Shown here in pieces: positions 1 to 64,000 of a stretch of DNA of 64,000 nucleotides. Every line of letters begins with the position of its first letter. Position 1 is the first letter of the stretch. The notes beneath the pieces were generated by a model. The model searched no databases and was not told the origin of the DNA. It saw nothing but the letters and a program-made list of their open reading frames with translations. The DNA comes from a bacterium. Its GTDB lineage: Bacteria > CAIWAD01. The translations under genes and the position numbers were made by a program. The stretch covers positions 1 to 64,000 of the forward strand of contig JAUXWS010000041.1 of assembly GCA_030685015.1 (NCBI GenBank), written 5' to 3'.

Positions 1-343
1 AAGGTGCCCAAAGAAAGCCCTCTCCAAGACATCACCGGCCCTAACTAGCCCGCCTCACGGCGGGCGTCGGACAGAGGGCCGGATGAAATGAGCCGGTTGC
101 CAATGGCAGGTGGTTCAGCCTTCGGCTTCACCATCAAACGGCCCGGGCGAAGCGACATTTCGCAGGGCATATCCCTCTTTTCGGCCTCGTCGCGCGCGCC
201 ACGCCGGGACGTCGCGCGCAGCGCGGCGTCGGAGCGTATGCGCGCGCAGAGGCCGAAGAGTCGGCGCCCACAAAGTCATCATACGCGCAACCCCGCGCGT
301 GTCACACACAATGGTGGTTAGGGTCTGCGAGCCTTTTCTTTGC
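1..343. other. Gene-free stretch at window start
   Basis: I see no convincing gene here. The short open frames on both strands lack a ribosome binding site and have arginine/alanine-rich translations typical of non-coding GC-rich DNA. A perfect 7-bp hairpin (GCCCGCC-TCAC-GGCGGGC) lies at 48-65 and has no T-run on either side. Confidence 0.5.
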
Positions 344-373
344 CCCGCTTTCTTTTTGCGAAAAGAAAGCGGG
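344..373. repeat. Perfect 13-bp inverted repeat downstream of ettA
   Basis: The arms CCCGCTTTCTTTT and AAAAGAAAGCGGG are separated by TGCG. The element lies about 80 bp past the ettA stop on the side where ettA transcripts end. It has no T-run after the stem in the minus direction, so it is not a textbook intrinsic terminator, but it could still stabilise or end the ettA transcript. Confidence 0.5.
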
Positions 374-380
374 AAGCACC

Positions 381-451
381 GCGCGTCAGCGCGGAGAAGC
401 CCTGCGCCAGCAGGTTGGCGCGTCAGCGCGGAGAAGCCCTGCGCAGCAGCC

Positions 452-464
<13 letters not shown>
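381..464. repeat. 37-nt tandem repeat running into the ettA stop codon
   Basis: A 27-nt block beginning GCGCGTCAGCGCGG occurs at 381-407 and identically at 418-444, a period of 37 nt. A third, truncated copy (first 10 nt) starts at 455 inside the last codons of ettA, whose stop is at 452-454. The repeat therefore seems to have spread outward from the 3' end of the gene. Confidence 0.75.
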
Positions 465-2119
<1,655 letters not shown>

Positions 2120-2325
2120 GTGGCCCTCTTGCTTGTCGTGACGCAAGGTACGATCAAGGGAAGAAGAGGCGTCAGGCCCGCTCGCCGGGGCTGCGGGACC
2201 TCCGCCACGGCCGCCGCCGATTTTTCGCGGACGCACATTCTGATAGTCTCAACGGAAGAACTTTATCCTCTTGTGCCGTCGCCGGCGAGCGACCCACCCA
2301 GCCCAAGGACATACCGGAGTTCATC

Positions 2326-3159
2326 ATGGGACAGAGGCTTTTGATTGCCGCGCAGGCGGCCACCCTGGCCGTGGCGCCGCTGCTGCTGGCGGCGGGCGCG
2401 GCCGCGGACCTGACCGCGCCTTTTGAGGTGGACAACGAGGGCTGGACCTCGGTCAGCCATCCCTTTCGCTCCCACTGGCCGAACCCGCCCATGGGCAACC
2501 TGCCCTGGGACGGCGCCAACGGCCTGCCGCCCGGCAGCGTGCGCGTGGGGGACTTCTTCGGCGAGACGGGCATCGCGGCGCCGGCGGCCTGGCTGGGGGA
2601 CCGCTCGTCATCCTATGGCGGCCATCTGGGCTACGACATCCTCCTGCGCAACACGGACGGCGTCGTCTACCCGGCGGCCATCCTCAACGGCGGGACGATG
2701 TCCGTCTACTTCGACGCCCCGACACCCCCGCTCAACCAATGGACCGCCATGACGATCCCGCTGACGGAGGCGGGCTGGCGGGTCTCAAGCAACGGCGCCG
2801 CCGCCACCGCCGAGCAGTTCCTCTTCGTGCTGGAGCATCTCGCCGGCATCTACCTCTACACGGAGTGGCACACGGGGGCGGACGACACCAACGTGGACAA
2901 CGTCCTCTTCTCGGCCCCGCCGGCGCTCCCGCCGCCCGTGATCCAGATCGAGCGCATCGAGTCCGGCCTGCTGCGACTCTTCTGGAACCCCGTGACGGAT
3001 CCGCCGGCGGCCTTCTACGAGGTGCAGCGGGGCGGCCTGGGGCTTGATCCGGGCTGGCAGCCAGTGGCGCAGACCGCGGACACCAGCTGGACGGAAGCGC
3101 AGCCGCCGGAGGCGCTCGGCGCCGCCCTTTACCGGGTTCTCAGCCTGGACGCCGAGTAG
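2326..3159 (+). CDS. Secreted laminin-B-domain-like protein
   Basis: A 277-residue exported protein. A hydrophobic signal peptide covers about residues 1-27, ending in an Ala-rich cleavage region. Residues 30-195 resemble a laminin B (domain IV) fold: an early DNEGW motif, the LGDRSSSYGGHLGYDI strand region, and a closing DDTNVDNVLFSA strand. The last 80 residues look like a fibronectin type III-like module. No catalytic motif is visible. It probably sits outside the cytoplasm and binds carbohydrate or protein, which is inference from the fold class. It lacks the NPFNP sorting tail seen in other secreted proteins here. It begins a divergent pair with ettA. Confidence 0.75.
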   Translation: MGQRLLIAAQAATLAVAPLLLAAGAAADLTAPFEVDNEGWTSVSHPFRSHWPNPPMGNLPWDGANGLPPGSVRVGDFFGETGIAAPAAWLGDRSSSYGGHLGYDILLRNTDGVVYPAAILNGGTMSVYFDAPTPPLNQWTAMTIPLTEAGWRVSSNGAAATAEQFLFVLEHLAGIYLYTEWHTGADDTNVDNVLFSAPPALPPPVIQIERIESGLLRLFWNPVTDPPAAFYEVQRGGLGLDPGWQPVAQTADTSWTEAQPPEALGAALYRVLSLDAE

Positions 3160-3378
3160 TTGCCCGCGACGCGGCCGGTGGTCGCGGCCGGGGCACGATC
3201 ATCAGCCGACGAGCCCGGCCTCATCGCAGGTACGGCGCGCCCTTTGCCATTCGGCCGCGCTTCATCAGCTTGAACCCGACCACGGGCCAGGCCGGGGCGC
3301 GACTCCCGGCCTGGGCCGTATTGGATGAGTGCGACCGCCCGCCTCGATCCAAGCGTCCTCCACCAGGGAGAGTCCACC

Positions 3379-4401
3379 ATGGCAAACGAACACGCGTCAA
3401 ACAGGGCGTCGTCTTTGTGGTGGCGCGCCCGGAGCATCCTGCTGGGCTATGTCCTGCCCGTCCTGCTGCTCGGCGAGGCCCTGCAATGGATCGTGCGCAT
3501 GGGATTGGCCCTCCGGCTGATGCCTATCCTGCCGCCTGACTGGTGGTTCGCGGGCAGCGCCAAGCTGCTGCGCATTTTCTCGTGGTTGCACGTGAACACC
3601 GGACTTGGACTGGTCATCGCGCTGCTGCCCGTGGCCATCGGGCTGGTCGTCTTCGCGCCGCGCCGCGGGCTGAGGCTCGCCCTCATCGTCACGGCCTTGA
3701 TGATCGTCACCCACCCCATGCTCCAGACCTTTCTGCCCCAGTGGTCGACCCTGGACGCCTTGGGCCGCGCCTCGGTCATGGCCGACCTGGTCAAGCAGGC
3801 GTTGACGCTGCCGGCCTTGACCTGGGTCTGCGGGCGTTTGCTGGCGCCCCGGCGTCTGGGCGGGACGGGCAGGGCCCGGTCGCCCATGCCGGTCGAGCGT
3901 CGGCCGGAAGGGACCGCCTTGATGGGCTTGGCCGCCCTCCCCGCCGCGGCTGCCCTGCCGCTCTTCATCCTGCTGGGGCTGGAAGGCCAGGACCCGTTGC
4001 GCTGGACCCTGTGGGATCTGATGGGGCGGAGTCTCGCCGCCGGCCTGCTGCTGGGGGCGCCGCTGCTGGCGGGCCTGGCCCTGCTCGCCGGAGCGCGCGG
4101 ACCCGCCCGGCGCCTCGTCCTGGCCACGGCGCCCCTGCTCATCGGATACGGCGTGCTGGTCCTGGCGCTGGAATCCATCAAGCCGATGATTCTGGCGCGG
4201 ATCAAGGCCCCGCTGCCCGCCCCGCCCCTCTGGAACCCGGAACTCTTCAGCATGGGGAGCTGGGCCCTGCTCGCCGCCTGCGCCGCCCTGCTGCTGGCCT
4301 GGGCTCTCGCAATGAAATTGGTGTCAGGCACGGTGCCAGAGCACGGCATCATCGGCTCAGCGACGAGGTCCTGCTCGCCGCCATCCGCGAGATCGACCTG
4401 A
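3379..4401 (+). CDS. Polytopic membrane protein with altered C-terminus
   Basis: About 340 residues with seven or more hydrophobic segments (for example around residues 20-45, 70-95, 100-120 and 185-210). I do not recognise the family. The start at MANEHA is chosen for the upstream AGGGAGAG. The final 30 or so residues (after ALAMKL) switch from membrane-like to Ser/Arg-rich sequence exactly where a 19-bp direct repeat (4325-4343) begins. The native 3' end has therefore probably been replaced by foreign or rearranged DNA, and the stop at 4401 is fortuitous. Function unknown. Confidence 0.6.
   Translation: MANEHASNRASSLWWRARSILLGYVLPVLLLGEALQWIVRMGLALRLMPILPPDWWFAGSAKLLRIFSWLHVNTGLGLVIALLPVAIGLVVFAPRRGLRLALIVTALMIVTHPMLQTFLPQWSTLDALGRASVMADLVKQALTLPALTWVCGRLLAPRRLGGTGRARSPMPVERRPEGTALMGLAALPAAAALPLFILLGLEGQDPLRWTLWDLMGRSLAAGLLLGAPLLAGLALLAGARGPARRLVLATAPLLIGYGVLVLALESIKPMILARIKAPLPAPPLWNPELFSMGSWALLAACAALLLAWALAMKLVSGTVPEHGIIGSATRSCSPPSARST
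4325..4343. repeat. 19-bp direct repeat, left copy
   Basis: The 19 bases beginning CAGGCACGGTGCC are identical to 6653-6671. The core GGCAC-G-GTGCC is an imperfect palindrome, the kind of sequence that REP-type transposases or site-specific recombinases act on. The copy marks the point where the membrane-protein gene stops looking native. Confidence 0.8.
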
Positions 4402-4560
4402 AGGACGGGAAGCTGGACGGAAGGGTGGCCGTGGGCGCGCAGCTCAAGTGTCCGTCTTGTGCCCGGACGGTGCAGACGTTGGCAGGCACCGGCATCTACT
4501 GCGGGCACAAGGTCGACCCCGCACCCATTGAGCTTCGCCGAAGGCCAGAAGTCACAGACA
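4344..4560 (+). pseudogene. Remnant of a zinc-ribbon-type protein
   Basis: Read in the frame starting at 4344, this stretch looks coding (RLSDEVLLAAIREIDLKDG, then a CPSC...YCGH pair suggestive of a zinc ribbon), although no start codon or ribosome site precedes it. It begins directly after the 19-bp repeat and fades out near 4540. I read it as the 3' end of a truncated gene. The family is not recognised. Confidence 0.35.
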
Positions 4561-4597
4561 CACGTCAGTTCCATCCGACCAGGGGGGCCTTGGATCC

Positions 4598-6505
4598 ATG
4601 GCGGGGACCTTCGTCCGAACAAAGGGCAGCGCGGCCTGCCGTGAGCCTAGAACTCTCTTGTTCACGCTGGGCGCCCTGCTGGTGATTGCCGGCCTTGCCC
4701 TGCTTCTGTTCACGCCGGTCCGTGATTCAGCCTTGTCTCTGATTGCCTGGTGGAAGGGCAAGCCGCCGGCACCCCATTGGCCATTGAAACTGCACGTCAT
4801 CGCCGCGGAGTTTATCCTCGGCGGCGCCCTCTGCTTGCTCGTTGCCACCGTGTACAATCGCCTGCGGTCTTGGCTCCCGCCCCGCCCCTTCACCGATGCC
4901 CAACTGATCAAGTGCGCCGCGCTGGTCACCCTGTTGCTCTGGCTGCCCGTTGTGTTGTTTGGCCATAGTGCCAGCATCGATGGAGAAAGATTCTGGTGGT
5001 TGGGCGATGACGCCATGATCTCCATGAACTATGCCCGCAATCTGGCCCATGGGCATGGCCTGGTTTGGAATACCTTGGGCGAGAGGGTGGAGGGGTACAG
5101 CAATTTTTTATGGACCCTTGTCATGGCGGCGGTTCACCTGCTTCATCTGCCGGCCTCGAAGAACGCTCTTGTCATCTCGACGATGAATGTGGTTATAACC
5201 ATTGCCGCCCTGCATTTATTGGTTAAAGTGGTAGACGCATTGAATGGCGGCATAGCGGCGAAAGTTTTCGTTCTATTGGGGCTAATTCTAAATAGAAACA
5301 TGATGTGCTGGGCAATAAGCGGTTATGAAACAGCACTTCTGGCTTTCCTGGTCCTGCTATCGTTGAATCGAATTTCTGCAGACGTGGCAAGGGGCCGACC
5401 CGCCCTCGCGACCTTCCTGTTCATTTCACTTGTTTCACTGGTCCGTGCCGACGGTGTGATACTCTCTTTTATCCTGTTCCTGATTTTTGCACTTACTTAT
5501 CGAAGAGATTACGGCAAATTGATTCTATTCATGGCCATTTTTATGCTTTTACCGGCAGCGCACGCCCTGTTTCGCCAAGCCTACTATGGTGACCCATTTC
5601 CAAACACCGCCTATCTAAAGGTGATGAATTGGGACGAGCGGGGTGCGGTCGGGGCCTTGTATGTAGTTGGGTTCTTTCGTCAATATGGAATCCTATTTAT
5701 AGTGTCGGCCGTTGGCTTGGCGTGGTCAAGGAACTTAATGCAGTGGCTTTTAATGCTGGCAATAATCAGTTATTCCTGCTTTGTGGCCTATGTCGGAGGA
5801 GATGCCTTTGAGGACTACCGTTTTTTTGTGCCGGTCCTGCCATTGCTGCTCATCCTGGCTGGCTTGGGCATCCAAGAGATCATCAGAGCCGCCGGAAGGA
5901 GACGTGCGGCGGCGACATGGTCCGGGCGAGAGCAAGGGGCGTGCGCCATGCGAACCAGAGGGCCGGCCCCCGCCCTGTGCCTGCTTTGCCTGCTGTCCTC
6001 ACCGCTGATTGTTCCGGGCTACCCCTACTTTCTGAGGCCATTTCCGGGCGACTCCGGCAATGTGCACATCGGCCTGACAATCAAGCAGAACACACCCCCG
6101 GGAACCACGGTGGCCGACTTCTGGGCCGGTTCCGTGATCTACTTCTCACAGCGTCAGGGCATCGACCTGCTGGGTAAGTCGGACCGTCACATCGCCCACA
6201 TGCCAGCGGTCCCCGGCGAGCTGAAGCCCGGGCACAACAAGTTCGACTTCGAATACTCGCTGTGCGGGTTGCGGCCGGACCTTGTCGTGGCCAACTTCAA
6301 ACTGCCTGACGACGAAGGACGCCTGGGCATGCCGGTGGCTGGCGAACCAGCCTTCACGGCGCGGCTCTACACCAACGACTGTTTCCGGACCCATTGCCTG
6401 CCACACCAAGTCAAGGTTGACACGTGGCGAAGCATCTTCCTTTGCGATTGGTCGCCTCAACTGGCGGGCAGGGCCAACTGGCGCGAACCGCCCCGGGCTC
6501 CATGA
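4598..6505 (+). CDS. GT-C-fold membrane glycosyltransferase
   Basis: A 635-residue polytopic protein with about ten hydrophobic segments. The loop WWLGDDAMISMNYARNLAHG, followed by GLVWN and ERVEGYSNFLW, is the hallmark of a GT-C glycosyltransferase family that uses lipid-linked sugar donors. The DD pair near residue 140 is the expected catalytic/metal acidic motif. The last 150 residues form a soluble extracytoplasmic domain. Base composition drops clearly between about 5160 and 5900 (AT-rich codons), unlike the neighbours. The gene sits between two identical 19-bp direct repeats (4325-4343 and 6653-6671) and between two broken genes, which together suggest horizontal arrival as a cassette. 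The first 20 residues are uncertain because no clear ribosome site precedes 4598. Confidence 0.8.
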   Translation: MAGTFVRTKGSAACREPRTLLFTLGALLVIAGLALLLFTPVRDSALSLIAWWKGKPPAPHWPLKLHVIAAEFILGGALCLLVATVYNRLRSWLPPRPFTDAQLIKCAALVTLLLWLPVVLFGHSASIDGERFWWLGDDAMISMNYARNLAHGHGLVWNTLGERVEGYSNFLWTLVMAAVHLLHLPASKNALVISTMNVVITIAALHLLVKVVDALNGGIAAKVFVLLGLILNRNMMCWAISGYETALLAFLVLLSLNRISADVARGRPALATFLFISLVSLVRADGVILSFILFLIFALTYRRDYGKLILFMAIFMLLPAAHALFRQAYYGDPFPNTAYLKVMNWDERGAVGALYVVGFFRQYGILFIVSAVGLAWSRNLMQWLLMLAIISYSCFVAYVGGDAFEDYRFFVPVLPLLLILAGLGIQEIIRAAGRRRAAATWSGREQGACAMRTRGPAPALCLLCLLSSPLIVPGYPYFLRPFPGDSGNVHIGLTIKQNTPPGTTVADFWAGSVIYFSQRQGIDLLGKSDRHIAHMPAVPGELKPGHNKFDFEYSLCGLRPDLVVANFKLPDDEGRLGMPVAGEPAFTARLYTNDCFRTHCLPHQVKVDTWRSIFLCDWSPQLAGRANWREPPRAP

Positions 6506-6841
6506 GTCCGACCCTGACGCATTCTCGAATCGAACGAAGTCCCGTTCCATGAACATGCGCCGGAGGCCGATACCCGGAGCACATCGAACATGACGACTTT
6601 CACCACTGGCGACGGACCCACCCTGCTGACGGCCTGAGTTCTCGCACAGCGGCAGGCACGGTGCCAGAGCATTGCGCTTGCGCCAACCCCACCTCGACGC
6701 GCCGTGCGCCTGCCACTCGATCAGCCCTTGCCCCTGGAGCGGATTGGTCGCTTCGTCGCCTTCCGCGTGACGGAGGATGCCCGGCGGAGGCCGGCCCGAC
6801 GTCCACCCGCGAGGCCCTGAGCGGCGCGTCGTGCCGGCCTG
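6506..6841. other. Scar region with no intact gene
   Basis: About 336 bp with no credible complete gene. It contains the right-hand direct repeat and a short coding-looking stretch, in the same frame as the downstream gene but closed by a stop, that does not belong to that gene's propeller. I read it as a rearrangement junction. Confidence 0.5.
6653..6671. repeat. 19-bp direct repeat, right copy
   Basis: Identical to 4325-4343 over 19 bases. Together the two copies bracket 2.3 kb containing the AT-richer glycosyltransferase gene. Confidence 0.8.
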
Positions 6842-7423
6842 GTGTGGGGTCTCGCCCTGCGCAACGGGCGGGCCTACGTCGCCAACGGCGAGGCGGGATT
6901 GCGCGTGTTCGACGTGGGCGATCCGGCCCATCCCGTGGAACTGGGTGTCTTCAACGCAGGGGACCGGGCCAAGTCCGTCGCCGTGCGGGACAGCCTCGCC
7001 TTCGTGGTGGACGATCGGGATGGTCTCCGCGTCCTGGACATCCGGCGCCTGGATCAGATCCAAGAAGCGGGGTACTACAAAACGCCCGGGCGTGCTATCG
7101 GCGTCGGCCGGGTCGACGAGGTGGTCCTTGTGGCCGATCTCTGGGCGGGGGTGCTTGCCATCCGCTACAAGGGCAGCACCCCAGTGGCGCCACCGCAGCC
7201 GGCGCGGCCCGCGAAACCGGCGTTGAGCGCGGCGCCCAACCCCTTCAACCCCGTCACGACCATTCGCTGCACGATGCCCGCGGCCCAGTGGGCGAGCTTG
7301 CGCGTCCACGACCTGGACGGCCGGCTGGTGAAGGCGTTGGCCTCGGGCTGGCACACCCCCGGCGAGCACGGCGACCTGTTTGACGGCGGTGGCCTGGCCA
7401 GCGGCGTCTACCGGTTGAACTGA
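6842..7423 (+). pseudogene. LVIVD-repeat secreted protein, 5'-truncated
   Basis: The frame encodes three LVIVD-type beta-propeller repeats (GLRVFDVGDPAHP, then GLRVLDIRRLDQ) followed by an 80-residue FlgD-like/type IX sorting domain starting SAAPNPFNPVTTIRC and ending GVYRLN. A normal member would have a signal peptide and five to eight propeller blades. Here the reading frame hits a stop near 6820 and upstream sequence is unrelated, so the 5' half is missing. The start given is only the first in-frame start-like codon, and the fragment is not expected to be exported. The loss coincides with the repeat-bounded rearrangement just upstream. Confidence 0.7.
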
Positions 7424-7608
7424 GGACCGCAGAAGAGGCGGTCGCGACGAAACGTCTCCTGCTGAAGTAGGAAGCGACCCGGCGAGAACGGCTTGCCCAC
7501 ATCGGTCCCCGTGAGTTAAACTGCGCCCGGTTGCCGACAGGCCGTGCCCGTGCGCTCCCTGTCGCGGCGACGCCGCAGAACCCCAACCCGCCTCGCGAGG
7601 AGGACCTC

Positions 7609-7695
7609 ATGGCCAAGGGCGCCAACCCCCCGAAGAAGGAAACCAAGAAGCCCAAGAAGGACGTCAAGGCGACCAAGGACGCCAAGAAGAAGTAG
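7609..7695 (+). CDS. 28-residue lysine-rich protein
   Basis: A very short gene with a good ribosome site (GAGGAGG ending five bases before ATG). The product begins MAKGANPPKKETKKPKK and is about 40% lysine. Short basic proteins of this MAKG...KKPKK kind recur as uncharacterised genes in many bacteria. It may bind nucleic acid, which is inference from charge alone. It heads a row of three very small genes (7609-8198). Confidence 0.55.
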   Translation: MAKGANPPKKETKKPKKDVKATKDAKKK

Positions 7696-7838
7696 CGGCG
7701 TCCCGGCCGGCCCGCCGGCCCCGCGGCCATCCACCCCCTGACGGCGGAGCCAGTGCCGCCAGCGGCGTGCTGTGCTCTTGGGCGACACCTGGAGTTGTGG
7801 TCATGTCGACAAGCGCCCTTCCGGACCCAGGAGGAGGA

Positions 7839-8030
7839 ATGCGTGAGCTGCAATCCCATTGGTTGTCCTGCCCCTGTTGCGGCGAGGAGATCGAGCTGCT
7901 GGTGGACGGCAGCGTCCAGCGCCAGCAGTACGTCGAGGATTGCAGCGTCTGCTGCCGTCCGTTGATCGTCTCGGTCACCGTGGCCGACGGGGAGATCCTC
8001 CACATCGACGCGCGGCGCGAGGACGAGTGA
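7839..8030 (+). CDS. CPXCG-motif cysteine-rich protein
   Basis: 63 residues. The first Cys pair is in CPCCG (near residue 10) and the second in CSVCCRP (near residue 36), the spacing of the CPXCG small zinc-ribbon family. The function of that family is not established. The start at MRELQ follows AGGAGG with four-base spacing; an earlier in-frame ATG at 7803 lacks such a site. Confidence 0.8.
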   Translation: MRELQSHWLSCPCCGEEIELLVDGSVQRQQYVEDCSVCCRPLIVSVTVADGEILHIDARREDE

Positions 8031-8060
8031 GTTGGTGGACCACTTCCCGTGATCGGCCGG

Positions 8061-8198
8061 ATGGAGTTGAAATGCACGGCGGGGACCGTCGAGCTGGGGC
8101 CGGGTGACGACCTGCTCCTGGCGGACGGCCCGGCGCAGCGGCACCGGGCGCGGCGGCTGTCGGACAAAGTCCTCGTCTTCTACGTGGACGAGGCTTGA
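8061..8198 (+). CDS. 45-residue hypothetical protein
   Basis: The reading frame MELKCTAG...VLVFYVDEA has coding-like codon usage and continues the run of tiny genes 30 bp after the CPXCG gene. An in-frame GTG at 8049 would add four residues. No ribosome site is strong and no family is recognised. Confidence 0.4.
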   Translation: MELKCTAGTVELGPGDDLLLADGPAQRHRARRLSDKVLVFYVDEA

Positions 8199-8273
8199 GA
8201 CGAGGCGGCCAGCGCTCAACCTCGTCGCCTGTCGCCGGACATTCCCTCCACTGAACCGGACCACGGAGGATCC

Positions 8274-10043
8274 ATGACCGGCGCGCCCTCCTCGTCACGC
8301 CCCGTGCGTGTCCTCATCTTCCTGCTGTCGCCCCTGCTCCTCCTTGGCGCGGAGGCGTCGCCGGCCGCACGGCGGGATGCCCCGACCGCCGCCACGATCA
8401 CCTTTCAGATCTCCTATCACGGCCAGCCGGCGCCGGAGGAGGGCCTTGTCCTCCTGGAGTGCCGCGGGGACCAGGCCCGCCTGCGGACCGTGCCGCCCGG
8501 CGAGCCCCTCGCCGGGGCGCCGCGGGAATGGGGCCACGCCGACTTCAAGGGGCGTCGCACCCTGCAATTGGCCGAAGTGCGGGAGGGCCGCCGGATCGGG
8601 GTCGCGGCGGACTTCGCCGGCCTGCCGGACCTGGAGGAGACGGAGGAGCGCGCCGAGATCCTGGGCTTCCCCTGTCGCAAGGCGACCACCGTGCTGCGCT
8701 CCAACCGCCTGGAAATCTGGTACACGCGGGACACGCCGCTGCGGGGCGGGCCCTATCTCAGCCTGCTGGTGCCGGACGGCCTGGTGCTGAGGGTGGTGCG
8801 CAACGGCGAACACGAGATCACGGCCACCGAGCTGCGGCCCGGGGCGTCCACGGAGGACCTGTGGCCGCGGGACGAGGGCGAGGCCCTCGATCTTGCGACC
8901 TATCGCGCCCGGGTGGCCGCCGGCTGGGTGACGACGCTTTCCGTCTTCCAGGGGGAGCGGATCAACTTCGAGCCCGCCGCGCTGGACACGGCGGCCATGG
9001 CCGCCGCCCTGCGCGCCGGCCAGGGGGCGGACTCCACCGCCGTGCTGCGCTTCGCCGCCGGCACCCTCATCCTCCGCCGCCTCACCCTGCCGCGTTTGGA
9101 CGATGCCCTCCTCTTCGCCGAGCTGACCACCCGCAGCCGCGGCGACGCCTACGACCGCACGGGCTCCCTCTTCCTGATTCCCACGGACAGGCCGCGCAGC
9201 TTCCTGGATGCCCTGGCCGAGGGCGTGGATGTCCTGCCGGCCTTCACCGGGCGGGACGGCCGCCGCTACCAGGGCATCACGGCCACGGCGGACTACACGC
9301 CGCCGCTGGAGCTGGTGCGCTTCATCACGCCCTTCGGGGTGGGGCATTTCAACGATCAAGTGCGGGTGGAGGGCGTCGCCTGGGCGGACTCGGCCGTCTA
9401 CAAGATGGACCTCGGCGGGCTGGCGCCCCTGCTGCGCGGGCCGGTCTGGATCGGCGCCTTCATCGGCAACTACGACGCCGGCGGGCACGAGCTGAGCCTG
9501 CGCCTCAGCTGGCATCCGGGCAGCCGGGTGGCGGAGGCCGACCGCCCCGACCGCAGCTGGATCCTGCCCCTTTTCAACACGGTCAACGTGCTGGAGATGG
9601 CCGGCCAGGAGTACGGCCGCCTTTTCGGACAGGACACCCTCAGCGTGGAGTTCGATCTGCCGGAGGGGGTCCGCGACTTGCGCCTGCGCTACCTGGGCAC
9701 GGGCCACGGCGGCTGGGGCGGCGGCGACGAGTTCAACCCGAAACTCAACACCATCCTGGTGGACGGCCGTCCCGTGGCCGCCCTCATCCCCTGGCGCAGC
9801 GATTGCGCCACCTACCGCTCGCTCAACCCCGCCTCGGGCAACTTCTGGAACGGCGTCTCCTCCTCCGACCTCAGCCGCTCGGGCTGGTGTCCCGGCGCGG
9901 CGGCAGAGCCAGTGACGATCCCCCTGCCCGGCCTTGCCCCCGGCCGCCATCGCCTGCAGGTGGCCATTCCCCAGGGCGCCCCCGAGGGCGGCGGCTTCAG
10001 CGCCTGGAACGTCTCCGGCGTGCTGCTGGCTGAGCGGGAATAG
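8274..10043 (+). CDS. Peptide-N-glycosidase F-like secreted protein
   Basis: 589 residues with a signal peptide (about 1-30). The C-terminal 300 residues match the two-lobed PNGase F fold: VRFITPFGVGHFND opens the first lobe, GPVWIGAFIGNYDAGGHE follows, and the second lobe has YLGTGHGGWGGGDEF, WRSDCATYRSLNP and SGWCPG. PNGase F hydrolyses the glycan-asparagine bond of N-glycoproteins. About 240 residues of beta-rich sequence precede this region, so the protein is much longer than the classic 350-residue enzyme. I did not assign the catalytic acids individually. GGAGG precedes the start. It has no NPFNP sorting tail. Confidence 0.8.
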   Translation: MTGAPSSSRPVRVLIFLLSPLLLLGAEASPAARRDAPTAATITFQISYHGQPAPEEGLVLLECRGDQARLRTVPPGEPLAGAPREWGHADFKGRRTLQLAEVREGRRIGVAADFAGLPDLEETEERAEILGFPCRKATTVLRSNRLEIWYTRDTPLRGGPYLSLLVPDGLVLRVVRNGEHEITATELRPGASTEDLWPRDEGEALDLATYRARVAAGWVTTLSVFQGERINFEPAALDTAAMAAALRAGQGADSTAVLRFAAGTLILRRLTLPRLDDALLFAELTTRSRGDAYDRTGSLFLIPTDRPRSFLDALAEGVDVLPAFTGRDGRRYQGITATADYTPPLELVRFITPFGVGHFNDQVRVEGVAWADSAVYKMDLGGLAPLLRGPVWIGAFIGNYDAGGHELSLRLSWHPGSRVAEADRPDRSWILPLFNTVNVLEMAGQEYGRLFGQDTLSVEFDLPEGVRDLRLRYLGTGHGGWGGGDEFNPKLNTILVDGRPVAALIPWRSDCATYRSLNPASGNFWNGVSSSDLSRSGWCPGAAAEPVTIPLPGLAPGRHRLQVAIPQGAPEGGGFSAWNVSGVLLAERE

Positions 10044-10445
10044 CCCTCCCCACCATCACCCACCAAAGCGGAAGGCCAAAGGCCCGGCACCGCCCTGGCA
10101 GCGGGGCGGCGCCCTGCGACCGCAATCCCGGCCATGCCCGCCAAGGTCTTGGCCCGCCTCTGACAGCGGCCCACAGGCTGGGCGGAGCGGTGCTGATCTG
10201 AACTCCGAAAACCGAATTCAACTTCAATTTGATTATGGAAACCAATCCATAATAGATGGCAAGAAAATTGTTTTCTATTGAAAAGCGAATTAGCGCAATG
10301 CGAAAAACATACTTGCTTATTAGAAAACAATTGGTATCATGTGGTCGCACACCAACGACCCCGCCAATCGAAGACGATGCTTCACAATCGAGCCCGGCGG
10401 CTCATAGAAAAACGGCATAAGCATGCCAAAAACATGAGGTCCATC
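10044..10445. other. Leader/intergenic region turning AT-rich
   Basis: 400 bp without a gene. The first half is GC-rich. From about 10200 to 10330 the sequence is sharply AT-rich and holds two perfect hairpins, as expected for the promoter and 5' leader of the outer-membrane gene at 10446. I could not assign -35/-10 boxes with confidence. Confidence 0.5.
10232..10276 (+). promoter_or_regulatory. Two consecutive perfect hairpins in leader of barrel gene
   Basis: ATTATGGA-AACCAA-TCCATAAT (10232-10253) is followed nine bases later by AGAAAA-TTG-TTTTCT (10262-10276). Both are perfect. They could be operators or mRNA structures for the gene at 10446; nothing in the sequence decides between these. 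Confidence 0.4.
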
Positions 10446-11633
10446 ATGATGCCCTACAAGAAAACGTGTTTGGCCGTGGCGCTTTCCGGCGGCTTGGCCG
10501 TGGCGGGCCACGCCATCTCGCTGACGGACTACACCTTCCCCAACAGCACCAGCCAGCAGGCCTACGTCAACGGCACCTTCAACGCCAATGGCAACTCCAT
10601 CGACTCGACCCAGGTCGGCTACATCCTGGGCGGGTCCGGCAACTACTGGCTGGCCCTGCGCTCCCTGCCCTTCAGCTATGACCTGACGACGGGGGCCAGC
10701 TTCGCCACAACGCGGGGCACCGCGGACGGGGCGGAGGCGGAGGACGCCTACGACCTCAACCTGGCCACCAATCTGGACAAGTACTTGAGCGACTTCTCGA
10801 AAACCTTCATCTACGGTGCGGGCTTCATCGACTACCGCAAGCTGTCCACCCAGGAGGAGGCCGACGATCCCCGCATCGACGTGGAGGCCGGCATCGGCGT
10901 GGGGCGCACCATCAACGCCACCGTGCTCAAGCTGGCCGTGCGCATGGATGAGGATTTCATCAAGTACGGCGTGACCACCCGTCCCATGTCGGACGAGGCC
11001 CTGCTCCAGCTGGCCGCCATCATCGATCGCGAGGCGGAGTTCCGCAGCGTCCATGGCGCCGTCGAGTACCGCAAGTACTGGTATGAAGCCATGGAGAAGG
11101 TGCTCATGTCCGCCGGCGTGTTGGCCCGTGAAGGCCTGTCCGCCATGGGCGTGCTGCGCATCCAGGAAGTGATGGCCGAGCCCACCGCCCAGCGCTGGCA
11201 CGGCTGGTCGGCCCGCGTCGGCGTGGGGGCCCGCATCTCCGACTATGACGGTGAAAGCGGCGATCCCACCCTGGTGGGGCGGCTGGAGTACCACCGGCCC
11301 ATCGGCTTCGATCTGCAGGTCAGCAACCGGTCATCGGTCTCGACGATCTTCGCCGACGAGCAGAACTACCACTTCATGAACGCCTTCCGCGTGGACTACG
11401 AGATCTCCAACCGCATCGACTGGTACAACGGCCTTACGTTCAACTACGACTTGTTGACCGCCGACGACGCGGAAAACATTCTAGAGGCGCTCTTCAACAG
11501 CACCTTCATCTTCTACCTGGAGAACCGTCTCTCCATCAATCCGGAGCTGCAGTTCCGCTATCGGGACAACGGCATCGGTGACGCGGAATGGGACTGGGCC
11601 TTCCTGGGCGGCATCACCTACCGGCTGAAGTAG
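10446..11633 (+). CDS. Outer-membrane-type beta-barrel protein
   Basis: About 395 residues with a signal peptide (MMPYKKTCLAVALSGGLAVAG) and then alternating amphipathic strands. The C-terminal strand GGITYRLK is typical of an outer-membrane barrel. A helical stretch around residues 160-230 (ALLQLAAIIDREAEF) interrupts the barrel and may form a periplasmic plug or a partner-binding segment. The start is set by GAGG five bases upstream; an in-frame ATG at 10434 overlaps that site. No specific family is recognised. Confidence 0.65.
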   Translation: MMPYKKTCLAVALSGGLAVAGHAISLTDYTFPNSTSQQAYVNGTFNANGNSIDSTQVGYILGGSGNYWLALRSLPFSYDLTTGASFATTRGTADGAEAEDAYDLNLATNLDKYLSDFSKTFIYGAGFIDYRKLSTQEEADDPRIDVEAGIGVGRTINATVLKLAVRMDEDFIKYGVTTRPMSDEALLQLAAIIDREAEFRSVHGAVEYRKYWYEAMEKVLMSAGVLAREGLSAMGVLRIQEVMAEPTAQRWHGWSARVGVGARISDYDGESGDPTLVGRLEYHRPIGFDLQVSNRSSVSTIFADEQNYHFMNAFRVDYEISNRIDWYNGLTFNYDLLTADDAENILEALFNSTFIFYLENRLSINPELQFRYRDNGIGDAEWDWAFLGGITYRLK

Positions 11634-11891
11634 GCGGCCCGCCCGGAGGCAGGGAGTCTGGGGTCCCCGGCCCAAGCGCCGGGATGCGATAGCGACGCGG
11701 GAAGCGCAGCACGGGGTCGCCCGATCTTGGGCACGCTCCTCCCGACGTCGCATGGGGTGAACCTGCGCGGCCGCGCCCCCAAGGCGCGGCGAGCGCAGGG
11801 CGAAGGCCGGGCGCGCGGGCAGGTGGAGCACCGCGCGCCCTGGCCGACGCCACCGGGCGGAGTTTAGTTGAACAAAGCGGAGGACAAATCG

Positions 11892-12113
11892 ATGAACACC
11901 ATCAAGACAACCGCCATCGCGCTGATCGTGGTGGGTATTCTGGTCCTGGCCTATGGCGGGTTCAGCTACACCAGGAAGACGCACGAGACCAAACTGGGAC
12001 CCATCGAGCTGTCCATGAAGGACACGCGCCGGGTCAACATACCCGTCTGGGTGGGCGCCGGGATCATCGTGATCGGCGGCGGGCTGCTGCTGGTGCGCGG
12101 CAAGAAGTCCTGA
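11892..12113 (+). CDS. Small two-helix membrane protein (DUF3185-like)
   Basis: 73 residues: a hydrophobic helix at about 5-24, a polar linker ending KLGPIELSMKDTRRVNIP, and a second helix at about 47-66. This arrangement matches DUF3185-type membrane proteins of unknown function. The start at MNTIK has GGAGG nine bases upstream. It is the first of three small envelope/stress genes (11892-12773). Confidence 0.7.
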   Translation: MNTIKTTAIALIVVGILVLAYGGFSYTRKTHETKLGPIELSMKDTRRVNIPVWVGAGIIVIGGGLLLVRGKKS

Positions 12114-12198
12114 CGCACGTCCCGAACAGGGTCCACCCCCGGCCAGGCGTTCGCCGCCGGGGTGGCGCCATATGTGAAACACTTAAAGGAGCTGTGAA

Positions 12199-12486
12199 AT
12201 GGAATTCACCACCTACCTCATTTTCATCGTCGTTGGTGCCGCGGCCGGAGCGCTGTTTGCCACGACCATCAAGGACGGGCGATTCGGAATGGCGGGCAAC
12301 GTCGTTGTCGGCATCATCGGCGGTTTCCTGGGAGGGTTCATCTTTCGCGTGGTGGCCCTGGCGGTCAGCGGCATTATTGGCTCGATCATCACGGCCGCCG
12401 CCGGCGCCATCGTCCTGCTCTTCCTGGTGGCGCGCATCAAGAAGTCCGACGACCAGGCGCCCGTGAAGAAGGACACGGCGCCATGA
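12199..12486 (+). CDS. GlsB/YeaQ/YmgE family membrane stress protein
   Basis: 95 residues with three glycine-rich membrane helices. The GNVVVGIIGGFLGGFIF segment is diagnostic of the transglycosylase-associated (GlsB/YeaQ/YmgE) family, which is induced by envelope or general stress in other bacteria. AAAGGAG precedes the start. Its 3' end overlaps the next gene by four bases (ATGA), so the two are likely co-translated. Confidence 0.85.
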   Translation: MEFTTYLIFIVVGAAAGALFATTIKDGRFGMAGNVVVGIIGGFLGGFIFRVVALAVSGIIGSIITAAAGAIVLLFLVARIKKSDDQAPVKKDTAP

Positions 12487-12773
12487 GCATGAAAGAAGCC
12501 TATCGACAGAAGATGGAGGCGGAGCTGGAGTGGGCGAAGGCCAAGCTGGCCGAGGCCAAGGACGAGTCGCGCAGCCTCGCCGCCGACGCACGCGTCACCT
12601 ACGCCACACAAATCGCCGCCGCCGAGCAGAAGTTGGAGCAGATCCGGTCCAAGCTGCTCGACCTGGACGTGGCGGGAGACGACGCGTGGGGGCAGGTGAA
12701 GGAAGGGCTGGATCAAGCCTGGACGGGCTTGAGCGCCGCCATCCGCAACGTTGTCGCTTCGTTCAAGAAGTGA
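12483..12773 (+). CDS. Small coiled-coil stress-type protein
   Basis: 96 residues and almost entirely helical: a heptad-rich segment (about 5-65, with KMEAELEWAKAKLAEAKDE) then a short amphipathic tail ending VVASFKK. It resembles uncharacterised coiled-coil proteins found beside YeaQ/GlsB genes. It has no signal peptide. It overlaps the preceding gene by ATGA, which supports a joint role in stress response (inference). Confidence 0.65.
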   Translation: MSMKEAYRQKMEAELEWAKAKLAEAKDESRSLAADARVTYATQIAAAEQKLEQIRSKLLDLDVAGDDAWGQVKEGLDQAWTGLSAAIRNVVASFKK

Positions 12774-12833
12774 CGGCGCCACCCCGCTGTCCCGGACCCG
12801 TCCACCAGCGGCAAGGGGCGGCAGACAAAGCTC

Positions 12834-15800
12834 TTGGACGACGGCCACAAGCGAGCAGGAGGCCATCTGGCGAACCCCAAACGAAGTCGTGCGAAGAAGG
12901 AAACCACCCCCCCCACGTCCGCCATCGCCGCCGCAGGAGCTGGCGGGGTGGGCGGGGAGGACGGGGTCGGCGATGGGCGGGAAGCGGATTGGGACGAGTC
13001 ACCCATCTTCCCCGTCGTTGGCATCGGCGCATCCGCCGGGGGTCTGGCCGCCTTCGAGAGCTTTTTCTCCGGCATGCCCGTGGACCGCGAGCCCGGCATG
13101 GCCTTCGTCCTGGTTCAGCACTTGGCGCCGGACCATAAGAGCATCCTGACCGACCTCATCCGCCGCTACACGCGCATGCAGGTCTTCGAGGTCGTGGATG
13201 GCATGGTGGTCCAGCCCAACTGCGCCTACATCATCCCCCCCAACTGCGACATGGCCTTTCTCAACGGGACCCTTCAACTGATGGAGCCCTCCGCGCCCCG
13301 CGGCCAGCGCCTGACCATCGACTACTTCTTCCGCAGCCTGGCGCAGGACCAGCGGGAGCGGGCCATCTGCATCGTGCTGTCGGGAACGGGCAGCGACGGC
13401 ACGGAAGGCGTGAAGGCCGTCAAGGGCGAGGGCGGCATGGCCATGGCGCAAAGCCCGGCCACCACCGAGTACGACGGCATGCCGCGCAGCGCCATCGCCA
13501 CCGGCCTGGTGGATTTCGAACTGCCACCGGTCGAGATGCCGGCCCGGCTCATCCTCTATGCCGCCCAGACCTTTGGGCGGCGGCCCGCCGTGGGTGGACA
13601 CCACACTCCCATCAGCGGGAATGCGGTGCAGAAGATCCTGCAGCTGTTGCGCCAGCGCCGCGGACACGATTTCTCCCAGTACAAGGCCAGCACCATCCAC
13701 CGCCGCATCGAGCGACGGATGGCCGTCCAGCAAGTCGAGACGATCGATGGATACGTCCACCACCTGAACCAGACGCCGGCGGAGCTGGACGCCCTGCACC
13801 GCGATCTGCTCATCGGCGTGACAAGCTTCTTCCGCGATCCGGAGGCCTTCCGCGCCCTGGAGGAGCAGGCCCTGCCCGGCCTCCTCGCCGGCAAGCCCGC
13901 CGGAACAACGATCCGGGTCTGGACGCCCGGGTGTTCCACCGGGGAGGAGGCCTATTCATTGGCCATGCTGTTCGCCGAGCACTTGACGGCCGGGAAGCAC
14001 AATCTCAGGGTGCAAATCTTCGCCACCGACATCGACAGCCAGGCCATCGCCACCGCCCGCAACGGCCTCTACCCGGCCAGCATCGCCGCCGACCTCTCGC
14101 CCGAGCGACTGGGACGCTTCTTCTCGCCGGGGGCGGAAGGCGGCGCCTATCGCATCAACAAACACATCCGCGACATGCTGATCTTCTCCGAGCAGAATGT
14201 GACCAGGGACCCGCCCTTCTCGCGCCTGGACCTCATCAGCTGCCGGAACTTGCTCATCTACATGGGGGCGGAGCTGCAGAAGAAAGTCGTCGCCCTCTTC
14301 CACTACGCCCTGAACCCGGAGGGCGTCCTCTTCCTGGGCACGTCGGAATCCGTGGGGGACAACGCGGCGCTCTTCGCCACGCTGGATCGCAAGGCCAAAC
14401 TCTTCCGGCGCCTGGGAGATCGGCGCGGCGCGCCCCGCCCCGCCCCGGGCGAGGCCCAGGCGGCGACGGCGACGCGGGGCGGCATGAATCCACTGGAAGG
14501 GCACCACAAGGTGGAAGAGCGCAGGACCTCACTGCGGGAACTGACCCAGAAGGCGCTGCTGCAACAGGTGGCGCCCGCCGGGGCCCTGATCAACGAACAG
14601 GGGGACATCCTCTACCTGCACGGCCGCACCGGCCAGTTCCTGGAATTGGCCGCGGGCGAATCAGGCCCCAACAACATCCTCAAGATGGCGCGGGACGGCT
14701 TGCGCAGCGAACTGTCCGCCACCCTGCAACAAGCCGTGGCGAGCCAGGCGGTCGTGCGCAGTCCGGGCTTGCGGGTGAGGACCAACGGCCATCTGATCAC
14801 GGTCAATCTCACCGTTCGTCCCGTGACGGCCAGCCGCGCCGCGAGCAGGACTCCGCTCTTCCTGGTCGTGCTGGAGGAGCTTGCCCCCGGCGACAGCGAC
14901 CGGACGGGCGTGGCGTCGTCCGCCAAACAGGGTGGAGCGACGGATCCCAGCCGGCAGCCCGACGAGGAATCGAGCATCGAAGCGCTTCGGATCGAACTGC
15001 AGGCGAAGGAGGAGTACCTCCAGGCGACCACCGTGGAGCTGGAGACCGCCAACGAGGAGCTGCGCTCCGCCAACGAGGAACTGCAGTCGGTGAACGAGGA
15101 GCTGCAATCCACCAACGAGGAGCTGGAGACCTCCAAAGAAGAGCTGCAGTCGGTGAACGAGGAGCTGACCACCATCAACTCCGAGCTGCAGACCAAGGTG
15201 GCCGACCTCACTCGCGCCAACAATGATCTGAACAACCTGCTGGCCGGCACCGGCATCGCCACCGTCTTCGTCGACCTGGAGCTGCGCATCACGCGCTTCA
15301 CGCCCACCGCCACCCGCATCATCAAGCTGATCAGTGGCGACGTGGGTCGCCCGCTGGGGGACATCGTCTCCAACCTGACCCGCTATGACCGCATCATGGC
15401 CGATGTGCGCCAGGTGCTGGACAGCCTGGTGCCGGTGGAGGTGGAGGTGGAGGCGCAATCCGGCGCGTGGTTCCTGCTGCGCATCCTGCCCTACCGCACG
15501 CTTGAGAACGTGATCGAAGGCGCGGTGATCACCTTCGTCGATGTCACCGACATGAAGCGGGCCGAAGAGGCGGCGCAGGAGAGCGAGTCCCACTTCCGCA
15601 TGTTGGCCGAATCCCTGCCCCACCCGTGCTGGACCTGCCGCCCCGACGGCCGAAGCGATTACCTCAGCCCGCAGTGGGTGGATTACTGCGGCGTGCCCGC
15701 GGCCCGCCAGACCGATTACAGCTGGCTGGACCAGATCCACCCGGAGGACCGCCTCGCCCTGCTCGCCTCGTGGAATGCCGCGGCCCAGGCCGGCGGATCC

Positions 15801-16007
15801 TTCGAGATCGAGTTGCGCATCCGCCAGGCCACGGGCGGTTACCACAGGTTCAGCACCCGCGTGACGGCCCTCCATGACGGATCGGGCCGCCTCGTGAGGT
15901 GGTTCGGCCTGCACCTCGACAAGGACACGCATGATCGACGGCACCCGACCCCGGACACATTGGGCGCCGACCCAGAAACAGCGGTCAAGAAAGGACGGGA
16001 GACATGA
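12834..16007 (+). CDS. CheB-CheR-PAS fusion protein
   Basis: About 1057 residues. After a 60-residue disordered leader comes a CheB methylesterase domain with Ser in GASAGG, His in QHLAPDH and Asp in GTGSDGTEG. A CheR methyltransferase domain follows (TSFFRDPEAF, SAM-binding TPGCSTGEEAYS). Next is a coiled coil of near-perfect 7-residue repeats (NEELRSANEELQSVNEELQ), then two PAS domains. No response-regulator or kinase domain is present. These hybrids occur outside classical chemotaxis and usually feed a kinase. Here the next gene overlaps by ATGA and encodes a PAS kinase, so the two likely form one signalling unit. The start is uncertain: TTG at 12834 has no good ribosome site, and the true start could be further in. 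Confidence 0.85.
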   Translation: MDDGHKRAGGHLANPKRSRAKKETTPPTSAIAAAGAGGVGGEDGVGDGREADWDESPIFPVVGIGASAGGLAAFESFFSGMPVDREPGMAFVLVQHLAPDHKSILTDLIRRYTRMQVFEVVDGMVVQPNCAYIIPPNCDMAFLNGTLQLMEPSAPRGQRLTIDYFFRSLAQDQRERAICIVLSGTGSDGTEGVKAVKGEGGMAMAQSPATTEYDGMPRSAIATGLVDFELPPVEMPARLILYAAQTFGRRPAVGGHHTPISGNAVQKILQLLRQRRGHDFSQYKASTIHRRIERRMAVQQVETIDGYVHHLNQTPAELDALHRDLLIGVTSFFRDPEAFRALEEQALPGLLAGKPAGTTIRVWTPGCSTGEEAYSLAMLFAEHLTAGKHNLRVQIFATDIDSQAIATARNGLYPASIAADLSPERLGRFFSPGAEGGAYRINKHIRDMLIFSEQNVTRDPPFSRLDLISCRNLLIYMGAELQKKVVALFHYALNPEGVLFLGTSESVGDNAALFATLDRKAKLFRRLGDRRGAPRPAPGEAQAATATRGGMNPLEGHHKVEERRTSLRELTQKALLQQVAPAGALINEQGDILYLHGRTGQFLELAAGESGPNNILKMARDGLRSELSATLQQAVASQAVVRSPGLRVRTNGHLITVNLTVRPVTASRAASRTPLFLVVLEELAPGDSDRTGVASSAKQGGATDPSRQPDEESSIEALRIELQAKEEYLQATTVELETANEELRSANEELQSVNEELQSTNEELETSKEELQSVNEELTTINSELQTKVADLTRANNDLNNLLAGTGIATVFVDLELRITRFTPTATRIIKLISGDVGRPLGDIVSNLTRYDRIMADVRQVLDSLVPVEVEVEAQSGAWFLLRILPYRTLENVIEGAVITFVDVTDMKRAEEAAQESESHFRMLAESLPHPCWTCRPDGRSDYLSPQWVDYCGVPAARQTDYSWLDQIHPEDRLALLASWNAAAQAGGSFEIELRIRQATGGYHRFSTRVTALHDGSGRLVRWFGLHLDKDTHDRRHPTPDTLGADPETAVKKGRET

Positions 16008-17352
16008 CCACCGAAGACCGGTCCGAACTGGCGGCCGATCTGCGCCGGCAAGCCGAGGCGATCATGAAGATGCGGGCGGAACTGCCGGATGTCGCCCCAC
16101 CCGGATTCCGCCCGAAGGATACGTCCATGGGAGGCGTGGCCATCGACGAGACCCTGCACGAGCTGTGCGCGTGCACCAGATCGAGTTGGAGTTGCAGAAC
16201 GAGGAGCTGAGGCGCGTGCAGGCGGAACTGGAGGCCTCCCGGGCGAACTACTTCGACCTCTTCGATCAGGCGCCGGTGGGCTACTGCACCCTCTCCGAGC
16301 CGGGGCAGATCCTGGGGGCCAACCAGGCGGTGGCCAGCCTCGTGGGCATGGAGAAGGAGGACCTGGCCGGCTGGCCGATCACCCGCTTCATCCTGCCGGA
16401 GGATCAGGACATCTACTACTTGATGCGCCGGCGCTTGCTCACGGCTGGTTTGCCTCAATCCTGCGTCCTGCGCATGCTGCGCGCGGACGAGATCCCCTTC
16501 TGGGTCTCCCTCGAGGAGTCGGCCGTGGAGGATGTCGACGGCGCCCTGGTCTCGCGCCTCGTGATCAGCGACATCAGCGAGCTGAGGCGCGGCGAGGAGG
16601 AGCGGGCGTGCCTGGAGCAGCGCATCGCCGAAGCCCGGAAACTGGAGTCGGTGGGCCGGCTGGCCGGCGGCGTGGCGCACTACATCAACAACATGATGAG
16701 CGCGATCATCGGCTACTCGGGCCTGGCGCTCTCCATCCTGTCGTCCGATGATCCGGTCTACAAGGATGTCAGCGAATCGCTGACGGCGGCGCAGAAGTCC
16801 GCGGACATGGTGCGCCAGCTGCTGGCCTTCGCCCAGCGGCAGACAGTGGCGCCCAAGGTGTTGGATCTCAACGGGACGGTGGCGGGGATGGTGAAGGATC
16901 TTGCCCTGGCGGCCGGCAAGGACATCCAACTCGAGTGGCGGCCGGCAGCGGAGCTGTGGCCGGTCAAGGTGGACCCCGTGCAGTTCGACCAGATCCTGCG
17001 CACCCTGTGCGACCATGCCCGGGACACCCTCGGTGGCAGGGGCAGGATTGCGCTCGAGACGGGAACCCTCGTTCTCGACAAGGCCCAGTGCGCCCATCTG
17101 GGCGGCCTGGAGCCCGGAGAGTATGTGCGCCTGTGTGTCAGCGACGACGGCCCCGGCCTGGACGCGGAGGCCCTGCACCAGGTCTTCGAGCCCTTCTTCG
17201 CGACCAAGGGCGCCGCCCCCGACAGCGGACTGGGCCTGGCCATGGTCTACGGCGCGATCCGGCAAAACAACGGCTTCATCGACGTGAAAAGCAAAGCGGG
17301 CGAAGGCACGAGTTTCACCATCTATCTGCCCCGGCATTTGCCAGAGGCCTGA
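16004..17352 (+). pseudogene. PAS-domain sensor histidine kinase, frameshifted
   Basis: Translation starts at ATG 16004, overlapping the previous stop, and reads MTTEDRSELAADL to HEL. Two extra bases at about 16166 then shift the frame, after which VHQIELELQNEELRRVQAEL continues the same protein to 17352. The restored protein is about 448 residues: N-terminal helix, PAS domain (YFDLFDQAPVGYCTLSE), DHp helix with phospho-acceptor His in GGVAHYINN, and an ATPase domain with DDGPGLD, FEPFFATKG and SGLGLAM. Two positions are unusual: the H-box has HYINN instead of the common HDFNN, and the N-box Asn that binds Mg-ATP appears replaced (LCDHARDTL). The frameshift could be a sequencing error. Confidence 0.75.
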
Positions 17353-17376
17353 CGCGCCATCCGGCACCGGTTCTTG

Positions 17377-17404
17377 CTGTCAACCCTATCTTCCCGCTTG
17401 ACAG
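17377..17404 (+). promoter_or_regulatory. Inverted repeat next to the nhaA ribosome site
   Basis: CTGTCAA (17377-17383) and TTGACAG (17398-17404) form a perfect 7-bp inverted repeat that ends directly before the AAGGA ribosome site of nhaA. It could be an operator or a translation-controlling hairpin; this is inferred from position only. Confidence 0.3.
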
Positions 17405-17420
17405 AAGGAACCCCGTAGCA

Positions 17421-18764
17421 ATGGATGGCACGATGAAACGCAAGGTCTCCACCCCCGCCACGCCTGTCCAGCGCCTGCTGCTGCCCTTTCAGCAGTTCCT
17501 CCGGCAGGAGGCCTCCGGCGGATTGCTGCTGCTGGCCTGCACCGTGCTCGCCCTGGCCTGGGCCAACTCGCCCTTCGCCTCCTCCTACACCGCGCTCTGG
17601 CAGACGCACGTCACGGTGGGGCTGGGCGGCTTCATCCTGGACAAGCCGCTGCTGCTCTGGATCAACGACGGCCTGATGGCCGTCTTCTTCTTCGTCGTGG
17701 GGCTGGAGATCAAGCGCGAGGTGCTGGGCGGGGAGCTGGCCTCGCTCAAGCAGGCCGCCCTGCCCCTGGTGGCGGCGGTGGGCGGCATGGTGGTGCCCGC
17801 CCTCTGTTACGTCGCCTTCAACCTGGACGGGCCGGGCGCGGCGGGCTGGGGCATCCCCATGGCCACCGACATCGCCTTCGCCCTGGGCGTGCTGGCCCTG
17901 CTGGGGAAGCGGGCGCCCCTCTCCCTCAAGATCTTCCTCACGGCGCTGGCCATCGTGGACGACATCGGCGCCGTGCTGGTCATCGCCCTCTTCTACACGG
18001 CGGAGCTCTCCTGGCTCAGCCTGGCCGTGGGCACCGGCTTCCTGGCCGCCCTCATCGCCGTCAACCGCCTGGGCGTGCGTCATCCGCTGGTCTATCTGGC
18101 GCTGGGCCTGGGCCTGTGGACGGCCTTCCTCAAGTCCGGCGTCCACGCCACGGTGGCGGGCGTGCTGCTGGCCATGACCATTCCCTCGCGGGCCGGGCTG
18201 GGCGGCCGTCAATTCTCCACCGCGGGGCGCGAGCTTATGTCCGAGTTCGACCAGGGGGCCGGTCCTGGTCCAGGCCTGAGCGACCGCCAGCAGGCCGCCG
18301 TGCAGGCGCTGGAGGCGGCGTCGCAGCAGGCGGAGTCGCCCCTGCAGAGACTGGAGCACACCCTCCATCCCTGGGTGGCCTTCGCCATCATGCCCGTCTT
18401 CGCCCTGGCCAACGCCGGAGTGGGGCTGGGGCGGGAGATGGCCACCGCCGTGGTCCATCCCATCAGCCTGGGCATCCTGGCCGGCCTGGTCCTGGGAAAG
18501 CAACTGGGCATCCTGGGCTTTGTCTGGGTGGCGGTGAAAACCCGGCTGGTGGAGCTGCCCGCCGGCATCGGCTGGCGCCAGATCCATGGCGTGGGCTGTC
18601 TGGCCGGAATCGGCTTCACCATGTCACTCTTCATCGCGGGCCTGGCCTTCGCCGAGGAGCAGTTCCTGACGGTGGCCAAGATGGGCATCCTGGCCGCCTC
18701 GCTGGTGTCGGGCGTGGTGGGCTGGCTCCTTCTGCGCGGCGCCTCCTCCGCCCGGGGGTCGTGA
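17421..18764 (+). CDS. nhaA: Na+/H+ antiporter NhaA
   Basis: 447 residues with about twelve membrane segments. Family landmarks include NDGLMAVFFFVVGLEIKRE near residue 80, PMATDIAFALG near 155, and the ion-binding Asp pair in AIVDDIGAV near 178. A longer hydrophilic loop (about 265-310, SDRQQAAVQALEAASQQAE) separates the two halves. NhaA exports Na+ in exchange for protons and supports pH and salt homeostasis. The start at 17421 has AAGGA 11 bases upstream; ATG at 17433 is possible. Confidence 0.95.
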   Translation: MDGTMKRKVSTPATPVQRLLLPFQQFLRQEASGGLLLLACTVLALAWANSPFASSYTALWQTHVTVGLGGFILDKPLLLWINDGLMAVFFFVVGLEIKREVLGGELASLKQAALPLVAAVGGMVVPALCYVAFNLDGPGAAGWGIPMATDIAFALGVLALLGKRAPLSLKIFLTALAIVDDIGAVLVIALFYTAELSWLSLAVGTGFLAALIAVNRLGVRHPLVYLALGLGLWTAFLKSGVHATVAGVLLAMTIPSRAGLGGRQFSTAGRELMSEFDQGAGPGPGLSDRQQAAVQALEAASQQAESPLQRLEHTLHPWVAFAIMPVFALANAGVGLGREMATAVVHPISLGILAGLVLGKQLGILGFVWVAVKTRLVELPAGIGWRQIHGVGCLAGIGFTMSLFIAGLAFAEEQFLTVAKMGILAASLVSGVVGWLLLRGASSARGS

Positions 18765-18907
18765 CCCGGCGGCGGGGGCGGAGAGGAAAGGCCCGGGTCC
18801 GGCCTCCACAACCCGCGGACCGGTGGAAGGAAAAGACGATGAATCCGTCCGCGAGGCGACGCGAGACCGGGGGTGACCGCATCTAATCGCGGGTCGGGAC
18901 CGGTTTT

Positions 18908-19963
18908 GTGCTGAGCTGTGGCTTCGGCAGTTCGCGGGACGCTCCGAAGGGTCTTGTGGTACCGCCCGATTACCCACCCCACCTCAGCTTGCTGGCCGAG
19001 GACCTTGTGTTCATGGCGCGGGGAGATCCCGGCGTGGACGAGTCCTTCGAGCAGGCGATCGGCGTGCGCACGAATTTCGCCGCCATCGGCGTGGGGGAGG
19101 GCACGACCCACGTCGTCGCTCTTTCGCTGAAAGGCGCACAGCGGGAGAAGGAGGTGTTCTTCACGCTCTCCCTCGTCCGCCACATCATCAACCAGAGACT
19201 TCAGCAAAGACGCTGGTCCGGCATCATCGACGCGGCCCGGATCCAGCAGGAAGGCATCCTGCCCACCGCGCCACCCGATTTCGGGGACTATGAAATCGCC
19301 TCCGCCTTCCGCGCCGCCGCCGTCGTCTCCGGGGACCTCTTCGACTACCTGCCGGTCTCGCCCTGCTGCCTGGGCCTGGCCATCGCCGACGCCTGTGGCC
19401 ACGGGCTGCCGGCCGCCCTGCTGGCGCGGGACGTCATCACCTCGCTGCGCACGGCAGCGGGTTTGGGCCTGAGCGTGGAAGCCATCGTCGAAGGGGTCAA
19501 CGCCGTGATCCAGCACACCGCCCTCTCCGGCACCTTCGTGTCGCTTTTCTACGGGCAGTTGTCCCTGGACGGCCGTCTTGACTTTTGCAATGCGGGCCAC
19601 GAATTCCCGCTCCTTCTGGGACGGGGCGGGTTGCGCAAGCTGGATGCCGGCGGGGCCGTCATTGGCCTCCTGCCTGCGGCGCGCTATGAAAGCGGCAGCG
19701 TCGTGCTCGAACCCGGCGACATGCTGCTGCTCTACTCGGACGGCATCTCGGAACGCATGAACGCGGAGGGGGAGGTGCTGGGGTCGGAGCGCATCGAGGA
19801 CCTGGCGGCGCGCCTCCTGGGGATGCCTGCCCGGGAGGTGGCGGTGCGGGTGATGGCCGAGGCGGATCTCTTCGCCGCCGGCGTGCCCGCCCCGGATGAC
19901 ATGACCGTCGTCGTGGTGCGGCGTCCCGAGGCGCGCGGCGCCTCCTCCGTCCGGGGGTCATGA
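18908..19963 (+). CDS. SpoIIE-type protein phosphatase (RsbU-like)
   Basis: About 351 residues. The C-terminal 230 residues are a PP2C-SpoIIE phosphatase domain: VSGDLFDYL, ADACGHGLPAALLARD, FCNAGHEFPLLL, LLYSDGISE and DDMTVVVVRR supply the metal-binding acids. The N-terminal 110 residues are not a recognised sensor and may be a regulatory module. Such phosphatases dephosphorylate anti-sigma-factor antagonists in partner-switching stress pathways; no cognate STAS or kinase gene lies beside it. The GTG start is uncertain. The stop abuts that of the convergent gene at 19958. Confidence 0.85.
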   Translation: MLSCGFGSSRDAPKGLVVPPDYPPHLSLLAEDLVFMARGDPGVDESFEQAIGVRTNFAAIGVGEGTTHVVALSLKGAQREKEVFFTLSLVRHIINQRLQQRRWSGIIDAARIQQEGILPTAPPDFGDYEIASAFRAAAVVSGDLFDYLPVSPCCLGLAIADACGHGLPAALLARDVITSLRTAAGLGLSVEAIVEGVNAVIQHTALSGTFVSLFYGQLSLDGRLDFCNAGHEFPLLLGRGGLRKLDAGGAVIGLLPAARYESGSVVLEPGDMLLLYSDGISERMNAEGEVLGSERIEDLAARLLGMPAREVAVRVMAEADLFAAGVPAPDDMTVVVVRRPEARGASSVRGS

Positions 19964-20313
19964 GCCGGCGCGCAGGACGCCCCGGCTTTCCAGCTCGCGG
20001 AAAGTGTCGTGCAGGAAATCCATGTAGATCTCCTCGCGGCGCCGCTCCTCGGGGTGGAAGGGGTAGATGAGGACGAGCAGGGCCTCCACCCACTTGGTCA
20101 GGCGGGCCTGGCGCGTGGTGGCGGCCACCAGGCGCCGCTCGCGGTCCAGCACCTCGGCCTTGAGAGTGAAGGTGTGGCTGTCGGCGTGTAGCAGCTGTCC
20201 ACCGGCCAGCACTCAGCGCCCACCTCGATGAAGAAGAAGGCTCGCGCGGGCGTGCCCGCCAGCGCGGCCAACCAGGCGCCCGCCAGCATGCAGGCCCCCG
20301 TTCTCCGGCTCAT
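19958..20313 (-). pseudogene. Small exported protein, frameshifted
   Basis: The 5' part, with AGGAGG before ATG, reads MSRRTGACMLAGAWLAALAG (signal peptide) to FFFIEVGAE. One missing base near 20213 then shifts the frame. The other frame continues smoothly with VLAGGQLLHADSHTFTLKAEV and ends in RRREEIYMDFLHDTFRELE. The restored protein is about 117 residues with a compact charged mature part. Family not recognised. A single-base sequencing error would fully explain the break. Confidence 0.6.
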
Positions 20314-20592
20314 GGCAACCTCCTGTGGTGATGATGATGGTCCTTGCCGGTGGTCAAGTGGAACGAGGGGGCTGGGGGCGGTGGTGCTCTGCCACCGGTG
20401 CGAAGGAAGGAAGGCACTCACGGGGGGGAAAGTCAATGGGAAAGAAGGCCTTGCCCAAGTCGCGGGAGTGATGGCCGATGTGGCGGGCCGCGCGGGGCTG
20501 GCCCACCGGAGCGGCTGCCGATGGAGGACCGAGGACGCGGTCTGCATGGATCCATACCCATTAGGCCTGGGCACCATCCATGCCCTGTCCGC
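20314..20592. other. Gene-free interval on both strands
   Basis: 279 bp between two minus-strand genes. I see no convincing gene, RNA or terminator. Confidence 0.4.
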
Positions 20593-21636
20593 CTACTCCC
20601 CCTCCACCCGGCGCAGGTACCAGACGTCAGCGCCGAATACCCCCTCGGCGTCCACCAGCACATGGACGAAGTAGAGCAGGCTGCCGTCGCCCACCAGCGA
20701 GGCCTCCCCGACGTACCCGGTGATCATCATCTCGGGCAGCCCCCAGGCTGATCCGTTGAAGCGGGACCGATAGATGCTGCTGGGGCCGTCCCGGTCCGAC
20801 GTGAAGTACATGGTGAGGGGATCGTTGGCCGCAAAGGCCGGCTGCAGGTCCTCGCCCGGCGAATTGATCGGCGCCCCGGGATTGACCGGCTCGCTCCAGG
20901 CGCCGCCCTGCCGCGTCGAGATCCAGATGTCGACCCCGCCCAGCCCGCCCGGGCGGGTAGAGCTGAGATAGAGCCGGCCGTCGGGACCCAGCGCATGCTC
21001 ACCCTCCCGGAACTCCGAGTTGACCGGCCGGCCCAGGTTGGCGGCGGGTCCGGGTTCACCCCCAACCACGGCGGCCACGTAGATGTCCATGGGGTCGTCC
21101 ACGGGCGGCGACATGAGGTAGCCGAGGTTGGCGGATCGCGTCGAGTGGAAGTAGACGCTGTCGCCCGCCGCCGTGAAACTGGGCTCGCCGTCCACCGAGC
21201 CGCCTGGCGCCCCTTTCTGCAAATCGTAGAAGCAAGGCTCGGAAAAGACGCCGGGGTCCGCCCCCGTCCGCTCGGCCCGATAGGTGCCCGTGGTGATGTG
21301 CAGCAGATCCGCCGCCGAGCCGTTGACGACCGGGGACCAGAAGAAGTAGAGGGCCGAGCCGTCGGGCGCGATCTCGATGGCGTCCTCCGGGCAGGGGGTG
21401 TTGAGCGGCGCGGCCAGCTTGACCGGATCACTCCACCCCGCCACCACCACCACGGGCGCCTCGAACCAGGCGCTGCGGGTGGAGTCGACGGCGACGCGGC
21501 AGGGCGGTCGCGGGCTGCCATGGGCGAACTCCGCCGATCCGCTGGAGGCGGGGTCGTCCGCGCAGGCGCTCAGCAGCAGGGCGGCGGCCAGCAGCGACAG
21601 AGGCCGGCCGGTCCGGGAAAAGGCTGACACATCCAC
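20593..21636 (-). CDS. WD40-like (PD40) beta-propeller lipoprotein
   Basis: 347 residues. The GTG start is chosen because GGGAGG lies eight bases upstream. The N-terminus has a lipobox (LLLSAC), so the mature protein is likely lipid-anchored. The rest repeats the PD40 signature (IAPDGSALYFFWS, ALGPDGRLYLSSTRPGG, ANDPLTMYFTSDRDG), indicating a propeller like those in TolB and in OmpA-linked proteins of the Bacteroidetes. It probably acts in the periplasm or at the cell surface as a binding scaffold; no enzyme motif is visible. Confidence 0.8.
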   Translation of the reverse strand: MDVSAFSRTGRPLSLLAAALLLSACADDPASSGSAEFAHGSPRPPCRVAVDSTRSAWFEAPVVVVAGWSDPVKLAAPLNTPCPEDAIEIAPDGSALYFFWSPVVNGSAADLLHITTGTYRAERTGADPGVFSEPCFYDLQKGAPGGSVDGEPSFTAAGDSVYFHSTRSANLGYLMSPPVDDPMDIYVAAVVGGEPGPAANLGRPVNSEFREGEHALGPDGRLYLSSTRPGGLGGVDIWISTRQGGAWSEPVNPGAPINSPGEDLQPAFAANDPLTMYFTSDRDGPSSIYRSRFNGSAWGLPEMMITGYVGEASLVGDGSLLYFVHVLVDAEGVFGADVWYLRRVEGE

Positions 21637-21724
21637 AGGGCAATCCTCCCGGTGGAGCCGCCGGTCAGGTGGGGGATCGCTCTGGTTCAGCGGCGGCGAG
21701 CAGCGCCATCCGCGGCACCGGTTG

Positions 21725-22671
21725 TTAGGGCGCATTGTAGGGACCCAAGAAACGCGCACCATTGAAGTGAATGAGATGGGACGGCGCGTCAGCTACCCAC
21801 ACCTCGGATTCCCAAGCGATGTCCCCAAGGTAACGGCCCATGAGGGCACGACTCGGAAAAGCTGTGACATAGACCAACCCCGCGGTTGAGTTGGCAAAAA
21901 GCTTCGCAAGCTCGGAGTGTCGCTTGCCATCGACTGGCCCATGGCTGGTTACGACTCAATCAACAGCAGCCAGTCCTTCGCCGCGTAGTGCAGAACCACA
22001 TCTGGCATCTTGCCGTGTGACTCTATGTCGACACCCAGGTCTGCCAGCAGTGGGGCGTCGAAGTATCCCCACTTGTCGCCTGTGTCCCCCGTGTAGACCA
22101 ACACGCTACCCGGCGCGAAGTCCTCGAGAATGGCCTGGATCAGTTCACTGTGTTCCCCGGGACTGAGGGAAATCTCCTTACCCGGCGCGATCGTCACCGG
22201 AATCCGGTTCTGCTCACGAACCCTGGCGTAACGGGCAACCAGCGTCTCGCGCTCGGCGAGGTAGTCCGTGAGTGCGTCATGCCAAGCGGCCGTACCAAAG
22301 GTGCGCAGTAAAGCCAGGGCGGCAGGTTCGATCTGATAGACGGCCTTGGGGCTGTTCACCGGGCGATCGGGCTTGTCCGGGTTGTGACGTGCGATGCCTG
22401 CGTCACAGAACTGGTGCACGGTCTGGCGGCGGACGGTCACGCGAGTATTCGGGGCATACTCCTTGTCATAGTGTTCACGAGCCCAATCCATGATGGGCGT
22501 GATGCCTACGAGAGGATTCTCAGCTTTCGACCACGGCTTCCCGGGCGTGAGGTTAAGCAGTGCCTACAGGCAGAGCGCGGAACGCTCATTCTGTTGTGCA
22601 CGAGGTAGTCCAAGAGAAACGAGTATCTGATGCGCAGCTTTGATGTGGCGGCTCATCTTGCTCGTCCTCAT
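21725..22671 (-). pseudogene. PstI/BsuBI-type restriction endonuclease, broken
   Basis: Reading from ATG 22671 (overlapping the methylase stop by ATGA), the frame encodes NERSALCL, an in-frame TAG at 22564-22566, then ALLNLTPGKPW, NPLVGITPIMDW and TVRRQTVHQFCDAGIARHN, the BsuBI/PstI N-terminal domain. The catalytic domain follows (VYTGDTGDKWGYFDAP, HGKMPDVVLHYAAKDW). One missing base near 21950 ends that frame at TAA. The next frame continues TSHGPVDGKRHSELAKLF to a natural stop at 21725. The restored length is about 315 residues, equal to BsuBI and PstI. One nonsense codon plus one frameshift make the product non-functional as sequenced. Confidence 0.85.
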
Positions 22672-24149
22672 GCGGCCACGGCTCCAAACATATCGTCGAT
22701 CATTCCCTGCGTGAGGCTCGCTTGTTGCATGGCCCATTGGCCAAGTTGAGTCAGGACTTCACGGCTGGGGTATTTCATGAGAGTCAAGTCGGTTGCGTTG
22801 ACCTGCGTATGGCCGTTGAAACGACGAAAAGCCTCGTCAACGGCGGTCGTGTTCAGGAACACGGCCAGCCCATGGGCCAGCGCCTGCGGCAAGCCGGGCC
22901 TGTTATCGTGGAAAACGTTCAGGTGGTTTTCGAAGGCCAGCACGGCCACGTCACCGAATGCGCCGGGTTCAACTACGCTCGCCACGATACGGCGTGATTC
23001 TTCTTTGGATGAGAAACGTCGCACGACGCAGTAAAAGCCGTTAGGGTAAAGCCACTTTTCAGTGTCGACATTGCGTTTGATGGCGTTCGGCTTCTTGATG
23101 CCCTCGATGGGCCATGTGGTGCCTCCGCCGACGAAATGGGCGGGATAGAGCAAGGGCACAGTGCTCGGCCCGGGCATGTCGCGCAGGTGCTCCTTGAGCC
23201 TGAAATCGACAACTGGCCCGGTCGATATCTTGATGCCAAGGTCGGCCAGCGCGTACCGGATTGCTGGGATTAACTCTATGGCATTCTTGTCGGGCGATGT
23301 GGGCACATGAATAAACCGTTCCAGGTCATTCGGAAACACGATCCGCTCGAAAGGGTGTGTATGATGAACAAGGTCGGAGAAGGTGTCGTCGGCTGAAGTC
23401 GAAACTGTCACCGGCCCCTGCTGGCCGTCGCGCTCTAGACGGACAATGATGTTCTCCTGAAGGACGGCATCATCCTTGAAGGCTTTGCTGCGTGACTCGA
23501 ACAGGTGAATGTGGCGGATGGCGGCACGCTCAAGCATGAAGTCACGGAATGGGCGATAATAGGGACCGTTGCAGAAGCTGCGTGGAATGATCGCCACGAG
23601 CTGCCCGCCTGGCGCGGTCTGTGCCAAGGTCAACGCCACAAAGGCCGAATAGAGATTGACCGTCTCGATACCAACGCGACGTAGGGCGAACCGGTGCGCT
23701 GAATTGCTGCTTATCTTCTTGTAGGGCGGGTTAAGGATGGCGTGGCTATACCGTGGGAGTTGCTTGGCGAACAGGCCACCGGACAGCGCATCGACCGCGG
23801 CGAGGATGAAGTCTTCACCATGCACTCTCGCAGTGAACGCGTCGTTGCGGTACTTCGACAACGTCTGAGCTATCTGGGCGTGCAGAGAGCCGTCGATCTC
23901 GAAAGCATCAAGTTCCACGCGCCGGAAGCGAAGACCACCGGAACACCACCGCTCCAGAAAGGCCGCAGCAAGCGAACCAATACCGGCGCCAGCATCAAGT
24001 AGGCGGCAGACGCCATCTGCAGGTGGGAAAAGCCCGGCCATGAAGGCCGCAGTCCTTGCTGGCGTCAGGAATTGGCCGAACTGCGATTTTTTCTTCGCGT
24101 CCGTATCCTTGGATAGCCGCAACCGGACTTGTTCAACCTCTGACAACAA
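22668..24149 (-). CDS. PstI/BsuBI-type N6-adenine DNA methyltransferase
   Basis: 493 residues, the expected size for this type II methylase family. Motif I DAGAGIG (about 52-58) binds S-adenosylmethionine, motif IV is NPPY (about 140-143), and the N-terminal QFGQFLTPARTAAFM helix is typical of the gamma class. The likely recognition site is CTGCAG if PstI-like; this is inference from the family. The start is a TTG with AGGAG eight bases upstream. It is followed with ATGA overlap by the broken nuclease gene and preceded 23 bp upstream by the MNT gene. As sequenced it would act as a solitary, protective methylase. Confidence 0.9.
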   Translation of the reverse strand: MLSEVEQVRLRLSKDTDAKKKSQFGQFLTPARTAAFMAGLFPPADGVCRLLDAGAGIGSLAAAFLERWCSGGLRFRRVELDAFEIDGSLHAQIAQTLSKYRNDAFTARVHGEDFILAAVDALSGGLFAKQLPRYSHAILNPPYKKISSNSAHRFALRRVGIETVNLYSAFVALTLAQTAPGGQLVAIIPRSFCNGPYYRPFRDFMLERAAIRHIHLFESRSKAFKDDAVLQENIIVRLERDGQQGPVTVSTSADDTFSDLVHHTHPFERIVFPNDLERFIHVPTSPDKNAIELIPAIRYALADLGIKISTGPVVDFRLKEHLRDMPGPSTVPLLYPAHFVGGGTTWPIEGIKKPNAIKRNVDTEKWLYPNGFYCVVRRFSSKEESRRIVASVVEPGAFGDVAVLAFENHLNVFHDNRPGLPQALAHGLAVFLNTTAVDEAFRRFNGHTQVNATDLTLMKYPSREVLTQLGQWAMQQASLTQGMIDDMFGAVAA

Positions 24150-24172
24150 TCGATCGTCTCCTGTTCTGCGCC

Positions 24173-24481
24173 CTAATGCGCGGAGCGCAACACGACGTGA
24201 TCCTGCCTGACCCGTTCGCGGAAAGCCGGAGTCAGGCCGAGCCAGTCCGCCACGTCCACCCGGATGGGCAGGTCGGAGCAGGCGAGAGCTTCCCGCAGCT
24301 CGCCCAGTGCCACCTCCGGGACCGGCTCGTCCCCGACCAGCACCAGATCCAAATCCGACCAGGGCCGGCTGCGACCCTGGACCCGACTCCCATAAGCCCA
24401 CACTTCCCAGGTGGCGGCATGGATGGCGAGGATCCGGGCGAGGCTTTCCCGCCAAGCGGGATCCAGGTCCAACTCAACCAT
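24173..24481 (-). CDS. MNT-type nucleotidyltransferase (antitoxin-like)
   Basis: 102 residues. The minimal nucleotidyltransferase signature is intact: GSRVQG (31-36), the Asp pair in SDLDL (43 and 45) and a third Asp in RVDVADW (76). In HEPN-MNT modules this protein neutralises the HEPN partner, in characterised cases by adding AMP to it. Its start overlaps the HEPN gene by eight bases, so the two are a unit. HI0073-type nucleotidyltransferase is an equivalent name. Confidence 0.85.
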   Translation of the reverse strand: MVELDLDPAWRESLARILAIHAATWEVWAYGSRVQGRSRPWSDLDLVLVGDEPVPEVALGELREALACSDLPIRVDVADWLGLTPAFRERVRQDHVVLRSAH

Positions 24482-24884
24482 GGCGCAGCCTTTCCAACAG
24501 GAAGAGTGCTTCCGGGATCATGGCGCGGGCCGCCAACAGGGCCTTGTCCGCATGGACGGGGTTGTAGGTGTGGGCCGAGAGGTGGCGGGCCTCGGCGAAG
24601 ACGAACCAGTCCGCTGGTTGCCGCAGCAGACCATGTTCGGCGGCAAGACGGAATAGTTCCCGGCGTGTCCATGTGGGAACAGCGGACTCTGGATTGACAT
24701 TGAGGGCGATCCAGCGCTGCATGAGTTTCCAGGCGAGTTCGTAGACATACTCGAAGCGCTGGATCAGGCCGTCGCGCAGCAGCAAAGCCTCGTCCTCCGG
24801 GCCACCGTGCGCATCATAGACCCGGACGGCATCCTGCAAGGTGCCGAGGGCCAATTCCAGGGCGTCCGTGTCCAGCGCGCTCAT
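24474..24884 (-). CDS. HEPN-domain protein (HI0074 family, toxin-like)
   Basis: 136 residues of helical sequence. The segment EARHLSAHTYN holds the RX4H pattern (R100, H105) that forms the ribonuclease site of HEPN toxins. IQRFEYVYELAWKLMQ is the conserved HI0074 helix. HI0074-type proteins pair with MNT nucleotidyltransferases as toxin-antitoxin or abortive-infection modules. Translation is coupled on both sides: ATGA overlap with the GlmL/MutL gene upstream and eight-base overlap with MNT downstream. Whether it is a toxin here is inference from the motif. Confidence 0.85.
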   Translation of the reverse strand: MSALDTDALELALGTLQDAVRVYDAHGGPEDEALLLRDGLIQRFEYVYELAWKLMQRWIALNVNPESAVPTWTRRELFRLAAEHGLLRQPADWFVFAEARHLSAHTYNPVHADKALLAARAMIPEALFLLERLRHG

Positions 24885-26770
24885 GATGCCGGCGGCCCCG
24901 ACCGCGTGATGTCCCAGCGCCCCAGTTTCTCCAGGCGGCCCGGCGTGTCGGCGGCCAGGCTGAAGGGACGGCCGCGCGTGTCGATGACGAGGCCCACCAC
25001 GCCGCCCTGCACCGTGTGGCGGATCTCCTTGCCGGGGCCGGCGCCCAGATCGAAGCCCCGCTCCGGGTGGAAGAGCAGCTCCGCCTCCTCGCCCGGACCC
25101 AGCGGCAGCAGGCGCAGCTCGTCCTGGTTGACGACCAGGTCGAGGGGGCCGGAGGGCAGGGCGCCCTTGATGCGCAGGCCGGGCTTGCCCGGGCTTTTCA
25201 CCTTGCCCAGGGGCGCCACGCAGGTGCCCAGGTAGATGAGGCAGTCCTTGTCGAAGACCTGGGTGGCGGCCCTCTCGTGGAAACTGGCCAGCACGCCCAA
25301 CTGCGGCATCATGAAGATGCTGTCCACCGCCAGGCGCGTGAAGCCTTCCGGCAGGAAGCTGTCGATGAGCATCCAGGCGCTCTGGACGCGGGCCGGGGCG
25401 TGGGAGAGGACGCCGCCGGAGCCCACCAGGAGGTCCAGCTCCATCATCTTGACCAGGCTGCGGCTGCCCGCGTCCTGGTCGAAGGCGTCGCTGATGGTGC
25501 GCTCCTGCTGCACGCCCTTCAGCTCCACGGCGAACTCCTTGTGCTGGACGAAGGAGAGGCGCAGCGCCTCGCGGGCGATGGCCTGCTCGATGATGAGATC
25601 CTCCTTCGTCTGCGGAATGGTCGTGGGGCGGATCATCTTGTTGCCGATGCGGTTGCGCAGCTCGCCGGGATCCAGCGGGAAGGGCACCCAGCGCTGGATG
25701 TTCTCCAGCCCGGCCTCGGCCAGGACGTTGCTCACGCTGTAGCTCATGCCCAGGTTGGCGCTCACCGTGCGGTTGAAGACGCCGCCGAAGACGGAGAAAA
25801 CGTCCGTGGTGGCACCGCCGATGTCGACCCCCACCACGTTGATGCCCTGGATGGCCGCCACTCGCTCGATGATCTTCCCCACCGCGCCGGGTGTGGGCAT
25901 GATCGGCACCTGAACCGGCCCCTCGTCCCAGTAGCGGCAGAAGCTCATCAGCTTGTCGTAGCCGGGCGCCTGCTGCATGACGTGCTCCATGAAGAGGTCA
26001 TGGATCTTGTCGCGCGCCGGGTTGAGGTTCTCCCGCTCCAGCACGGGGCGCAGGTTGTCCACCTCGGTCAGGGCGCTCACGGGGCTGAGGATCTCGTGGA
26101 TCTCCGCCTTCAGCGCCTGGTTGCCGGCGTAGATGATGGGCAGATTGAAGCCCTGGCCCAGGCGCGGGCGGGGCTTGGCGGCGGCGATCAGCTCGGCCAG
26201 GTCCAGGGGCAGCTTGCTGCCGCCGTCCGTGCCGCCGGCCAGGAGGATCATGTCCGGACGCAGGCGGCGGATGCGGTCGATCTTCTCGTGGGGGAGGCGG
26301 CCGTCGTTGCTGGCGATGACGTCCATCACGATCGCTCCGGCGCCCAGGGCGGCGCGCTGGGCGGATTCGCCGGTCATGGCCGCCACCACGCCCGCCACCA
26401 TCATCTGGAGGCCGCCCCCGGCGCTGGAGGTGGAGATGTAGGCGTCGACCCCCTCGTCACCCTCCTGCGGCACGATGATCTCCCAGCGCGGCGCGCCGTC
26501 CTCGCCCGCCACCTGCCGCACGAAACGCCGTTCCGGGGTGGCCTCGCGCACAGTGCCGTCGGACAGGGTGAGGCGCTGGCGGGACAACTCCTCCACCTCG
26601 GTGGCGGCGTTGATCACGCCCATCGTCACGTCCTCGAAGGGCGCCTCCACCGTGGTGGGCGCCTCGCCGCGGATGGTTTGACGGTAGGTGTCGCCGATCT
26701 TCTCGATGAGAATGCACTTGGTGGTGGTGCTGCCGCAGTCCGTGGCGAGGATGGAGCGGATTTCCTTCAT
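24881..26770 (-). CDS. GlmL/MutL family protein (methylaspartate mutase accessory type)
   Basis: 629 residues. It has ASKHA-type ATPase motifs: ATDCGSTTTKC at the N-terminus and GVDIGGATTDVFSV near residue 320. In clostridia GlmL/MutL accompanies B12-dependent glutamate mutase and is thought to reactivate it or act as its chaperone. MutL-like members also sit in ornithine aminomutase loci. No mutase lies in this window. The start follows AGGAG with six-base spacing. The gene lies 93 bp after the amidohydrolase and overlaps the HEPN gene by ATGA, an unexpected partner for a metabolic chaperone. Confidence 0.85.
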   Translation of the reverse strand: MKEIRSILATDCGSTTTKCILIEKIGDTYRQTIRGEAPTTVEAPFEDVTMGVINAATEVEELSRQRLTLSDGTVREATPERRFVRQVAGEDGAPRWEIIVPQEGDEGVDAYISTSSAGGGLQMMVAGVVAAMTGESAQRAALGAGAIVMDVIASNDGRLPHEKIDRIRRLRPDMILLAGGTDGGSKLPLDLAELIAAAKPRPRLGQGFNLPIIYAGNQALKAEIHEILSPVSALTEVDNLRPVLERENLNPARDKIHDLFMEHVMQQAPGYDKLMSFCRYWDEGPVQVPIMPTPGAVGKIIERVAAIQGINVVGVDIGGATTDVFSVFGGVFNRTVSANLGMSYSVSNVLAEAGLENIQRWVPFPLDPGELRNRIGNKMIRPTTIPQTKEDLIIEQAIAREALRLSFVQHKEFAVELKGVQQERTISDAFDQDAGSRSLVKMMELDLLVGSGGVLSHAPARVQSAWMLIDSFLPEGFTRLAVDSIFMMPQLGVLASFHERAATQVFDKDCLIYLGTCVAPLGKVKSPGKPGLRIKGALPSGPLDLVVNQDELRLLPLGPGEEAELLFHPERGFDLGAGPGKEIRHTVQGGVVGLVIDTRGRPFSLAADTPGRLEKLGRWDITRSGPPAS

Positions 26771-26863
26771 GGGGACTCCTGAAAAGACCGGGGGCACGTC
26801 GGCGCCCGCCCCCGCTCGCGTGGCATGTCCGGCGGGATGACCCGCGCCGCCCGCGGCCCCGGC

Positions 26864-28690
26864 TCAGACCCGGACCTTGCCCTCCAGTCCGGCGCGCAGG
26901 ACCAGCTTGCGGGCCTCGGCCCGCGCCGTCTTCATGACGTCCTCCGCGTCCAGGCGGCGGGCCTTGCGGTCGCGCACGAGGAACTCGCCCTCGATCATGG
27001 TGTGGACCAGATCACGCGAGGAGGCCGACCAGACAAGCTGCTGGGCGGGCGTCCCCGCCACCTGGATGGAGGGGTGGTTGAGGTCGAAGAAGACGAGGTC
27101 GGCCTTCTTGCCCACCTCGATGGAGCCGATCTCCTCATCCAGGCCGATGGACTTGGCGGCGTCGATGGTGGCCAGGTCGAGCAGCATCTCGGCGCTGAGC
27201 GTGGCGGCGCCGCGGCTCACTTTCTGCAGCAGCCCGGCCAGACGCATCTCCTGGAGGACGCTCAGGTTGTTGTTGCAGGCGGCGCCGTCGGCCCCCAGGC
27301 CGACGCGGATGCCCCGCGAGAGCAGGTCGGACAGGGGCATGACGCCGCTGCCCAGCTTCAGGTTGGCGCTGGGGCAGTGGACGAGGACGGCGCCCCGGCG
27401 GCCGGCCAGATGGAGTTTTTCCGCCTCCGTCAGGTGGACGGCGTGGACGCCCAGGAATTTGCCTTCCAGGTAGCCCAGGGCCTCGTAAAGCTGGACAGGG
27501 TTGCGCCCGAATACCTCCCGCGTCAGCTGCACCTCGTCCCGCGTCTCGGCGATGTGGGTGTGGATCCAGGCGCCGGACTCGCGGGCGAGGGTTCCCACGC
27601 CGCGCAGCAGATCGGCGCTGCAGCTGGGGGCGAAGCGCGGGCAGAGGGTGACGCCCAGGCGGCCCTTGCCGTTCCAGTCGGCCAGATGGCGGCGGGCTGT
27701 GTCCAGCGAGCGGGCGGTCTCTTCCTTTAGATCGGCGGGCACGCCGCGGCCGGAATCCATCATCGCCTTGCCGCTGAAGGCGCGCAGGCCGCTGGCTGAC
27801 AGCTCCTGGAAGACCGTCTCCGTGTGCTGCGTGCTCTCCATCGTGAAGACGGTGGTCGTGCCGGAAAGCAGCAGTTCGAGGATGCCCAGGCGGGCCGAGG
27901 CGCCCATGGAGGCGGGGTTGTGGGCGGCTTCGAGCGGCCAGATGCGGTTGCGCAGCCAATCGAAGAGGGCCATGTCCTCCGCCATGTGGCGGAACAGGGT
28001 CTGACAAAGGTGAACATGTAGCTGGATGAAGCCCGGGAAGATGGTGAGGCCGCGCAGGTCCAGCACCTTCTCGTCCTTGCGGGGCTTGAGCCGCTCCCCC
28101 AGGCCGGTGATCCGCCCCTGCTCGATGCGCAGATCCCCGGTCAGCACCTCGCGCACCATGTTCATCGTGACGAAGGTGCCGCCCTGGAGCAGCAGGCTGC
28201 CGCCCCCCGGCGCCTGCAACTCCTTGACCTTGGGCGCAACCGCCGGCTTGGCGGCCGGCTTGGGCCGGCTGGCCGAAGTCATGACGGGCTTGGCGGTGAT
28301 GGCCTTGGGCAGCGAAACCTTCATGGCCGCACCCTTGACCGGCCCCACCCGGGTTGCCGGCTTGCCTTGGACTTTGGCGCTGGTCTTGGACGTGGACTTG
28401 GCGGCTGGCTTGGCCATTTGCTTGTTGGACAAGGCCTTCTCCGCCGCCCCCTTGGGGATGGGCCGGGCCGGACCGGGAGTGGCCTTCAGCTTGCCGGCAG
28501 CCTTGGTGGTGGCCGCCTTCGTGGCTGGCAGAGCCTTGTCCTTGGCGGGCTTCGCCCCCTTCAGCGGCGCGACGGCGTTGGCCCCGGCGGCCTTCTTGAC
28601 GCCATTGGCACTCCTGGCTGTCGACTTGGAGCCGGATTTGGCGGGAGCCGGCTTGGGCGCGGCTTTGCTTCTGCGGGTGGAATCAGCCAC
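26864..28690 (-). CDS. Amidohydrolase (MtaD/SsnA type) with histone-H1-like N-terminal tail
   Basis: 608 residues. Residues 165-608 form a metal-dependent amidohydrolase: HVHLCQTLFR supplies the HxH metal ligands, HTHIAETRDE the next His pair, HCPSANLKLGSG follows, and GLGADGAACNNN carries the catalytic Asp. This matches nucleoside/thioadenosine deaminase-like members of the family; the substrate is not predictable. Residues 1-160 are low-complexity and rich in Lys, Ala, Pro, Ser and Thr (AAPKPAPAKSGSKSTARS), like bacterial histone-H1-type tails, and are absent from ordinary members. The GTG start follows GAGGAGG and overlaps the preceding gene by eight bases, so the tail is likely translated. 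Confidence 0.85.
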   Translation of the reverse strand: MADSTRRSKAAPKPAPAKSGSKSTARSANGVKKAAGANAVAPLKGAKPAKDKALPATKAATTKAAGKLKATPGPARPIPKGAAEKALSNKQMAKPAAKSTSKTSAKVQGKPATRVGPVKGAAMKVSLPKAITAKPVMTSASRPKPAAKPAVAPKVKELQAPGGGSLLLQGGTFVTMNMVREVLTGDLRIEQGRITGLGERLKPRKDEKVLDLRGLTIFPGFIQLHVHLCQTLFRHMAEDMALFDWLRNRIWPLEAAHNPASMGASARLGILELLLSGTTTVFTMESTQHTETVFQELSASGLRAFSGKAMMDSGRGVPADLKEETARSLDTARRHLADWNGKGRLGVTLCPRFAPSCSADLLRGVGTLARESGAWIHTHIAETRDEVQLTREVFGRNPVQLYEALGYLEGKFLGVHAVHLTEAEKLHLAGRRGAVLVHCPSANLKLGSGVMPLSDLLSRGIRVGLGADGAACNNNLSVLQEMRLAGLLQKVSRGAATLSAEMLLDLATIDAAKSIGLDEEIGSIEVGKKADLVFFDLNHPSIQVAGTPAQQLVWSASSRDLVHTMIEGEFLVRDRKARRLDAEDVMKTARAEARKLVLRAGLEGKVRV

Positions 28691-28979
28691 GGCGCGCCTC
28701 CTCAAGCTGTTGGATCGCCTTCAGAATGTATGGGATCGTTGCCCTTTTCTCCAGCATTTCCTGGAATTGGGCAAATTTGGGCTGCTCGCAAACGATTCTG
28801 ATTACAGGCGAAAAAAATGCCAAGGCCTGACTCAGCACGAAGTTCATGGGGGTGACCCCCTCCAGCAGCAGTCCGGCCGGCACGGCCAAGCCGCGGGCCA
28901 CCACTTCCCGCGCCAGCGCCTCGGCCAGGGCCCGCTCTTCGGCGGACAGGTCCTGGGCGCCGTCATCGACGGCGCTCAT
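28683..28979 (-). CDS. 98-residue hypothetical protein
   Basis: Helical small protein without signal peptide. It starts MSAVDDGAQDLSAEERALAE, has a moderately hydrophobic middle (MNFVLSQALAFFSPVIRIV) and ends in LKAIQQLEEARRG. A strong GGAGGAGG lies before the ATG. It overlaps both neighbours (ATGA upstream, eight bases downstream), so it belongs to the operon. Family not recognised. Confidence 0.65.
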   Translation of the reverse strand: MSAVDDGAQDLSAEERALAEALAREVVARGLAVPAGLLLEGVTPMNFVLSQALAFFSPVIRIVCEQPKFAQFQEMLEKRATIPYILKAIQQLEEARRG

Positions 28980-29392
28980 TCCTCCTCCCACCCGCGGGCG
29001 CCTTGCCAGTTCTGCCAATCTCTCAACAGGTCAAGCGCTTCGCCATTGGGAGCCGGCACCACGACCAGGCGCCCGCGCCGTGGCTGTGCGATCAGGCGGT
29101 CCTCCCGCAGCTGAAGGGTGCCCAGCGCGGACCAGTCGGTGTGACGGGCGCCCGTCAAAGGGTGCGACACCGTGAGTCCCTGTTCATCGATAAGAATGGT
29201 GCGGGCAAACAGAAAGTCACGAAGAGAGAAGAAGAAGGCGACGAGGAGCAGGACCGCCTGCCAGGACCAGGCCAGCCAGTAGAAGACAAGGGACGAGACA
29301 AGGATCAGAATGGCGATCAAGAGGATCGCCATCAGGGGCCGGCCCTTCAGCGGCCAATGGCTCCAGGTCAGGCTGCGCGGGCGTTCCACCAT
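28976..29392 (-). CDS. Two-helix membrane protein with PH-like domain
   Basis: 138 residues: two adjacent membrane helices (about 20-62), then a soluble beta-rich domain (ILIDEQGLTVSHPLTGARHTDWSAL) resembling a bacterial PH domain. No ribosome site precedes the ATG. A TATACT box lies only five bases before it, so the message may be leaderless (inference). First gene of the minus-strand operon; divergent from yjbQ. Confidence 0.6.
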   Translation of the reverse strand: MVERPRSLTWSHWPLKGRPLMAILLIAILILVSSLVFYWLAWSWQAVLLLVAFFFSLRDFLFARTILIDEQGLTVSHPLTGARHTDWSALGTLQLREDRLIAQPRRGRLVVVPAPNGEALDLLRDWQNWQGARGWEEE

Positions 29393-29460
29393 GCCCAAGT
29401 ATAGGAAAGGGCGTCAAGGAATTGCCACATTGAATCTACACCACCAACAAATTGCACTGT

Positions 29461-29865
29461 ATGAACGAGCTGACCATTTCCACCAGCCGCAGGGAAGAGT
29501 TCATTCGACTGGATGGGCTGCTGGCGCAGACCGCCGCCGAGCAGGGTTGGCGCGCCGGCCTCCTCTTCCTGCATGTGCCCCATACAACGGCCGCGTTGAC
29601 CATCAATGAGAACGGGGATCCGGACCTGCCGCCGGACCTGATCATGCGCCTGGCCAAACTGGCCCGGGACCCTGATTACCGGCATGCCGAGGGCAATTCC
29701 GACGCCCACCTGAAGAGCAGCCTGCTGGGCTGCCAGTTGCACGTGCCGCTGGTCGGCGGCCGCCTGCGGCTCGGCCAGTGGCAGTCCGTATGGTTTTGCG
29801 AATTCGACAGACCCCGCCGGCGTCGCCTGTGGGTTGATCTGCTTGGCGGAGAACGCAGTGTATAA
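29461..29865 (+). CDS. yjbQ: YjbQ family (UPF0047) protein
   Basis: 134 residues. The core HVPHTTAALTINENGDPDL and the later GNSDAHLKSSLLG are diagnostic of YjbQ, a trimeric family with reported weak thiamine-phosphate synthase activity and otherwise unknown role. No ribosome site is visible before the ATG, as for the divergent gene 68 bp away. Its end overlaps the XPB helicase start by eight bases. Confidence 0.9.
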   Translation: MNELTISTSRREEFIRLDGLLAQTAAEQGWRAGLLFLHVPHTTAALTINENGDPDLPPDLIMRLAKLARDPDYRHAEGNSDAHLKSSLLGCQLHVPLVGGRLRLGQWQSVWFCEFDRPRRRRLWVDLLGGERSV

Positions 29866-31528
29866 TTCCAGCAATCCCCTCATCGTCCAGTCCGACCGCA
29901 CCGTCTTCCTCGAGACGGCCAATCCCCAGTTCGAGGACGCCCGCGACGATCTGGGCCGTTTCGCCGAGCTGGACAAGTCGCCGGAGCATCTGCACACCTA
30001 CCGGATCACGCCGCTGTCGTTGTGGAATGCCGCCTCCAGCGGCATGGGCGCGGTGGAGATCATCAACATCCTCAACCGCTACTCCAAGTACGAGGTCCCC
30101 ACCAACGTGGTGGAGGACATCCGCGAGGTGGTGGGGCGCTACGGCCGGGTCCGCCTCATGCGGGAGGACGGCGATCAGCTGGTCCTGGAATCGGATGATG
30201 AGCTGCTCATGGTGGAGTTGTCGCGGCACAAGACCGTGGTCCCCTACCTGGGGCACCCGCTGGATACCCGCCGCATCCAGGTCCGACCGGAGAATCGTGG
30301 GCACCTGAAGCAGGCCCTCATCAAGATCGGCTTCCCGGTCGAGGATCTGGCGGGCTATACGGCGGGAGCGCCCTTGTCCCTCGACTGGCGGGCGACATCC
30401 TTGTCCGGCAAGGAAATCGCCCTTCGGCGCTACCAGCGGGACGCGGTGGCGGTCTTCTGGGCGGGCGGGGACCGGCGGGGCGGCAGCGGGGTCCTGGTCT
30501 TGCCTTGCGGCGCAGGCAAGACGGTGATCGGCATCGGGGTCATGGAAAAGGTCCGCATGCAGACCCTCGTGCTGACCACCAACGTGACCGCCCTGCGCCA
30601 ATGGAAGCACGAGCTGCTGGACAAGACCGATCTGCGGGATGACCAGATCGGCGAGTACAGCGGCGAGCTGAAGGAGATCCGGCCCGTCACCCTGGCCACC
30701 TACCAGATCCTGACCTGGCGCAAGAACAAGCAGAGCCCCTTCGCCCACTTCCGCCTCTTCAATGATCAGGATTGGGGGCTCATCATCTATGACGAGGTGC
30801 ATCTCCTGCCCGCCCCCGTCTTCCGCGCCGTGGCCGAGATCCAAAGCCGGCGCCGCCTGGGACTGACCGCCACCCTGGTGCGGGAGGACGGCAAGGAGGA
30901 CGATGTCTTCTCCTTGATCGGGCCGAAGAAGATGGACGTGCCCTGGAAGGAGCTGGAGCGGCAGGGATGGATCGCCCAGGCCACTTGCATCGAATACCGC
31001 CTCCCCATGGACCAGGATCTGCGCCTGGAGTACGCCCTGGCCGAAACACGGCGCAAGTACACGGTGGCCTCCTGCAATCCGGCCAAGCTGGAGCTGATCG
31101 AGGAGTTGCTGGAGCGCCACCACGGCGACCGCGTGCTGATCATCGGCCAGTTCCTGGACCAGTTGCGCACCATCGCCGCCCTCATCCAGGCGCCCCTCAT
31201 CACGGGCAGCGTGCGCAACACCCTGCGGGAGGAGCTTTACGAGAAGTTCCGCACCGGCGAGGTGAAGGTGCTGGTGGTCTCCAAGGTGGCCAATTTCGCC
31301 GTCGACCTGCCGGAGGCCAACGTCGCCATCCAGGTCTCGGGGACCTTCGGCAGCCGGCAGGAGGAGGCCCAGCGCCTGGGACGCGTCCTGCGACCCAAGA
31401 GCGGAGAAAACCACGCCTGGTTCTATACTCTGGTGACACGGGACACCATCGACCAGGAGTTCTCCATGAACCGGCAGCTCTTCTTGACGGAGCAGGGTTA
31501 TCGTTACGAGATCCGCACTTACGCCTGA
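29858..31528 (+). CDS. XPB/Rad25-type DNA helicase
   Basis: About 556 residues. The N-terminal 190 residues contain the damage-recognition-like region (HTYRITPLSLWNAASSG). The helicase core has Walker A PCGAGKT, DEVH in YDEVHLLPA, GLTATLVREDG, and the final motif QRLGRVLRPKSGE. Superfamily 2 XPB helicases unwind DNA in repair; bacterial members are scattered and less studied. The GTG start at 29858 has GGAGAA upstream and overlaps yjbQ. An upstream in-frame TTG at 29834 would add eight residues. Confidence 0.9.
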   Translation: MYNSSNPLIVQSDRTVFLETANPQFEDARDDLGRFAELDKSPEHLHTYRITPLSLWNAASSGMGAVEIINILNRYSKYEVPTNVVEDIREVVGRYGRVRLMREDGDQLVLESDDELLMVELSRHKTVVPYLGHPLDTRRIQVRPENRGHLKQALIKIGFPVEDLAGYTAGAPLSLDWRATSLSGKEIALRRYQRDAVAVFWAGGDRRGGSGVLVLPCGAGKTVIGIGVMEKVRMQTLVLTTNVTALRQWKHELLDKTDLRDDQIGEYSGELKEIRPVTLATYQILTWRKNKQSPFAHFRLFNDQDWGLIIYDEVHLLPAPVFRAVAEIQSRRRLGLTATLVREDGKEDDVFSLIGPKKMDVPWKELERQGWIAQATCIEYRLPMDQDLRLEYALAETRRKYTVASCNPAKLELIEELLERHHGDRVLIIGQFLDQLRTIAALIQAPLITGSVRNTLREELYEKFRTGEVKVLVVSKVANFAVDLPEANVAIQVSGTFGSRQEEAQRLGRVLRPKSGENHAWFYTLVTRDTIDQEFSMNRQLFLTEQGYRYEIRTYA

Positions 31529-31529
31529 C

Positions 31530-34500
31530 ATGGGGACTGTCTTCCGCCGCGGCACGGCCGGCCTCGCCCTCGTCCTGGCCGGATGGCTGGCGGCGCACCC
31601 GCTCGGCGCGGCCGTCACCATCTCCGCCTCGCCGCACCTGGACCAGCAACGGCAGCCGGACGGGGGCGTGTTGCTGCGCCTGACCGCGTCAGCCGACCCC
31701 ACCGTGACGGCCTGGCCGCTCGTCGTCGACCACGACCGGCCCCTGCTCCGCGCCGACCTGCCCAGCGGAGGACGGAGCGGCCTCTCCTTCATCGAGCTTG
31801 AAGCGACGGGGACGCGCCATCGCGGCGGCGCGCTGGCGCCCGCCACCCTCCTGGCCACCGGACTTCTCCTGCGCGACGAGGGCGAGCGCGAGGCGCGGCG
31901 CCCCCTGCGGGCCCTGGCACCGGTCGACCCCTGGGCGCCCCACCACTTCGCCCGGCTGGAGGTGCAGGAGCGCGGCGTGGTGCAAGTGACGGCGGAGTGG
32001 CTGGCCGCCCGGGTACCGGGGCCCTGGCCCGATCCCCGCACCTGGAGCCTGATCCACAATGGCCGCGTGGAACCCTTGCTGGCCGAGGGCTGCGAGGATG
32101 GAAGCTTCGATGAGGGCGACCGCCTGGTCTTCTGGGCGGAACCCACCCTGCCCACGGTGCCCGAGCTGGGCCCCGACACCCGCCGCGACCCTTGGAACGC
32201 CCGCGAGGTCTACTTCCTGGCCAGCGACGGATCGCCCGGCGTCCGCCTGGTGCAGGAGACGGGGGAGATCGTGGAGACCGACCCGGATGTCTACCACACG
32301 CCCCTCAGTTTCCCGGCGACGGTCTTGATGGAAGAGGACAACCACTTCAGCCGCTTGACCTACGTGCTGGATGAAGCACACCCCGACCACCAGTTCTGGA
32401 CCACGGGCATCTACGGCGGCGTGTTGCGCAGCGTCAGCTTCCTGGCGCCCGGCCTTGACCGCTTCAACCTGCGGCCGGCGCGGATGAAGGTCTGCCTGCG
32501 CGGCCTCACCGCCCCGACGGAGGAGAACGATCCGGACGTTTTTCAGCGCATGCGCCTCTTTGTCAACAACCAGGGCGGCGCCGCCCTCGAGGTGGGGGCT
32601 GCCGGCGACTGGCGCAACCAGGACCTGCGCATTGTCGAGTTCGGAACGGAGGCCTTTCCCGACCACAGCGCCTTCCTGCCCGGCCTCAACACCCTCTTCC
32701 TGGCCGGCGTGGACGAGCCACCCGCCGGCGCGTACTCGGCCGCCATGCTCAACTGGGTGGAGCTGAGCTATCAACGCCTTTTTCGGGCCGAGGAGGACTG
32801 GCTGGAGTTCACGGCCGATCCTGCGCTGGACGGCCGCATCGTCAACTTCGAGATCACTGGCTTCGACGATCCCGACATCCTTGTGATCAAGCCGGGGCAG
32901 TCCCACTTGCGCAGCGTGATCGTGCGACCCCAGAGCGGGGGCTGGCGCCTCCGCTTCCAGGACGAGTTCCGCGCCGGCACACGCTATGTGGCGGTCGGCC
33001 GGCCGGCCCTGCGCGAACCGCTGGCTGCCGAGCCGGTGACCTGGCACAATCTGGGCGGTCACGGTGCGGGGGCGGGGATCCTGGTCGTCGTGGCGGACAG
33101 CCTGATGCGGGCCGGGGCCGCCGCCACGCTGGCGCCCGTGCTGGAACGGGCACGCGACCTGGGCGGCGAGGCCCTGGTGGTCAGCGACCGCTGGGTCTAC
33201 GACGAGTTCAGCCATGGCCGCACCCTGCCCCACGGCATCCGCGACCTGGTCCTGAGGGCCTGGGCCGCCTGGGACACGCCGCCGCGCTGGCTGCTGCTGG
33301 TCGGTGACGGCATTCTGACTCCGCGTAGCGTCGTGCCGGGCCGGGAACCGGTGCTGCCCCTCATGTACGAGCAGGTCTACAAATGGGGCGCCGCCTCCAG
33401 CGACGACTGGTACGTGCGCGACAACCAGGGGACGACGCTGCCCGTGCTTGTCTCCCGCTGGCCGGTGGCCACGGCGGCGGAACTGCACAACCTGGCGGAG
33501 AAGGAGCTGGCCTACCGCGGATCCGCACCGGGACCCTGGCGCAACAGCCTGCTCTTCACCTCGGGCGCACGCGCCCAGGACGACGGCGTCTTCATGGCGC
33601 AAAGCGAGCAGCTGATCCGTTTCCGCATCCCGTCGCACTTCTTCGTCCGCCGCATCAACGCGGGCGAGCAGGGTGGCGCCTACATCGGATCCCGGCCCGA
33701 GCTGCTCCGCCTCATAAATCAGGGGCAGCTCCTGGTCAATTACTCCGGCCACGGCGGAGGCGCCGTGTGGGAGGACAACGGCCTCTTCCGCAGCGAGGAC
33801 GTGCCGCTGCTGGACAACGCGGCGCGCCTGCCCTTCGTCACCAACGCCACCTGTTTCATCGCCAGCCTGGACTACCAGGGCGCGATGGGGCGCGCCCTGC
33901 TCAACAGCGGGCCGATGGGCGCCATCGGCGTGCTGGGCTCCACCGGCCTGGGCTTCCGCGACACAGGCATGGAGCTGGTGACGGAGTTCATCAGCCTCCA
34001 GTGCGCCAATCCCGATCTGACCGTGGCCGCAGTATTGCGCGAAGCCAAGCAGCGGCTCTGGCTGCGCCACGTGCTGGGGCGCGAGGGCTCGGTCGAGGCG
34101 CGGCAGGCGCGGGCCGTGATCGTCATGAACACCATCCTGGGCCTGCCCTGGCAACAACTGCACACACCTGGCGGCACGTCCCTGGGACTCGAGAATCCAC
34201 TGGCCGTGGCCGGCGATACCTTGAGGTTGCACGGCCAGGCGGAGCTGCCTGGCGCCCAGGGCCGGATCGAGGTCTACTCCGCCACGGTGCGGCCGGCCCA
34301 GGTCGGTCCGGATTTCGTGGACGGCGTGGTTCGCCAGGATTTCACGGCGGACGCCACGGGCCGCTGGGAGGCTCGGGTCCCCGTGCCGGCCAGCCTGCCG
34401 GGCGGCGGCGCCGTGGCCTCGCTGCGGGCCTGGTTGGCGGGCGCCACCACCGGCGGCCAGGCCGGCGTCACCTGGTTCTATCGCGCCGACAGCCTGGAGC

Positions 34501-36119
34501 AGACGCTCATCTGGCGGGCCGGCCTGGTGCCGGACCCACCGCGCCCCGGGCAGCTGCTGGGCGTCGAGGTCCATGTAGCCGGCCCCGATCCGCCGGACAG
34601 CGTGGCCGCCCTGCTGCGGGCCTGGCCCCCCGGCCAGGACAGCTTGGATCTGCGCCTGCCCCTGACCCCCCGGCCCGGAGATCCCCAGCGCCTGGTCAGC
34701 GCGGCCAGCGCCGGCCCATGGCCGGACAGCACCCTTGTCCGCCTCCAATTCGCCCTCTATCACGGCGCGGAGCGGGACAGCACGACCTGGTCCTGGTACC
34801 TCCTGACATCGCCACGGCCGCGGCTGGAGTGGCAGACCACGGAGGGGACGGACGAGCGGGGGCGGCGGCTTCTCGCCCTGGCCAATGCGGGCGACGCCGA
34901 CTCCGACACGCTACTGGTGCGCCTGCGCCGCCGGGATGGAACCCTCTCCGGCTGGTCGCTGCTGCCGCCGGTTCCGGCCCACGGGACAGGGCGGGCCGCC
35001 CTGGAGTTGCCGCCCGTGTCGCTGGGCGACACCCTGATCGTGGAGGCGGCCTGGGATCCGCATGTGGGCGGCATCCATCCCACCCCGCTGACCCTTGTGG
35101 CCGACCCCTTGCCCCTGGCCGGGCGGGATTGGCGCCGCGTGGCCCCCGGTCTGGATTTGCGCCTGCCCGCCGAGGCCGGCAACCGCGTGCTGTTGATCAC
35201 GGCGCTGGACCTGCCCGATGCGCAGGCCCGGCAGGAGGCGCTGCGGCCGTCGGGTCCGGGCTGGCGTCTCCAATGGCTGGACGGCCTGGCCCCCGCCCCG
35301 GTCGAGGGACGCCTCGCCCTCGCCGCCCCGGACAGCCTGATGCGGGAGCGGTCCGGCCTGCTCGTTTACCACGAGGGATCCCGCCTCGTGCTGAGCGGCC
35401 CGGTGGGACAGGTTGAGATGGGCCGGGCGGACAGCCTGCTTGCCCTGTTCCGCCTGGACGAGGGGGACGGGCTGCTCATGGGCTGGCTGGACGACCAGAC
35501 GCCACCCACCGTTCGCATGGAGGTGGAAGGGCAGGTTTTCGCCAGTGGCGGCTATCTGCCACCCGGCGGCGTCATCAGCTGGATGCTGGAGGACCCGGCC
35601 GGGGTGGACCCCCGTCCCGGCCGGCTTGCCCTGCAGGTGGGCAACCAGCCCGTGGCCCCCGCCGATCTGGCCCTGCAGGCCGATCACGCGACGGGACGGC
35701 TGGCCGTCCAGTTGCAGCTGGATCCTGGCTTGCCCCGCGAGGAGGTCATTCCCCTGCGCCTGTCCTGCACAGATGCCGCCGGCAACACGACCCAGTGGGT
35801 AGGGGAATGCCGGATCGGGGAGAGGCTGGCCCTGCGCTACGCGGGCACTTATCCCAACCCCTTCCAGCGGGAGACCCGCTTCGTCTTCAGCCTGACGGGC
35901 GTGGCGGAGGGCGCCACCATCGACATCTTCACCGTGGCGGGCCGGCGCATCCGGCGCCTGGAGATTCCCGGCCCGCTCATCAACTACGTGGAGGTCTTGT
36001 GGGATGGCCGCGATCGGGTGGGCGACGTGGTGGCCAACGGCGTCTACTACTACCGATTGCAGGCCCGCGGCGCCGAGGGCGCCATCGACCACAGCGGCAA
36101 GGTGGCGAGGTTGAAATGA
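31530..36119 (+). CDS. porU: Gingipain-like C25 peptidase, PorU type
   Basis: 1529 residues. A signal peptide (about 1-27) precedes 600 residues of beta-rich domains. The C25 caspase-like domain (about 510-870) holds the catalytic His in NYSGHGGG and Cys in TNATCFIAS. Further beta domains follow. The C-terminal 90 residues are a FlgD-like/type IX sorting domain (YAGTYPNPFQRETRFVF...NGVYYYRLQARG). PorU removes the C-terminal signals of type IX cargo and attaches them at the cell surface. The directly following barrel gene of the PorV/PorQ type supports this role. The start lies two bases after the helicase stop, with no ribosome site of its own. Confidence 0.85.
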   Translation: MGTVFRRGTAGLALVLAGWLAAHPLGAAVTISASPHLDQQRQPDGGVLLRLTASADPTVTAWPLVVDHDRPLLRADLPSGGRSGLSFIELEATGTRHRGGALAPATLLATGLLLRDEGEREARRPLRALAPVDPWAPHHFARLEVQERGVVQVTAEWLAARVPGPWPDPRTWSLIHNGRVEPLLAEGCEDGSFDEGDRLVFWAEPTLPTVPELGPDTRRDPWNAREVYFLASDGSPGVRLVQETGEIVETDPDVYHTPLSFPATVLMEEDNHFSRLTYVLDEAHPDHQFWTTGIYGGVLRSVSFLAPGLDRFNLRPARMKVCLRGLTAPTEENDPDVFQRMRLFVNNQGGAALEVGAAGDWRNQDLRIVEFGTEAFPDHSAFLPGLNTLFLAGVDEPPAGAYSAAMLNWVELSYQRLFRAEEDWLEFTADPALDGRIVNFEITGFDDPDILVIKPGQSHLRSVIVRPQSGGWRLRFQDEFRAGTRYVAVGRPALREPLAAEPVTWHNLGGHGAGAGILVVVADSLMRAGAAATLAPVLERARDLGGEALVVSDRWVYDEFSHGRTLPHGIRDLVLRAWAAWDTPPRWLLLVGDGILTPRSVVPGREPVLPLMYEQVYKWGAASSDDWYVRDNQGTTLPVLVSRWPVATAAELHNLAEKELAYRGSAPGPWRNSLLFTSGARAQDDGVFMAQSEQLIRFRIPSHFFVRRINAGEQGGAYIGSRPELLRLINQGQLLVNYSGHGGGAVWEDNGLFRSEDVPLLDNAARLPFVTNATCFIASLDYQGAMGRALLNSGPMGAIGVLGSTGLGFRDTGMELVTEFISLQCANPDLTVAAVLREAKQRLWLRHVLGREGSVEARQARAVIVMNTILGLPWQQLHTPGGTSLGLENPLAVAGDTLRLHGQAELPGAQGRIEVYSATVRPAQVGPDFVDGVVRQDFTADATGRWEARVPVPASLPGGGAVASLRAWLAGATTGGQAGVTWFYRADSLEQTLIWRAGLVPDPPRPGQLLGVEVHVAGPDPPDSVAALLRAWPPGQDSLDLRLPLTPRPGDPQRLVSAASAGPWPDSTLVRLQFALYHGAERDSTTWSWYLLTSPRPRLEWQTTEGTDERGRRLLALANAGDADSDTLLVRLRRRDGTLSGWSLLPPVPAHGTGRAALELPPVSLGDTLIVEAAWDPHVGGIHPTPLTLVADPLPLAGRDWRRVAPGLDLRLPAEAGNRVLLITALDLPDAQARQEALRPSGPGWRLQWLDGLAPAPVEGRLALAAPDSLMRERSGLLVYHEGSRLVLSGPVGQVEMGRADSLLALFRLDEGDGLLMGWLDDQTPPTVRMEVEGQVFASGGYLPPGGVISWMLEDPAGVDPRPGRLALQVGNQPVAPADLALQADHATGRLAVQLQLDPGLPREEVIPLRLSCTDAAGNTTQWVGECRIGERLALRYAGTYPNPFQRETRFVFSLTGVAEGATIDIFTVAGRRIRRLEIPGPLINYVEVLWDGRDRVGDVVANGVYYYRLQARGAEGAIDHSGKVARLK

Positions 36120-37138
36120 GCGGAAGACGGCGGCACGACGCCCTGGCTGCGGCGATGCTCCTGGGCCTGGCGGCCGGGCCGGCCTGGGCCGGCCGGTACG
36201 CGGGGGAGTTCCTGGCCCTGGGTGGTGGGGCCCGCGGGCTGGCGATGGGCCAGGCCACCGTGGCCTGGAGCGATGATCCCTTCTCCTGCTTCTGGAATCC
36301 GGCCGGCCTGGCCCTGGTCAACCGGCGCAGCGTGTCGGGCATGGCCACCGCGCACTTCGGGGATCTGGGCGATCCCCTGGGCACCCTGGGCCACCTGGGC
36401 CTGACCTGGCCCATCGGCGGCGGCAATCTCGCCATCAACTACGTGCGCTTCCAGGTCTCGGACATCCCCCGCTTCCCCGAGTACGGGGACCAGGACTACA
36501 CCTTCGAGGAGCGGCGGCGCCTGATCGACGAGGCCGGCGGCGCCCCGTTCGGCTGGTTTGCCAGCGTCGACCAGGCCGTCCTCCTCAGCTTCGCCAAGCG
36601 CAACGAGCCCGTGCTCGAGTTCGGCTGGCTCTATCACGAAATCCCACTCCAAGTCCCCTTTGGGCTGAATGTGAAGATGATCCACAGCGAGTTGGACGAC
36701 CAGGCGGGGCGGGGCATCGGCTTGGACGCCGGCATCCAGGTCCGGGCCGCCGTGCAGGACCTGACCGGTCTCAAGCGGCTGGGCACCATCTCCCTGGGCG
36801 CGCGGGCGGACAACTTCACCAACACCGGGCTGAAATGGAGTGGGGGCGAGGACGCCATCCACTACTACCATGTGCTGGGCCTGGCCTGGACCTGCGCGGC
36901 GGGGCCGCTGGAGTGGACCCTCACCCGCGACCACGACCACCATTACGACACGCAGAGCCGCAGCGGGCTGGAACTGCGCTACCGGCAGCGCTTCGCCCTG
37001 CGGGTGGGTCATCAGGGGCGGGACGGATCCTTCACCTATGGCGCGGGTTTCCGTCTGGCAACCATCGACGTGGATTACGCCGGGCTGGACCACGACCTGG
37101 GCCGCCTCCACCGCATGAGTTTTGTCTATGCCTTCTAA
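36116..37138 (+). CDS. PorV/PorQ-like outer-membrane barrel
   Basis: 340 residues with a signal peptide (to about residue 24). The mature start GEFLALGGGARGLAMGQATVAWSDD, followed by CFWNPAGLAL, is the typical opening of the PorV/PorQ (FadL-like) family, and the rest is a 14-strand-type barrel ending SFVYAF. PorV shuttles type IX cargo to PorU. The ATGA overlap with the PorU-like gene strongly supports joint function. Confidence 0.85.
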   Translation: MSGRRRHDALAAAMLLGLAAGPAWAGRYAGEFLALGGGARGLAMGQATVAWSDDPFSCFWNPAGLALVNRRSVSGMATAHFGDLGDPLGTLGHLGLTWPIGGGNLAINYVRFQVSDIPRFPEYGDQDYTFEERRRLIDEAGGAPFGWFASVDQAVLLSFAKRNEPVLEFGWLYHEIPLQVPFGLNVKMIHSELDDQAGRGIGLDAGIQVRAAVQDLTGLKRLGTISLGARADNFTNTGLKWSGGEDAIHYYHVLGLAWTCAAGPLEWTLTRDHDHHYDTQSRSGLELRYRQRFALRVGHQGRDGSFTYGAGFRLATIDVDYAGLDHDLGRLHRMSFVYAF

Positions 37139-37973
37139 GAAATGCGTCACCACCCGCCGGCGGTTTATGCTGGCCCTTCCGCCCTTGATCCTGCTGCTGG
37201 CCCAATCCTGCGGAGAGGACTCGGGCGACGAGGATCGCACGCCGCCGCCCGCACCAGGCATGCGCCTCAAGAACTGCTCCACCCAGGGGGCCGTCTGGCC
37301 GGAGACGGGCGTGGACGCCGAGGCCGCCGGCGGCCAGGGGATACGCCTGGAATGGGAGATGGCGGAGGAGCCGGACGATCTGGCCGGCTTCCTGGTCTTT
37401 CGCGCGCTGGACCCGCGCCAGGACTTCGAGCAGCTTGACCTGGACGCCGAGCGCTTCCTCGAGGGCCGGCCGGCCTATTTCCACCACGTGGACCAGGATC
37501 CCGTCCTGCGGCCCGTGGCCCACTGGGGTCCACGGGCCTGGTACTTCGTGAAGGCCCTGGACCGCGACGGCAACACCAGCGCGCCCTCGGACACCGTGAC
37601 CTACCGCTTGTGGGCGGCCCCCCGCGTGTTCCAGGAACAAGTCCAGGCGGTGGACGACACGCTGCGCGCGGCGTGGCAGTACGAGTTCGTGCATTTGTTC
37701 AATCTTGGGTTCGGGGGCTTCCGGTTGCTGGCCGTGGACGCCGTGGGCACGCTGGCCTGGAGCGAGGACGTCCTGCTCGGCCTTGAGCCGCAGATGAGCG
37801 CTTTCTGGTCGAGGACGCGCATGGGTCTTGCCCCGGGCAGCTACCAGCTGCGCATCGACACCATCATCGGCCAGGTGGCCCAAATTGATTCCCTATTGGT
37901 CCCGGTGCGCTCCAATCCGGAGAATTGCCCCTTGGCCGGCTCGGAATCCGTTTGGATTTCCTTTACTTTTTGA
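37128..37973 (+). CDS. Lipoprotein with fibronectin-like domain
   Basis: 281 residues. MPSKKC...LPPLILLLAQSC is a lipoprotein signal with lipobox LAQSC. The next 120 residues look like a fibronectin III/Ig-like module (GIRLEWEMAEEPDDLAGFLVFRAL...WYFVKALDRDGN). Family function unknown. Its start lies inside the last codons of the PorV-like gene (11-base overlap), so it is part of the same operon and may be a type IX accessory lipoprotein (inference). Confidence 0.7.
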   Translation: MPSKKCVTTRRRFMLALPPLILLLAQSCGEDSGDEDRTPPPAPGMRLKNCSTQGAVWPETGVDAEAAGGQGIRLEWEMAEEPDDLAGFLVFRALDPRQDFEQLDLDAERFLEGRPAYFHHVDQDPVLRPVAHWGPRAWYFVKALDRDGNTSAPSDTVTYRLWAAPRVFQEQVQAVDDTLRAAWQYEFVHLFNLGFGGFRLLAVDAVGTLAWSEDVLLGLEPQMSAFWSRTRMGLAPGSYQLRIDTIIGQVAQIDSLLVPVRSNPENCPLAGSESVWISFTF

Positions 37974-38014
37974 CGTTCGGTCTTCAGGTGGCGGGAGGCG
38001 TCTTGGGCAAGTTG

Positions 38015-38512
38015 ATGCGGTTGGCCCGTGCTCTGATCCTGCTCAGCGCCTTGTTGCTGCCTGTCCATGGCGTCGCGCAGGACGTCGGCACCTCCCCCGT
38101 GCCGGACCCGGTGGCCGAGAGCGGCCGGGCGGCACAGTACTTTCTTGGCGACCGCAATGCCATCTACATCACAATCAATGTCTGGGGCAAGGTGAACAAG
38201 CCGGGGCAGTACAACATCCCCAGCGGCACCAATCTTCTGACCTTGTTGTCCGCCGCCGGAGGGCCTTCCTCCTACTCGCGGCTGGACAACGTGCGCATCG
38301 TGAGGCTGGCCAACCAGCGGGAGGAGATCCTGGAGATCGATGTGCGGCGCTATCTGAAGACGGGGGATTTCAGCCTGATCCCGGAACTCAAGCCGGGGGA
38401 CACGGTCGTCGTCTCGGGCAGCAGCTACAACTGGATCTCGAACGCGGTGGACGTCATCGCCAAGGTGGGCATCCTGTTGAACGCCGTTGTCCTCATGCAG
38501 CGCTTGGACTGA
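38015..38512 (+). CDS. SLBB-domain export-type protein
   Basis: 165 residues: a signal peptide, then a single soluble-ligand-binding beta-grasp domain (ITINVWGKVNKPGQYNIPSG...LLSAAGGPSSYS), a PGDTVVVSGSS strand and a C-terminal hydrophobic helix (IAKVGILLNAVVLM). The domain is that of Wza-type polysaccharide export proteins, but the Poly_export domain is missing, so it is a minimal form. An in-frame TTG at 38003, four bases after GGGAGG, may be the true start. Confidence 0.75.
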   Translation: MRLARALILLSALLLPVHGVAQDVGTSPVPDPVAESGRAAQYFLGDRNAIYITINVWGKVNKPGQYNIPSGTNLLTLLSAAGGPSSYSRLDNVRIVRLANQREEILEIDVRRYLKTGDFSLIPELKPGDTVVVSGSSYNWISNAVDVIAKVGILLNAVVLMQRLD

Positions 38513-38553
38513 AACGTGTCGATAAGAACCTGACGGACAGGTGAGGAGGCCGC

Positions 38554-39732
38554 ATGAAGAAGAGCATCATCATGTTCCTGGGCGTGGCCCTGGCGGTCCA
38601 AAGCGGGACGGCGGCCACCCAGTTCCTGGGCGGTCGATCCCTCTTCCACACGTGGACGACAAGCAACCTGGAGCCAGGCCAACTGGCGGTGCAAATGCAC
38701 ACCAGGTTCTGGAGCAGCAGCACGGATCTGGGGGACATCTCCAACGTGACCCAGGCCGTGGCCCTGACCTTCGGCTTCAGCCCCCATGTGGAGATTGAGA
38801 TCACGCCCATGCTCTACCAGGATCTGAACTTCAGCTCCCGTGGCTTCGTCACCTACAACGCCCCCGACGACGTCTACATGCGCCTCCGGGTCAGCGACTA
38901 CCAGGTGAATGTTGGGGAGATCCCCATCAATTGGGGGCTGATGGGCAGCGTGCGCACGAACTCCTCCAAGTATTCCAACGTCTACCTTGAGCCATACAAC
39001 ACGGTCGCGAATGAGCTGTCCCTGGGTGCCGCCCTTAGTTGGCACGCCAACCAGCTCTATCCCGGCGAGGGTCGCAGTGCCCATCTGAACGTGGGCTGGC
39101 TCAACCACAACGACGGCGGCAACACGGCGCTCAACATCTTCTCGGATGTGACCAGCAGCCTGGAGTACGCGCTTGCTTTCCGCAGCCCGGGCATGCGCTG
39201 GGAGTGGTTCGCCGAGGTGCATGGCAGCACCTTCCTCGCGGAGCCCCCTCCCAGCGCCTTCACAAGGGCTGACGTGCTGTGGTTCCAGCCGGGAGTCACT
39301 TGGCGCATGTTCCGCGGTGTCTCACTCACGGGCGGTCTTGATCTCCGCCTGATGGAGAGTGGCCCCGAGTTGCACTATCTGACGGATGGGCCGCTTCCGG
39401 CCGGCATGCGCAAAGAGCAGGCGCGCCGCAGTCGGGACTTCCCGGACTACTACCCCGCATGGCGTTTCGCCCTCAAGCTCGCCTTCCTGCCGTCCACGCC
39501 CTTCCGCCACACGGAGACTTTCGGCAAGGTGACACTGGACAGCCAGCGGGACTGGGAGATGCGCGAGAAACTGGGCGTCACCGAGCGCGAGATGTTCGAC
39601 TGGCTGGGCGCCGAGGACCAGAGCGCCGAGTTCCTGGATCTCGAGCTGGAGAAGATCCGCGCCGAACGGCGAAACGCGGAAAAGGAACTCGAGCGCTTGC
39701 GCGAGAAGCTCAAGGACAGCAAGAGCAAGTAA
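38554..39732 (+). CDS. Outer-membrane barrel protein with C-terminal coiled coil
   Basis: 392 residues. After a signal peptide (about 1-20) come amphipathic strands typical of a barrel (HVEIEITPMLYQDLNF, LRVSDYQVNVGEIPINWG). The final 45 residues are a highly charged coiled coil (LDLELEKIRAERRNAEKELE...) ending in KSK, unusual for a barrel that normally closes on an aromatic residue; the coil may face the periplasm. Family not recognised. An intrinsic terminator follows directly. Confidence 0.65.
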   Translation: MKKSIIMFLGVALAVQSGTAATQFLGGRSLFHTWTTSNLEPGQLAVQMHTRFWSSSTDLGDISNVTQAVALTFGFSPHVEIEITPMLYQDLNFSSRGFVTYNAPDDVYMRLRVSDYQVNVGEIPINWGLMGSVRTNSSKYSNVYLEPYNTVANELSLGAALSWHANQLYPGEGRSAHLNVGWLNHNDGGNTALNIFSDVTSSLEYALAFRSPGMRWEWFAEVHGSTFLAEPPPSAFTRADVLWFQPGVTWRMFRGVSLTGGLDLRLMESGPELHYLTDGPLPAGMRKEQARRSRDFPDYYPAWRFALKLAFLPSTPFRHTETFGKVTLDSQRDWEMREKLGVTEREMFDWLGAEDQSAEFLDLELEKIRAERRNAEKELERLREKLKDSKSK

Positions 39733-39740
39733 CAGGATTC

Positions 39741-39771
39741 AAGGCCCCCGGCTTGTCCACGGGGCCTTTTT
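39741..39771 (+). terminator. Intrinsic terminator after the barrel gene
   Basis: An eight-base-pair stem AAGGCCCC / GGGGCCTT with a 12-base loop is followed directly by a T-run. It separates the 31.5-39.7 kb plus-strand genes from mutY, which starts seven bases later. Confidence 0.8.
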
Positions 39772-39777
39772 CCGGCC

Positions 39778-40905
39778 ATGGAAGTTAGCCCGACAGAACT
39801 TTCAACGGAGCTTCGCGAGGCGGTGCGGGCCTGGTTCCGTGGCGTGGCCCGCGACCTGCCCTGGCGGCGGGAGCGGACGGCCTACCGGATCTGGATCAGC
39901 GAGATCATGCTGCAACAGACCCAGGTGGAGACGGTGCGGCCTTATTTCGAACGCTTCCTGGCCTCCTTCCCGGATCCGGTTGCCCTGGCCGCGGCCCCGG
40001 AGGACGAGGTGATGGCCCATTGGGCGGGCCTGGGCTACTACTCGCGGGCCCGCAACGTGATTGCCTGCGCCCGGGAGTTGACCCGCAATTATGGCGGACA
40101 ACTGCCGGACGATGCGGTCCTGCTGCGTCGTCTGCCAGGATTTGGGCCATACACCGCGGCCGCGGTGGGAAGCCTGGCCTTCGGCTTGCCGCTGGCGGCG
40201 GTGGACGGCAACGTGGCGCGCGTGCTCAGCCGTCTGTTGGAGCTTGAAGAGGATCCGGCCCGCCCCGCCGTGAAGGCGCGCCTCCAGCAGACCGCCGACC
40301 TTCTGCTGGACCGACGGGCGCCCGGCGAGTGGAACGAGGCCCTCATGGAGCTGGGGGCGACGCTTTGCCTGCCGCGTCGTCCCCGTTGCGGCCAATGCCC
40401 GCTGGCCTTGCGTTGCCGTTCCCGGGCCGCAGGGCGGCAGGAGGAACTGCCCCGGTCCAGGCGTCGGGGACCCCTGGCGCAGCGCGCCGTGCTGGTCTGG
40501 GCCGTGCGTGACGAGGCCGGCCGGTGGCTGGCCCGCCGCCGGGGGGACCGCGGCATGCTGCGCGGCATGTGGGAGCTGCCCAACGAGGAGAGCCCGCTGT
40601 CGGCGCAAGCCTCGGATCAAGAGGTCACCGTGGCCTGGGGACGTCTAGACGCCTCGGTGGAGAGCCTGCTGGCGAATGGTCGGGGCCGCCCCCTCCCGGA
40701 CGGTCGGGAGCTGCGCTTCCGACACAGCTACAGCCACTTCCAGGCAAGAGTCCTGGCCCGCCTGATGCACATGGCGGATGAACCCGGACCCGCCGGCTGC
40801 CAAGCCGGGGCGGGGGACGATCTACGCTGGCTGAAAACGGAGGAGGCTGAGGCCCTTGCCTTTTCGGCCAGGGATCGTCGCATCCTGGAGGAGTTGGCAC
40901 GATGA
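39778..40905 (+). CDS. mutY: A/G-specific adenine glycosylase MutY
   Basis: 375 residues. The HhH-GPD domain has catalytic Glu in IMLQQTQVETV and catalytic Asp in AAVDGNVARV. The four-Cys iron-sulfur motif is intact (CLPRRPRCGQCPLALRC, spacing C-6-C-2-C-5-C). The C-terminal NUDIX-like domain recognises 8-oxoG. MutY removes adenine mispaired with 8-oxoguanine. The downstream lipoprotein gene overlaps by ATGA. Confidence 0.95.
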   Translation: MEVSPTELSTELREAVRAWFRGVARDLPWRRERTAYRIWISEIMLQQTQVETVRPYFERFLASFPDPVALAAAPEDEVMAHWAGLGYYSRARNVIACARELTRNYGGQLPDDAVLLRRLPGFGPYTAAAVGSLAFGLPLAAVDGNVARVLSRLLELEEDPARPAVKARLQQTADLLLDRRAPGEWNEALMELGATLCLPRRPRCGQCPLALRCRSRAAGRQEELPRSRRRGPLAQRAVLVWAVRDEAGRWLARRRGDRGMLRGMWELPNEESPLSAQASDQEVTVAWGRLDASVESLLANGRGRPLPDGRELRFRHSYSHFQARVLARLMHMADEPGPAGCQAGAGDDLRWLKTEEAEALAFSARDRRILEELAR

Positions 40906-41273
40906 AATGGAATCTGTCGACCTGTGGGCTGGCACTGGCGACCTGCCTGCTCTTCGCCGCCTGTGAAGACGACCCGGCGCCACGGCGGGTGGAGTTCCAG
41001 GTGGATGGCAGCGTGGACCGCGCCGCGCTGGTTTGGCGGGATGGCCGGGGCCTGCATCAGGAGCTGCAGGCGGAGCTGCCCTGGATCCATGCATTCAACG
41101 CCGCCGAAGGGACGCGCGTCTCCGTGACAGTTAGTTCGGGCAACACGGCGGCCCGCCTCTGGATTCGCGTGCTGGAGGACGGGGCGGAGGTGCGCGTCGT
41201 GCCGGGTTGCCTCTGCAACGGAAGCAGTGTCGGCGTCCAGGCGGACGGCGTGGTGGGGGATTGGGGACGCTGA
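40902..41273 (+). CDS. Small lipoprotein
   Basis: 123 residues with lipoprotein signal and lipobox LFAAC. The mature part is a short beta-rich domain (RRVEFQVDGSV, EGTRVSVTVSSGN) closing with a possible disulfide in CLCNG. Family not recognised. Translationally coupled to mutY by ATGA overlap, although no functional link is evident. Confidence 0.65.
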   Translation: MKWNLSTCGLALATCLLFAACEDDPAPRRVEFQVDGSVDRAALVWRDGRGLHQELQAELPWIHAFNAAEGTRVSVTVSSGNTAARLWIRVLEDGAEVRVVPGCLCNGSSVGVQADGVVGDWGR

Positions 41274-41363
41274 CCGCCTGTCGGCCCCGTCATCTCGCGG
41301 TCCTCTTCGCCCGCGGGTGCCGCGCCGGGAAGGAGCGGCCGTTGTGCTGCCTATATTGACGCC

Positions 41364-43865
41364 ATGAGACGCTTCATCCATACCCCCACCGCCAGGTCCG
41401 CATCCCTGCTCTTGCTCGTCTTGTGGGCCGGCCACCTTGCGGCCCAGACCATGTCCACCTATCGCCAACCGCCCGACCCCATCCCCGCCATTCTGGACGC
41501 GCCTCCTCCTCCGGTGCTCTCGCTTTCCGGCGACCAGGCCCGGGCGGTGGAGATGACAAGGCGCGGCCTTCCTTCCGTGGCCGAGCTGGCCGCCCCGGCC
41601 GTGGAGACGGCCGGGCTGCGCATCAATCCGGCCACCGGCGCGCGCATGGACCAGGTTTTCGTGAACCGCATGGCGCTCATCGAACTGGCCAGCCTGGAAT
41701 GGCGGGATCTGGAGTTGCCGGAGGATCTGCGCGCCTTCGGCTTGCGCTGGTCGCCGGACAGCCGTCGCCTGGCCTGGTGTCGAGCCACGGACGAGGGCAC
41801 GGAGCTATGGGTGACGGACACGGCCGACGGCCGCAGCCGCCTCCTGGGAGACCTGCGGGTGAATGCGGCCATGGCCCAGCCCGTCGTCTGGCGGCCCGAC
41901 GGGGCTGGTCTTGTCTGTCTGCGCATCCCGCCCGGACGAGGGGCGCCGCCCGCGCCGATGCCGCCCGAAGGTCCCGAGATCCTGGCGAACGAGGGTCGGG
42001 CCGCACCATCCCGCACCTTCCCCTATCTGATCCGCAGCGCCCACGACGAGCGCCTCTTCGAGTACCACGCCGCAGCCGAACTGGTGGAGGTTGATCTGGC
42101 GGGTCGCGTTCAGCTATTGATGGACGCCGCCATCATGACGGACTTCGACCTGTCGCCGGACGGCCGCTTCCTCCTGGTCGAGCGCCTGCACGGCCCCTGG
42201 TCGCGCAGCCAGCCTTGGTGGGACTTTCCCCAGGAGACGCTGATCCTGGACCACGGCGGACATCCCCTTCATGTCGTGGCGCGCCTGCCCTTGGCCGACG
42301 AGGTTCCCATCCGCTTCGGCTCCGTCCGCCCCGGACCCCGCGGCGTGCATTGGCGCGCCGACGAGCCGGCCACGCTCTGCTGGGTAGAGGCGCTGGACGG
42401 CGGCGACGCGCGGCGCGATGCCGCGGTGCGAGACGCGCTCTATCTGCTGGAGGCGCCCTTCGAGGGCGCTCCCCGGGAGCTGTGCCGCCTCAAGGACCGC
42501 TTCGCCGGCCTGGCCTGGGGGCGTGCCGACATGGCCCTGATGTGGGAATCCTGGTACCAGGACCGGCGGGAGCGGGTCTGGCGGCTGGATCCCCGTTCCG
42601 GCCGCCGCACACTTCTGCTGGAGCGCAACAGCGAGGACGCCTGGACGGAGCCGGGCCGGCCGCAAATGGTGCGCAGCAGCCAGGGGCGAAGCGTGCTGCG
42701 CTTTTCACCGGATGGTCGCCACATCTATTGGAGCGGACGGGGAGTCGGCCCCGAGGGGGTGCGACCATACCTGGATCGCATGACCTTGCGCGATGGTGCG
42801 CGGGAGCGGATCTGGCAATGCCGCGATCCATGGTACGAGTCCCTTCAAGCCATGCTCGACGACAAGGGGGACCGCCTGCTGGTCAGCCGCGAGTCGCGGG
42901 ACACACCGGAAAACACCTGGCTGCTGGAGCGGCCCGCCCGGGGCGCGAAGCGACCACGCGAATCGGGCGATTACCAGGCGCGGCAACTGACCCGCCACGA
43001 GGATCCGGCGCCCGTCCTGGCCGGCCTGCAGAAGGAGATCCTGCGCTACCAGCGGAGCGACGGGGTGGACCTGTCGGCCACGCTTTACCTGCCGCCGGGC
43101 TACCGTCGCGGGGTGGACCCACCGCTGCCCGCGTTGTTCTGGGTCTATCCGCGGGAGTTCAAGTCGCGGGAGGCGGCCGGGCGGGTCACATCGTCGGAGT
43201 TCACCTTCAGCCGGCCCGCCGGCATCTCGGTGCTCTTCCTGTTGACGCAGGGATATGCCGTGGTGGCGGATCCCACCCTGCCCATCCTGGGGGAAGAGGG
43301 GGCCAAGGCCAACGACACCTATCTGGAACAACTGGCGGCCGGCGCCCGCGCCGCCGTGGAGCATGTGGCCAGCCTGGGCGTGATCGACACCTCGCGCCTG
43401 GCCATCGGCGGCCACAGTTATGGCGCATTCACGGCGGCCAATCTGCTGGCGCACACCGGGTTGTTCCGCACGGCCCTCTGCCGCAGTGGAGCCTACAACC
43501 GCACCTTGACGCCCTTCGGCTTCCAGGGCGAGGATCGCAATCTGTGGGAGGCGCCCGAGACCTACCTGGCCATGTCCCCCTTTCTCGCCGCGGATCGCAT
43601 CACGAGGCCCATTCTGCTGGTGCACGGCATGGAGGATCCCAATTCGGGGACCTATCCCATGCAGAGCGACCGCTTCTACGATGCGCTGAAGGGACTGGGG
43701 GCCACCGTGCGGCTGGTCCGCCTGCCGGCCGAGGGGCATGACTACCGCGCCAGGGAGACGGTGGGGCACGTGCATTGGGAAACGATCGCCTGGTGCGACC
43801 GTTATCTCAAGGGCGTGATTGACGCGGGCGACGGCGACGCCTCCGCGGCCCGCCCAGGGGATTGA
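41364..43865 (+). CDS. S9 family serine peptidase (prolyl-oligopeptidase type)
   Basis: 833 residues with signal peptide (to about 30). A beta-propeller region (about 100-530; RWSPDSRRLAW, FSPDGRHIYWSG) precedes the alpha/beta-hydrolase domain with Ser in GGHSYGAFTA, Asp in HGMEDPNSG and His in EGHDYRARE. This domain order and the periplasmic location match bacterial S9 (glutamyl endopeptidase-like) enzymes that trim peptides. The substrate is not predictable. Confidence 0.9.
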   Translation: MRRFIHTPTARSASLLLLVLWAGHLAAQTMSTYRQPPDPIPAILDAPPPPVLSLSGDQARAVEMTRRGLPSVAELAAPAVETAGLRINPATGARMDQVFVNRMALIELASLEWRDLELPEDLRAFGLRWSPDSRRLAWCRATDEGTELWVTDTADGRSRLLGDLRVNAAMAQPVVWRPDGAGLVCLRIPPGRGAPPAPMPPEGPEILANEGRAAPSRTFPYLIRSAHDERLFEYHAAAELVEVDLAGRVQLLMDAAIMTDFDLSPDGRFLLVERLHGPWSRSQPWWDFPQETLILDHGGHPLHVVARLPLADEVPIRFGSVRPGPRGVHWRADEPATLCWVEALDGGDARRDAAVRDALYLLEAPFEGAPRELCRLKDRFAGLAWGRADMALMWESWYQDRRERVWRLDPRSGRRTLLLERNSEDAWTEPGRPQMVRSSQGRSVLRFSPDGRHIYWSGRGVGPEGVRPYLDRMTLRDGARERIWQCRDPWYESLQAMLDDKGDRLLVSRESRDTPENTWLLERPARGAKRPRESGDYQARQLTRHEDPAPVLAGLQKEILRYQRSDGVDLSATLYLPPGYRRGVDPPLPALFWVYPREFKSREAAGRVTSSEFTFSRPAGISVLFLLTQGYAVVADPTLPILGEEGAKANDTYLEQLAAGARAAVEHVASLGVIDTSRLAIGGHSYGAFTAANLLAHTGLFRTALCRSGAYNRTLTPFGFQGEDRNLWEAPETYLAMSPFLAADRITRPILLVHGMEDPNSGTYPMQSDRFYDALKGLGATVRLVRLPAEGHDYRARETVGHVHWETIAWCDRYLKGVIDAGDGDASAARPGD

Positions 43866-43892
43866 TGGTCCGCGCCGCGGACCGGCTCAGGC

Positions 43893-44105
43893 TCAGGTGA
43901 AGCCGCCCCCGCCGCCACAGGAGGAGGTGACGACCCCGCCCCGCAGGGGTGAACCGTGGACGGCGCTGGCGAAGGAGGCGCCGCTGCGGACGACGCGATC
44001 GTGGCCGCACTGCTCACAGCGGAGCGCATCGTCCCGCTGCGAGACGGGGCGGAGAAGTTCCAGTTCGCGCCCGCAATCCGGGCAGTGGTAGACATAGAGA
44101 GGCAT
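43893..44105 (-). CDS. FmdB-type zinc ribbon protein
   Basis: 70 residues. MPLYVYHCPDCGRELEL and RCEQCGHDRV provide the two CxxC pairs of the FmdB regulatory-protein family. The tail is glycine-rich with a terminal SCGGGGG run, as often in the family. AGGAGA precedes the ATG. Convergent with the S9 peptidase. Confidence 0.85.
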   Translation of the reverse strand: MPLYVYHCPDCGRELELLRPVSQRDDALRCEQCGHDRVVRSGASFASAVHGSPLRGGVVTSSCGGGGGFT

Positions 44106-44185
44106 TGCGGTCTCCTGCCAATTGGCTGCTGCACGGCCTAAGAATAATAAACACCATGAAATATTTCCAAGCGAAAGGGACTTAG

Positions 44186-44542
44186 ATGGAGTGGATCCTG
44201 CACGTGGCCGGCTTGATGCTGTGGCTGGGCGGGCTGATGGCCGCCGGCCTGCTGCGAGGGCCCGAGCAACCCGGCCAGTCCTCCACCCAGCGACGACTGT
44301 TGGTGGCCCTGGCCTGGCCCGGATTCGCCCTGGTCCTGTTGACGGGCCTGGGGCTCCTCTTCCGTTCGGGTGGCGCCATGGCATCCGACGGCTGGTTTCA
44401 TGTCAAGATGACCCTTGTGCTCATCCTCCTGGCCCTGCAGATCCTGATGGCCGGCGGTCGACTGCGAGGCGCTTGGGTGACACCCGTGGTGGGGGCCGTG
44501 GCCCTGGGGGCGATCTTCCTGGCTCGAACCAAGCCCTTCTAG
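44186..44542 (+). CDS. Four-helix membrane protein (HemJ/CopD-like)
   Basis: 118 residues with four hydrophobic helices. GWFHVKMTLVLILLALQI resembles the helix that carries a conserved His and Lys in HemJ/CopD-type proteins. The short length and lack of a second conserved His leave the assignment tentative. Its stop overlaps the convergent SDR gene. Confidence 0.5.
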   Translation: MEWILHVAGLMLWLGGLMAAGLLRGPEQPGQSSTQRRLLVALAWPGFALVLLTGLGLLFRSGGAMASDGWFHVKMTLVLILLALQILMAGGRLRGAWVTPVVGAVALGAIFLARTKPF

Positions 44543-45324
44543 GAGTTTTTCGGGCTTGGACCCTCGAGGGGATCCGCTCCCATGGGCGTCGACGCCAGGG
44601 GTCTGATCCAATGCCGCCCGCCGTCCACCGTCAGAATCTCGCCCGTGACGAAACGGGCTCCCAGCAGGTAGTCCAGGGCGCGGATCAATTCCGACGGCGA
44701 ACCAACCCCGGCCGTCAGGCGCAAGGCCTCGACCCGCCGGTATGCCTCCGGGGCATTCTCGGGCGGAAGGATGAAGCCCGGCGCGATCCCGTTCACCCGC
44801 ACATCAGGAGCCAGCTCCCTGGCCAAGGCCACCGTCGCATGGCCCAGCGCCTGCTTGCTGAGCGCGTATGGCAGATAGCCCGGCCAGTGCAGCTCCGCTC
44901 CGGCGTCCAGCATGGTGACCACCAATCCCCCCGCCTTGGCCAGGGCGGGGGCCAGATCCCTTGTCAACAGAAGCGGAGTCTTGACGTGCAGGGCGAAGAG
45001 GCCGTCAAACAGCGCGTCGTCCAAGTCGGCCAATCGGGCGTGGGGGAAGATAGACGCGTTGTGGATGAGCAAGTCCAGGGGGCGGTCGGCCAGAAGGGTC
45101 CACGCCTGTCGCGTCAGTGACTGGCGTCCGGTGCTTGTGCCCAGGTCGGCCTGCAGCAAGGTGACGCGGGCCGGCGCCAGGTCCCGGGCCAGAGCCTCGG
45201 CATCCTCCCGCGAGCGGCTCCAGTGCAGCAGCACGTCCCATCCGGCGGTGGCCAGATGGCGCGAGTAGGCGGCGCCCACACGGCGGGCGCCGCCGGTGAT
45301 GAGGGCGATGGGCGCGTTGTCCAT
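44539..45324 (-). CDS. SDR family oxidoreductase, pteridine-reductase-like
   Basis: 261 residues. Rossmann motif TGGARRVGAA at the N-terminus (the arginine pair fits NADPH use and the PTR1/FolM-type branch), NAS in LIHNASIF, active site Tyr/Lys in PYALSKQAL, and ILTVDGGRHW near the end. Such enzymes reduce dihydrofolate, dihydromonapterin or similar pteridines; SDRs vary widely, so the substrate is inference. AAAGGA lies before the start. Confidence 0.75.
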   Translation of the reverse strand: MDNAPIALITGGARRVGAAYSRHLATAGWDVLLHWSRSREDAEALARDLAPARVTLLQADLGTSTGRQSLTRQAWTLLADRPLDLLIHNASIFPHARLADLDDALFDGLFALHVKTPLLLTRDLAPALAKAGGLVVTMLDAGAELHWPGYLPYALSKQALGHATVALARELAPDVRVNGIAPGFILPPENAPEAYRRVEALRLTAGVGSPSELIRALDYLLGARFVTGEILTVDGGRHWIRPLASTPMGADPLEGPSPKNS

Positions 45325-45482
45325 GCGGGATCCTTTCCGTCGATTGGACATGAGGCGGCCAAGTGGTCTGGGCGGCGACGACGGCGACAAGCTAGTGAGA
45401 CGCAGGGGCGCACGGGCCGATGGAGGCCAAGAGGAATGGTGGCGATCCGGATGGAAGGAGGGCATATTGAGCAAGCGACCCG

Positions 45483-45619
45483 CCCAGGGTTGGCCCTTCG
45501 TTCTCACGCAGACCCTTGGACTGGAGACAACCCTGGGACAGAGAGACATCCCGTACCGGGATGTCCACCCCTCAGGGGTGGTTGCTTGGTGCCAGGGTCG
45601 GCCGCAGGCCCACCCTGGC
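45483..45619. repeat. REP-like hairpin cluster upstream of the transposase
   Basis: Four perfect inverted repeats lie in 137 bp: CCCAGGGT/ACCCTGGG (45483-45490 with 45530-45537), GACATCCCG-TAC-CGGGATGTC (45545-45565), CCACCCCT-C-AGGGGTGG (45565-45581) and GCCAGGGT/ACCCTGGC (45591-45598 with 45612-45619). The first two recur, with the same order and spacing, at 56299-56388. They end 20 bp before the IS200-like transposase gene, as REP substrates commonly do. The surrounding 45325-45638 holds no gene. Confidence 0.75.
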
Positions 45620-45638
45620 GCACATGCAAGGAGACGAG

Positions 45639-46094
45639 ATGCCTCAATCGCTTGCCGCCACCTATCTGCACTTGCTCTTTTCCACCAAGTGTTGCCAGCC
45701 CTTTCTCCAGGACGTGGAAACCCGCCAGGCCACCCATCGTTTCCTGCGCGGCATGTCCCGGCGGCTGGGATGCCCCGTTCTTGCCGTGGGCGGCGCGGCT
45801 GACCACGTCCATCTGCTGTCCCGCTTCAGCCGCGTCATCAGCCAGGCGGATTGGGTCAAGGAGTTGAAGCGCTGCTCCCATCTTTGGCTGGTGGACCGCC
45901 AATTGGTGCAGCGCGGATTCGCTTGGCAGAACGGCTACCTCAGCTTCTCCGTCAGCCACTCCCGGCTTGAGGATGTCCGCGCCTTCCTTCGCGGACAGGA
46001 GGCCCGCCACCGCAATCAGGGCTTCCAGGAGGAGGCACGCCGCTTGTTGATCCTGCACGACATGCGCTGGGACGAGCGCTTCCTCTGGGATTGA
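45639..46094 (+). CDS. REP-associated tyrosine transposase (RAYT, Y1 family)
   Basis: 151 residues of the IS200/TnpA fold. The HUH metal-binding pair is in AADHVHLL and the nucleophilic Tyr in WQNGYLSFSVS. It is a single-copy, non-IS gene in this window, with hairpin repeats immediately upstream, the arrangement of RAYT genes thought to move REP elements. AGGAGA precedes the ATG. Everything needed for catalysis looks intact. Confidence 0.85.
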   Translation: MPQSLAATYLHLLFSTKCCQPFLQDVETRQATHRFLRGMSRRLGCPVLAVGGAADHVHLLSRFSRVISQADWVKELKRCSHLWLVDRQLVQRGFAWQNGYLSFSVSHSRLEDVRAFLRGQEARHRNQGFQEEARRLLILHDMRWDERFLWD

Positions 46095-46178
46095 TCAGAA
46101 CGCCCCCCTCCGCTCCCCTCCCGCCGGCCCCTTTCCTACCTTGATCGCGCCGACCATCAAGCTGAGCAAGAGGATCCC

Positions 46179-47732
46179 ATGGATCGTGATCTGGCCTCCA
46201 TCCAGGAAGTCCGGGAGATGTTGACGGCAGCCCGTGCCGCCGCCGACCAGTTCAAGCACTTCAGCCAGGACCAGGTGGACCGCGTCGTCCAGGCGATGGC
46301 GACGGCCGCGCTGAACAACGCCAAGCGCCTGGCCCGCATGGCCCACGAGGAAACGGGCTTCGGCCGCATCGAGGACAAGACGACCAAGAACGTCTTCTGC
46401 TCGAAGAACCTGATGGACTACGTGGGGCCGCTGAGAACCTGTGGCGTCATCGCCCACGACGAGCGGCGGCGCATCCACGAGATCGCCGTGCCCATGGGCA
46501 TCGTGGCGGCACTCATTCCCTGCACCAATCCCACCTCGACGGCCATCTTCAAGTCGATCATCTCGCTGAAGAGCCGCAACGCCATTGTGATGAGTCCGCA
46601 CCCCAAGGCCCGGGGCTGCATCCTGGAGACCACCCGCCTGCTGCACGACGCCGCCAGCGCCGTGGGCGCGCCGCGCAGCCTGGTCCAATGCATGACCCTG
46701 CCCACCCTGGATGGTACCCAGGAGCTGATGCGCCACAAGCTCACCAGCGTCATCCTGGCCACCGGCGGCAGCGACATGGTGCGGGCCGCCTACAGCGCCG
46801 GCAAGCCCGCCTACGGCGTGGGTCCGGGCAACGTGCCGGCCTATGTGGATCGCACGGCGGACGTGGGCAAGGCGGCGCGCGACATCGTGGCCGGCAAGAG
46901 CTTCGATTGGGGCACCGTCTGCGCCAGCGAGCAGAGTGTGGTGGCGGACCGGCCCATTGCCGGCAAGCTGATGGAGGAGATGCGCCGGGCGGGCGCCCAC
47001 TTCTGCACAGCCGAGGAGAAGGCCAAACTGCAGGCCGTGATGGTGGACAAACGCGGCAAGATCAACGCCGAGATCGTGGGGCGCAGCCCGCAACACATCG
47101 GCGGCCTGGCCGGGATCAAGGTGCCGCCCGCCGTGCGCGCCCTGGTCGTCCTGCTGGACGAGGTGGGCGTGAAGGATCCCCTCTCCTGCGAGAAGCTCAG
47201 CCCCGTGCTTGGCTTCTACGTGGTGGACGGCTGGAAGTCCGGCTGCGACCTCAGCGTGCGCATCCTCGAGTACGGCGGCGTGGGGCACACCTTCGCCATC
47301 CACTGCCTGGATCCCGACATCGTGATGGAGTTCGGACTGCACAAGCCGGCCTTCCGCATCATCGTCAACTCGCCGGCCACCCACGGCGCCATCGGCTACA
47401 CGACCGGCCTGACACCCAGCATGACCCTGGGTCCGGGCACCTGGGGCGGCAGCATCACCAGCGACAACGTGGGGCCGCTCAACCTCGTCAACATCAAGCG
47501 CGTCGCCTGGGAGACCAATCCCCTGGAGGGCGCCACCCCGGGCGCCGCCACCAAGTGGGGTTACGACGAGCAATACCGCTACCGGCCCAGGGAGGAGGTC
47601 GCCCGGGCCAACGCCGAGAAGGCCGCCGGTGCAACGACAACCACCGCTTCGCGCACCGAAGCGCCCCAGTACGGCAAAAGCGGGATGAGCGACGAGGAGA
47701 TCGACCGCATCGTCAAGGAATTCAAGGGCTGA
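46179..47732 (+). CDS. CoA-acylating aldehyde dehydrogenase (EutE/PduP type)
   Basis: 517 residues. Catalytic Cys in GTVCASEQSV; cofactor-binding segment IPCTNPTSTAIFKSI and a GVGPGNVPAYVD loop match aldehyde dehydrogenases that form acyl-CoA in bacterial microcompartments. The C-terminus carries a Thr/Ala-rich linker and a short amphipathic helix (MSDEEIDRIVKEFKG), which looks like an encapsulation peptide. It is followed eight bases later by a PduL homologue, the usual partner. No shell-protein gene is in the window. Confidence 0.85.
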   Translation: MDRDLASIQEVREMLTAARAAADQFKHFSQDQVDRVVQAMATAALNNAKRLARMAHEETGFGRIEDKTTKNVFCSKNLMDYVGPLRTCGVIAHDERRRIHEIAVPMGIVAALIPCTNPTSTAIFKSIISLKSRNAIVMSPHPKARGCILETTRLLHDAASAVGAPRSLVQCMTLPTLDGTQELMRHKLTSVILATGGSDMVRAAYSAGKPAYGVGPGNVPAYVDRTADVGKAARDIVAGKSFDWGTVCASEQSVVADRPIAGKLMEEMRRAGAHFCTAEEKAKLQAVMVDKRGKINAEIVGRSPQHIGGLAGIKVPPAVRALVVLLDEVGVKDPLSCEKLSPVLGFYVVDGWKSGCDLSVRILEYGGVGHTFAIHCLDPDIVMEFGLHKPAFRIIVNSPATHGAIGYTTGLTPSMTLGPGTWGGSITSDNVGPLNLVNIKRVAWETNPLEGATPGAATKWGYDEQYRYRPREEVARANAEKAAGATTTTASRTEAPQYGKSGMSDEEIDRIVKEFKG

Positions 47733-47739
47733 TCAGCCG

Positions 47740-48513
47740 GTGAGCCTCCACCCCCGCATCCGCGTCATCGGCCCGCGGGCCTTTCTTGGCCGGGAGCACG
47801 TCGTCCGGCTCTTCGGAGAGGACGCCCGGCTGGAGTTCGCAGCGTCGCTGGGTTTGCAGGCGGGCTTCCTGGCGCGGCAGGAAGTGGCCGCCGCCACGGC
47901 GCTGGGTCGCCTGTCCGGCATTCCCGTGGTGGGACCTCCCCAGGAGCCGGCCCGCCTGGAGTGCCCGCTGGGACTGGCGCGCCAGCTTGGCCTGGAACCG
48001 CCGGTGCGCCACAGCGGGGACGTGGAGGGCGCGCCCCGTGTCACCCTCATCGGACCGTGCGGCCACCTGGAGCTGGCGCAAGGCGTGATCAGCCTGACGC
48101 GCCGTCTGGAGTGCTCAGCGGACAACGCCCGGCGTCTGGGCCTGCTGGATGGCGATCGCGTGGTTTGCGCCGTGCGCAGCCACCAGCGGACGGATCTGCG
48201 GGAGGCCGTGCGCGATGGCATCCTGGGCGAAGTCTTCGTGCGCGTCTCCGCCGACTACGATCTGGAACTCCATCTGGATACGGACGATGCCACAGCCCTT
48301 CGCATACAGGATGGCGACATGGCCCGCTTGCTGACAGCCGGGCGCAGCGGCCAGGGACCCGGCCATCTGCCGGTGGGGCGCCTGGTGGGCGAGGCCGAGG
48401 TGCGCGCCGCCCGGGAACAGGGCCTGCGCATCCGGGTCGTCCGCGGCATGCTGCTCACCCCCTCCGCCCGCGACCTGGGCCGTGCCTGGGACCTGCTGGA
48501 CCTGGAGGAGTGA
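47740..48513 (+). CDS. Divergent PduL-like phosphotransacylase lacking zinc ligands
   Basis: 257 residues, GTG start. The overall PduL layout is visible: an N-terminal motif region ending LFG, a central VTLIGPCG strand, SADNARRLGLLDGD, and ELHLDTDDATAL near residue 178. In PduL each half has an R-H-(V/I)-H motif binding zinc. Here the first is P12-R-A-F15 and the second R121-R-L-E124, so four metal His residues are gone; His178 and a Glu at 48 remain. A classical PduL would convert acyl-CoA to acyl-phosphate. This one is probably inactive or altered. Confidence 0.7.
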   Translation: MSLHPRIRVIGPRAFLGREHVVRLFGEDARLEFAASLGLQAGFLARQEVAAATALGRLSGIPVVGPPQEPARLECPLGLARQLGLEPPVRHSGDVEGAPRVTLIGPCGHLELAQGVISLTRRLECSADNARRLGLLDGDRVVCAVRSHQRTDLREAVRDGILGEVFVRVSADYDLELHLDTDDATALRIQDGDMARLLTAGRSGQGPGHLPVGRLVGEAEVRAAREQGLRIRVVRGMLLTPSARDLGRAWDLLDLEE

Positions 48514-48617
48514 GAGCCCGCGGCCCGTCCCACCGCACGTCCAGCCGTCGCCGCCATCCCTTGACATGTTGCGAGGGAGAAGATACTCTTGGGGCTTCGT
48601 GACCCGAGGTGAGGCAA

Positions 48618-48818
48618 ATGAAGAGCGACATGCCCTTCGGCAGGACCAATTACCTGCTGTTCCTGGCGGGCTGCGCACTGCTGGCCGTTGGCTTCATCTG
48701 TGCCGCCCAGGGTCCCCATGACGGGTTCGTCTCTTTGACCCTGTCGCCCCTGCTGCTGATGCTGGCCTACCTGGTCGTGCTGCCGGCATCCATTCTTGTC
48801 CGGAGCAAGGGCGATTAG
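48618..48818 (+). CDS. Small membrane protein (DUF3098-like)
   Basis: 66 residues with two helices and an N-terminal PFGRTNYLLFLAG, the pattern of DUF3098 proteins common in the Bacteroidetes group. Function unknown. Its last four codons, including the TAG stop, lie inside the tRNA-Val gene (overlap of 10 bases). Confidence 0.7.
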   Translation: MKSDMPFGRTNYLLFLAGCALLAVGFICAAQGPHDGFVSLTLSPLLLMLAYLVVLPASILVRSKGD

Positions 48819-48882
48819 CTCAGTTGGTCAGAGCACCTGCTTTACACGCAGGGGGTCACTGGTTCGAGCCCAGTATCGCCCA
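48809..48882 (+). tRNA. tRNA-Val (anticodon TAC)
   Basis: The acceptor stem GGGCGAT pairs with ATCGCCC. The anticodon stem CCTGC/GCAGG encloses TTTACAC with anticodon TAC. The T-arm GGTTCGAGCC is normal. CCA is not encoded. 74 nt; the 5' end overlaps the preceding coding sequence. Confidence 0.95.
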
Positions 48883-48887
48883 TTGTC

Positions 48888-48961
48888 GGACCGGTAGTTC
48901 AATCGGTTAGAGCGCCAGCCTGTCACGCTGGAAGTTGCGAGTTCGAGTCTCGTCCGGTCCG
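48888..48961 (+). tRNA. tRNA-Asp (anticodon GTC)
   Basis: Acceptor stem GGACCGG/CCGGTCC, anticodon stem CCAGC/GCTGG around CTGTCAC (anticodon GTC), T-arm AGTTCGAGTCT, discriminator G. It lies five bases after tRNA-Val, so the two are surely cotranscribed. CCA is not encoded. Confidence 0.95.
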
Positions 48962-48968
48962 TTCCTCC

Positions 48969-48993
48969 AGCCCCCGCCCGTCGGGGGCTTTTT
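48969..48993 (+). terminator. Intrinsic terminator of the tRNA pair
   Basis: An eight-base stem AGCCCCCG/CGGGGGCT with a five-base loop is followed by TTTTT. The next 176 bp up to 49170 hold no gene. Confidence 0.9.
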
Positions 48994-49169
48994 CACAATG
49001 GTCAGGAATCTTCGTCTCCAGCTCAATGCATTTGATTAGTCGACCGCGGGCCCGTTGACGCTCGGATGAAGTCATAGCCATCAAGTGCGGGCGGACACAT
49101 GAATCACAGACAGGCAAGGGCCGCGGAGACCAGTGGCTTCCATTAACTGCACAGTTGATGGAGGCCGAC

Positions 49170-49373
49170 ATGACCGTCTACTTCCGCAACCCGCGCACTC
49201 ACCGTGAACGGGCCACCTGTTTCGGCTCGATCTGGAACGACGCGGGAGTCCGTGTCCGCACCCGGGGCCGGCGGCGGCCCGGGCGCCTGCCCAACGACTA
49301 CGACGACATCTGGAAGTTGACCAGCAAGTGCTGGAAGAATTACCGCCAGCATCAGTACCGCCAGCAGCGCTAA
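49170..49373 (+). CDS. 67-residue conserved-type hypothetical protein
   Basis: The product begins MTVYFRNPRTHRERATC and continues to a WKLTSKCWKNYRQHQYR tail. It is basic and rich in Arg, with a layout seen in short uncharacterised proteins of the form 'RNP..T..ER..LP..DD....KCWKNYR'. GGAGG lies nine bases before the ATG. Function unknown. Confidence 0.6.
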   Translation: MTVYFRNPRTHRERATCFGSIWNDAGVRVRTRGRRRPGRLPNDYDDIWKLTSKCWKNYRQHQYRQQR

Positions 49374-49521
49374 CCGGTGATGCGGTCCCGGCCCAGGACC
49401 GCGCGCGTTCCGTCAGCTTCCCGGCCCGGTCGCCATGGCCGGGGACCGCATGCCTGTGGGTGATCGGGCTTGTGCGTGACCCTGCCTGGATAGATGTTGT
49501 CCCCGCAAGGTCGACGAGGCG

Positions 49522-49641
49522 ATGCTCAAGCCGCCCGGGCGTCCGGACATCGACCAGCTGGAGCTCGTCGTCTTCACTGGACAATTCCACGAAGTGGGGC
49601 CGTTCCTGGAGAAGGCCTTCGCCATAGGCAAAGAGCTTTGA
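49522..49641 (+). pseudogene. 39-residue C-terminal gene fragment
   Basis: The frame MLKPPGRPDIDQLELVVF followed by TGQFHEVGPFLEKAFAIGKEL looks like the end of a real globular protein but has no ribosome site and nothing recognisable upstream. It lies in a 297-bp interval (49374-49670) otherwise without a gene. The parent family is not recognised. Confidence 0.35.
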
Positions 49642-49670
49642 GCCGGTCCGATGCAGCAGGGGGAGGCACC

Positions 49671-50111
49671 ATGAGCCGCGCCGATCACGCCGTGCAGCTG
49701 TTCCAGGGCGGGCATGCCTGTTCCCAGGCCGTCCTGCTTGCCTGGGCGGTAGAGCAGGGACTGGATCCGGCCCTGGCCGCGCGGCTGGCCGCCGGGCTGG
49801 GCGGCGGTATGCACCAGGGCGGCCTCTGCGGCGCGGCCAGCGGCGCTGTCCTGGTGCTGGGGCTGGTCCTGGGCGGCGAGGCCTGTGTCACAAAGGAAGG
49901 CCGTGAGCCGGTCTTCGCGGCGGTGGAAGAGTTCATGCGCCGGTTTCGTGAACGGGCGGGGTCCTTGGATTGCCCGGAGATCCTTGGTTGCGACCTGTGC
50001 TCGCCGGATGGCTTGGCGAAGGCCCGCGCGGAGGACCGCTTCGCCAGCATCTGCGAACCGGTGGTGCGGATCGCGGTGGAAATCCTGGAGGACGAACTCG
50101 CCCAGGGGTGA
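49671..50111 (+). CDS. C_GCAxxG_C_C family redox-type protein
   Basis: 146 residues. ACSQAV near residue 17, LCGAASGAVLVLG near 52, and later C...CDLC and SICEPVV give the spaced cysteines of the C_GCAxxG_C_C family, whose members are suspected redox proteins. Here the central motif reads CGAASG. GGGAGG precedes the ATG. Confidence 0.8.
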   Translation: MSRADHAVQLFQGGHACSQAVLLAWAVEQGLDPALAARLAAGLGGGMHQGGLCGAASGAVLVLGLVLGGEACVTKEGREPVFAAVEEFMRRFRERAGSLDCPEILGCDLCSPDGLAKARAEDRFASICEPVVRIAVEILEDELAQG

Positions 50112-50276
50112 CCCGCGCGTCCGTCGCTGCCACGTCCTCCGTCCACCGGCTCCGCCGGTTTTCCTTCCATCGGGTTCGGCCATGGGACATGTGGCGGACG
50201 CTTGGTATGCTCTGCCGTCCCCCGACACGGCCGTCACCACCAGAATCAGCAACACAATTCACAAGGAGACATCACG

Positions 50277-50660
50277 ATGAAAGCGCTCGAGCGTTACGCC
50301 GACCATGCCTACGCCCTGCTCCGCATCGTGGCCGCCTTCATGTTCCTCTTCCACGGCGTGCAGAAGGTGCTCGGCCTGCTCAGCGAACTCCAGCCGCCCA
50401 TGGGCAGCCAGTTGTGGCTGGGCGGCTTCATCGAGCTGGTGGCCGGCCTGGCCATCCTCATCGGCTGGCAGACCCGTTGGGCGGCCTTCCTCGCCAGCGG
50501 CACCATGGCCGTGGCCTACATCCAGTTCCACTGGCAGTTCCAGTTCGGCGAGGCCTTCCTGCCGGTGATCAACAAAGGCGAGCTGGCGGCTCTCTACAGC
50601 TTCGTCTTTCTTTACATCGCCTGTCGTGGCGCCGTGAAATGGGGCGTGGACAAGGCCTGA
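50277..50660 (+). CDS. DoxX family membrane protein
   Basis: 127 residues with four helices. LRIVAAFMFLFHGVQKVLG at the N-terminus and GGFIELVAGLAILIGWQTR are classic DoxX motifs. The role of most DoxX proteins is unclear; some link to thiol redox stress. AAGGAG lies nine bases before the start. Confidence 0.85.
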   Translation: MKALERYADHAYALLRIVAAFMFLFHGVQKVLGLLSELQPPMGSQLWLGGFIELVAGLAILIGWQTRWAAFLASGTMAVAYIQFHWQFQFGEAFLPVINKGELAALYSFVFLYIACRGAVKWGVDKA

Positions 50661-50724
50661 GGCCGGCGCCCCCGCCGCCGCTCGATCGCCATCGGGCACG
50701 AGAGTATGACAGGAGGTACCCGGC

Positions 50725-52092
50725 ATGACTCGCCGCCACATCGGCATCCTGCATCCCGGCGCCATGGGAATCTCGCTGGCCGCCGCCGCCCGGAGGAACG
50801 GGCATGTTGTCCACTGGGTGTCGGCGGGACGCGGCCCACGTACACGGGAACGGGCGGAGGCCCACGGCCTGGTCGAACATGGGAGCCTGGAGCAGCTCGG
50901 CGCGGCCTGCCAGCTGATCATCAGTGGTTGCCCGCCCCACGCCGCCGCAGAAGTGGCGGAGGCGGTGCGCGCCACGTCCTTCCGCGGCCTCTACGCGGAT
51001 TGCAATGCCATCTCGCCCGAGCGGGCCAGACAGATCGGGCGACGGATGGCAGAGGCGGGCATCGCCTTCGTGGATGGCGGCATCATCGGTGGTCCCGCCT
51101 GGGAGCCCGGCGCCACGTGGCTCTACCTGTCCGGGGCGGCCGCTGCGGACGTGGCGGACTGCTTCGCCGCCGGACCCCTGGAGTGCGAGGTGATCGGACC
51201 GGAGCCCGGCCGCGCCTCCGCCCTCAAGATGTGCTACGCCGCCAATACCAAAGGCGGGACAGCCCTGCTTTGCGCCGTGGTCGCGGCGGCCGAGGCGCTG
51301 GGTGTGCGGCGCGAGCTGGAGGCGCAATGGACGCGGGAGCAGCCGGACAGCCCGACGCGCATCCACCAGCGACTCCGGCGTGTCACGGGCAAGGCCTGGC
51401 GCTTCGCGGGGGAGATGGAGGAGATCGCCGCCACCTTCACGGCGGCCGGATTGCCCGGCGGTTTCCACGAGGCCGCCGCCGAGCTCTACCAACGTCTCGC
51501 CCCCTTCAAGGAGGCCGCCGAGCCGCCCGCCCTGGAGGCCGTGTTGCATGTCCTGAAAGGATGTGGGACTGAGGAGGCGGGGCGTTGCGGCGGGGTTCTG
51601 CGCGTGGTCCGCGGCGACATCACGACCCTGGCGGTGGACGCCATCGTCAACGCCGCCAACATCCTGCTGCTGGGCGGCGGCGGCGTGGACGGGGCGATCC
51701 ATCGCGCCGCCGGACCGCAGCTGCTGGAGGAGTGCCGTCTGCTGGGCGGATGCGAGACGGGCGAGGCGAGGGTCACTTACGGCTACAACCTGCCCTGCCA
51801 CTTGGTGATCCACACGGTGGGCCCTGTCTGGCAGGGCGGCGACGCCGGCGAGGCGGCCTTGCTCTCTGCCTGCTACCGCAACAGCATCGAAGTGGCCGCT
51901 CTCACCGGGGTGCGCCGCCTGGCCTTCCCATGCATCAGCACGGGGGTCTTCAGCTATCCGCACGAACCGGCGGCCCGCATCGCCGTGGAGAGTGCGCGCC
52001 GGTCGCAGCGGGAGTTCCCCGCCGTGAGCGAGATCATCTTCTGCTGTTACTCGGACGAAGACGAAGAGATCTACCGCCGCCTGCTCGAATGA
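50725..52092 (+). CDS. Fusion of an NAD-binding DUF1932 oxidoreductase and a macrodomain
   Basis: 455 residues. Residues 1-165 are a 6-phosphogluconate-dehydrogenase-like NAD(P) fold (G7, G12, G15 in IGILHPGAMGISLA; ADCNAISPERA). Residues 168-275 match the DUF1932 helical domain (ALKMCYAANTKGGTALL). Residues 288-455 are a MacroD-type macrodomain: VVRGDITTLAVDAIVNAAN, LLGGGGVDGAIHRAAGP, HTVGPVW and STGVFSYP. Macrodomains of this group remove ADP-ribose or hydrolyse O-acetyl-ADP-ribose. GGAGG precedes the single start and there is no internal ribosome site, so one fused polypeptide is expected. The pairing is not one I know as standard. Confidence 0.85.
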   Translation: MTRRHIGILHPGAMGISLAAAARRNGHVVHWVSAGRGPRTRERAEAHGLVEHGSLEQLGAACQLIISGCPPHAAAEVAEAVRATSFRGLYADCNAISPERARQIGRRMAEAGIAFVDGGIIGGPAWEPGATWLYLSGAAAADVADCFAAGPLECEVIGPEPGRASALKMCYAANTKGGTALLCAVVAAAEALGVRRELEAQWTREQPDSPTRIHQRLRRVTGKAWRFAGEMEEIAATFTAAGLPGGFHEAAAELYQRLAPFKEAAEPPALEAVLHVLKGCGTEEAGRCGGVLRVVRGDITTLAVDAIVNAANILLLGGGGVDGAIHRAAGPQLLEECRLLGGCETGEARVTYGYNLPCHLVIHTVGPVWQGGDAGEAALLSACYRNSIEVAALTGVRRLAFPCISTGVFSYPHEPAARIAVESARRSQREFPAVSEIIFCCYSDEDEEIYRRLLE

Positions 52093-52126
52093 ACAAGCGG
52101 CGGCTGTCAGACGGGAGGGGCTTGGG

Positions 52127-53179
52127 ATGACACACAAGCGATGGCGGAGTGGAGAACGGGGCTGGTTGACGGCCATGCTGGCCCTCCTGCTTGCCGCGGG
52201 CAGCGCGGCGGCCGGGATTTCGGGGCACTACGCGGCCACGGCCAATGGCAGGAATCTGCTCCTGGAGTTGACCGAAGCCACCGACGGCACCCTGGCCGGC
52301 AGCCTGGGCGGCTATCTGGATGGGCCGCTGCAGCTGGACGGCGTGGTCGAGGAAGAGGTGGGGATGGGGGTCTGTCTCACGCCGGATCTGGTCGGCTACT
52401 TCCAGGCGGAGGTAGGGGCGGAAGGACTTCTGCTGACCTTGATCGCCGCTGATCCCAATGGCGTGCCCCTGCCCGACCAGATGGACGAGATCTCGTTCCG
52501 GCGGAGCCAGATATCCCGTGCGGCGCCGGCCAACCCGCCTCCCGTGGCGGCAGTCCCCACCACCGGGATGCAGGCGGGCGGCGTGGCCGGAGGCGCCAGC
52601 GGCCAGGGCCTGCTCGGGATCTGGGAGCACCAAGGTCCCGAGGCCATTTCCATCGCCGTCTTCCTCAGTGATGATCAGCTGGTCTTCGACGGGGAGCGGG
52701 CCGCATATCGCCGCGAGGGCAATCGTCTGCTGGTCCAGACAAGCGAGGGCGCGCTTGACCTGCCCTTCCAGCTCGACGGCGCGGCGCTTCTGCTTCAGCA
52801 CAACGGCCGGGAAACCCGCTTCACACGACTGGTCGAGGCGGAGACCGGGTTGCTCCAGGGACGCTTCTGCTCCTGGTCGGGATCCTCCAGCTCCAGTGGA
52901 TCCTACAGCACGACGCGCCGCGTCTGGTTCGACGGGCAGGGCGGCTTCTGCACCCGCAGCGAAAGCTCCTTCTCCGTGACCACGGCGGATGTGTCCGGCC
53001 TGGGGGCGACCAGCGGCGACCCGGACGCGGGGCGCTACCGGTTGGCCGGCGACAAGGTCTTCCTCTTCTTCGGCGACGGCAGCGTGGACTGGGCGAGCAT
53101 CCACAACCGAGGCGATGGCGGCCGCATCACGGAGCTGATGTACAACGCGAAAGTCTTTGCCGGAGCCTTGTGCGACTGA
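52127..53179 (+). CDS. Secreted protein of unknown function
   Basis: 350 residues. Signal peptide (about 10-33), then two similar beta-rich parts (GISGHYAATANGRNLLLELTEA and GLLGIWEHQGPEAISIAVFL) separated by a Pro/Gly-rich linker (about 130-160). The pattern resembles small lipocalin-like repeats, each beginning with G-(I/L)-W/H-Y. No catalytic motif. Cys pairs near the end could form disulfides. Confidence 0.6.
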   Translation: MTHKRWRSGERGWLTAMLALLLAAGSAAAGISGHYAATANGRNLLLELTEATDGTLAGSLGGYLDGPLQLDGVVEEEVGMGVCLTPDLVGYFQAEVGAEGLLLTLIAADPNGVPLPDQMDEISFRRSQISRAAPANPPPVAAVPTTGMQAGGVAGGASGQGLLGIWEHQGPEAISIAVFLSDDQLVFDGERAAYRREGNRLLVQTSEGALDLPFQLDGAALLLQHNGRETRFTRLVEAETGLLQGRFCSWSGSSSSSGSYSTTRRVWFDGQGGFCTRSESSFSVTTADVSGLGATSGDPDAGRYRLAGDKVFLFFGDGSVDWASIHNRGDGGRITELMYNAKVFAGALCD

Positions 53180-53244
53180 GGCGTGGCCCGACCCGCAGGC
53201 CGCGTCGCGCCCCGGCAACCCCTTGAACAGGACAGGAGGATCCC

Positions 53245-54887
53245 ATGCGCCATCAAATCATGATCTCCCTGATGCTCGCCCTCGTTCTGCCCGGCTGGGG
53301 CCGGCTCTTTGTCGGCTTGGAGGATGAGACCCTTCCCGTGAAATCCAGCGACCTGGCCGGCTTTCCCGCGGTCACCTGGACCAGCCATCCCGCCTTCGAG
53401 GTGAATGGCCTCGCCGCCGCGCCCGATGGCACCATCTACGCGTGTCGCGGCCCCTTCACAACGCAGATCCATCGCTTCCGGCCAGACGGACCCGCCGAAT
53501 ACCTGTGCAACGCCGGGGTGGACCTGCACGGGCTGGGCTACGGCAACGGCACCCTCTACGGCTTCGCCAACTTCGCCAGCCCCATGGGGATCTACACCAT
53601 CGACCCGGCCACCGGCCAGGCCGCCCTCGCCGTCGATCTCAGCAGCCCGGGCTACCGCTATTTCGCGCTGGATTTCAACCCCGCCGATGGCCTGCTTTAC
53701 GGTTACACCGAGTACGGCTCGCCCAGCGGCCTTCATTCCATTGATCCCACCAGCGGCGCCATCACGCCCATCGCCGGACCCATTCCCGCGGTGAACAGCC
53801 AGGGCCGGGCGCTGGCCGTGGGCAACGGCGTGGTCTACCTGGCCGCCACGCGCGGGGACGACGGCGTGCCGCTATATGCCTGGGATCTTGTGGCGGGAGG
53901 ACCGTGGACAGCCTTCACCCAGCCCTTTCCCGACCATCACAACACGGGCGGTGCCGCCTGGTTGCCCGCGCCGGCTCCCCGCTGCGAAGTGGAGCCGGGC
54001 CTGATCGACCTGGGCGTGCTGCTGGCCGGCGGTTTGCGCAGCGGCAGCTTCACGGTGACGAACGCGGGGAGCGGCATGTTGACGGGCGCCGCCACGGCCG
54101 ACTGCCCCGGGCTGGAGCTGGACAACAATGCCTACAGCCTGGGGCCGGGGGAATCGCAGACGGTGGTGGCAAGCTACACCGGGACGGCGGCGGGCGATCT
54201 CGAGTGTCTCATCGACGTGGGCGCGGAGTGTGATCCGGTCATCTGCCGAGCCGCCGTCGTCTGGGTGGCGCCCCTGACCGGCGAAGCCTCCCCCTGCGGC
54301 ACGGTGGACGACCTGGGCCACCTGCCGGGAGCGGTCACCGGTTTCATGGTGGACTGGAACGCGGGCGATGTGGGCTGCAACTATTCAACGGCGAAGGGCA
54401 CCCCCTCGGCGTATCCTTGCGGGTCAATGGGCAGGAGGTGTGGAACGGGACCGTCTCCACCGCCATCTGGCCTGCGGCCGCGTCGGGAATCGATCCTGCC
54501 GCCCTGGCGGAGGACATCGTCCTGCATCTTGAAGTCACGGACGGCACGGACGTCTGGAACGATGGAGGCGGGGAGTGCGCCTGGGACCTGGCCTTCGCGG
54601 ACCTGTCCCACACCACGCGACCGGCGGCCTTCCGGCTGGAGGCTCCCGTCCCCAATCCCTTCAATCCTGGCACCACCATTCGCCTTGTGATGCCCACCCC
54701 CCAGGCGGCGAGGCTGCGTGTGGTTGATCTGGCCGGGCGCACCATGGCCCAACTTCATGACGGCGCCCTGCCGGCAGGGGAGCACGTCTTTGTCTGGCGG
54801 CCTGGAAGCCAGGGCGGCGGGCTTTACTTCGCGGTGGCGGAGAGCGGGGGCGTGACCAGGACGCGGCGCTTGCTCTACATCCGGTGA
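53245..54887 (+). pseudogene. Secreted beta-propeller protein with sorting tail, frameshifted
   Basis: The first frame encodes a signal peptide, a six-blade-like propeller (NGLAAAPDGTIYACRGP, LALDFNPADGLLYGYTEYG) and an Ig-like domain (GLIDLGVLLAGGLRSGSF). At about 54382 one base appears missing. The other frame continues FNGEGHPLGVSLRVNGQEVW and ends with a FlgD-like/type IX sorting domain (APVPNPFNPGTTIRL...TRRLLYIR). The restored protein is about 547 residues and would be surface-exported by the type IX system. As sequenced, the sorting domain is lost. A single-base sequencing error would explain it. Confidence 0.75.
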
Positions 54888-55082
54888 TGGGAGGTGACGG
54901 CTCGACGGAAACGGCGTGAAGGGGTGCCCGTGGAGCCTGAGATGCGCCGACGATTGGAGACACAGGCCGGCGAGCCCTGTCTGGCGGCGGCGCGGGCGAA
55001 GGATGCGCCCGCAGTGGCTGGGCCGCCGCGGAGTGGTTGCTGGCGCAGTGGGAGGAGAAGAGCCATTGAAAGGAGCCAAGAC

Positions 55083-55943
55083 ATGACCTTCTGGTTGAAG
55101 GTCTACGGAGGCGCCTTCGCCGCCTTCCTTGCCTTGGACCTGCTCTGGCTGGGCGTGGTGGCCAAGGGCTTCCACCACCGCCAGATCGGCTTCCTCATGG
55201 CCGACAGCCCCAACTGGACCGCGGCCCTCCTCTTCTACCTGCTCTTCGTGGCCGGCATCCTCGTCTTCGTCATCCAGCCGGGGCTGGCCGCCGGCACCTT
55301 GAAGTCGACCATTTTGCGTGGCGCCTTCTTTGGCGTGGTCACCTACGCAGCCTTCGATCTCACCCGCCAGGCCGTGCTGAAGAACTGGCCGGTGGCGCTC
55401 ACCGAGGTGGACCTCTGCTGGGGCATGATCCTGACGGGCTCCGCCAGCGCGGTCGGCCACCTCTTTGGATCCCGCGTGGCATGGGGCAAGGACTGGTTCC
55501 CTGGCTGTCGGGGTGGTGGTGGGATCCCATTCATGACGAAGCCGACCGCAGTCGTGAGGCCAGCATTCCGGTTGGCGGTTTGGGGCGGACGGCTCCGCCG
55601 GGAGCTGGATGTCTGGATCCTGGTTTCTCGGCATCCCGGCACGCCGCGGGCGCCCAGGTTGGTGCTGATCCTGACCCTGGCCTATGCGGCAAGCCCCATT
55701 GATCTCGTTCCCGACGTCATCCCCGTGCTGGGGCATCTGGACGATTTGCTGTTGGTGCCCTTAGGCCTGTGGCTGGCTTCCCGCATGGTGCCACCGTGGG
55801 TGTTGGTCGAGTGCCGGGCGCGCGCGGGCGCCGGAGAGCCGACCTTGGCCCGGGGCGGCCGCTGGGTGGCGGCCGGAGTGGTCCTGCTGTGGCTGCTGGC
55901 CATCATCCTGCTGGCCAGGCGGTGGGTGCGGGCAGGCACGTAG
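55083..55943 (+). CDS. Membrane protein joining DUF2177 and DUF1232 (YkvA-like) domains
   Basis: 286 residues. Residues 1-130 are a four-helix DUF2177 domain ([22 protein letters not shown]). Residues 150-250 contain a DUF1232 motif ([30 protein letters not shown], split here by spacing), and a last helix closes the chain. The two domains are normally separate proteins. The joint (near 55490-55535) is glycine-rich and contains an in-frame ATG at 55533, so loss of a stop or a frameshift may have merged two genes. AAAGGAG precedes the start. Confidence 0.7.
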
Positions 55944-55957
55944 AGGGGAGGGAGGAC

Positions 55958-56278
55958 ATGGCCTGGACCATGCTGTTACTGGCGGGACTGTTCGAGATTG
56001 TCTGGGCCATCCGCCTGAAGGACACGGACGGATTCTCCCGTTTGCGGCCAACGGTGGCGACCCTGGTGGCGATGATCCTCAGCATGGGCCTGATCGGCTT
56101 GGCCGTGCGCTCGCTTCCCGTGGACACGGCCGATGCCGCGTGGACCGGCATCGGCGCGGCGGGCACGGTCATCCTGGGCATCCTGTTGCTGCGGGAATCA
56201 GCCCACCCTGGTCGTCTGGCGTGTGTGGGACTCATCCTGGCGGGCATCGTCGGCCTCAAGCTGCTGACCCCCTCCTGA
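55958..56278 (+). CDS. SMR family exporter (SugE/Gdx-like)
   Basis: 106 residues, four helices. The conserved membrane Glu is in AGLFEIVWA, followed by [10 protein letters not shown] and [19 protein letters not shown], all typical of the SugE/Gdx branch, which exports guanidinium. The usual Tyr in the 'GTAYAVW' segment is Asp here (DTADAAW). Such exporters act as dimers; only one gene is present, and no guanidine riboswitch is seen upstream. GGAGG lies before the ATG. Confidence 0.85.
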
Positions 56279-56298
56279 GCACACGATGATCCATCAGG

Positions 56299-56388
56299 CC
56301 CAGGGTGGACGCCACCAGACTCGGCGCGAGGGGAGCCTCCCGCGGCGTCGACCCTGGGACAAGGCGGACATCCCCGTCGGGGATGTCC
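56299..56388. repeat. Second REP-like element
   Basis: CCCAGGGT (56299-56306) pairs with ACCCTGGG (56351-56358), then GGACATCCCC-GTC-GGGGATGTCC (56366-56388) follows. The order, spacing and the shared ACCCTGGGACA segment match 45483-45565 next to the transposase. It sits between the SMR gene and the ribosome site of the next gene. Confidence 0.75.
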
Positions 56389-56424
56389 GGCCGACGATCA
56401 CAGACAACGAAGGAGAGCCCCATC

Positions 56425-57093
56425 GTGCGAGTGATCCTCTTCGGCGCCTCCGGCATGGTGGGCATGGGTGTCCTGCTGGAATGCCTGGACGACCCGCGGG
56501 TGGAATCCGTGCTGGCGGTGGGCCGGCGCCCCTGCGGCCTGACCCACGGCAAGCTGCGGGAATGGCTGCGGGAGGACTTCTTCGACTGGTCCGACGCCGG
56601 GGACAGGCTGGCCGACCTCGACGCCTGCTTCTTCTGCCTGGGCGTCTCCGCGGCCGGACTGGACGAGGCGGCCTACACGCGCCTCACCCATGATCTCACC
56701 CTGGCGGTGGCCGAAGCCCTCCTGGTCGCCAACCCCGGCCTTGTCTTCTGCTATGTGTCGGGCCAGGGCACGGACTCCAGTGAGCGGGGCCGGATGATGT
56801 GGGCGCGGGTCAAGGGCCGCACCGAGAATCGGCTGCTGGCCATGCCCTTCCCCTCAGCCTTCATGTTCCGAGCGGGTCTCATCCAGCCGCTGCGCGGGGT
56901 GCGTTCGCGTACCCGGCTCTACCAGGCCCTCATCACCATGATGATGCCCCTTTTCCCGCTCCTGCGGCGGCTGTTTCCAAACCAGATCTGCACCAGCGCC
57001 AGCCTGGGGCGCGCCATGATCAAGGTGGCCGGCAAGGGCTGGCCCGGCCCGGTGCTGGAAGCCCGCGACATCCAGGCGGCGGGGGGACAATGA
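56425..57093 (+). CDS. NAD(P)-binding atypical SDR (NmrA/HTATIP2-like)
   Basis: 222 residues. GTG start with AAGGAGA upstream. N-terminal Rossmann motif VILFGASGMVGMGVL and VGRRPCGL for the adenosine side; mid-region YVSGQGTDSSERGRMMWARVKG contains the Ser and Lys typical of this branch. It is likely an oxidoreductase or NAD(P)-sensing protein; substrate unknown. The gene lies directly behind a REP-like hairpin. Confidence 0.75.
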   Translation: MRVILFGASGMVGMGVLLECLDDPRVESVLAVGRRPCGLTHGKLREWLREDFFDWSDAGDRLADLDACFFCLGVSAAGLDEAAYTRLTHDLTLAVAEALLVANPGLVFCYVSGQGTDSSERGRMMWARVKGRTENRLLAMPFPSAFMFRAGLIQPLRGVRSRTRLYQALITMMMPLFPLLRRLFPNQICTSASLGRAMIKVAGKGWPGPVLEARDIQAAGGQ

Positions 57094-57410
57094 AGGAGAC
57101 GGACTCCCCGACGGGTTGCAGCTGCCAGCCGGCGTCCGCCGGTGACGTGCGCGTCCATCATCATGGCCGCCGTGCTTCGTGGGAAGGCCGCGCACCGGCT
57201 TCCGGCCAGACCTGGCCGGACAGGACGAGGAGGGGCGGCAGCGGCTGCTGGCCCGCGTCTCGGGCAGCTATCGGCGCGGCAACGAGCGGGCCACGGCCCG
57301 GCATCCCCGCAACACGTGGTGATGGACACGGCGTTAGGCCTTGGAGCACGGCGGAGTTTATTCGTACCATTGCCGTCTGAAATTCACCTCAAGAGTTCAG
57401 GAAAACCACA
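57094..57410. other. Interval with a decayed coding fragment
   Basis: 317 bp without an intact gene. A stretch ending at a stop at 57320-57322 reads DLAGQDEEGRQRLLARVSG and on to RHPRNTW, which looks like the end of a former gene, but no start or upstream part is recognisable. Confidence 0.35.
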
Positions 57411-57794
57411 GTGGACAATCCGCGCCTCGTCTTCGACCGCCTGGACCAACGCATCACCGCCTGGATGGCCGAGCACGGCCTGGCCCTGCTGTGCGTCAGC
57501 GTCGGTTTCATCTTCTTCTGGTTCGGCCTGCTCAGATTCTTCGCCGGTCTCAGCCCGGCGCAGGAGCTGGCCACCCGCACGATCAGCCTGCTCAGCTTCT
57601 CGCTGGTGCCGCCCGCCGTCGCCATCATCGTGCTGGCGGCCTGGGAGACGGCCATCGGGCTGGGCCTGGTCTTTCGCATCCAGCTGCGCGCCACCGTGCG
57701 CGACGGACGCCTGCTGGTGGCCGGCCCCCGCAGTGGCCGGGCGCAGACCGCCCACGGCTGGAGCGACATGAAGCCAGCGGGAGGCCGCCCATGA
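57411..57794 (+). CDS. DoxX/DUF417-like membrane protein, possibly truncated
   Basis: 127 residues, GTG start. Helices include [21 protein letters not shown] and [20 protein letters not shown], which match a DoxX-like family that normally continues into further hydrophobic segments. Here the last 40 residues are polar and unrelated ([19 protein letters not shown]), suggesting a frameshift or truncation. Its stop overlaps the cysE start by ATGA. Confidence 0.55.
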
Positions 57795-58738
57795 GCGCCC
57801 GACCCCGACCCATCCAGACCGGCCTGCCCGACTACACCAGCCGCCTGGTCGAGACTTTCTTCACGGAAGGCCCCGCCGCCCAGTATTTGGACGGCCGGCG
57901 CCGCCTGCCCTCGGCGGACAAGACGGTGGACCTGCTGGGACGCATCTTCTCCGTGCTCTATCCCGGCTATTTCGGCAGCCAGCATCTCACGCCCGAGAAC
58001 GTGGCCTACCACGTGGGCGCCCTGCTGGACGACATCGCCGCCGGGCTGGACGAGCTGGCCTACCTGGCCTACCGCAGCGAATGCGGCGAGGACGATCCCT
58101 GCGAGCACTGCGCCCGCGAAGCGGACCGCGCCGTGGAGGGGTTCACCGCCCGCCTGCCGGAGGTGCGCCGCCTCCTCGTGCTGGATCTGCAGGCCGCCCA
58201 CGACGGCGACCCGGCCGCCCGCAACATGGCCGAGATCCTGCTCGCCTACCCGGGCATGGAGGCGGTCACCGTCTACCGCATCGCCCATCTGCTCCACGAG
58301 CAGGGCGTGCCGCTCATCCCGCGCATCATGACGGAGCACGCCCACCGCCGCACGGGCATCGACATCCACCCCGGGGCGCGCATCGGGCGCAGCTTCTTCA
58401 TCGACCACGGCACGGGCGTGGTGATCGGCGAGACAACGGACATCGGCGACAACGTGAAGATCTACCAGGGCGTGACCCTGGGGGCGCTCTCCTTCCCCAA
58501 GGACGAGCGGGGCCGCCTCATCCGCGGCGCCAAGCGCCATCCCACCATCGAGGACGGCGTGGTCATCTATGCCGGCGCCACCATCCTGGGCGGAGGCACG
58601 GTCATCGGCAAAGGCGCCGTGATCGGCGGCAACACCTGGGTGACGCACTCCATCCCGGCGGGGGGACGGGTGATCAGCACGCCCCAGGAGCAGCGCATCG
58701 AGGCGGGATCCACCGGAGAGGGGACGGATTCCCTTTGA
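57791..58738 (+). CDS. cysE: Serine O-acetyltransferase (EpsC-type CysE)
   Basis: 315 residues. A helical N-terminal half (about 1-175) precedes the left-handed beta-helix with hexapeptide repeats; [19 protein letters not shown] supplies catalytic His and Asp, followed by [20 protein letters not shown]. The enzyme acetylates serine with acetyl-CoA, the first step of cysteine synthesis. The acceptor enzyme gene cysK follows 145 bp later but is broken. The start overlaps the previous stop by ATGA. Confidence 0.95.
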
Positions 58739-58883
58739 TGGGTGATGCATCGCGGCGTCACGTGGCGGCGCCGGGCGAGGCAGGACAAGCGGAGCAGCCA
58801 CTTCATCAGATCGGCGGCGCCATCACGCCAGGGACGGAGTCGCCGGAGCAAACACACAGCGTGAATGGAGCAAGGGAGGGCGC

Positions 58884-59846
<963 letters not shown>

Positions 59847-59893
59847 GGGCGGGTGCGGCCGCGGCGGTCGGCGGGGCGACTGTCCCGGATCGG

Positions 59894-60427
59894 TCAGGTC
59901 TCGACGGGCGCCGGGTGCAACACCCTCCAACAGCGCCGCAGGCCCACCGCGCTGCTGATGCTGACCAGCGTGTCGGAAAGCAGCCCGGGGAGGGATCCCA
60001 CCAGCAGGTTGTGTCCCACCCAGAAGGGGATCGTCACAAGCAGGATGATGCGGAAGGGCAGGACCTTCGTCTGGTAGCGCCCCAGGCTGATGCCCGCCAT
60101 GCCCAGGGCGGCATAGACGCTGGCCGCCCCCGACCAGGTGAAGACCAGGCCAAGGCCGATGGCGGGCAGGGTGAGCAGATAGACAGTGCGGAAGCCGGGC
60201 CTGGTGCCCAGGGGGATGGCGGCCAGGGCCTGCAGGGCGGCCAGGGCGTTCATGAGGCTGCCCGTGAAAGCGCCGATCAGGGCGTAGTGGGCCAGGAAGC
60301 AGAGCCCCGCGACGGCTTGCACCAGCAGCATGACACCCCGCCGGCCGAGCAGGGGCCACAGGATGTTGAGCAGGACGCCGGCCAGTCCCAGCAGCAGCGC
60401 CGTCGTGCTCGCAGGCAAGTTCTCCAT
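59894..60427 (-). CDS. YgjV family inner-membrane protein
   Basis: 177 residues with five or six helices. AVAGLCFLAHYALIGAFTGSLMNALAALQ is the landmark of the YgjV family, whose function is unknown. GGGAG lies six bases before the ATG. Confidence 0.8.
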   Translation of the reverse strand: MENLPASTTALLLGLAGVLLNILWPLLGRRGVMLLVQAVAGLCFLAHYALIGAFTGSLMNALAALQALAAIPLGTRPGFRTVYLLTLPAIGLGLVFTWSGAASVYAALGMAGISLGRYQTKVLPFRIILLVTIPFWVGHNLLVGSLPGLLSDTLVSISSAVGLRRCWRVLHPAPVET

Positions 60428-60583
60428 TGGGCTCCCGGCCTGGTCATGACCCCGGCCGCGCTCCACGCCGCGGCGGCGTCCCAATGTCGGCAAGGACGAG
60501 CGCAGGCCCAATGCAGACGGGGGACCATCCTACTTTGAGTGACCGGGTCCGAGCATCCAAGGCTGGTTCCAGCGAGAGCGACC

Positions 60584-61311
60584 ATGCGATCATCGCTTCA
60601 GTCAGAAGGCAGGGCCGTCGTCTGCGTTGTGATGCTGTCGGTCAACATGGTGGCCGTGGCCCTGCCCGTCGGCGCCACCACGCCGGATCCTGTCCCGGCA
60701 CATGACCGCGCCGTCGCCATAGGCAGGAGGAGACGTGACGCGTCGCCCGGCTGTTGGAGCCGTTGTGTGAAGGCCGCGGCGCCAAGCTGCGCTGGTTCCG
60801 CCACCCCATGCTCAACACGGGACCGGACCGGGAGACCAAGGCCGCGTTCGAGGACTGGCTGGCGCAACGGGGTTGGCGCGTCGCCCCCGTCACCTTCGAC
60901 AACGACGAGTACGTGTTCGACCGGGCCCACGATCCGGCCCGCGAACGGGGCGAGATGGATCTGCAGCGGCGGCTGGCCACCGGTTACCTGCGCTACATGG
61001 AATCTGTTGCCGACCACTACGAGGAGCTGTCCCGCCGCCTGTTGGGGCACGAGCCGGCCCAGGTCCTGCTCCTGCACGCCAACTGGCTGAACGCGGAGCA
61101 CCTGGACGGACTGGTCGCCATGCTCCACGGCCGCGGCTGCCGCTTCGTGCCGCTGGAAGAAGCCCTGGCGGACACGGCCTATCAGCTGCCCGACGCCTTC
61201 ATTGGAAAGCGCGGCATCTCCTGGTTGGAGCGTTGGGCGATCACCCGGGGGATCGATCCCGGTCCCATGCCTGCGGCTCTCCCCTGGGTGCGACAGGCCG
61301 CGGGCTTGTAG
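60584..61311 (+). pseudogene. Polysaccharide deacetylase with internal deletion
   Basis: An N-terminal signal-peptide-like piece (from ATG 60584: MRSSLQSEGRAVVCVVML...) and, in a different frame from about 60739, the C-terminal half of a NodB-type deacetylase (LRWFRHPMLNTG, VTFDNDEYVFDRAHD, LLLHANWLNAEHL, GISWLERWA). About 120 residues with the catalytic DD and metal His motifs are missing between them. The product cannot be active. Confidence 0.75.
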
Positions 61312-61420
61312 GAAAGGATTCCTGGACTTCCCCATGTTGTGGCCGCCGGGCGGCGAGGCGGAGCGGCGTCGGGGAAGTGCCCGCGCCGGAGGCCGAACCT
61401 GCCGAAAAGAGAAAGGGCGC

Positions 61421-61924
61421 ATGATGCGCATCGCAACGACGAGCGGAACCCTGGCGCTGCTGGCCGGACTTCTGTGGGCCGGCGCGGCCAGCGCAGAATG
61501 GCTGGGACTGGGCGTGATGCTGGGCGAGCCCACCGGCTTGTCGGCCAAGACCTGGCTGGACAAGACGCGGGCCCTGGATTTCGGCCTGGCCTGGACCCTG
61601 TCCGACGACCAGGATCTCCACCTCCACGCCGACTACCTGCTGCACAACCGCACGCTGCTCGCCCAGAGCGGCGTCCCGGGCGGCCTCACCTTCTACTACG
61701 GGGTGGGAGGACGCCTGCAGCTGCGCGATGACGACGACGGCCGCGGCCGCGACAACGACGACGACAAGGACCGGCTGGGCCTGCGCATCCCGCTGGGCAT
61801 CGCCTGGACGCCGCCCGCCACGCCCCTCGATGTCTTCCTGGAGGTGGTGCCGGTCGTGGACATCATCCCGGACACGGAGGCGGGCTTCAACGGCGCCTTG
61901 GGCGTGCGCTTCTGGTTCAAGTAG
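61421..61924 (+). CDS. Small outer-membrane barrel protein, paralogue 1
   Basis: 167 residues with signal peptide (to about 25). The mature part starts EWLGLGVMLGEPTGLSAKTWLDKTRALDFGL and ends in a barrel-closing VRFWFK. A strongly acidic loop of about 18 residues (DDDDGRGRDNDDDKDR) sits in the middle. It shares about 55% identity by eye with the gene at 62132. Family function unknown; the acidic loop could bind Ca2+ (inference). Confidence 0.7.
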   Translation: MMRIATTSGTLALLAGLLWAGAASAEWLGLGVMLGEPTGLSAKTWLDKTRALDFGLAWTLSDDQDLHLHADYLLHNRTLLAQSGVPGGLTFYYGVGGRLQLRDDDDGRGRDNDDDKDRLGLRIPLGIAWTPPATPLDVFLEVVPVVDIIPDTEAGFNGALGVRFWFK

Positions 61925-61986
61925 TCCCGGCGCTGCCCGCAGCACATCCGTCTGGCACGCACCCTTAGCCCAAGCTTCACATTTCT

Positions 61987-62015
61987 GCGAGCGGAAACAT
62001 CCGCGCGCCTTTTTT
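61987..62015 (+). terminator. Intrinsic terminator between the paralogues
   Basis: GCGAGCGGA-AACA-TCCGCGCGC forms a nine-position stem with one mismatch, followed by C and six T. The next 115 bases (to 62131) are AT-rich and probably hold the promoter of the second paralogue. Confidence 0.65.
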
Positions 62016-62131
62016 CATTGTCCGTATATGACGATTTTGATGTCATAACTCAATCAATAGTGTTTTCTTTAGTACGAAAATTGATGAAGAGAAAAATTGA
62101 AGGAAGAATCAAAAAAGGATTGGAGCAGATT

Positions 62132-62617
62132 ATGCGGAAATTATGGAGCCTACTCCTGTTGAGTCTGGCTGTACAGCCGGTCGCGGCAAGGCTGGGAGTC
62201 GGGGTCATGATTGGCGAGCCGACGGGCCTGAACGCCAAGCTCTGGCTGGACAAGACGCACGCCCTGGACTTCGGGTTGGCATGGTCGCTGTCGGAACACC
62301 AGGACATGCATGTGCATGCCGACTACCTCTTCCACAACAACAACGTGTTCGCGAACAGCGGCGCTTCGGGGCTCCTCTCCCTCTTCTACGGGATCGGCGG
62401 GCGCATGCGCATCCATGACGACAACAACGACCATAATGGCAACGACAACGACCGCGACAAGAACCGGGTGGGCGTTCGCATCCCCGTCGGGATCGACTGG
62501 GTGCTGCCGCGCGCGCCGGTCGACTTCTTCATGGAACTGGCGCCGGTGGTTGATCTGATGCCTGACACGCACCTGGACGTGGAGGGCGGCATCGGCGTGC
62601 GCTTCTGGTTTAGGTGA
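62132..62617 (+). CDS. Small outer-membrane barrel protein, paralogue 2
   Basis: 161 residues. Signal peptide, then [22 protein letters not shown], nearly the same as in paralogue 1, an Asp/Asn-rich loop ([17 protein letters not shown]), and the closing VRFWFR. GGAG lies before the ATG. Its own AT-rich promoter region separates it from paralogue 1, so the two may be differently regulated. The 3' end overlaps the convergent trpB gene by eight bases. Confidence 0.7.
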
Positions 62618-63989
62618 GCGACGCCAGGCCGGTGACCTTCGGCAGCTGTTCCATTGCCTCGTCGACCTGCTCCTGCGAGTAGGTGTGGTTCTCCAGCTGC
62701 CCGGCCAAGTAGGCGTCATAGGCCATCATGTCGAAGTGGCCGTGGCCGGACAAGTTGAAGGCGATCACCTTGCGGACGCCATCGCGCTTGCAGATGAGGG
62801 CCTCATCGATGGCGGCGCGCACGGCGTGTGCCGATTCCGGGGCCGGGATGATCCCCTCGGCGCGGATGAATTGCACGGCGGCGTCGAAAGTCTCCAGCTG
62901 TCCCACGGCCCGCGCTTCAATGTCGCCATGATCGACCAGCGCGCTGACGCTGGGCGCCATGCCGTGGTAACGCAGTCCGCCCGCATGGATGGCCGGCGGG
63001 ACGAACCCGTGCCCCAGGGTGTGCATCCGGACGACCGGCGCCGTGGCTGCCGCATCGCCGAAATCGTAGGTGTAGCGGCCCCGGGTGAGGGACGGACAGG
63101 AGGCCGGCTCCACGGCCACCACGCGGACCCGCGCGCCCGTGGCGAACTTCTTCCACAGGAAGGGATAGGCGAAGCCGGCGAAGTTTGACCCACCGCCGGC
63201 GCAGGCGATCACCACGTCCGGGTACTCGCCGGCCATCTCCATTTGCTCCAGGGCCTCCAGGCCGATCACCGTCTGGTGCATGAGGACATGCCCCAACACG
63301 CTTCCCAGGCTGTACTTCTTGGCGCCCCCCGAGGAGGCCGCCACCTCCACCGCCTCCGAGATGGCCATGCCCAGCGACCCCGGCGAGTCCGGCGACTCGG
63401 CCAACACCCGCCGGCCATAGGCCGTGCGATCCGTGGGGCTGGCGTGGACCTCGGCCCCATAGGTCTGCATGATGACCCGGCGGTAGGGCTTTTGGTGGAA
63501 GGAGACCTTCACCATGTAGATCTCCAGGGCCAGGCCGAAGAAATGGCAGGCCATGGCCAGTGCGCTTCCCCATTGACCAGCGCCGGTCTCTGTCGTCAAG
63601 GCCTTGGTGCCGGCTTCCTTGTTGAAGAAGGCCTGTGCCACGGCGGTGTTGGGTTTGTGCGAGCCCACCGGGGAGACGCCCTCGTACTTGAAATAGATGT
63701 GAGCCGGTGTATCCAGAGCCCGTTCCAGCCGGATGGCCCGGATCATGGGCGTGGGGCGCCACAGGCGATAGACTTCGCGCACCGGCTCGGGAATCTCCAC
63801 CCAGCGCTCGGTGCTGACCTCCTGTTGGATCAAGGACATGGGAAAGAGCACCGACAGGAAGTCCGGCGTGACGGGCTCCAAGGTGGCGGGATGCAACACG
63901 GGCGCCGGCGGCACGGGCATGTCGGCATTGATGTTGTACCAGGTTCGCGGCAGGCGGTCGGCGGGCAGGCTGTAGCGATGCTCACTCAT
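62610..63989 (-). CDS. trpB: Tryptophan synthase beta chain, TrpB2 type
   Basis: 459 residues, longer than the classical 400-residue TrpB. Pyridoxal-phosphate Lys in [37 protein letters not shown] for phosphate binding, and LSGHGHFD near the end. TrpB2 enzymes join indole and serine and often work without TrpA. No trpA lies in the window. GGAGG precedes the ATG. Confidence 0.9.
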
Positions 63990-64000
63990 GGGGACCTCCA

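Follow-up and report, generated by a model that had tools for sequence, protein, structure and literature searches.

The window, a stretch of 64,000 nucleotides (positions 1 to 64,000 of contig JAUXWS010000041.1, C41 of genome G000, assembly GCA_030685015.1), contains on its forward strand an aldehyde dehydrogenase gene (46179–47732) and, seven bases past its stop codon, an open reading frame for a PduL-like protein (47740–48513, 257 amino acids, GTG start, third-position GC content 0.85). The dehydrogenase, 517 amino acids long, matches the acylating (CoA-forming) acetaldehyde dehydrogenase family TIGR02518 (E-value 4.7e-180; its 599.6 bits lie under the cut-off of 620.1) and the family Aldedh (PF00171), and contains the catalytic-cysteine motif VCASEQ. 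It ends in an encapsulation-peptide-like tail (MSDEEIDRIVKEFKG, 47685–47729, forward strand), which resembles the amino-terminus of a DeoC aldolase encoded at locus L068 and for which we infer a targeting role. A gene for an IS200-like transposase (Y1_Tnp in Pfam, 45516–46094) is located just 5' of the dehydrogenase gene. At 50725–52092, a single long frame presumably encodes a dehydrogenase-like amino-terminal part (GILHPGAMGISLAAAA) joined to a macro-domain-like carboxy-terminal part (IVNAANILLLGGGGVDGAIH), possibly a fusion.

The PduL-like protein, a putative pseudoenzyme, matches the Pfam family PF06130 (PTAC) with an E-value of 8.9e-32 and 110.7 bits, against a cut-off of 25; with NF011652 (phosphate propanoyltransferase) it scores 114 bits, below the NCBIfam cut-off of 209. 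G000, which is 97% complete, encodes no other PF06130 protein, and a second, intact PduL elsewhere in this genome was thereby ruled out. Four relatives, at the genus, family and class level, likewise have one PF06130 copy each, adjoining an aldehyde dehydrogenase gene. The pairing with an acyl-CoA-forming aldehyde dehydrogenase, to which the preliminary description of the locus had drawn attention, thus recurs in all five genomes of the class.

The only solved sequence matching the PduL-like protein is that of R. palustris PduL (PDB entry 5cuo, E-value 5.5e-19). An AlphaFold2 model of the monomer (m0205c2003058), calculated with an alignment of 50 sequences from which L088, L101 and L102 (stops within the match) and others, for reasons of size, were excluded, has a mean pLDDT of 92.3. 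Foldseek places 5cuo as the top match of the model, with a TM-score of 0.93–0.94 by target length and 28% sequence identity, and VIA-align superposes the model onto 5cuo chain A with a Z-score of 27.2 and an r.m.s.d. of 1.2, with all 188 of the 188 solved residues aligned. The matches below 5cuo are mostly p97/Cdc48 N-domains, with Z-scores of about 8–9 over about 80 residues, reflecting a common barrel fold. Together with the PF06130 match, the model bears out the earlier claim that the scaffold is retained, and the double-barrel PduL scaffold is predicted to be complete.

According to the extract of PMC4784909 used here, R. palustris PduL binds Zn1 through H48, H50 and E109 and Zn2 through H157, H159 and H204, ligands which it describes as absolutely conserved; phosphate is held by R103 and S127, and the CoA contacts in 5cuo are S45, K70, R97, L99, H204 and N211. 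When the PduL-like protein is aligned to 5cuo, the six ligand positions are occupied by R13, F15, E74, R122, E124 and H178 (RFEREH), so that two of the six are kept and four are lost (H48R, H50F, H157R and H159E). The residues P12-R13-A14-F15 (47773–47784, forward strand, as for all codons given here) replace the first R-H-x-H motif (R47-H48-x-H50), and R121-R122-L123-E124 (48100–48111) replace the second (R156-H157-x-H159), exactly as first described. That description had confined the losses to these two motifs; both are indeed gone, but A35, L39, G42, P62, Q68, R72 and T185 also replace K70, Q74, Q77, R97, R103, Q107 and N211. The equivalent of S127, a phosphate contact, is kept. P62 (47923–47925), in the place of the CoA-contacting R97, is a proline in all five class members and also in G258, a genome of another lineage, and Q68 (47941–47943) occupies the position of the phosphate-contacting R103, which is replaced in all five. 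Of the two retained zinc ligands, E74 (47959–47961, equivalent to E109) is a glutamate in four of the five class members and a valine in the class relative G004, while H178 (48271–48273, equivalent to H204) is a histidine in four of the five. The third histidine, said to remain, is therefore present in the window protein, but it is a leucine in G002, of the same genus.

One alternative is that the protein senses a ligand and regulates the aldehyde dehydrogenase, with CoA or acyl-CoA bound in the old pocket. The adjacency of the two genes in five of five genomes and the retained PduL fold would suit such a regulator, but the residues that the extract of PMC4784909 lists as CoA contacts in 5cuo have mostly been replaced, and we regard a sensing role as doubtful.

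The same loss was sought in the genomes of the relatives and is present in three of the four. Where the canonical ligand columns read HHEHHH, those of the window protein read RFEREH, of G001 RFERAH, of G002 RFERAL, of G003 RFERCH and of G004 HRVHHH; G004, the fourth relative, has lost the Zn1 site only. In 4/4 members of the window's family, column 48 is R, column 50 is F and column 157 is R (the first two being H and R in G004), while column 159 drifts (E, A, A and C in the four members, H in G004). No substitute set of histidines emerges from the alignment of the window protein with its four relatives: no histidine or cysteine is invariant over the five, by which a shifted alignment masking histidine residues was ruled out. 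A normal PduL with other metal ligands could still use the retained equivalents of E109 and H204 in the window protein; given the lack of an invariant histidine or cysteine in the five sequences, the leucine at the H204 position in G002 and the variable residue at that of H159, we consider this highly improbable.

The losses are concentrated in the active site. Of the columns that are conserved to at least 90% across 59 canonical loci, 13 belong to the active site (as named in the extract of PMC4784909) and 19 do not; the window protein keeps 4/13 of the former and 17/19 of the latter (Fisher p 0.0016). The same test gives p-values of 0.0009 for G001, 0.00004 for G002, 0.0009 for G003 and 0.005 for G113, another divergent homologue, the five class members being kin and not independent of each other. 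For G004 (p 0.28) and G258 (p 0.24), active-site loss is not significantly above loss elsewhere.

Among the four family members, dN/dS (NG86) is 0.17–0.40 for the PduL-like gene and 0.14–0.35 for the neighbouring aldehyde dehydrogenase gene, rough ratios because dS (0.70–1.25) is near saturation. A neutral reading frame of like composition would be expected to acquire about 10–15 nonsense changes over such a distance, and none is present. The PduL-like gene is under purifying selection. A sequencing error or broken gene was ruled out by the open frame in five separate assemblies and by dN/dS below 1. If the gene were decaying on its way out, this would account for its evolving faster than its neighbour (dN about 0.21–0.48 versus about 0.09–0.25) and for the loss of sites conserved elsewhere; however, the reading frame is intact in five of five genomes at a dS of about 1, with dN/dS well below 1, 17 of the 19 structural columns are kept and the fold is predicted with confidence, making such decay very unlikely.

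Both arginines, R13 and R122, are invariant in the four family members, as are E74 and S92. It is conceivable that these four residues replace the two zinc ions and bind phosphate or acyl phosphate metal-free, the protein still being an acyltransferase or hydrolase. Purifying selection and the pairing with a CoA-acylating dehydrogenase agree with such chemistry, but the equivalents of R103, K70, R97, Q74, Q77, Q107 and N211 are lost, the arginines are absent in G004, G113 and G258, and E74 and S92 vary outside the family of the window. We judge retained chemistry to be unlikely, and the narrower proposal, that a metal-free site built around the conserved arginine pair handles phosphate or acyl phosphate within a compartment, quite unlikely.

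Microcompartment shell proteins are encoded in all five genomes, with matches to both PF00936 (BMC) and PF03319 (EutN_CcmL, BMC-P); G000 has four of each. Its shell genes are located on contigs C21, C99, C95, C74 and C36, apart from the contig of the window, and are scattered singly or in pairs (L065, L066, L067, L068, L069) rather than in a single locus. On C74, the DeoC aldolase gene (L068:559-1467; PF01791, E-value 1.3e-21) adjoins a BMC-P gene, and the amino-terminus of the aldolase (GDIVDRIVKEVLEQ) looks, by eye, like an encapsulation peptide (EP). On C99, a PduS-like protein (Complex1_51K, SLBB and RnfC_N domains) is followed by a tandem BMC-domain protein, and near two BMC-P genes on C95 a metalloenzyme-superfamily protein is encoded, judged by its sequence to be a phosphopentomutase. 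By motif, G003 likewise has the DeoC/BMC-P and PduS-like/BMC-T pairs. An EP-like DNA pattern has five matches in G000, against two for the reversed pattern: the aldehyde dehydrogenase, DeoC and three mid-frame matches that look like chance; in G003 it has eight (L175 inspected). Two PF02502 (RpiB-type) matches are present in G000, without a recognised encapsulation peptide.

SPU compartments are thought, in the extracts of PMC8217296 and PMC4207490 used here, to use DNA-derived deoxyribose phosphate via acetaldehyde and acetyl-CoA. Because of its BMC and BMC-P, DeoC and PduS-like genes, the genome fits a scattered SPU-like (DeoC-type) microcompartment, in which a phosphotransacylase is expected. 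The extract of PMC4207490 also records SPU loci that have no PduL, and metabolosomes whose cofactors are regained in "as yet unknown ways". An encapsulated Pta was considered as a substitute for PduL: all five genomes have a gene for a stand-alone Pta, but no encapsulation peptide was recognisable on Pta by eye, the frames inspected starting at the ordinary Pta amino-terminus. Acetate kinase was found in three of the five genomes; G004, one of the two negatives, is 67% complete.

Loss of the zinc ligands is rare among the PduL homologues examined and is not a matter of chance. A peptide-pattern scan of genome contigs found 269 relatives, of which 80 were kept (four from the clade and 76 others), and all 76 non-clade loci read HHEHHH, conservation that is partly built in over columns 202–210 and about 118–127, which the patterns covered; L088, L101 and L102, with stops in the match, are still counted among these loci. 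An independent PF06130 scan gave 69 matches in 68 of 386 genomes. Sixty-seven were examined, leaving out the short fragments G315 and G192:C314: 59 read HHEHHH, one is truncated (L231, HHEHH-, ending before H204) and seven are divergent, namely the five of the window's class, G113 (YQVHVR) and G258 (QREHHH). The G113 homologue (L205:7157-7957) and the G258 homologue (L206:3704-4381), both with lost zinc ligands, come from other lineages. That of G113 adjoins a BMC-P gene, with the gene of an EP-tailed acylating aldehyde dehydrogenase within 2 kb; that of G258 lies directly 3' of a gene for an EP-tailed acylating aldehyde dehydrogenase. Like G004, G258 retains the Zn2 ligands. Scans of the phyla around G113 (one of four genomes matched, G113 itself) and G258 (two of two matched) found no further divergent PduL, and around G124 ten of 14 genomes matched, all ten with the six ligands. 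We found no report of an inactive PduL in the open-licence PMC literature.

In a tree of the aldehyde dehydrogenases (calculated without the duplicate or partial rows L013, L248, L257, L249 and L255), G258 is sister to L089, which has a canonical PduL, with a support of 98/100, and the pseudo-PduL label needs three changes, two of them forced by starred branches. A single clade of all seven divergent loci is rejected on this tree (p-AU 0.00136), but a clade of G113 with the window's class is not (AU test, p 0.31); at least two independent losses of PduL ligands are therefore supported, and three only suggested. In the PduL protein tree, from which L207, L208 and L229 (duplicates) and L231 (truncated) were excluded, G113, G258 and G004 sit on long branches, and only one change is forced. 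Decay seems to have been stepwise, with the half of the site containing Zn1 and the CoA contacts going first (in G004 and, separately, in G258) and the Zn2 site following in the family of the window.

Beyond the barrels, the PduL-like protein contains a carboxy-terminal module (RLVGEAEV...LLTPSARDLG, residues 211–257, 48370–48510), predicted to form a helix-strand-helix-strand structure. The module is present in all five class members, in the G113 protein and in several canonical PduLs, and hence is no hallmark of the dead form; the G258 contig ends before it. The segment LITExDV...TPxARD is also located near the amino-terminus of EutQ-domain proteins, of a cobalamin adenosyltransferase and of a triosephosphate isomerase, all encoded in neighbouring microcompartment loci. 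Instances outside the window are L115:393-551, L102:10341-10493, L188:601-750 and L203:2852-3007. The module alone gave no Pfam match in three proteins, and a profile of it gave only short, chance-like matches to PDB sequences. From its distribution, the module may be one of general use in microcompartment association, through which a dead PduL could still join the core.

A pseudoenzyme is the best-supported reading of the PduL-like protein, which keeps an intact fold but has selectively lost its contacts to metal, CoA and phosphate; its gene adjoins an aldehyde dehydrogenase gene and evolves under purifying selection. Its inactivity is deduced from the replaced residues, and its job is probably non-catalytic. 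The preliminary description had left the choice between a structural pseudoenzyme, a regulatory one and another mechanism; fold, selective loss and selection speak for a pseudoenzyme, and among these options a structural role is favoured. On balance, we think that the protein is not a zinc phosphotransacylase but a catalytically dead PduL, retained in a non-catalytic role in a DeoC-type (sugar-phosphate/deoxyribose) microcompartment as an assembly or partner protein of its core. The protein would dimerise like PduL and be packaged together with the EP-tagged aldehyde dehydrogenase; by eye, it has no amino-terminal encapsulation peptide of its own, so this packaging would be indirect. The barrel surface and the carboxy-terminal module might then arrange the dehydrogenase within the core or link it to the shell. 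CoA could be released elsewhere, for instance by the untagged stand-alone Pta once acetyl-CoA exits the shell, or be exchanged through a CoA-permeable shell.

Judged by its sequence, the protein would be a pseudoenzyme variant within a known family and system, not to be filed as a phosphotransacylase, and the presence of PF06130 in a genome is no proof of a phosphotransacylase step. A sole PduL without its zinc ligands, together with a second, independent case, suggests that the chemistry of PduL is separable from a possible role of its scaffold in building the organelle. The recycling of CoA in metabolosomes without a working phosphotransacylase, raised in the extract of PMC4207490, becomes testable.

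The system in G000 resembles the SPU compartments, as outlined in the extracts of PMC8217296 and PMC4207490, in its EP-like DeoC-type aldolase, acylating aldehyde dehydrogenase, PduS-like protein and shell proteins, but its genes are spread across many contigs, an RpiB with an EP tag was not recognised and its PduL is degenerate. A parallel is offered by GRM1 loci, in which, according to the extract of PMC4207490, a second aldehyde dehydrogenase without the catalytic residue has been proposed as a scaffold or regulator. There too, a core enzyme homologue has lost its catalytic residue or residues; however, GRM1 keeps an intact second copy of the aldehyde dehydrogenase, whereas the apparently dead PduL of the window's genome is the only copy. 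With R. palustris PduL (5cuo and 5cup, as presented in the extract of PMC4784909), the protein shares the fold over 188 residues, an aldehyde dehydrogenase partner gene and a microcompartment context. It differs in being without four of the six zinc ligands, most of the CoA and phosphate contacts and the amino-terminal encapsulation peptide, and in having a carboxy-terminal extension of about 60 amino acids. Closest in architecture are the canonical, carboxy-terminally extended PduLs encoded beside EP-tailed acylating aldehyde dehydrogenases (for example L089, L143, L145 and G324), which have the same pairing and the same carboxy-terminal module, but retain all six zinc ligands.
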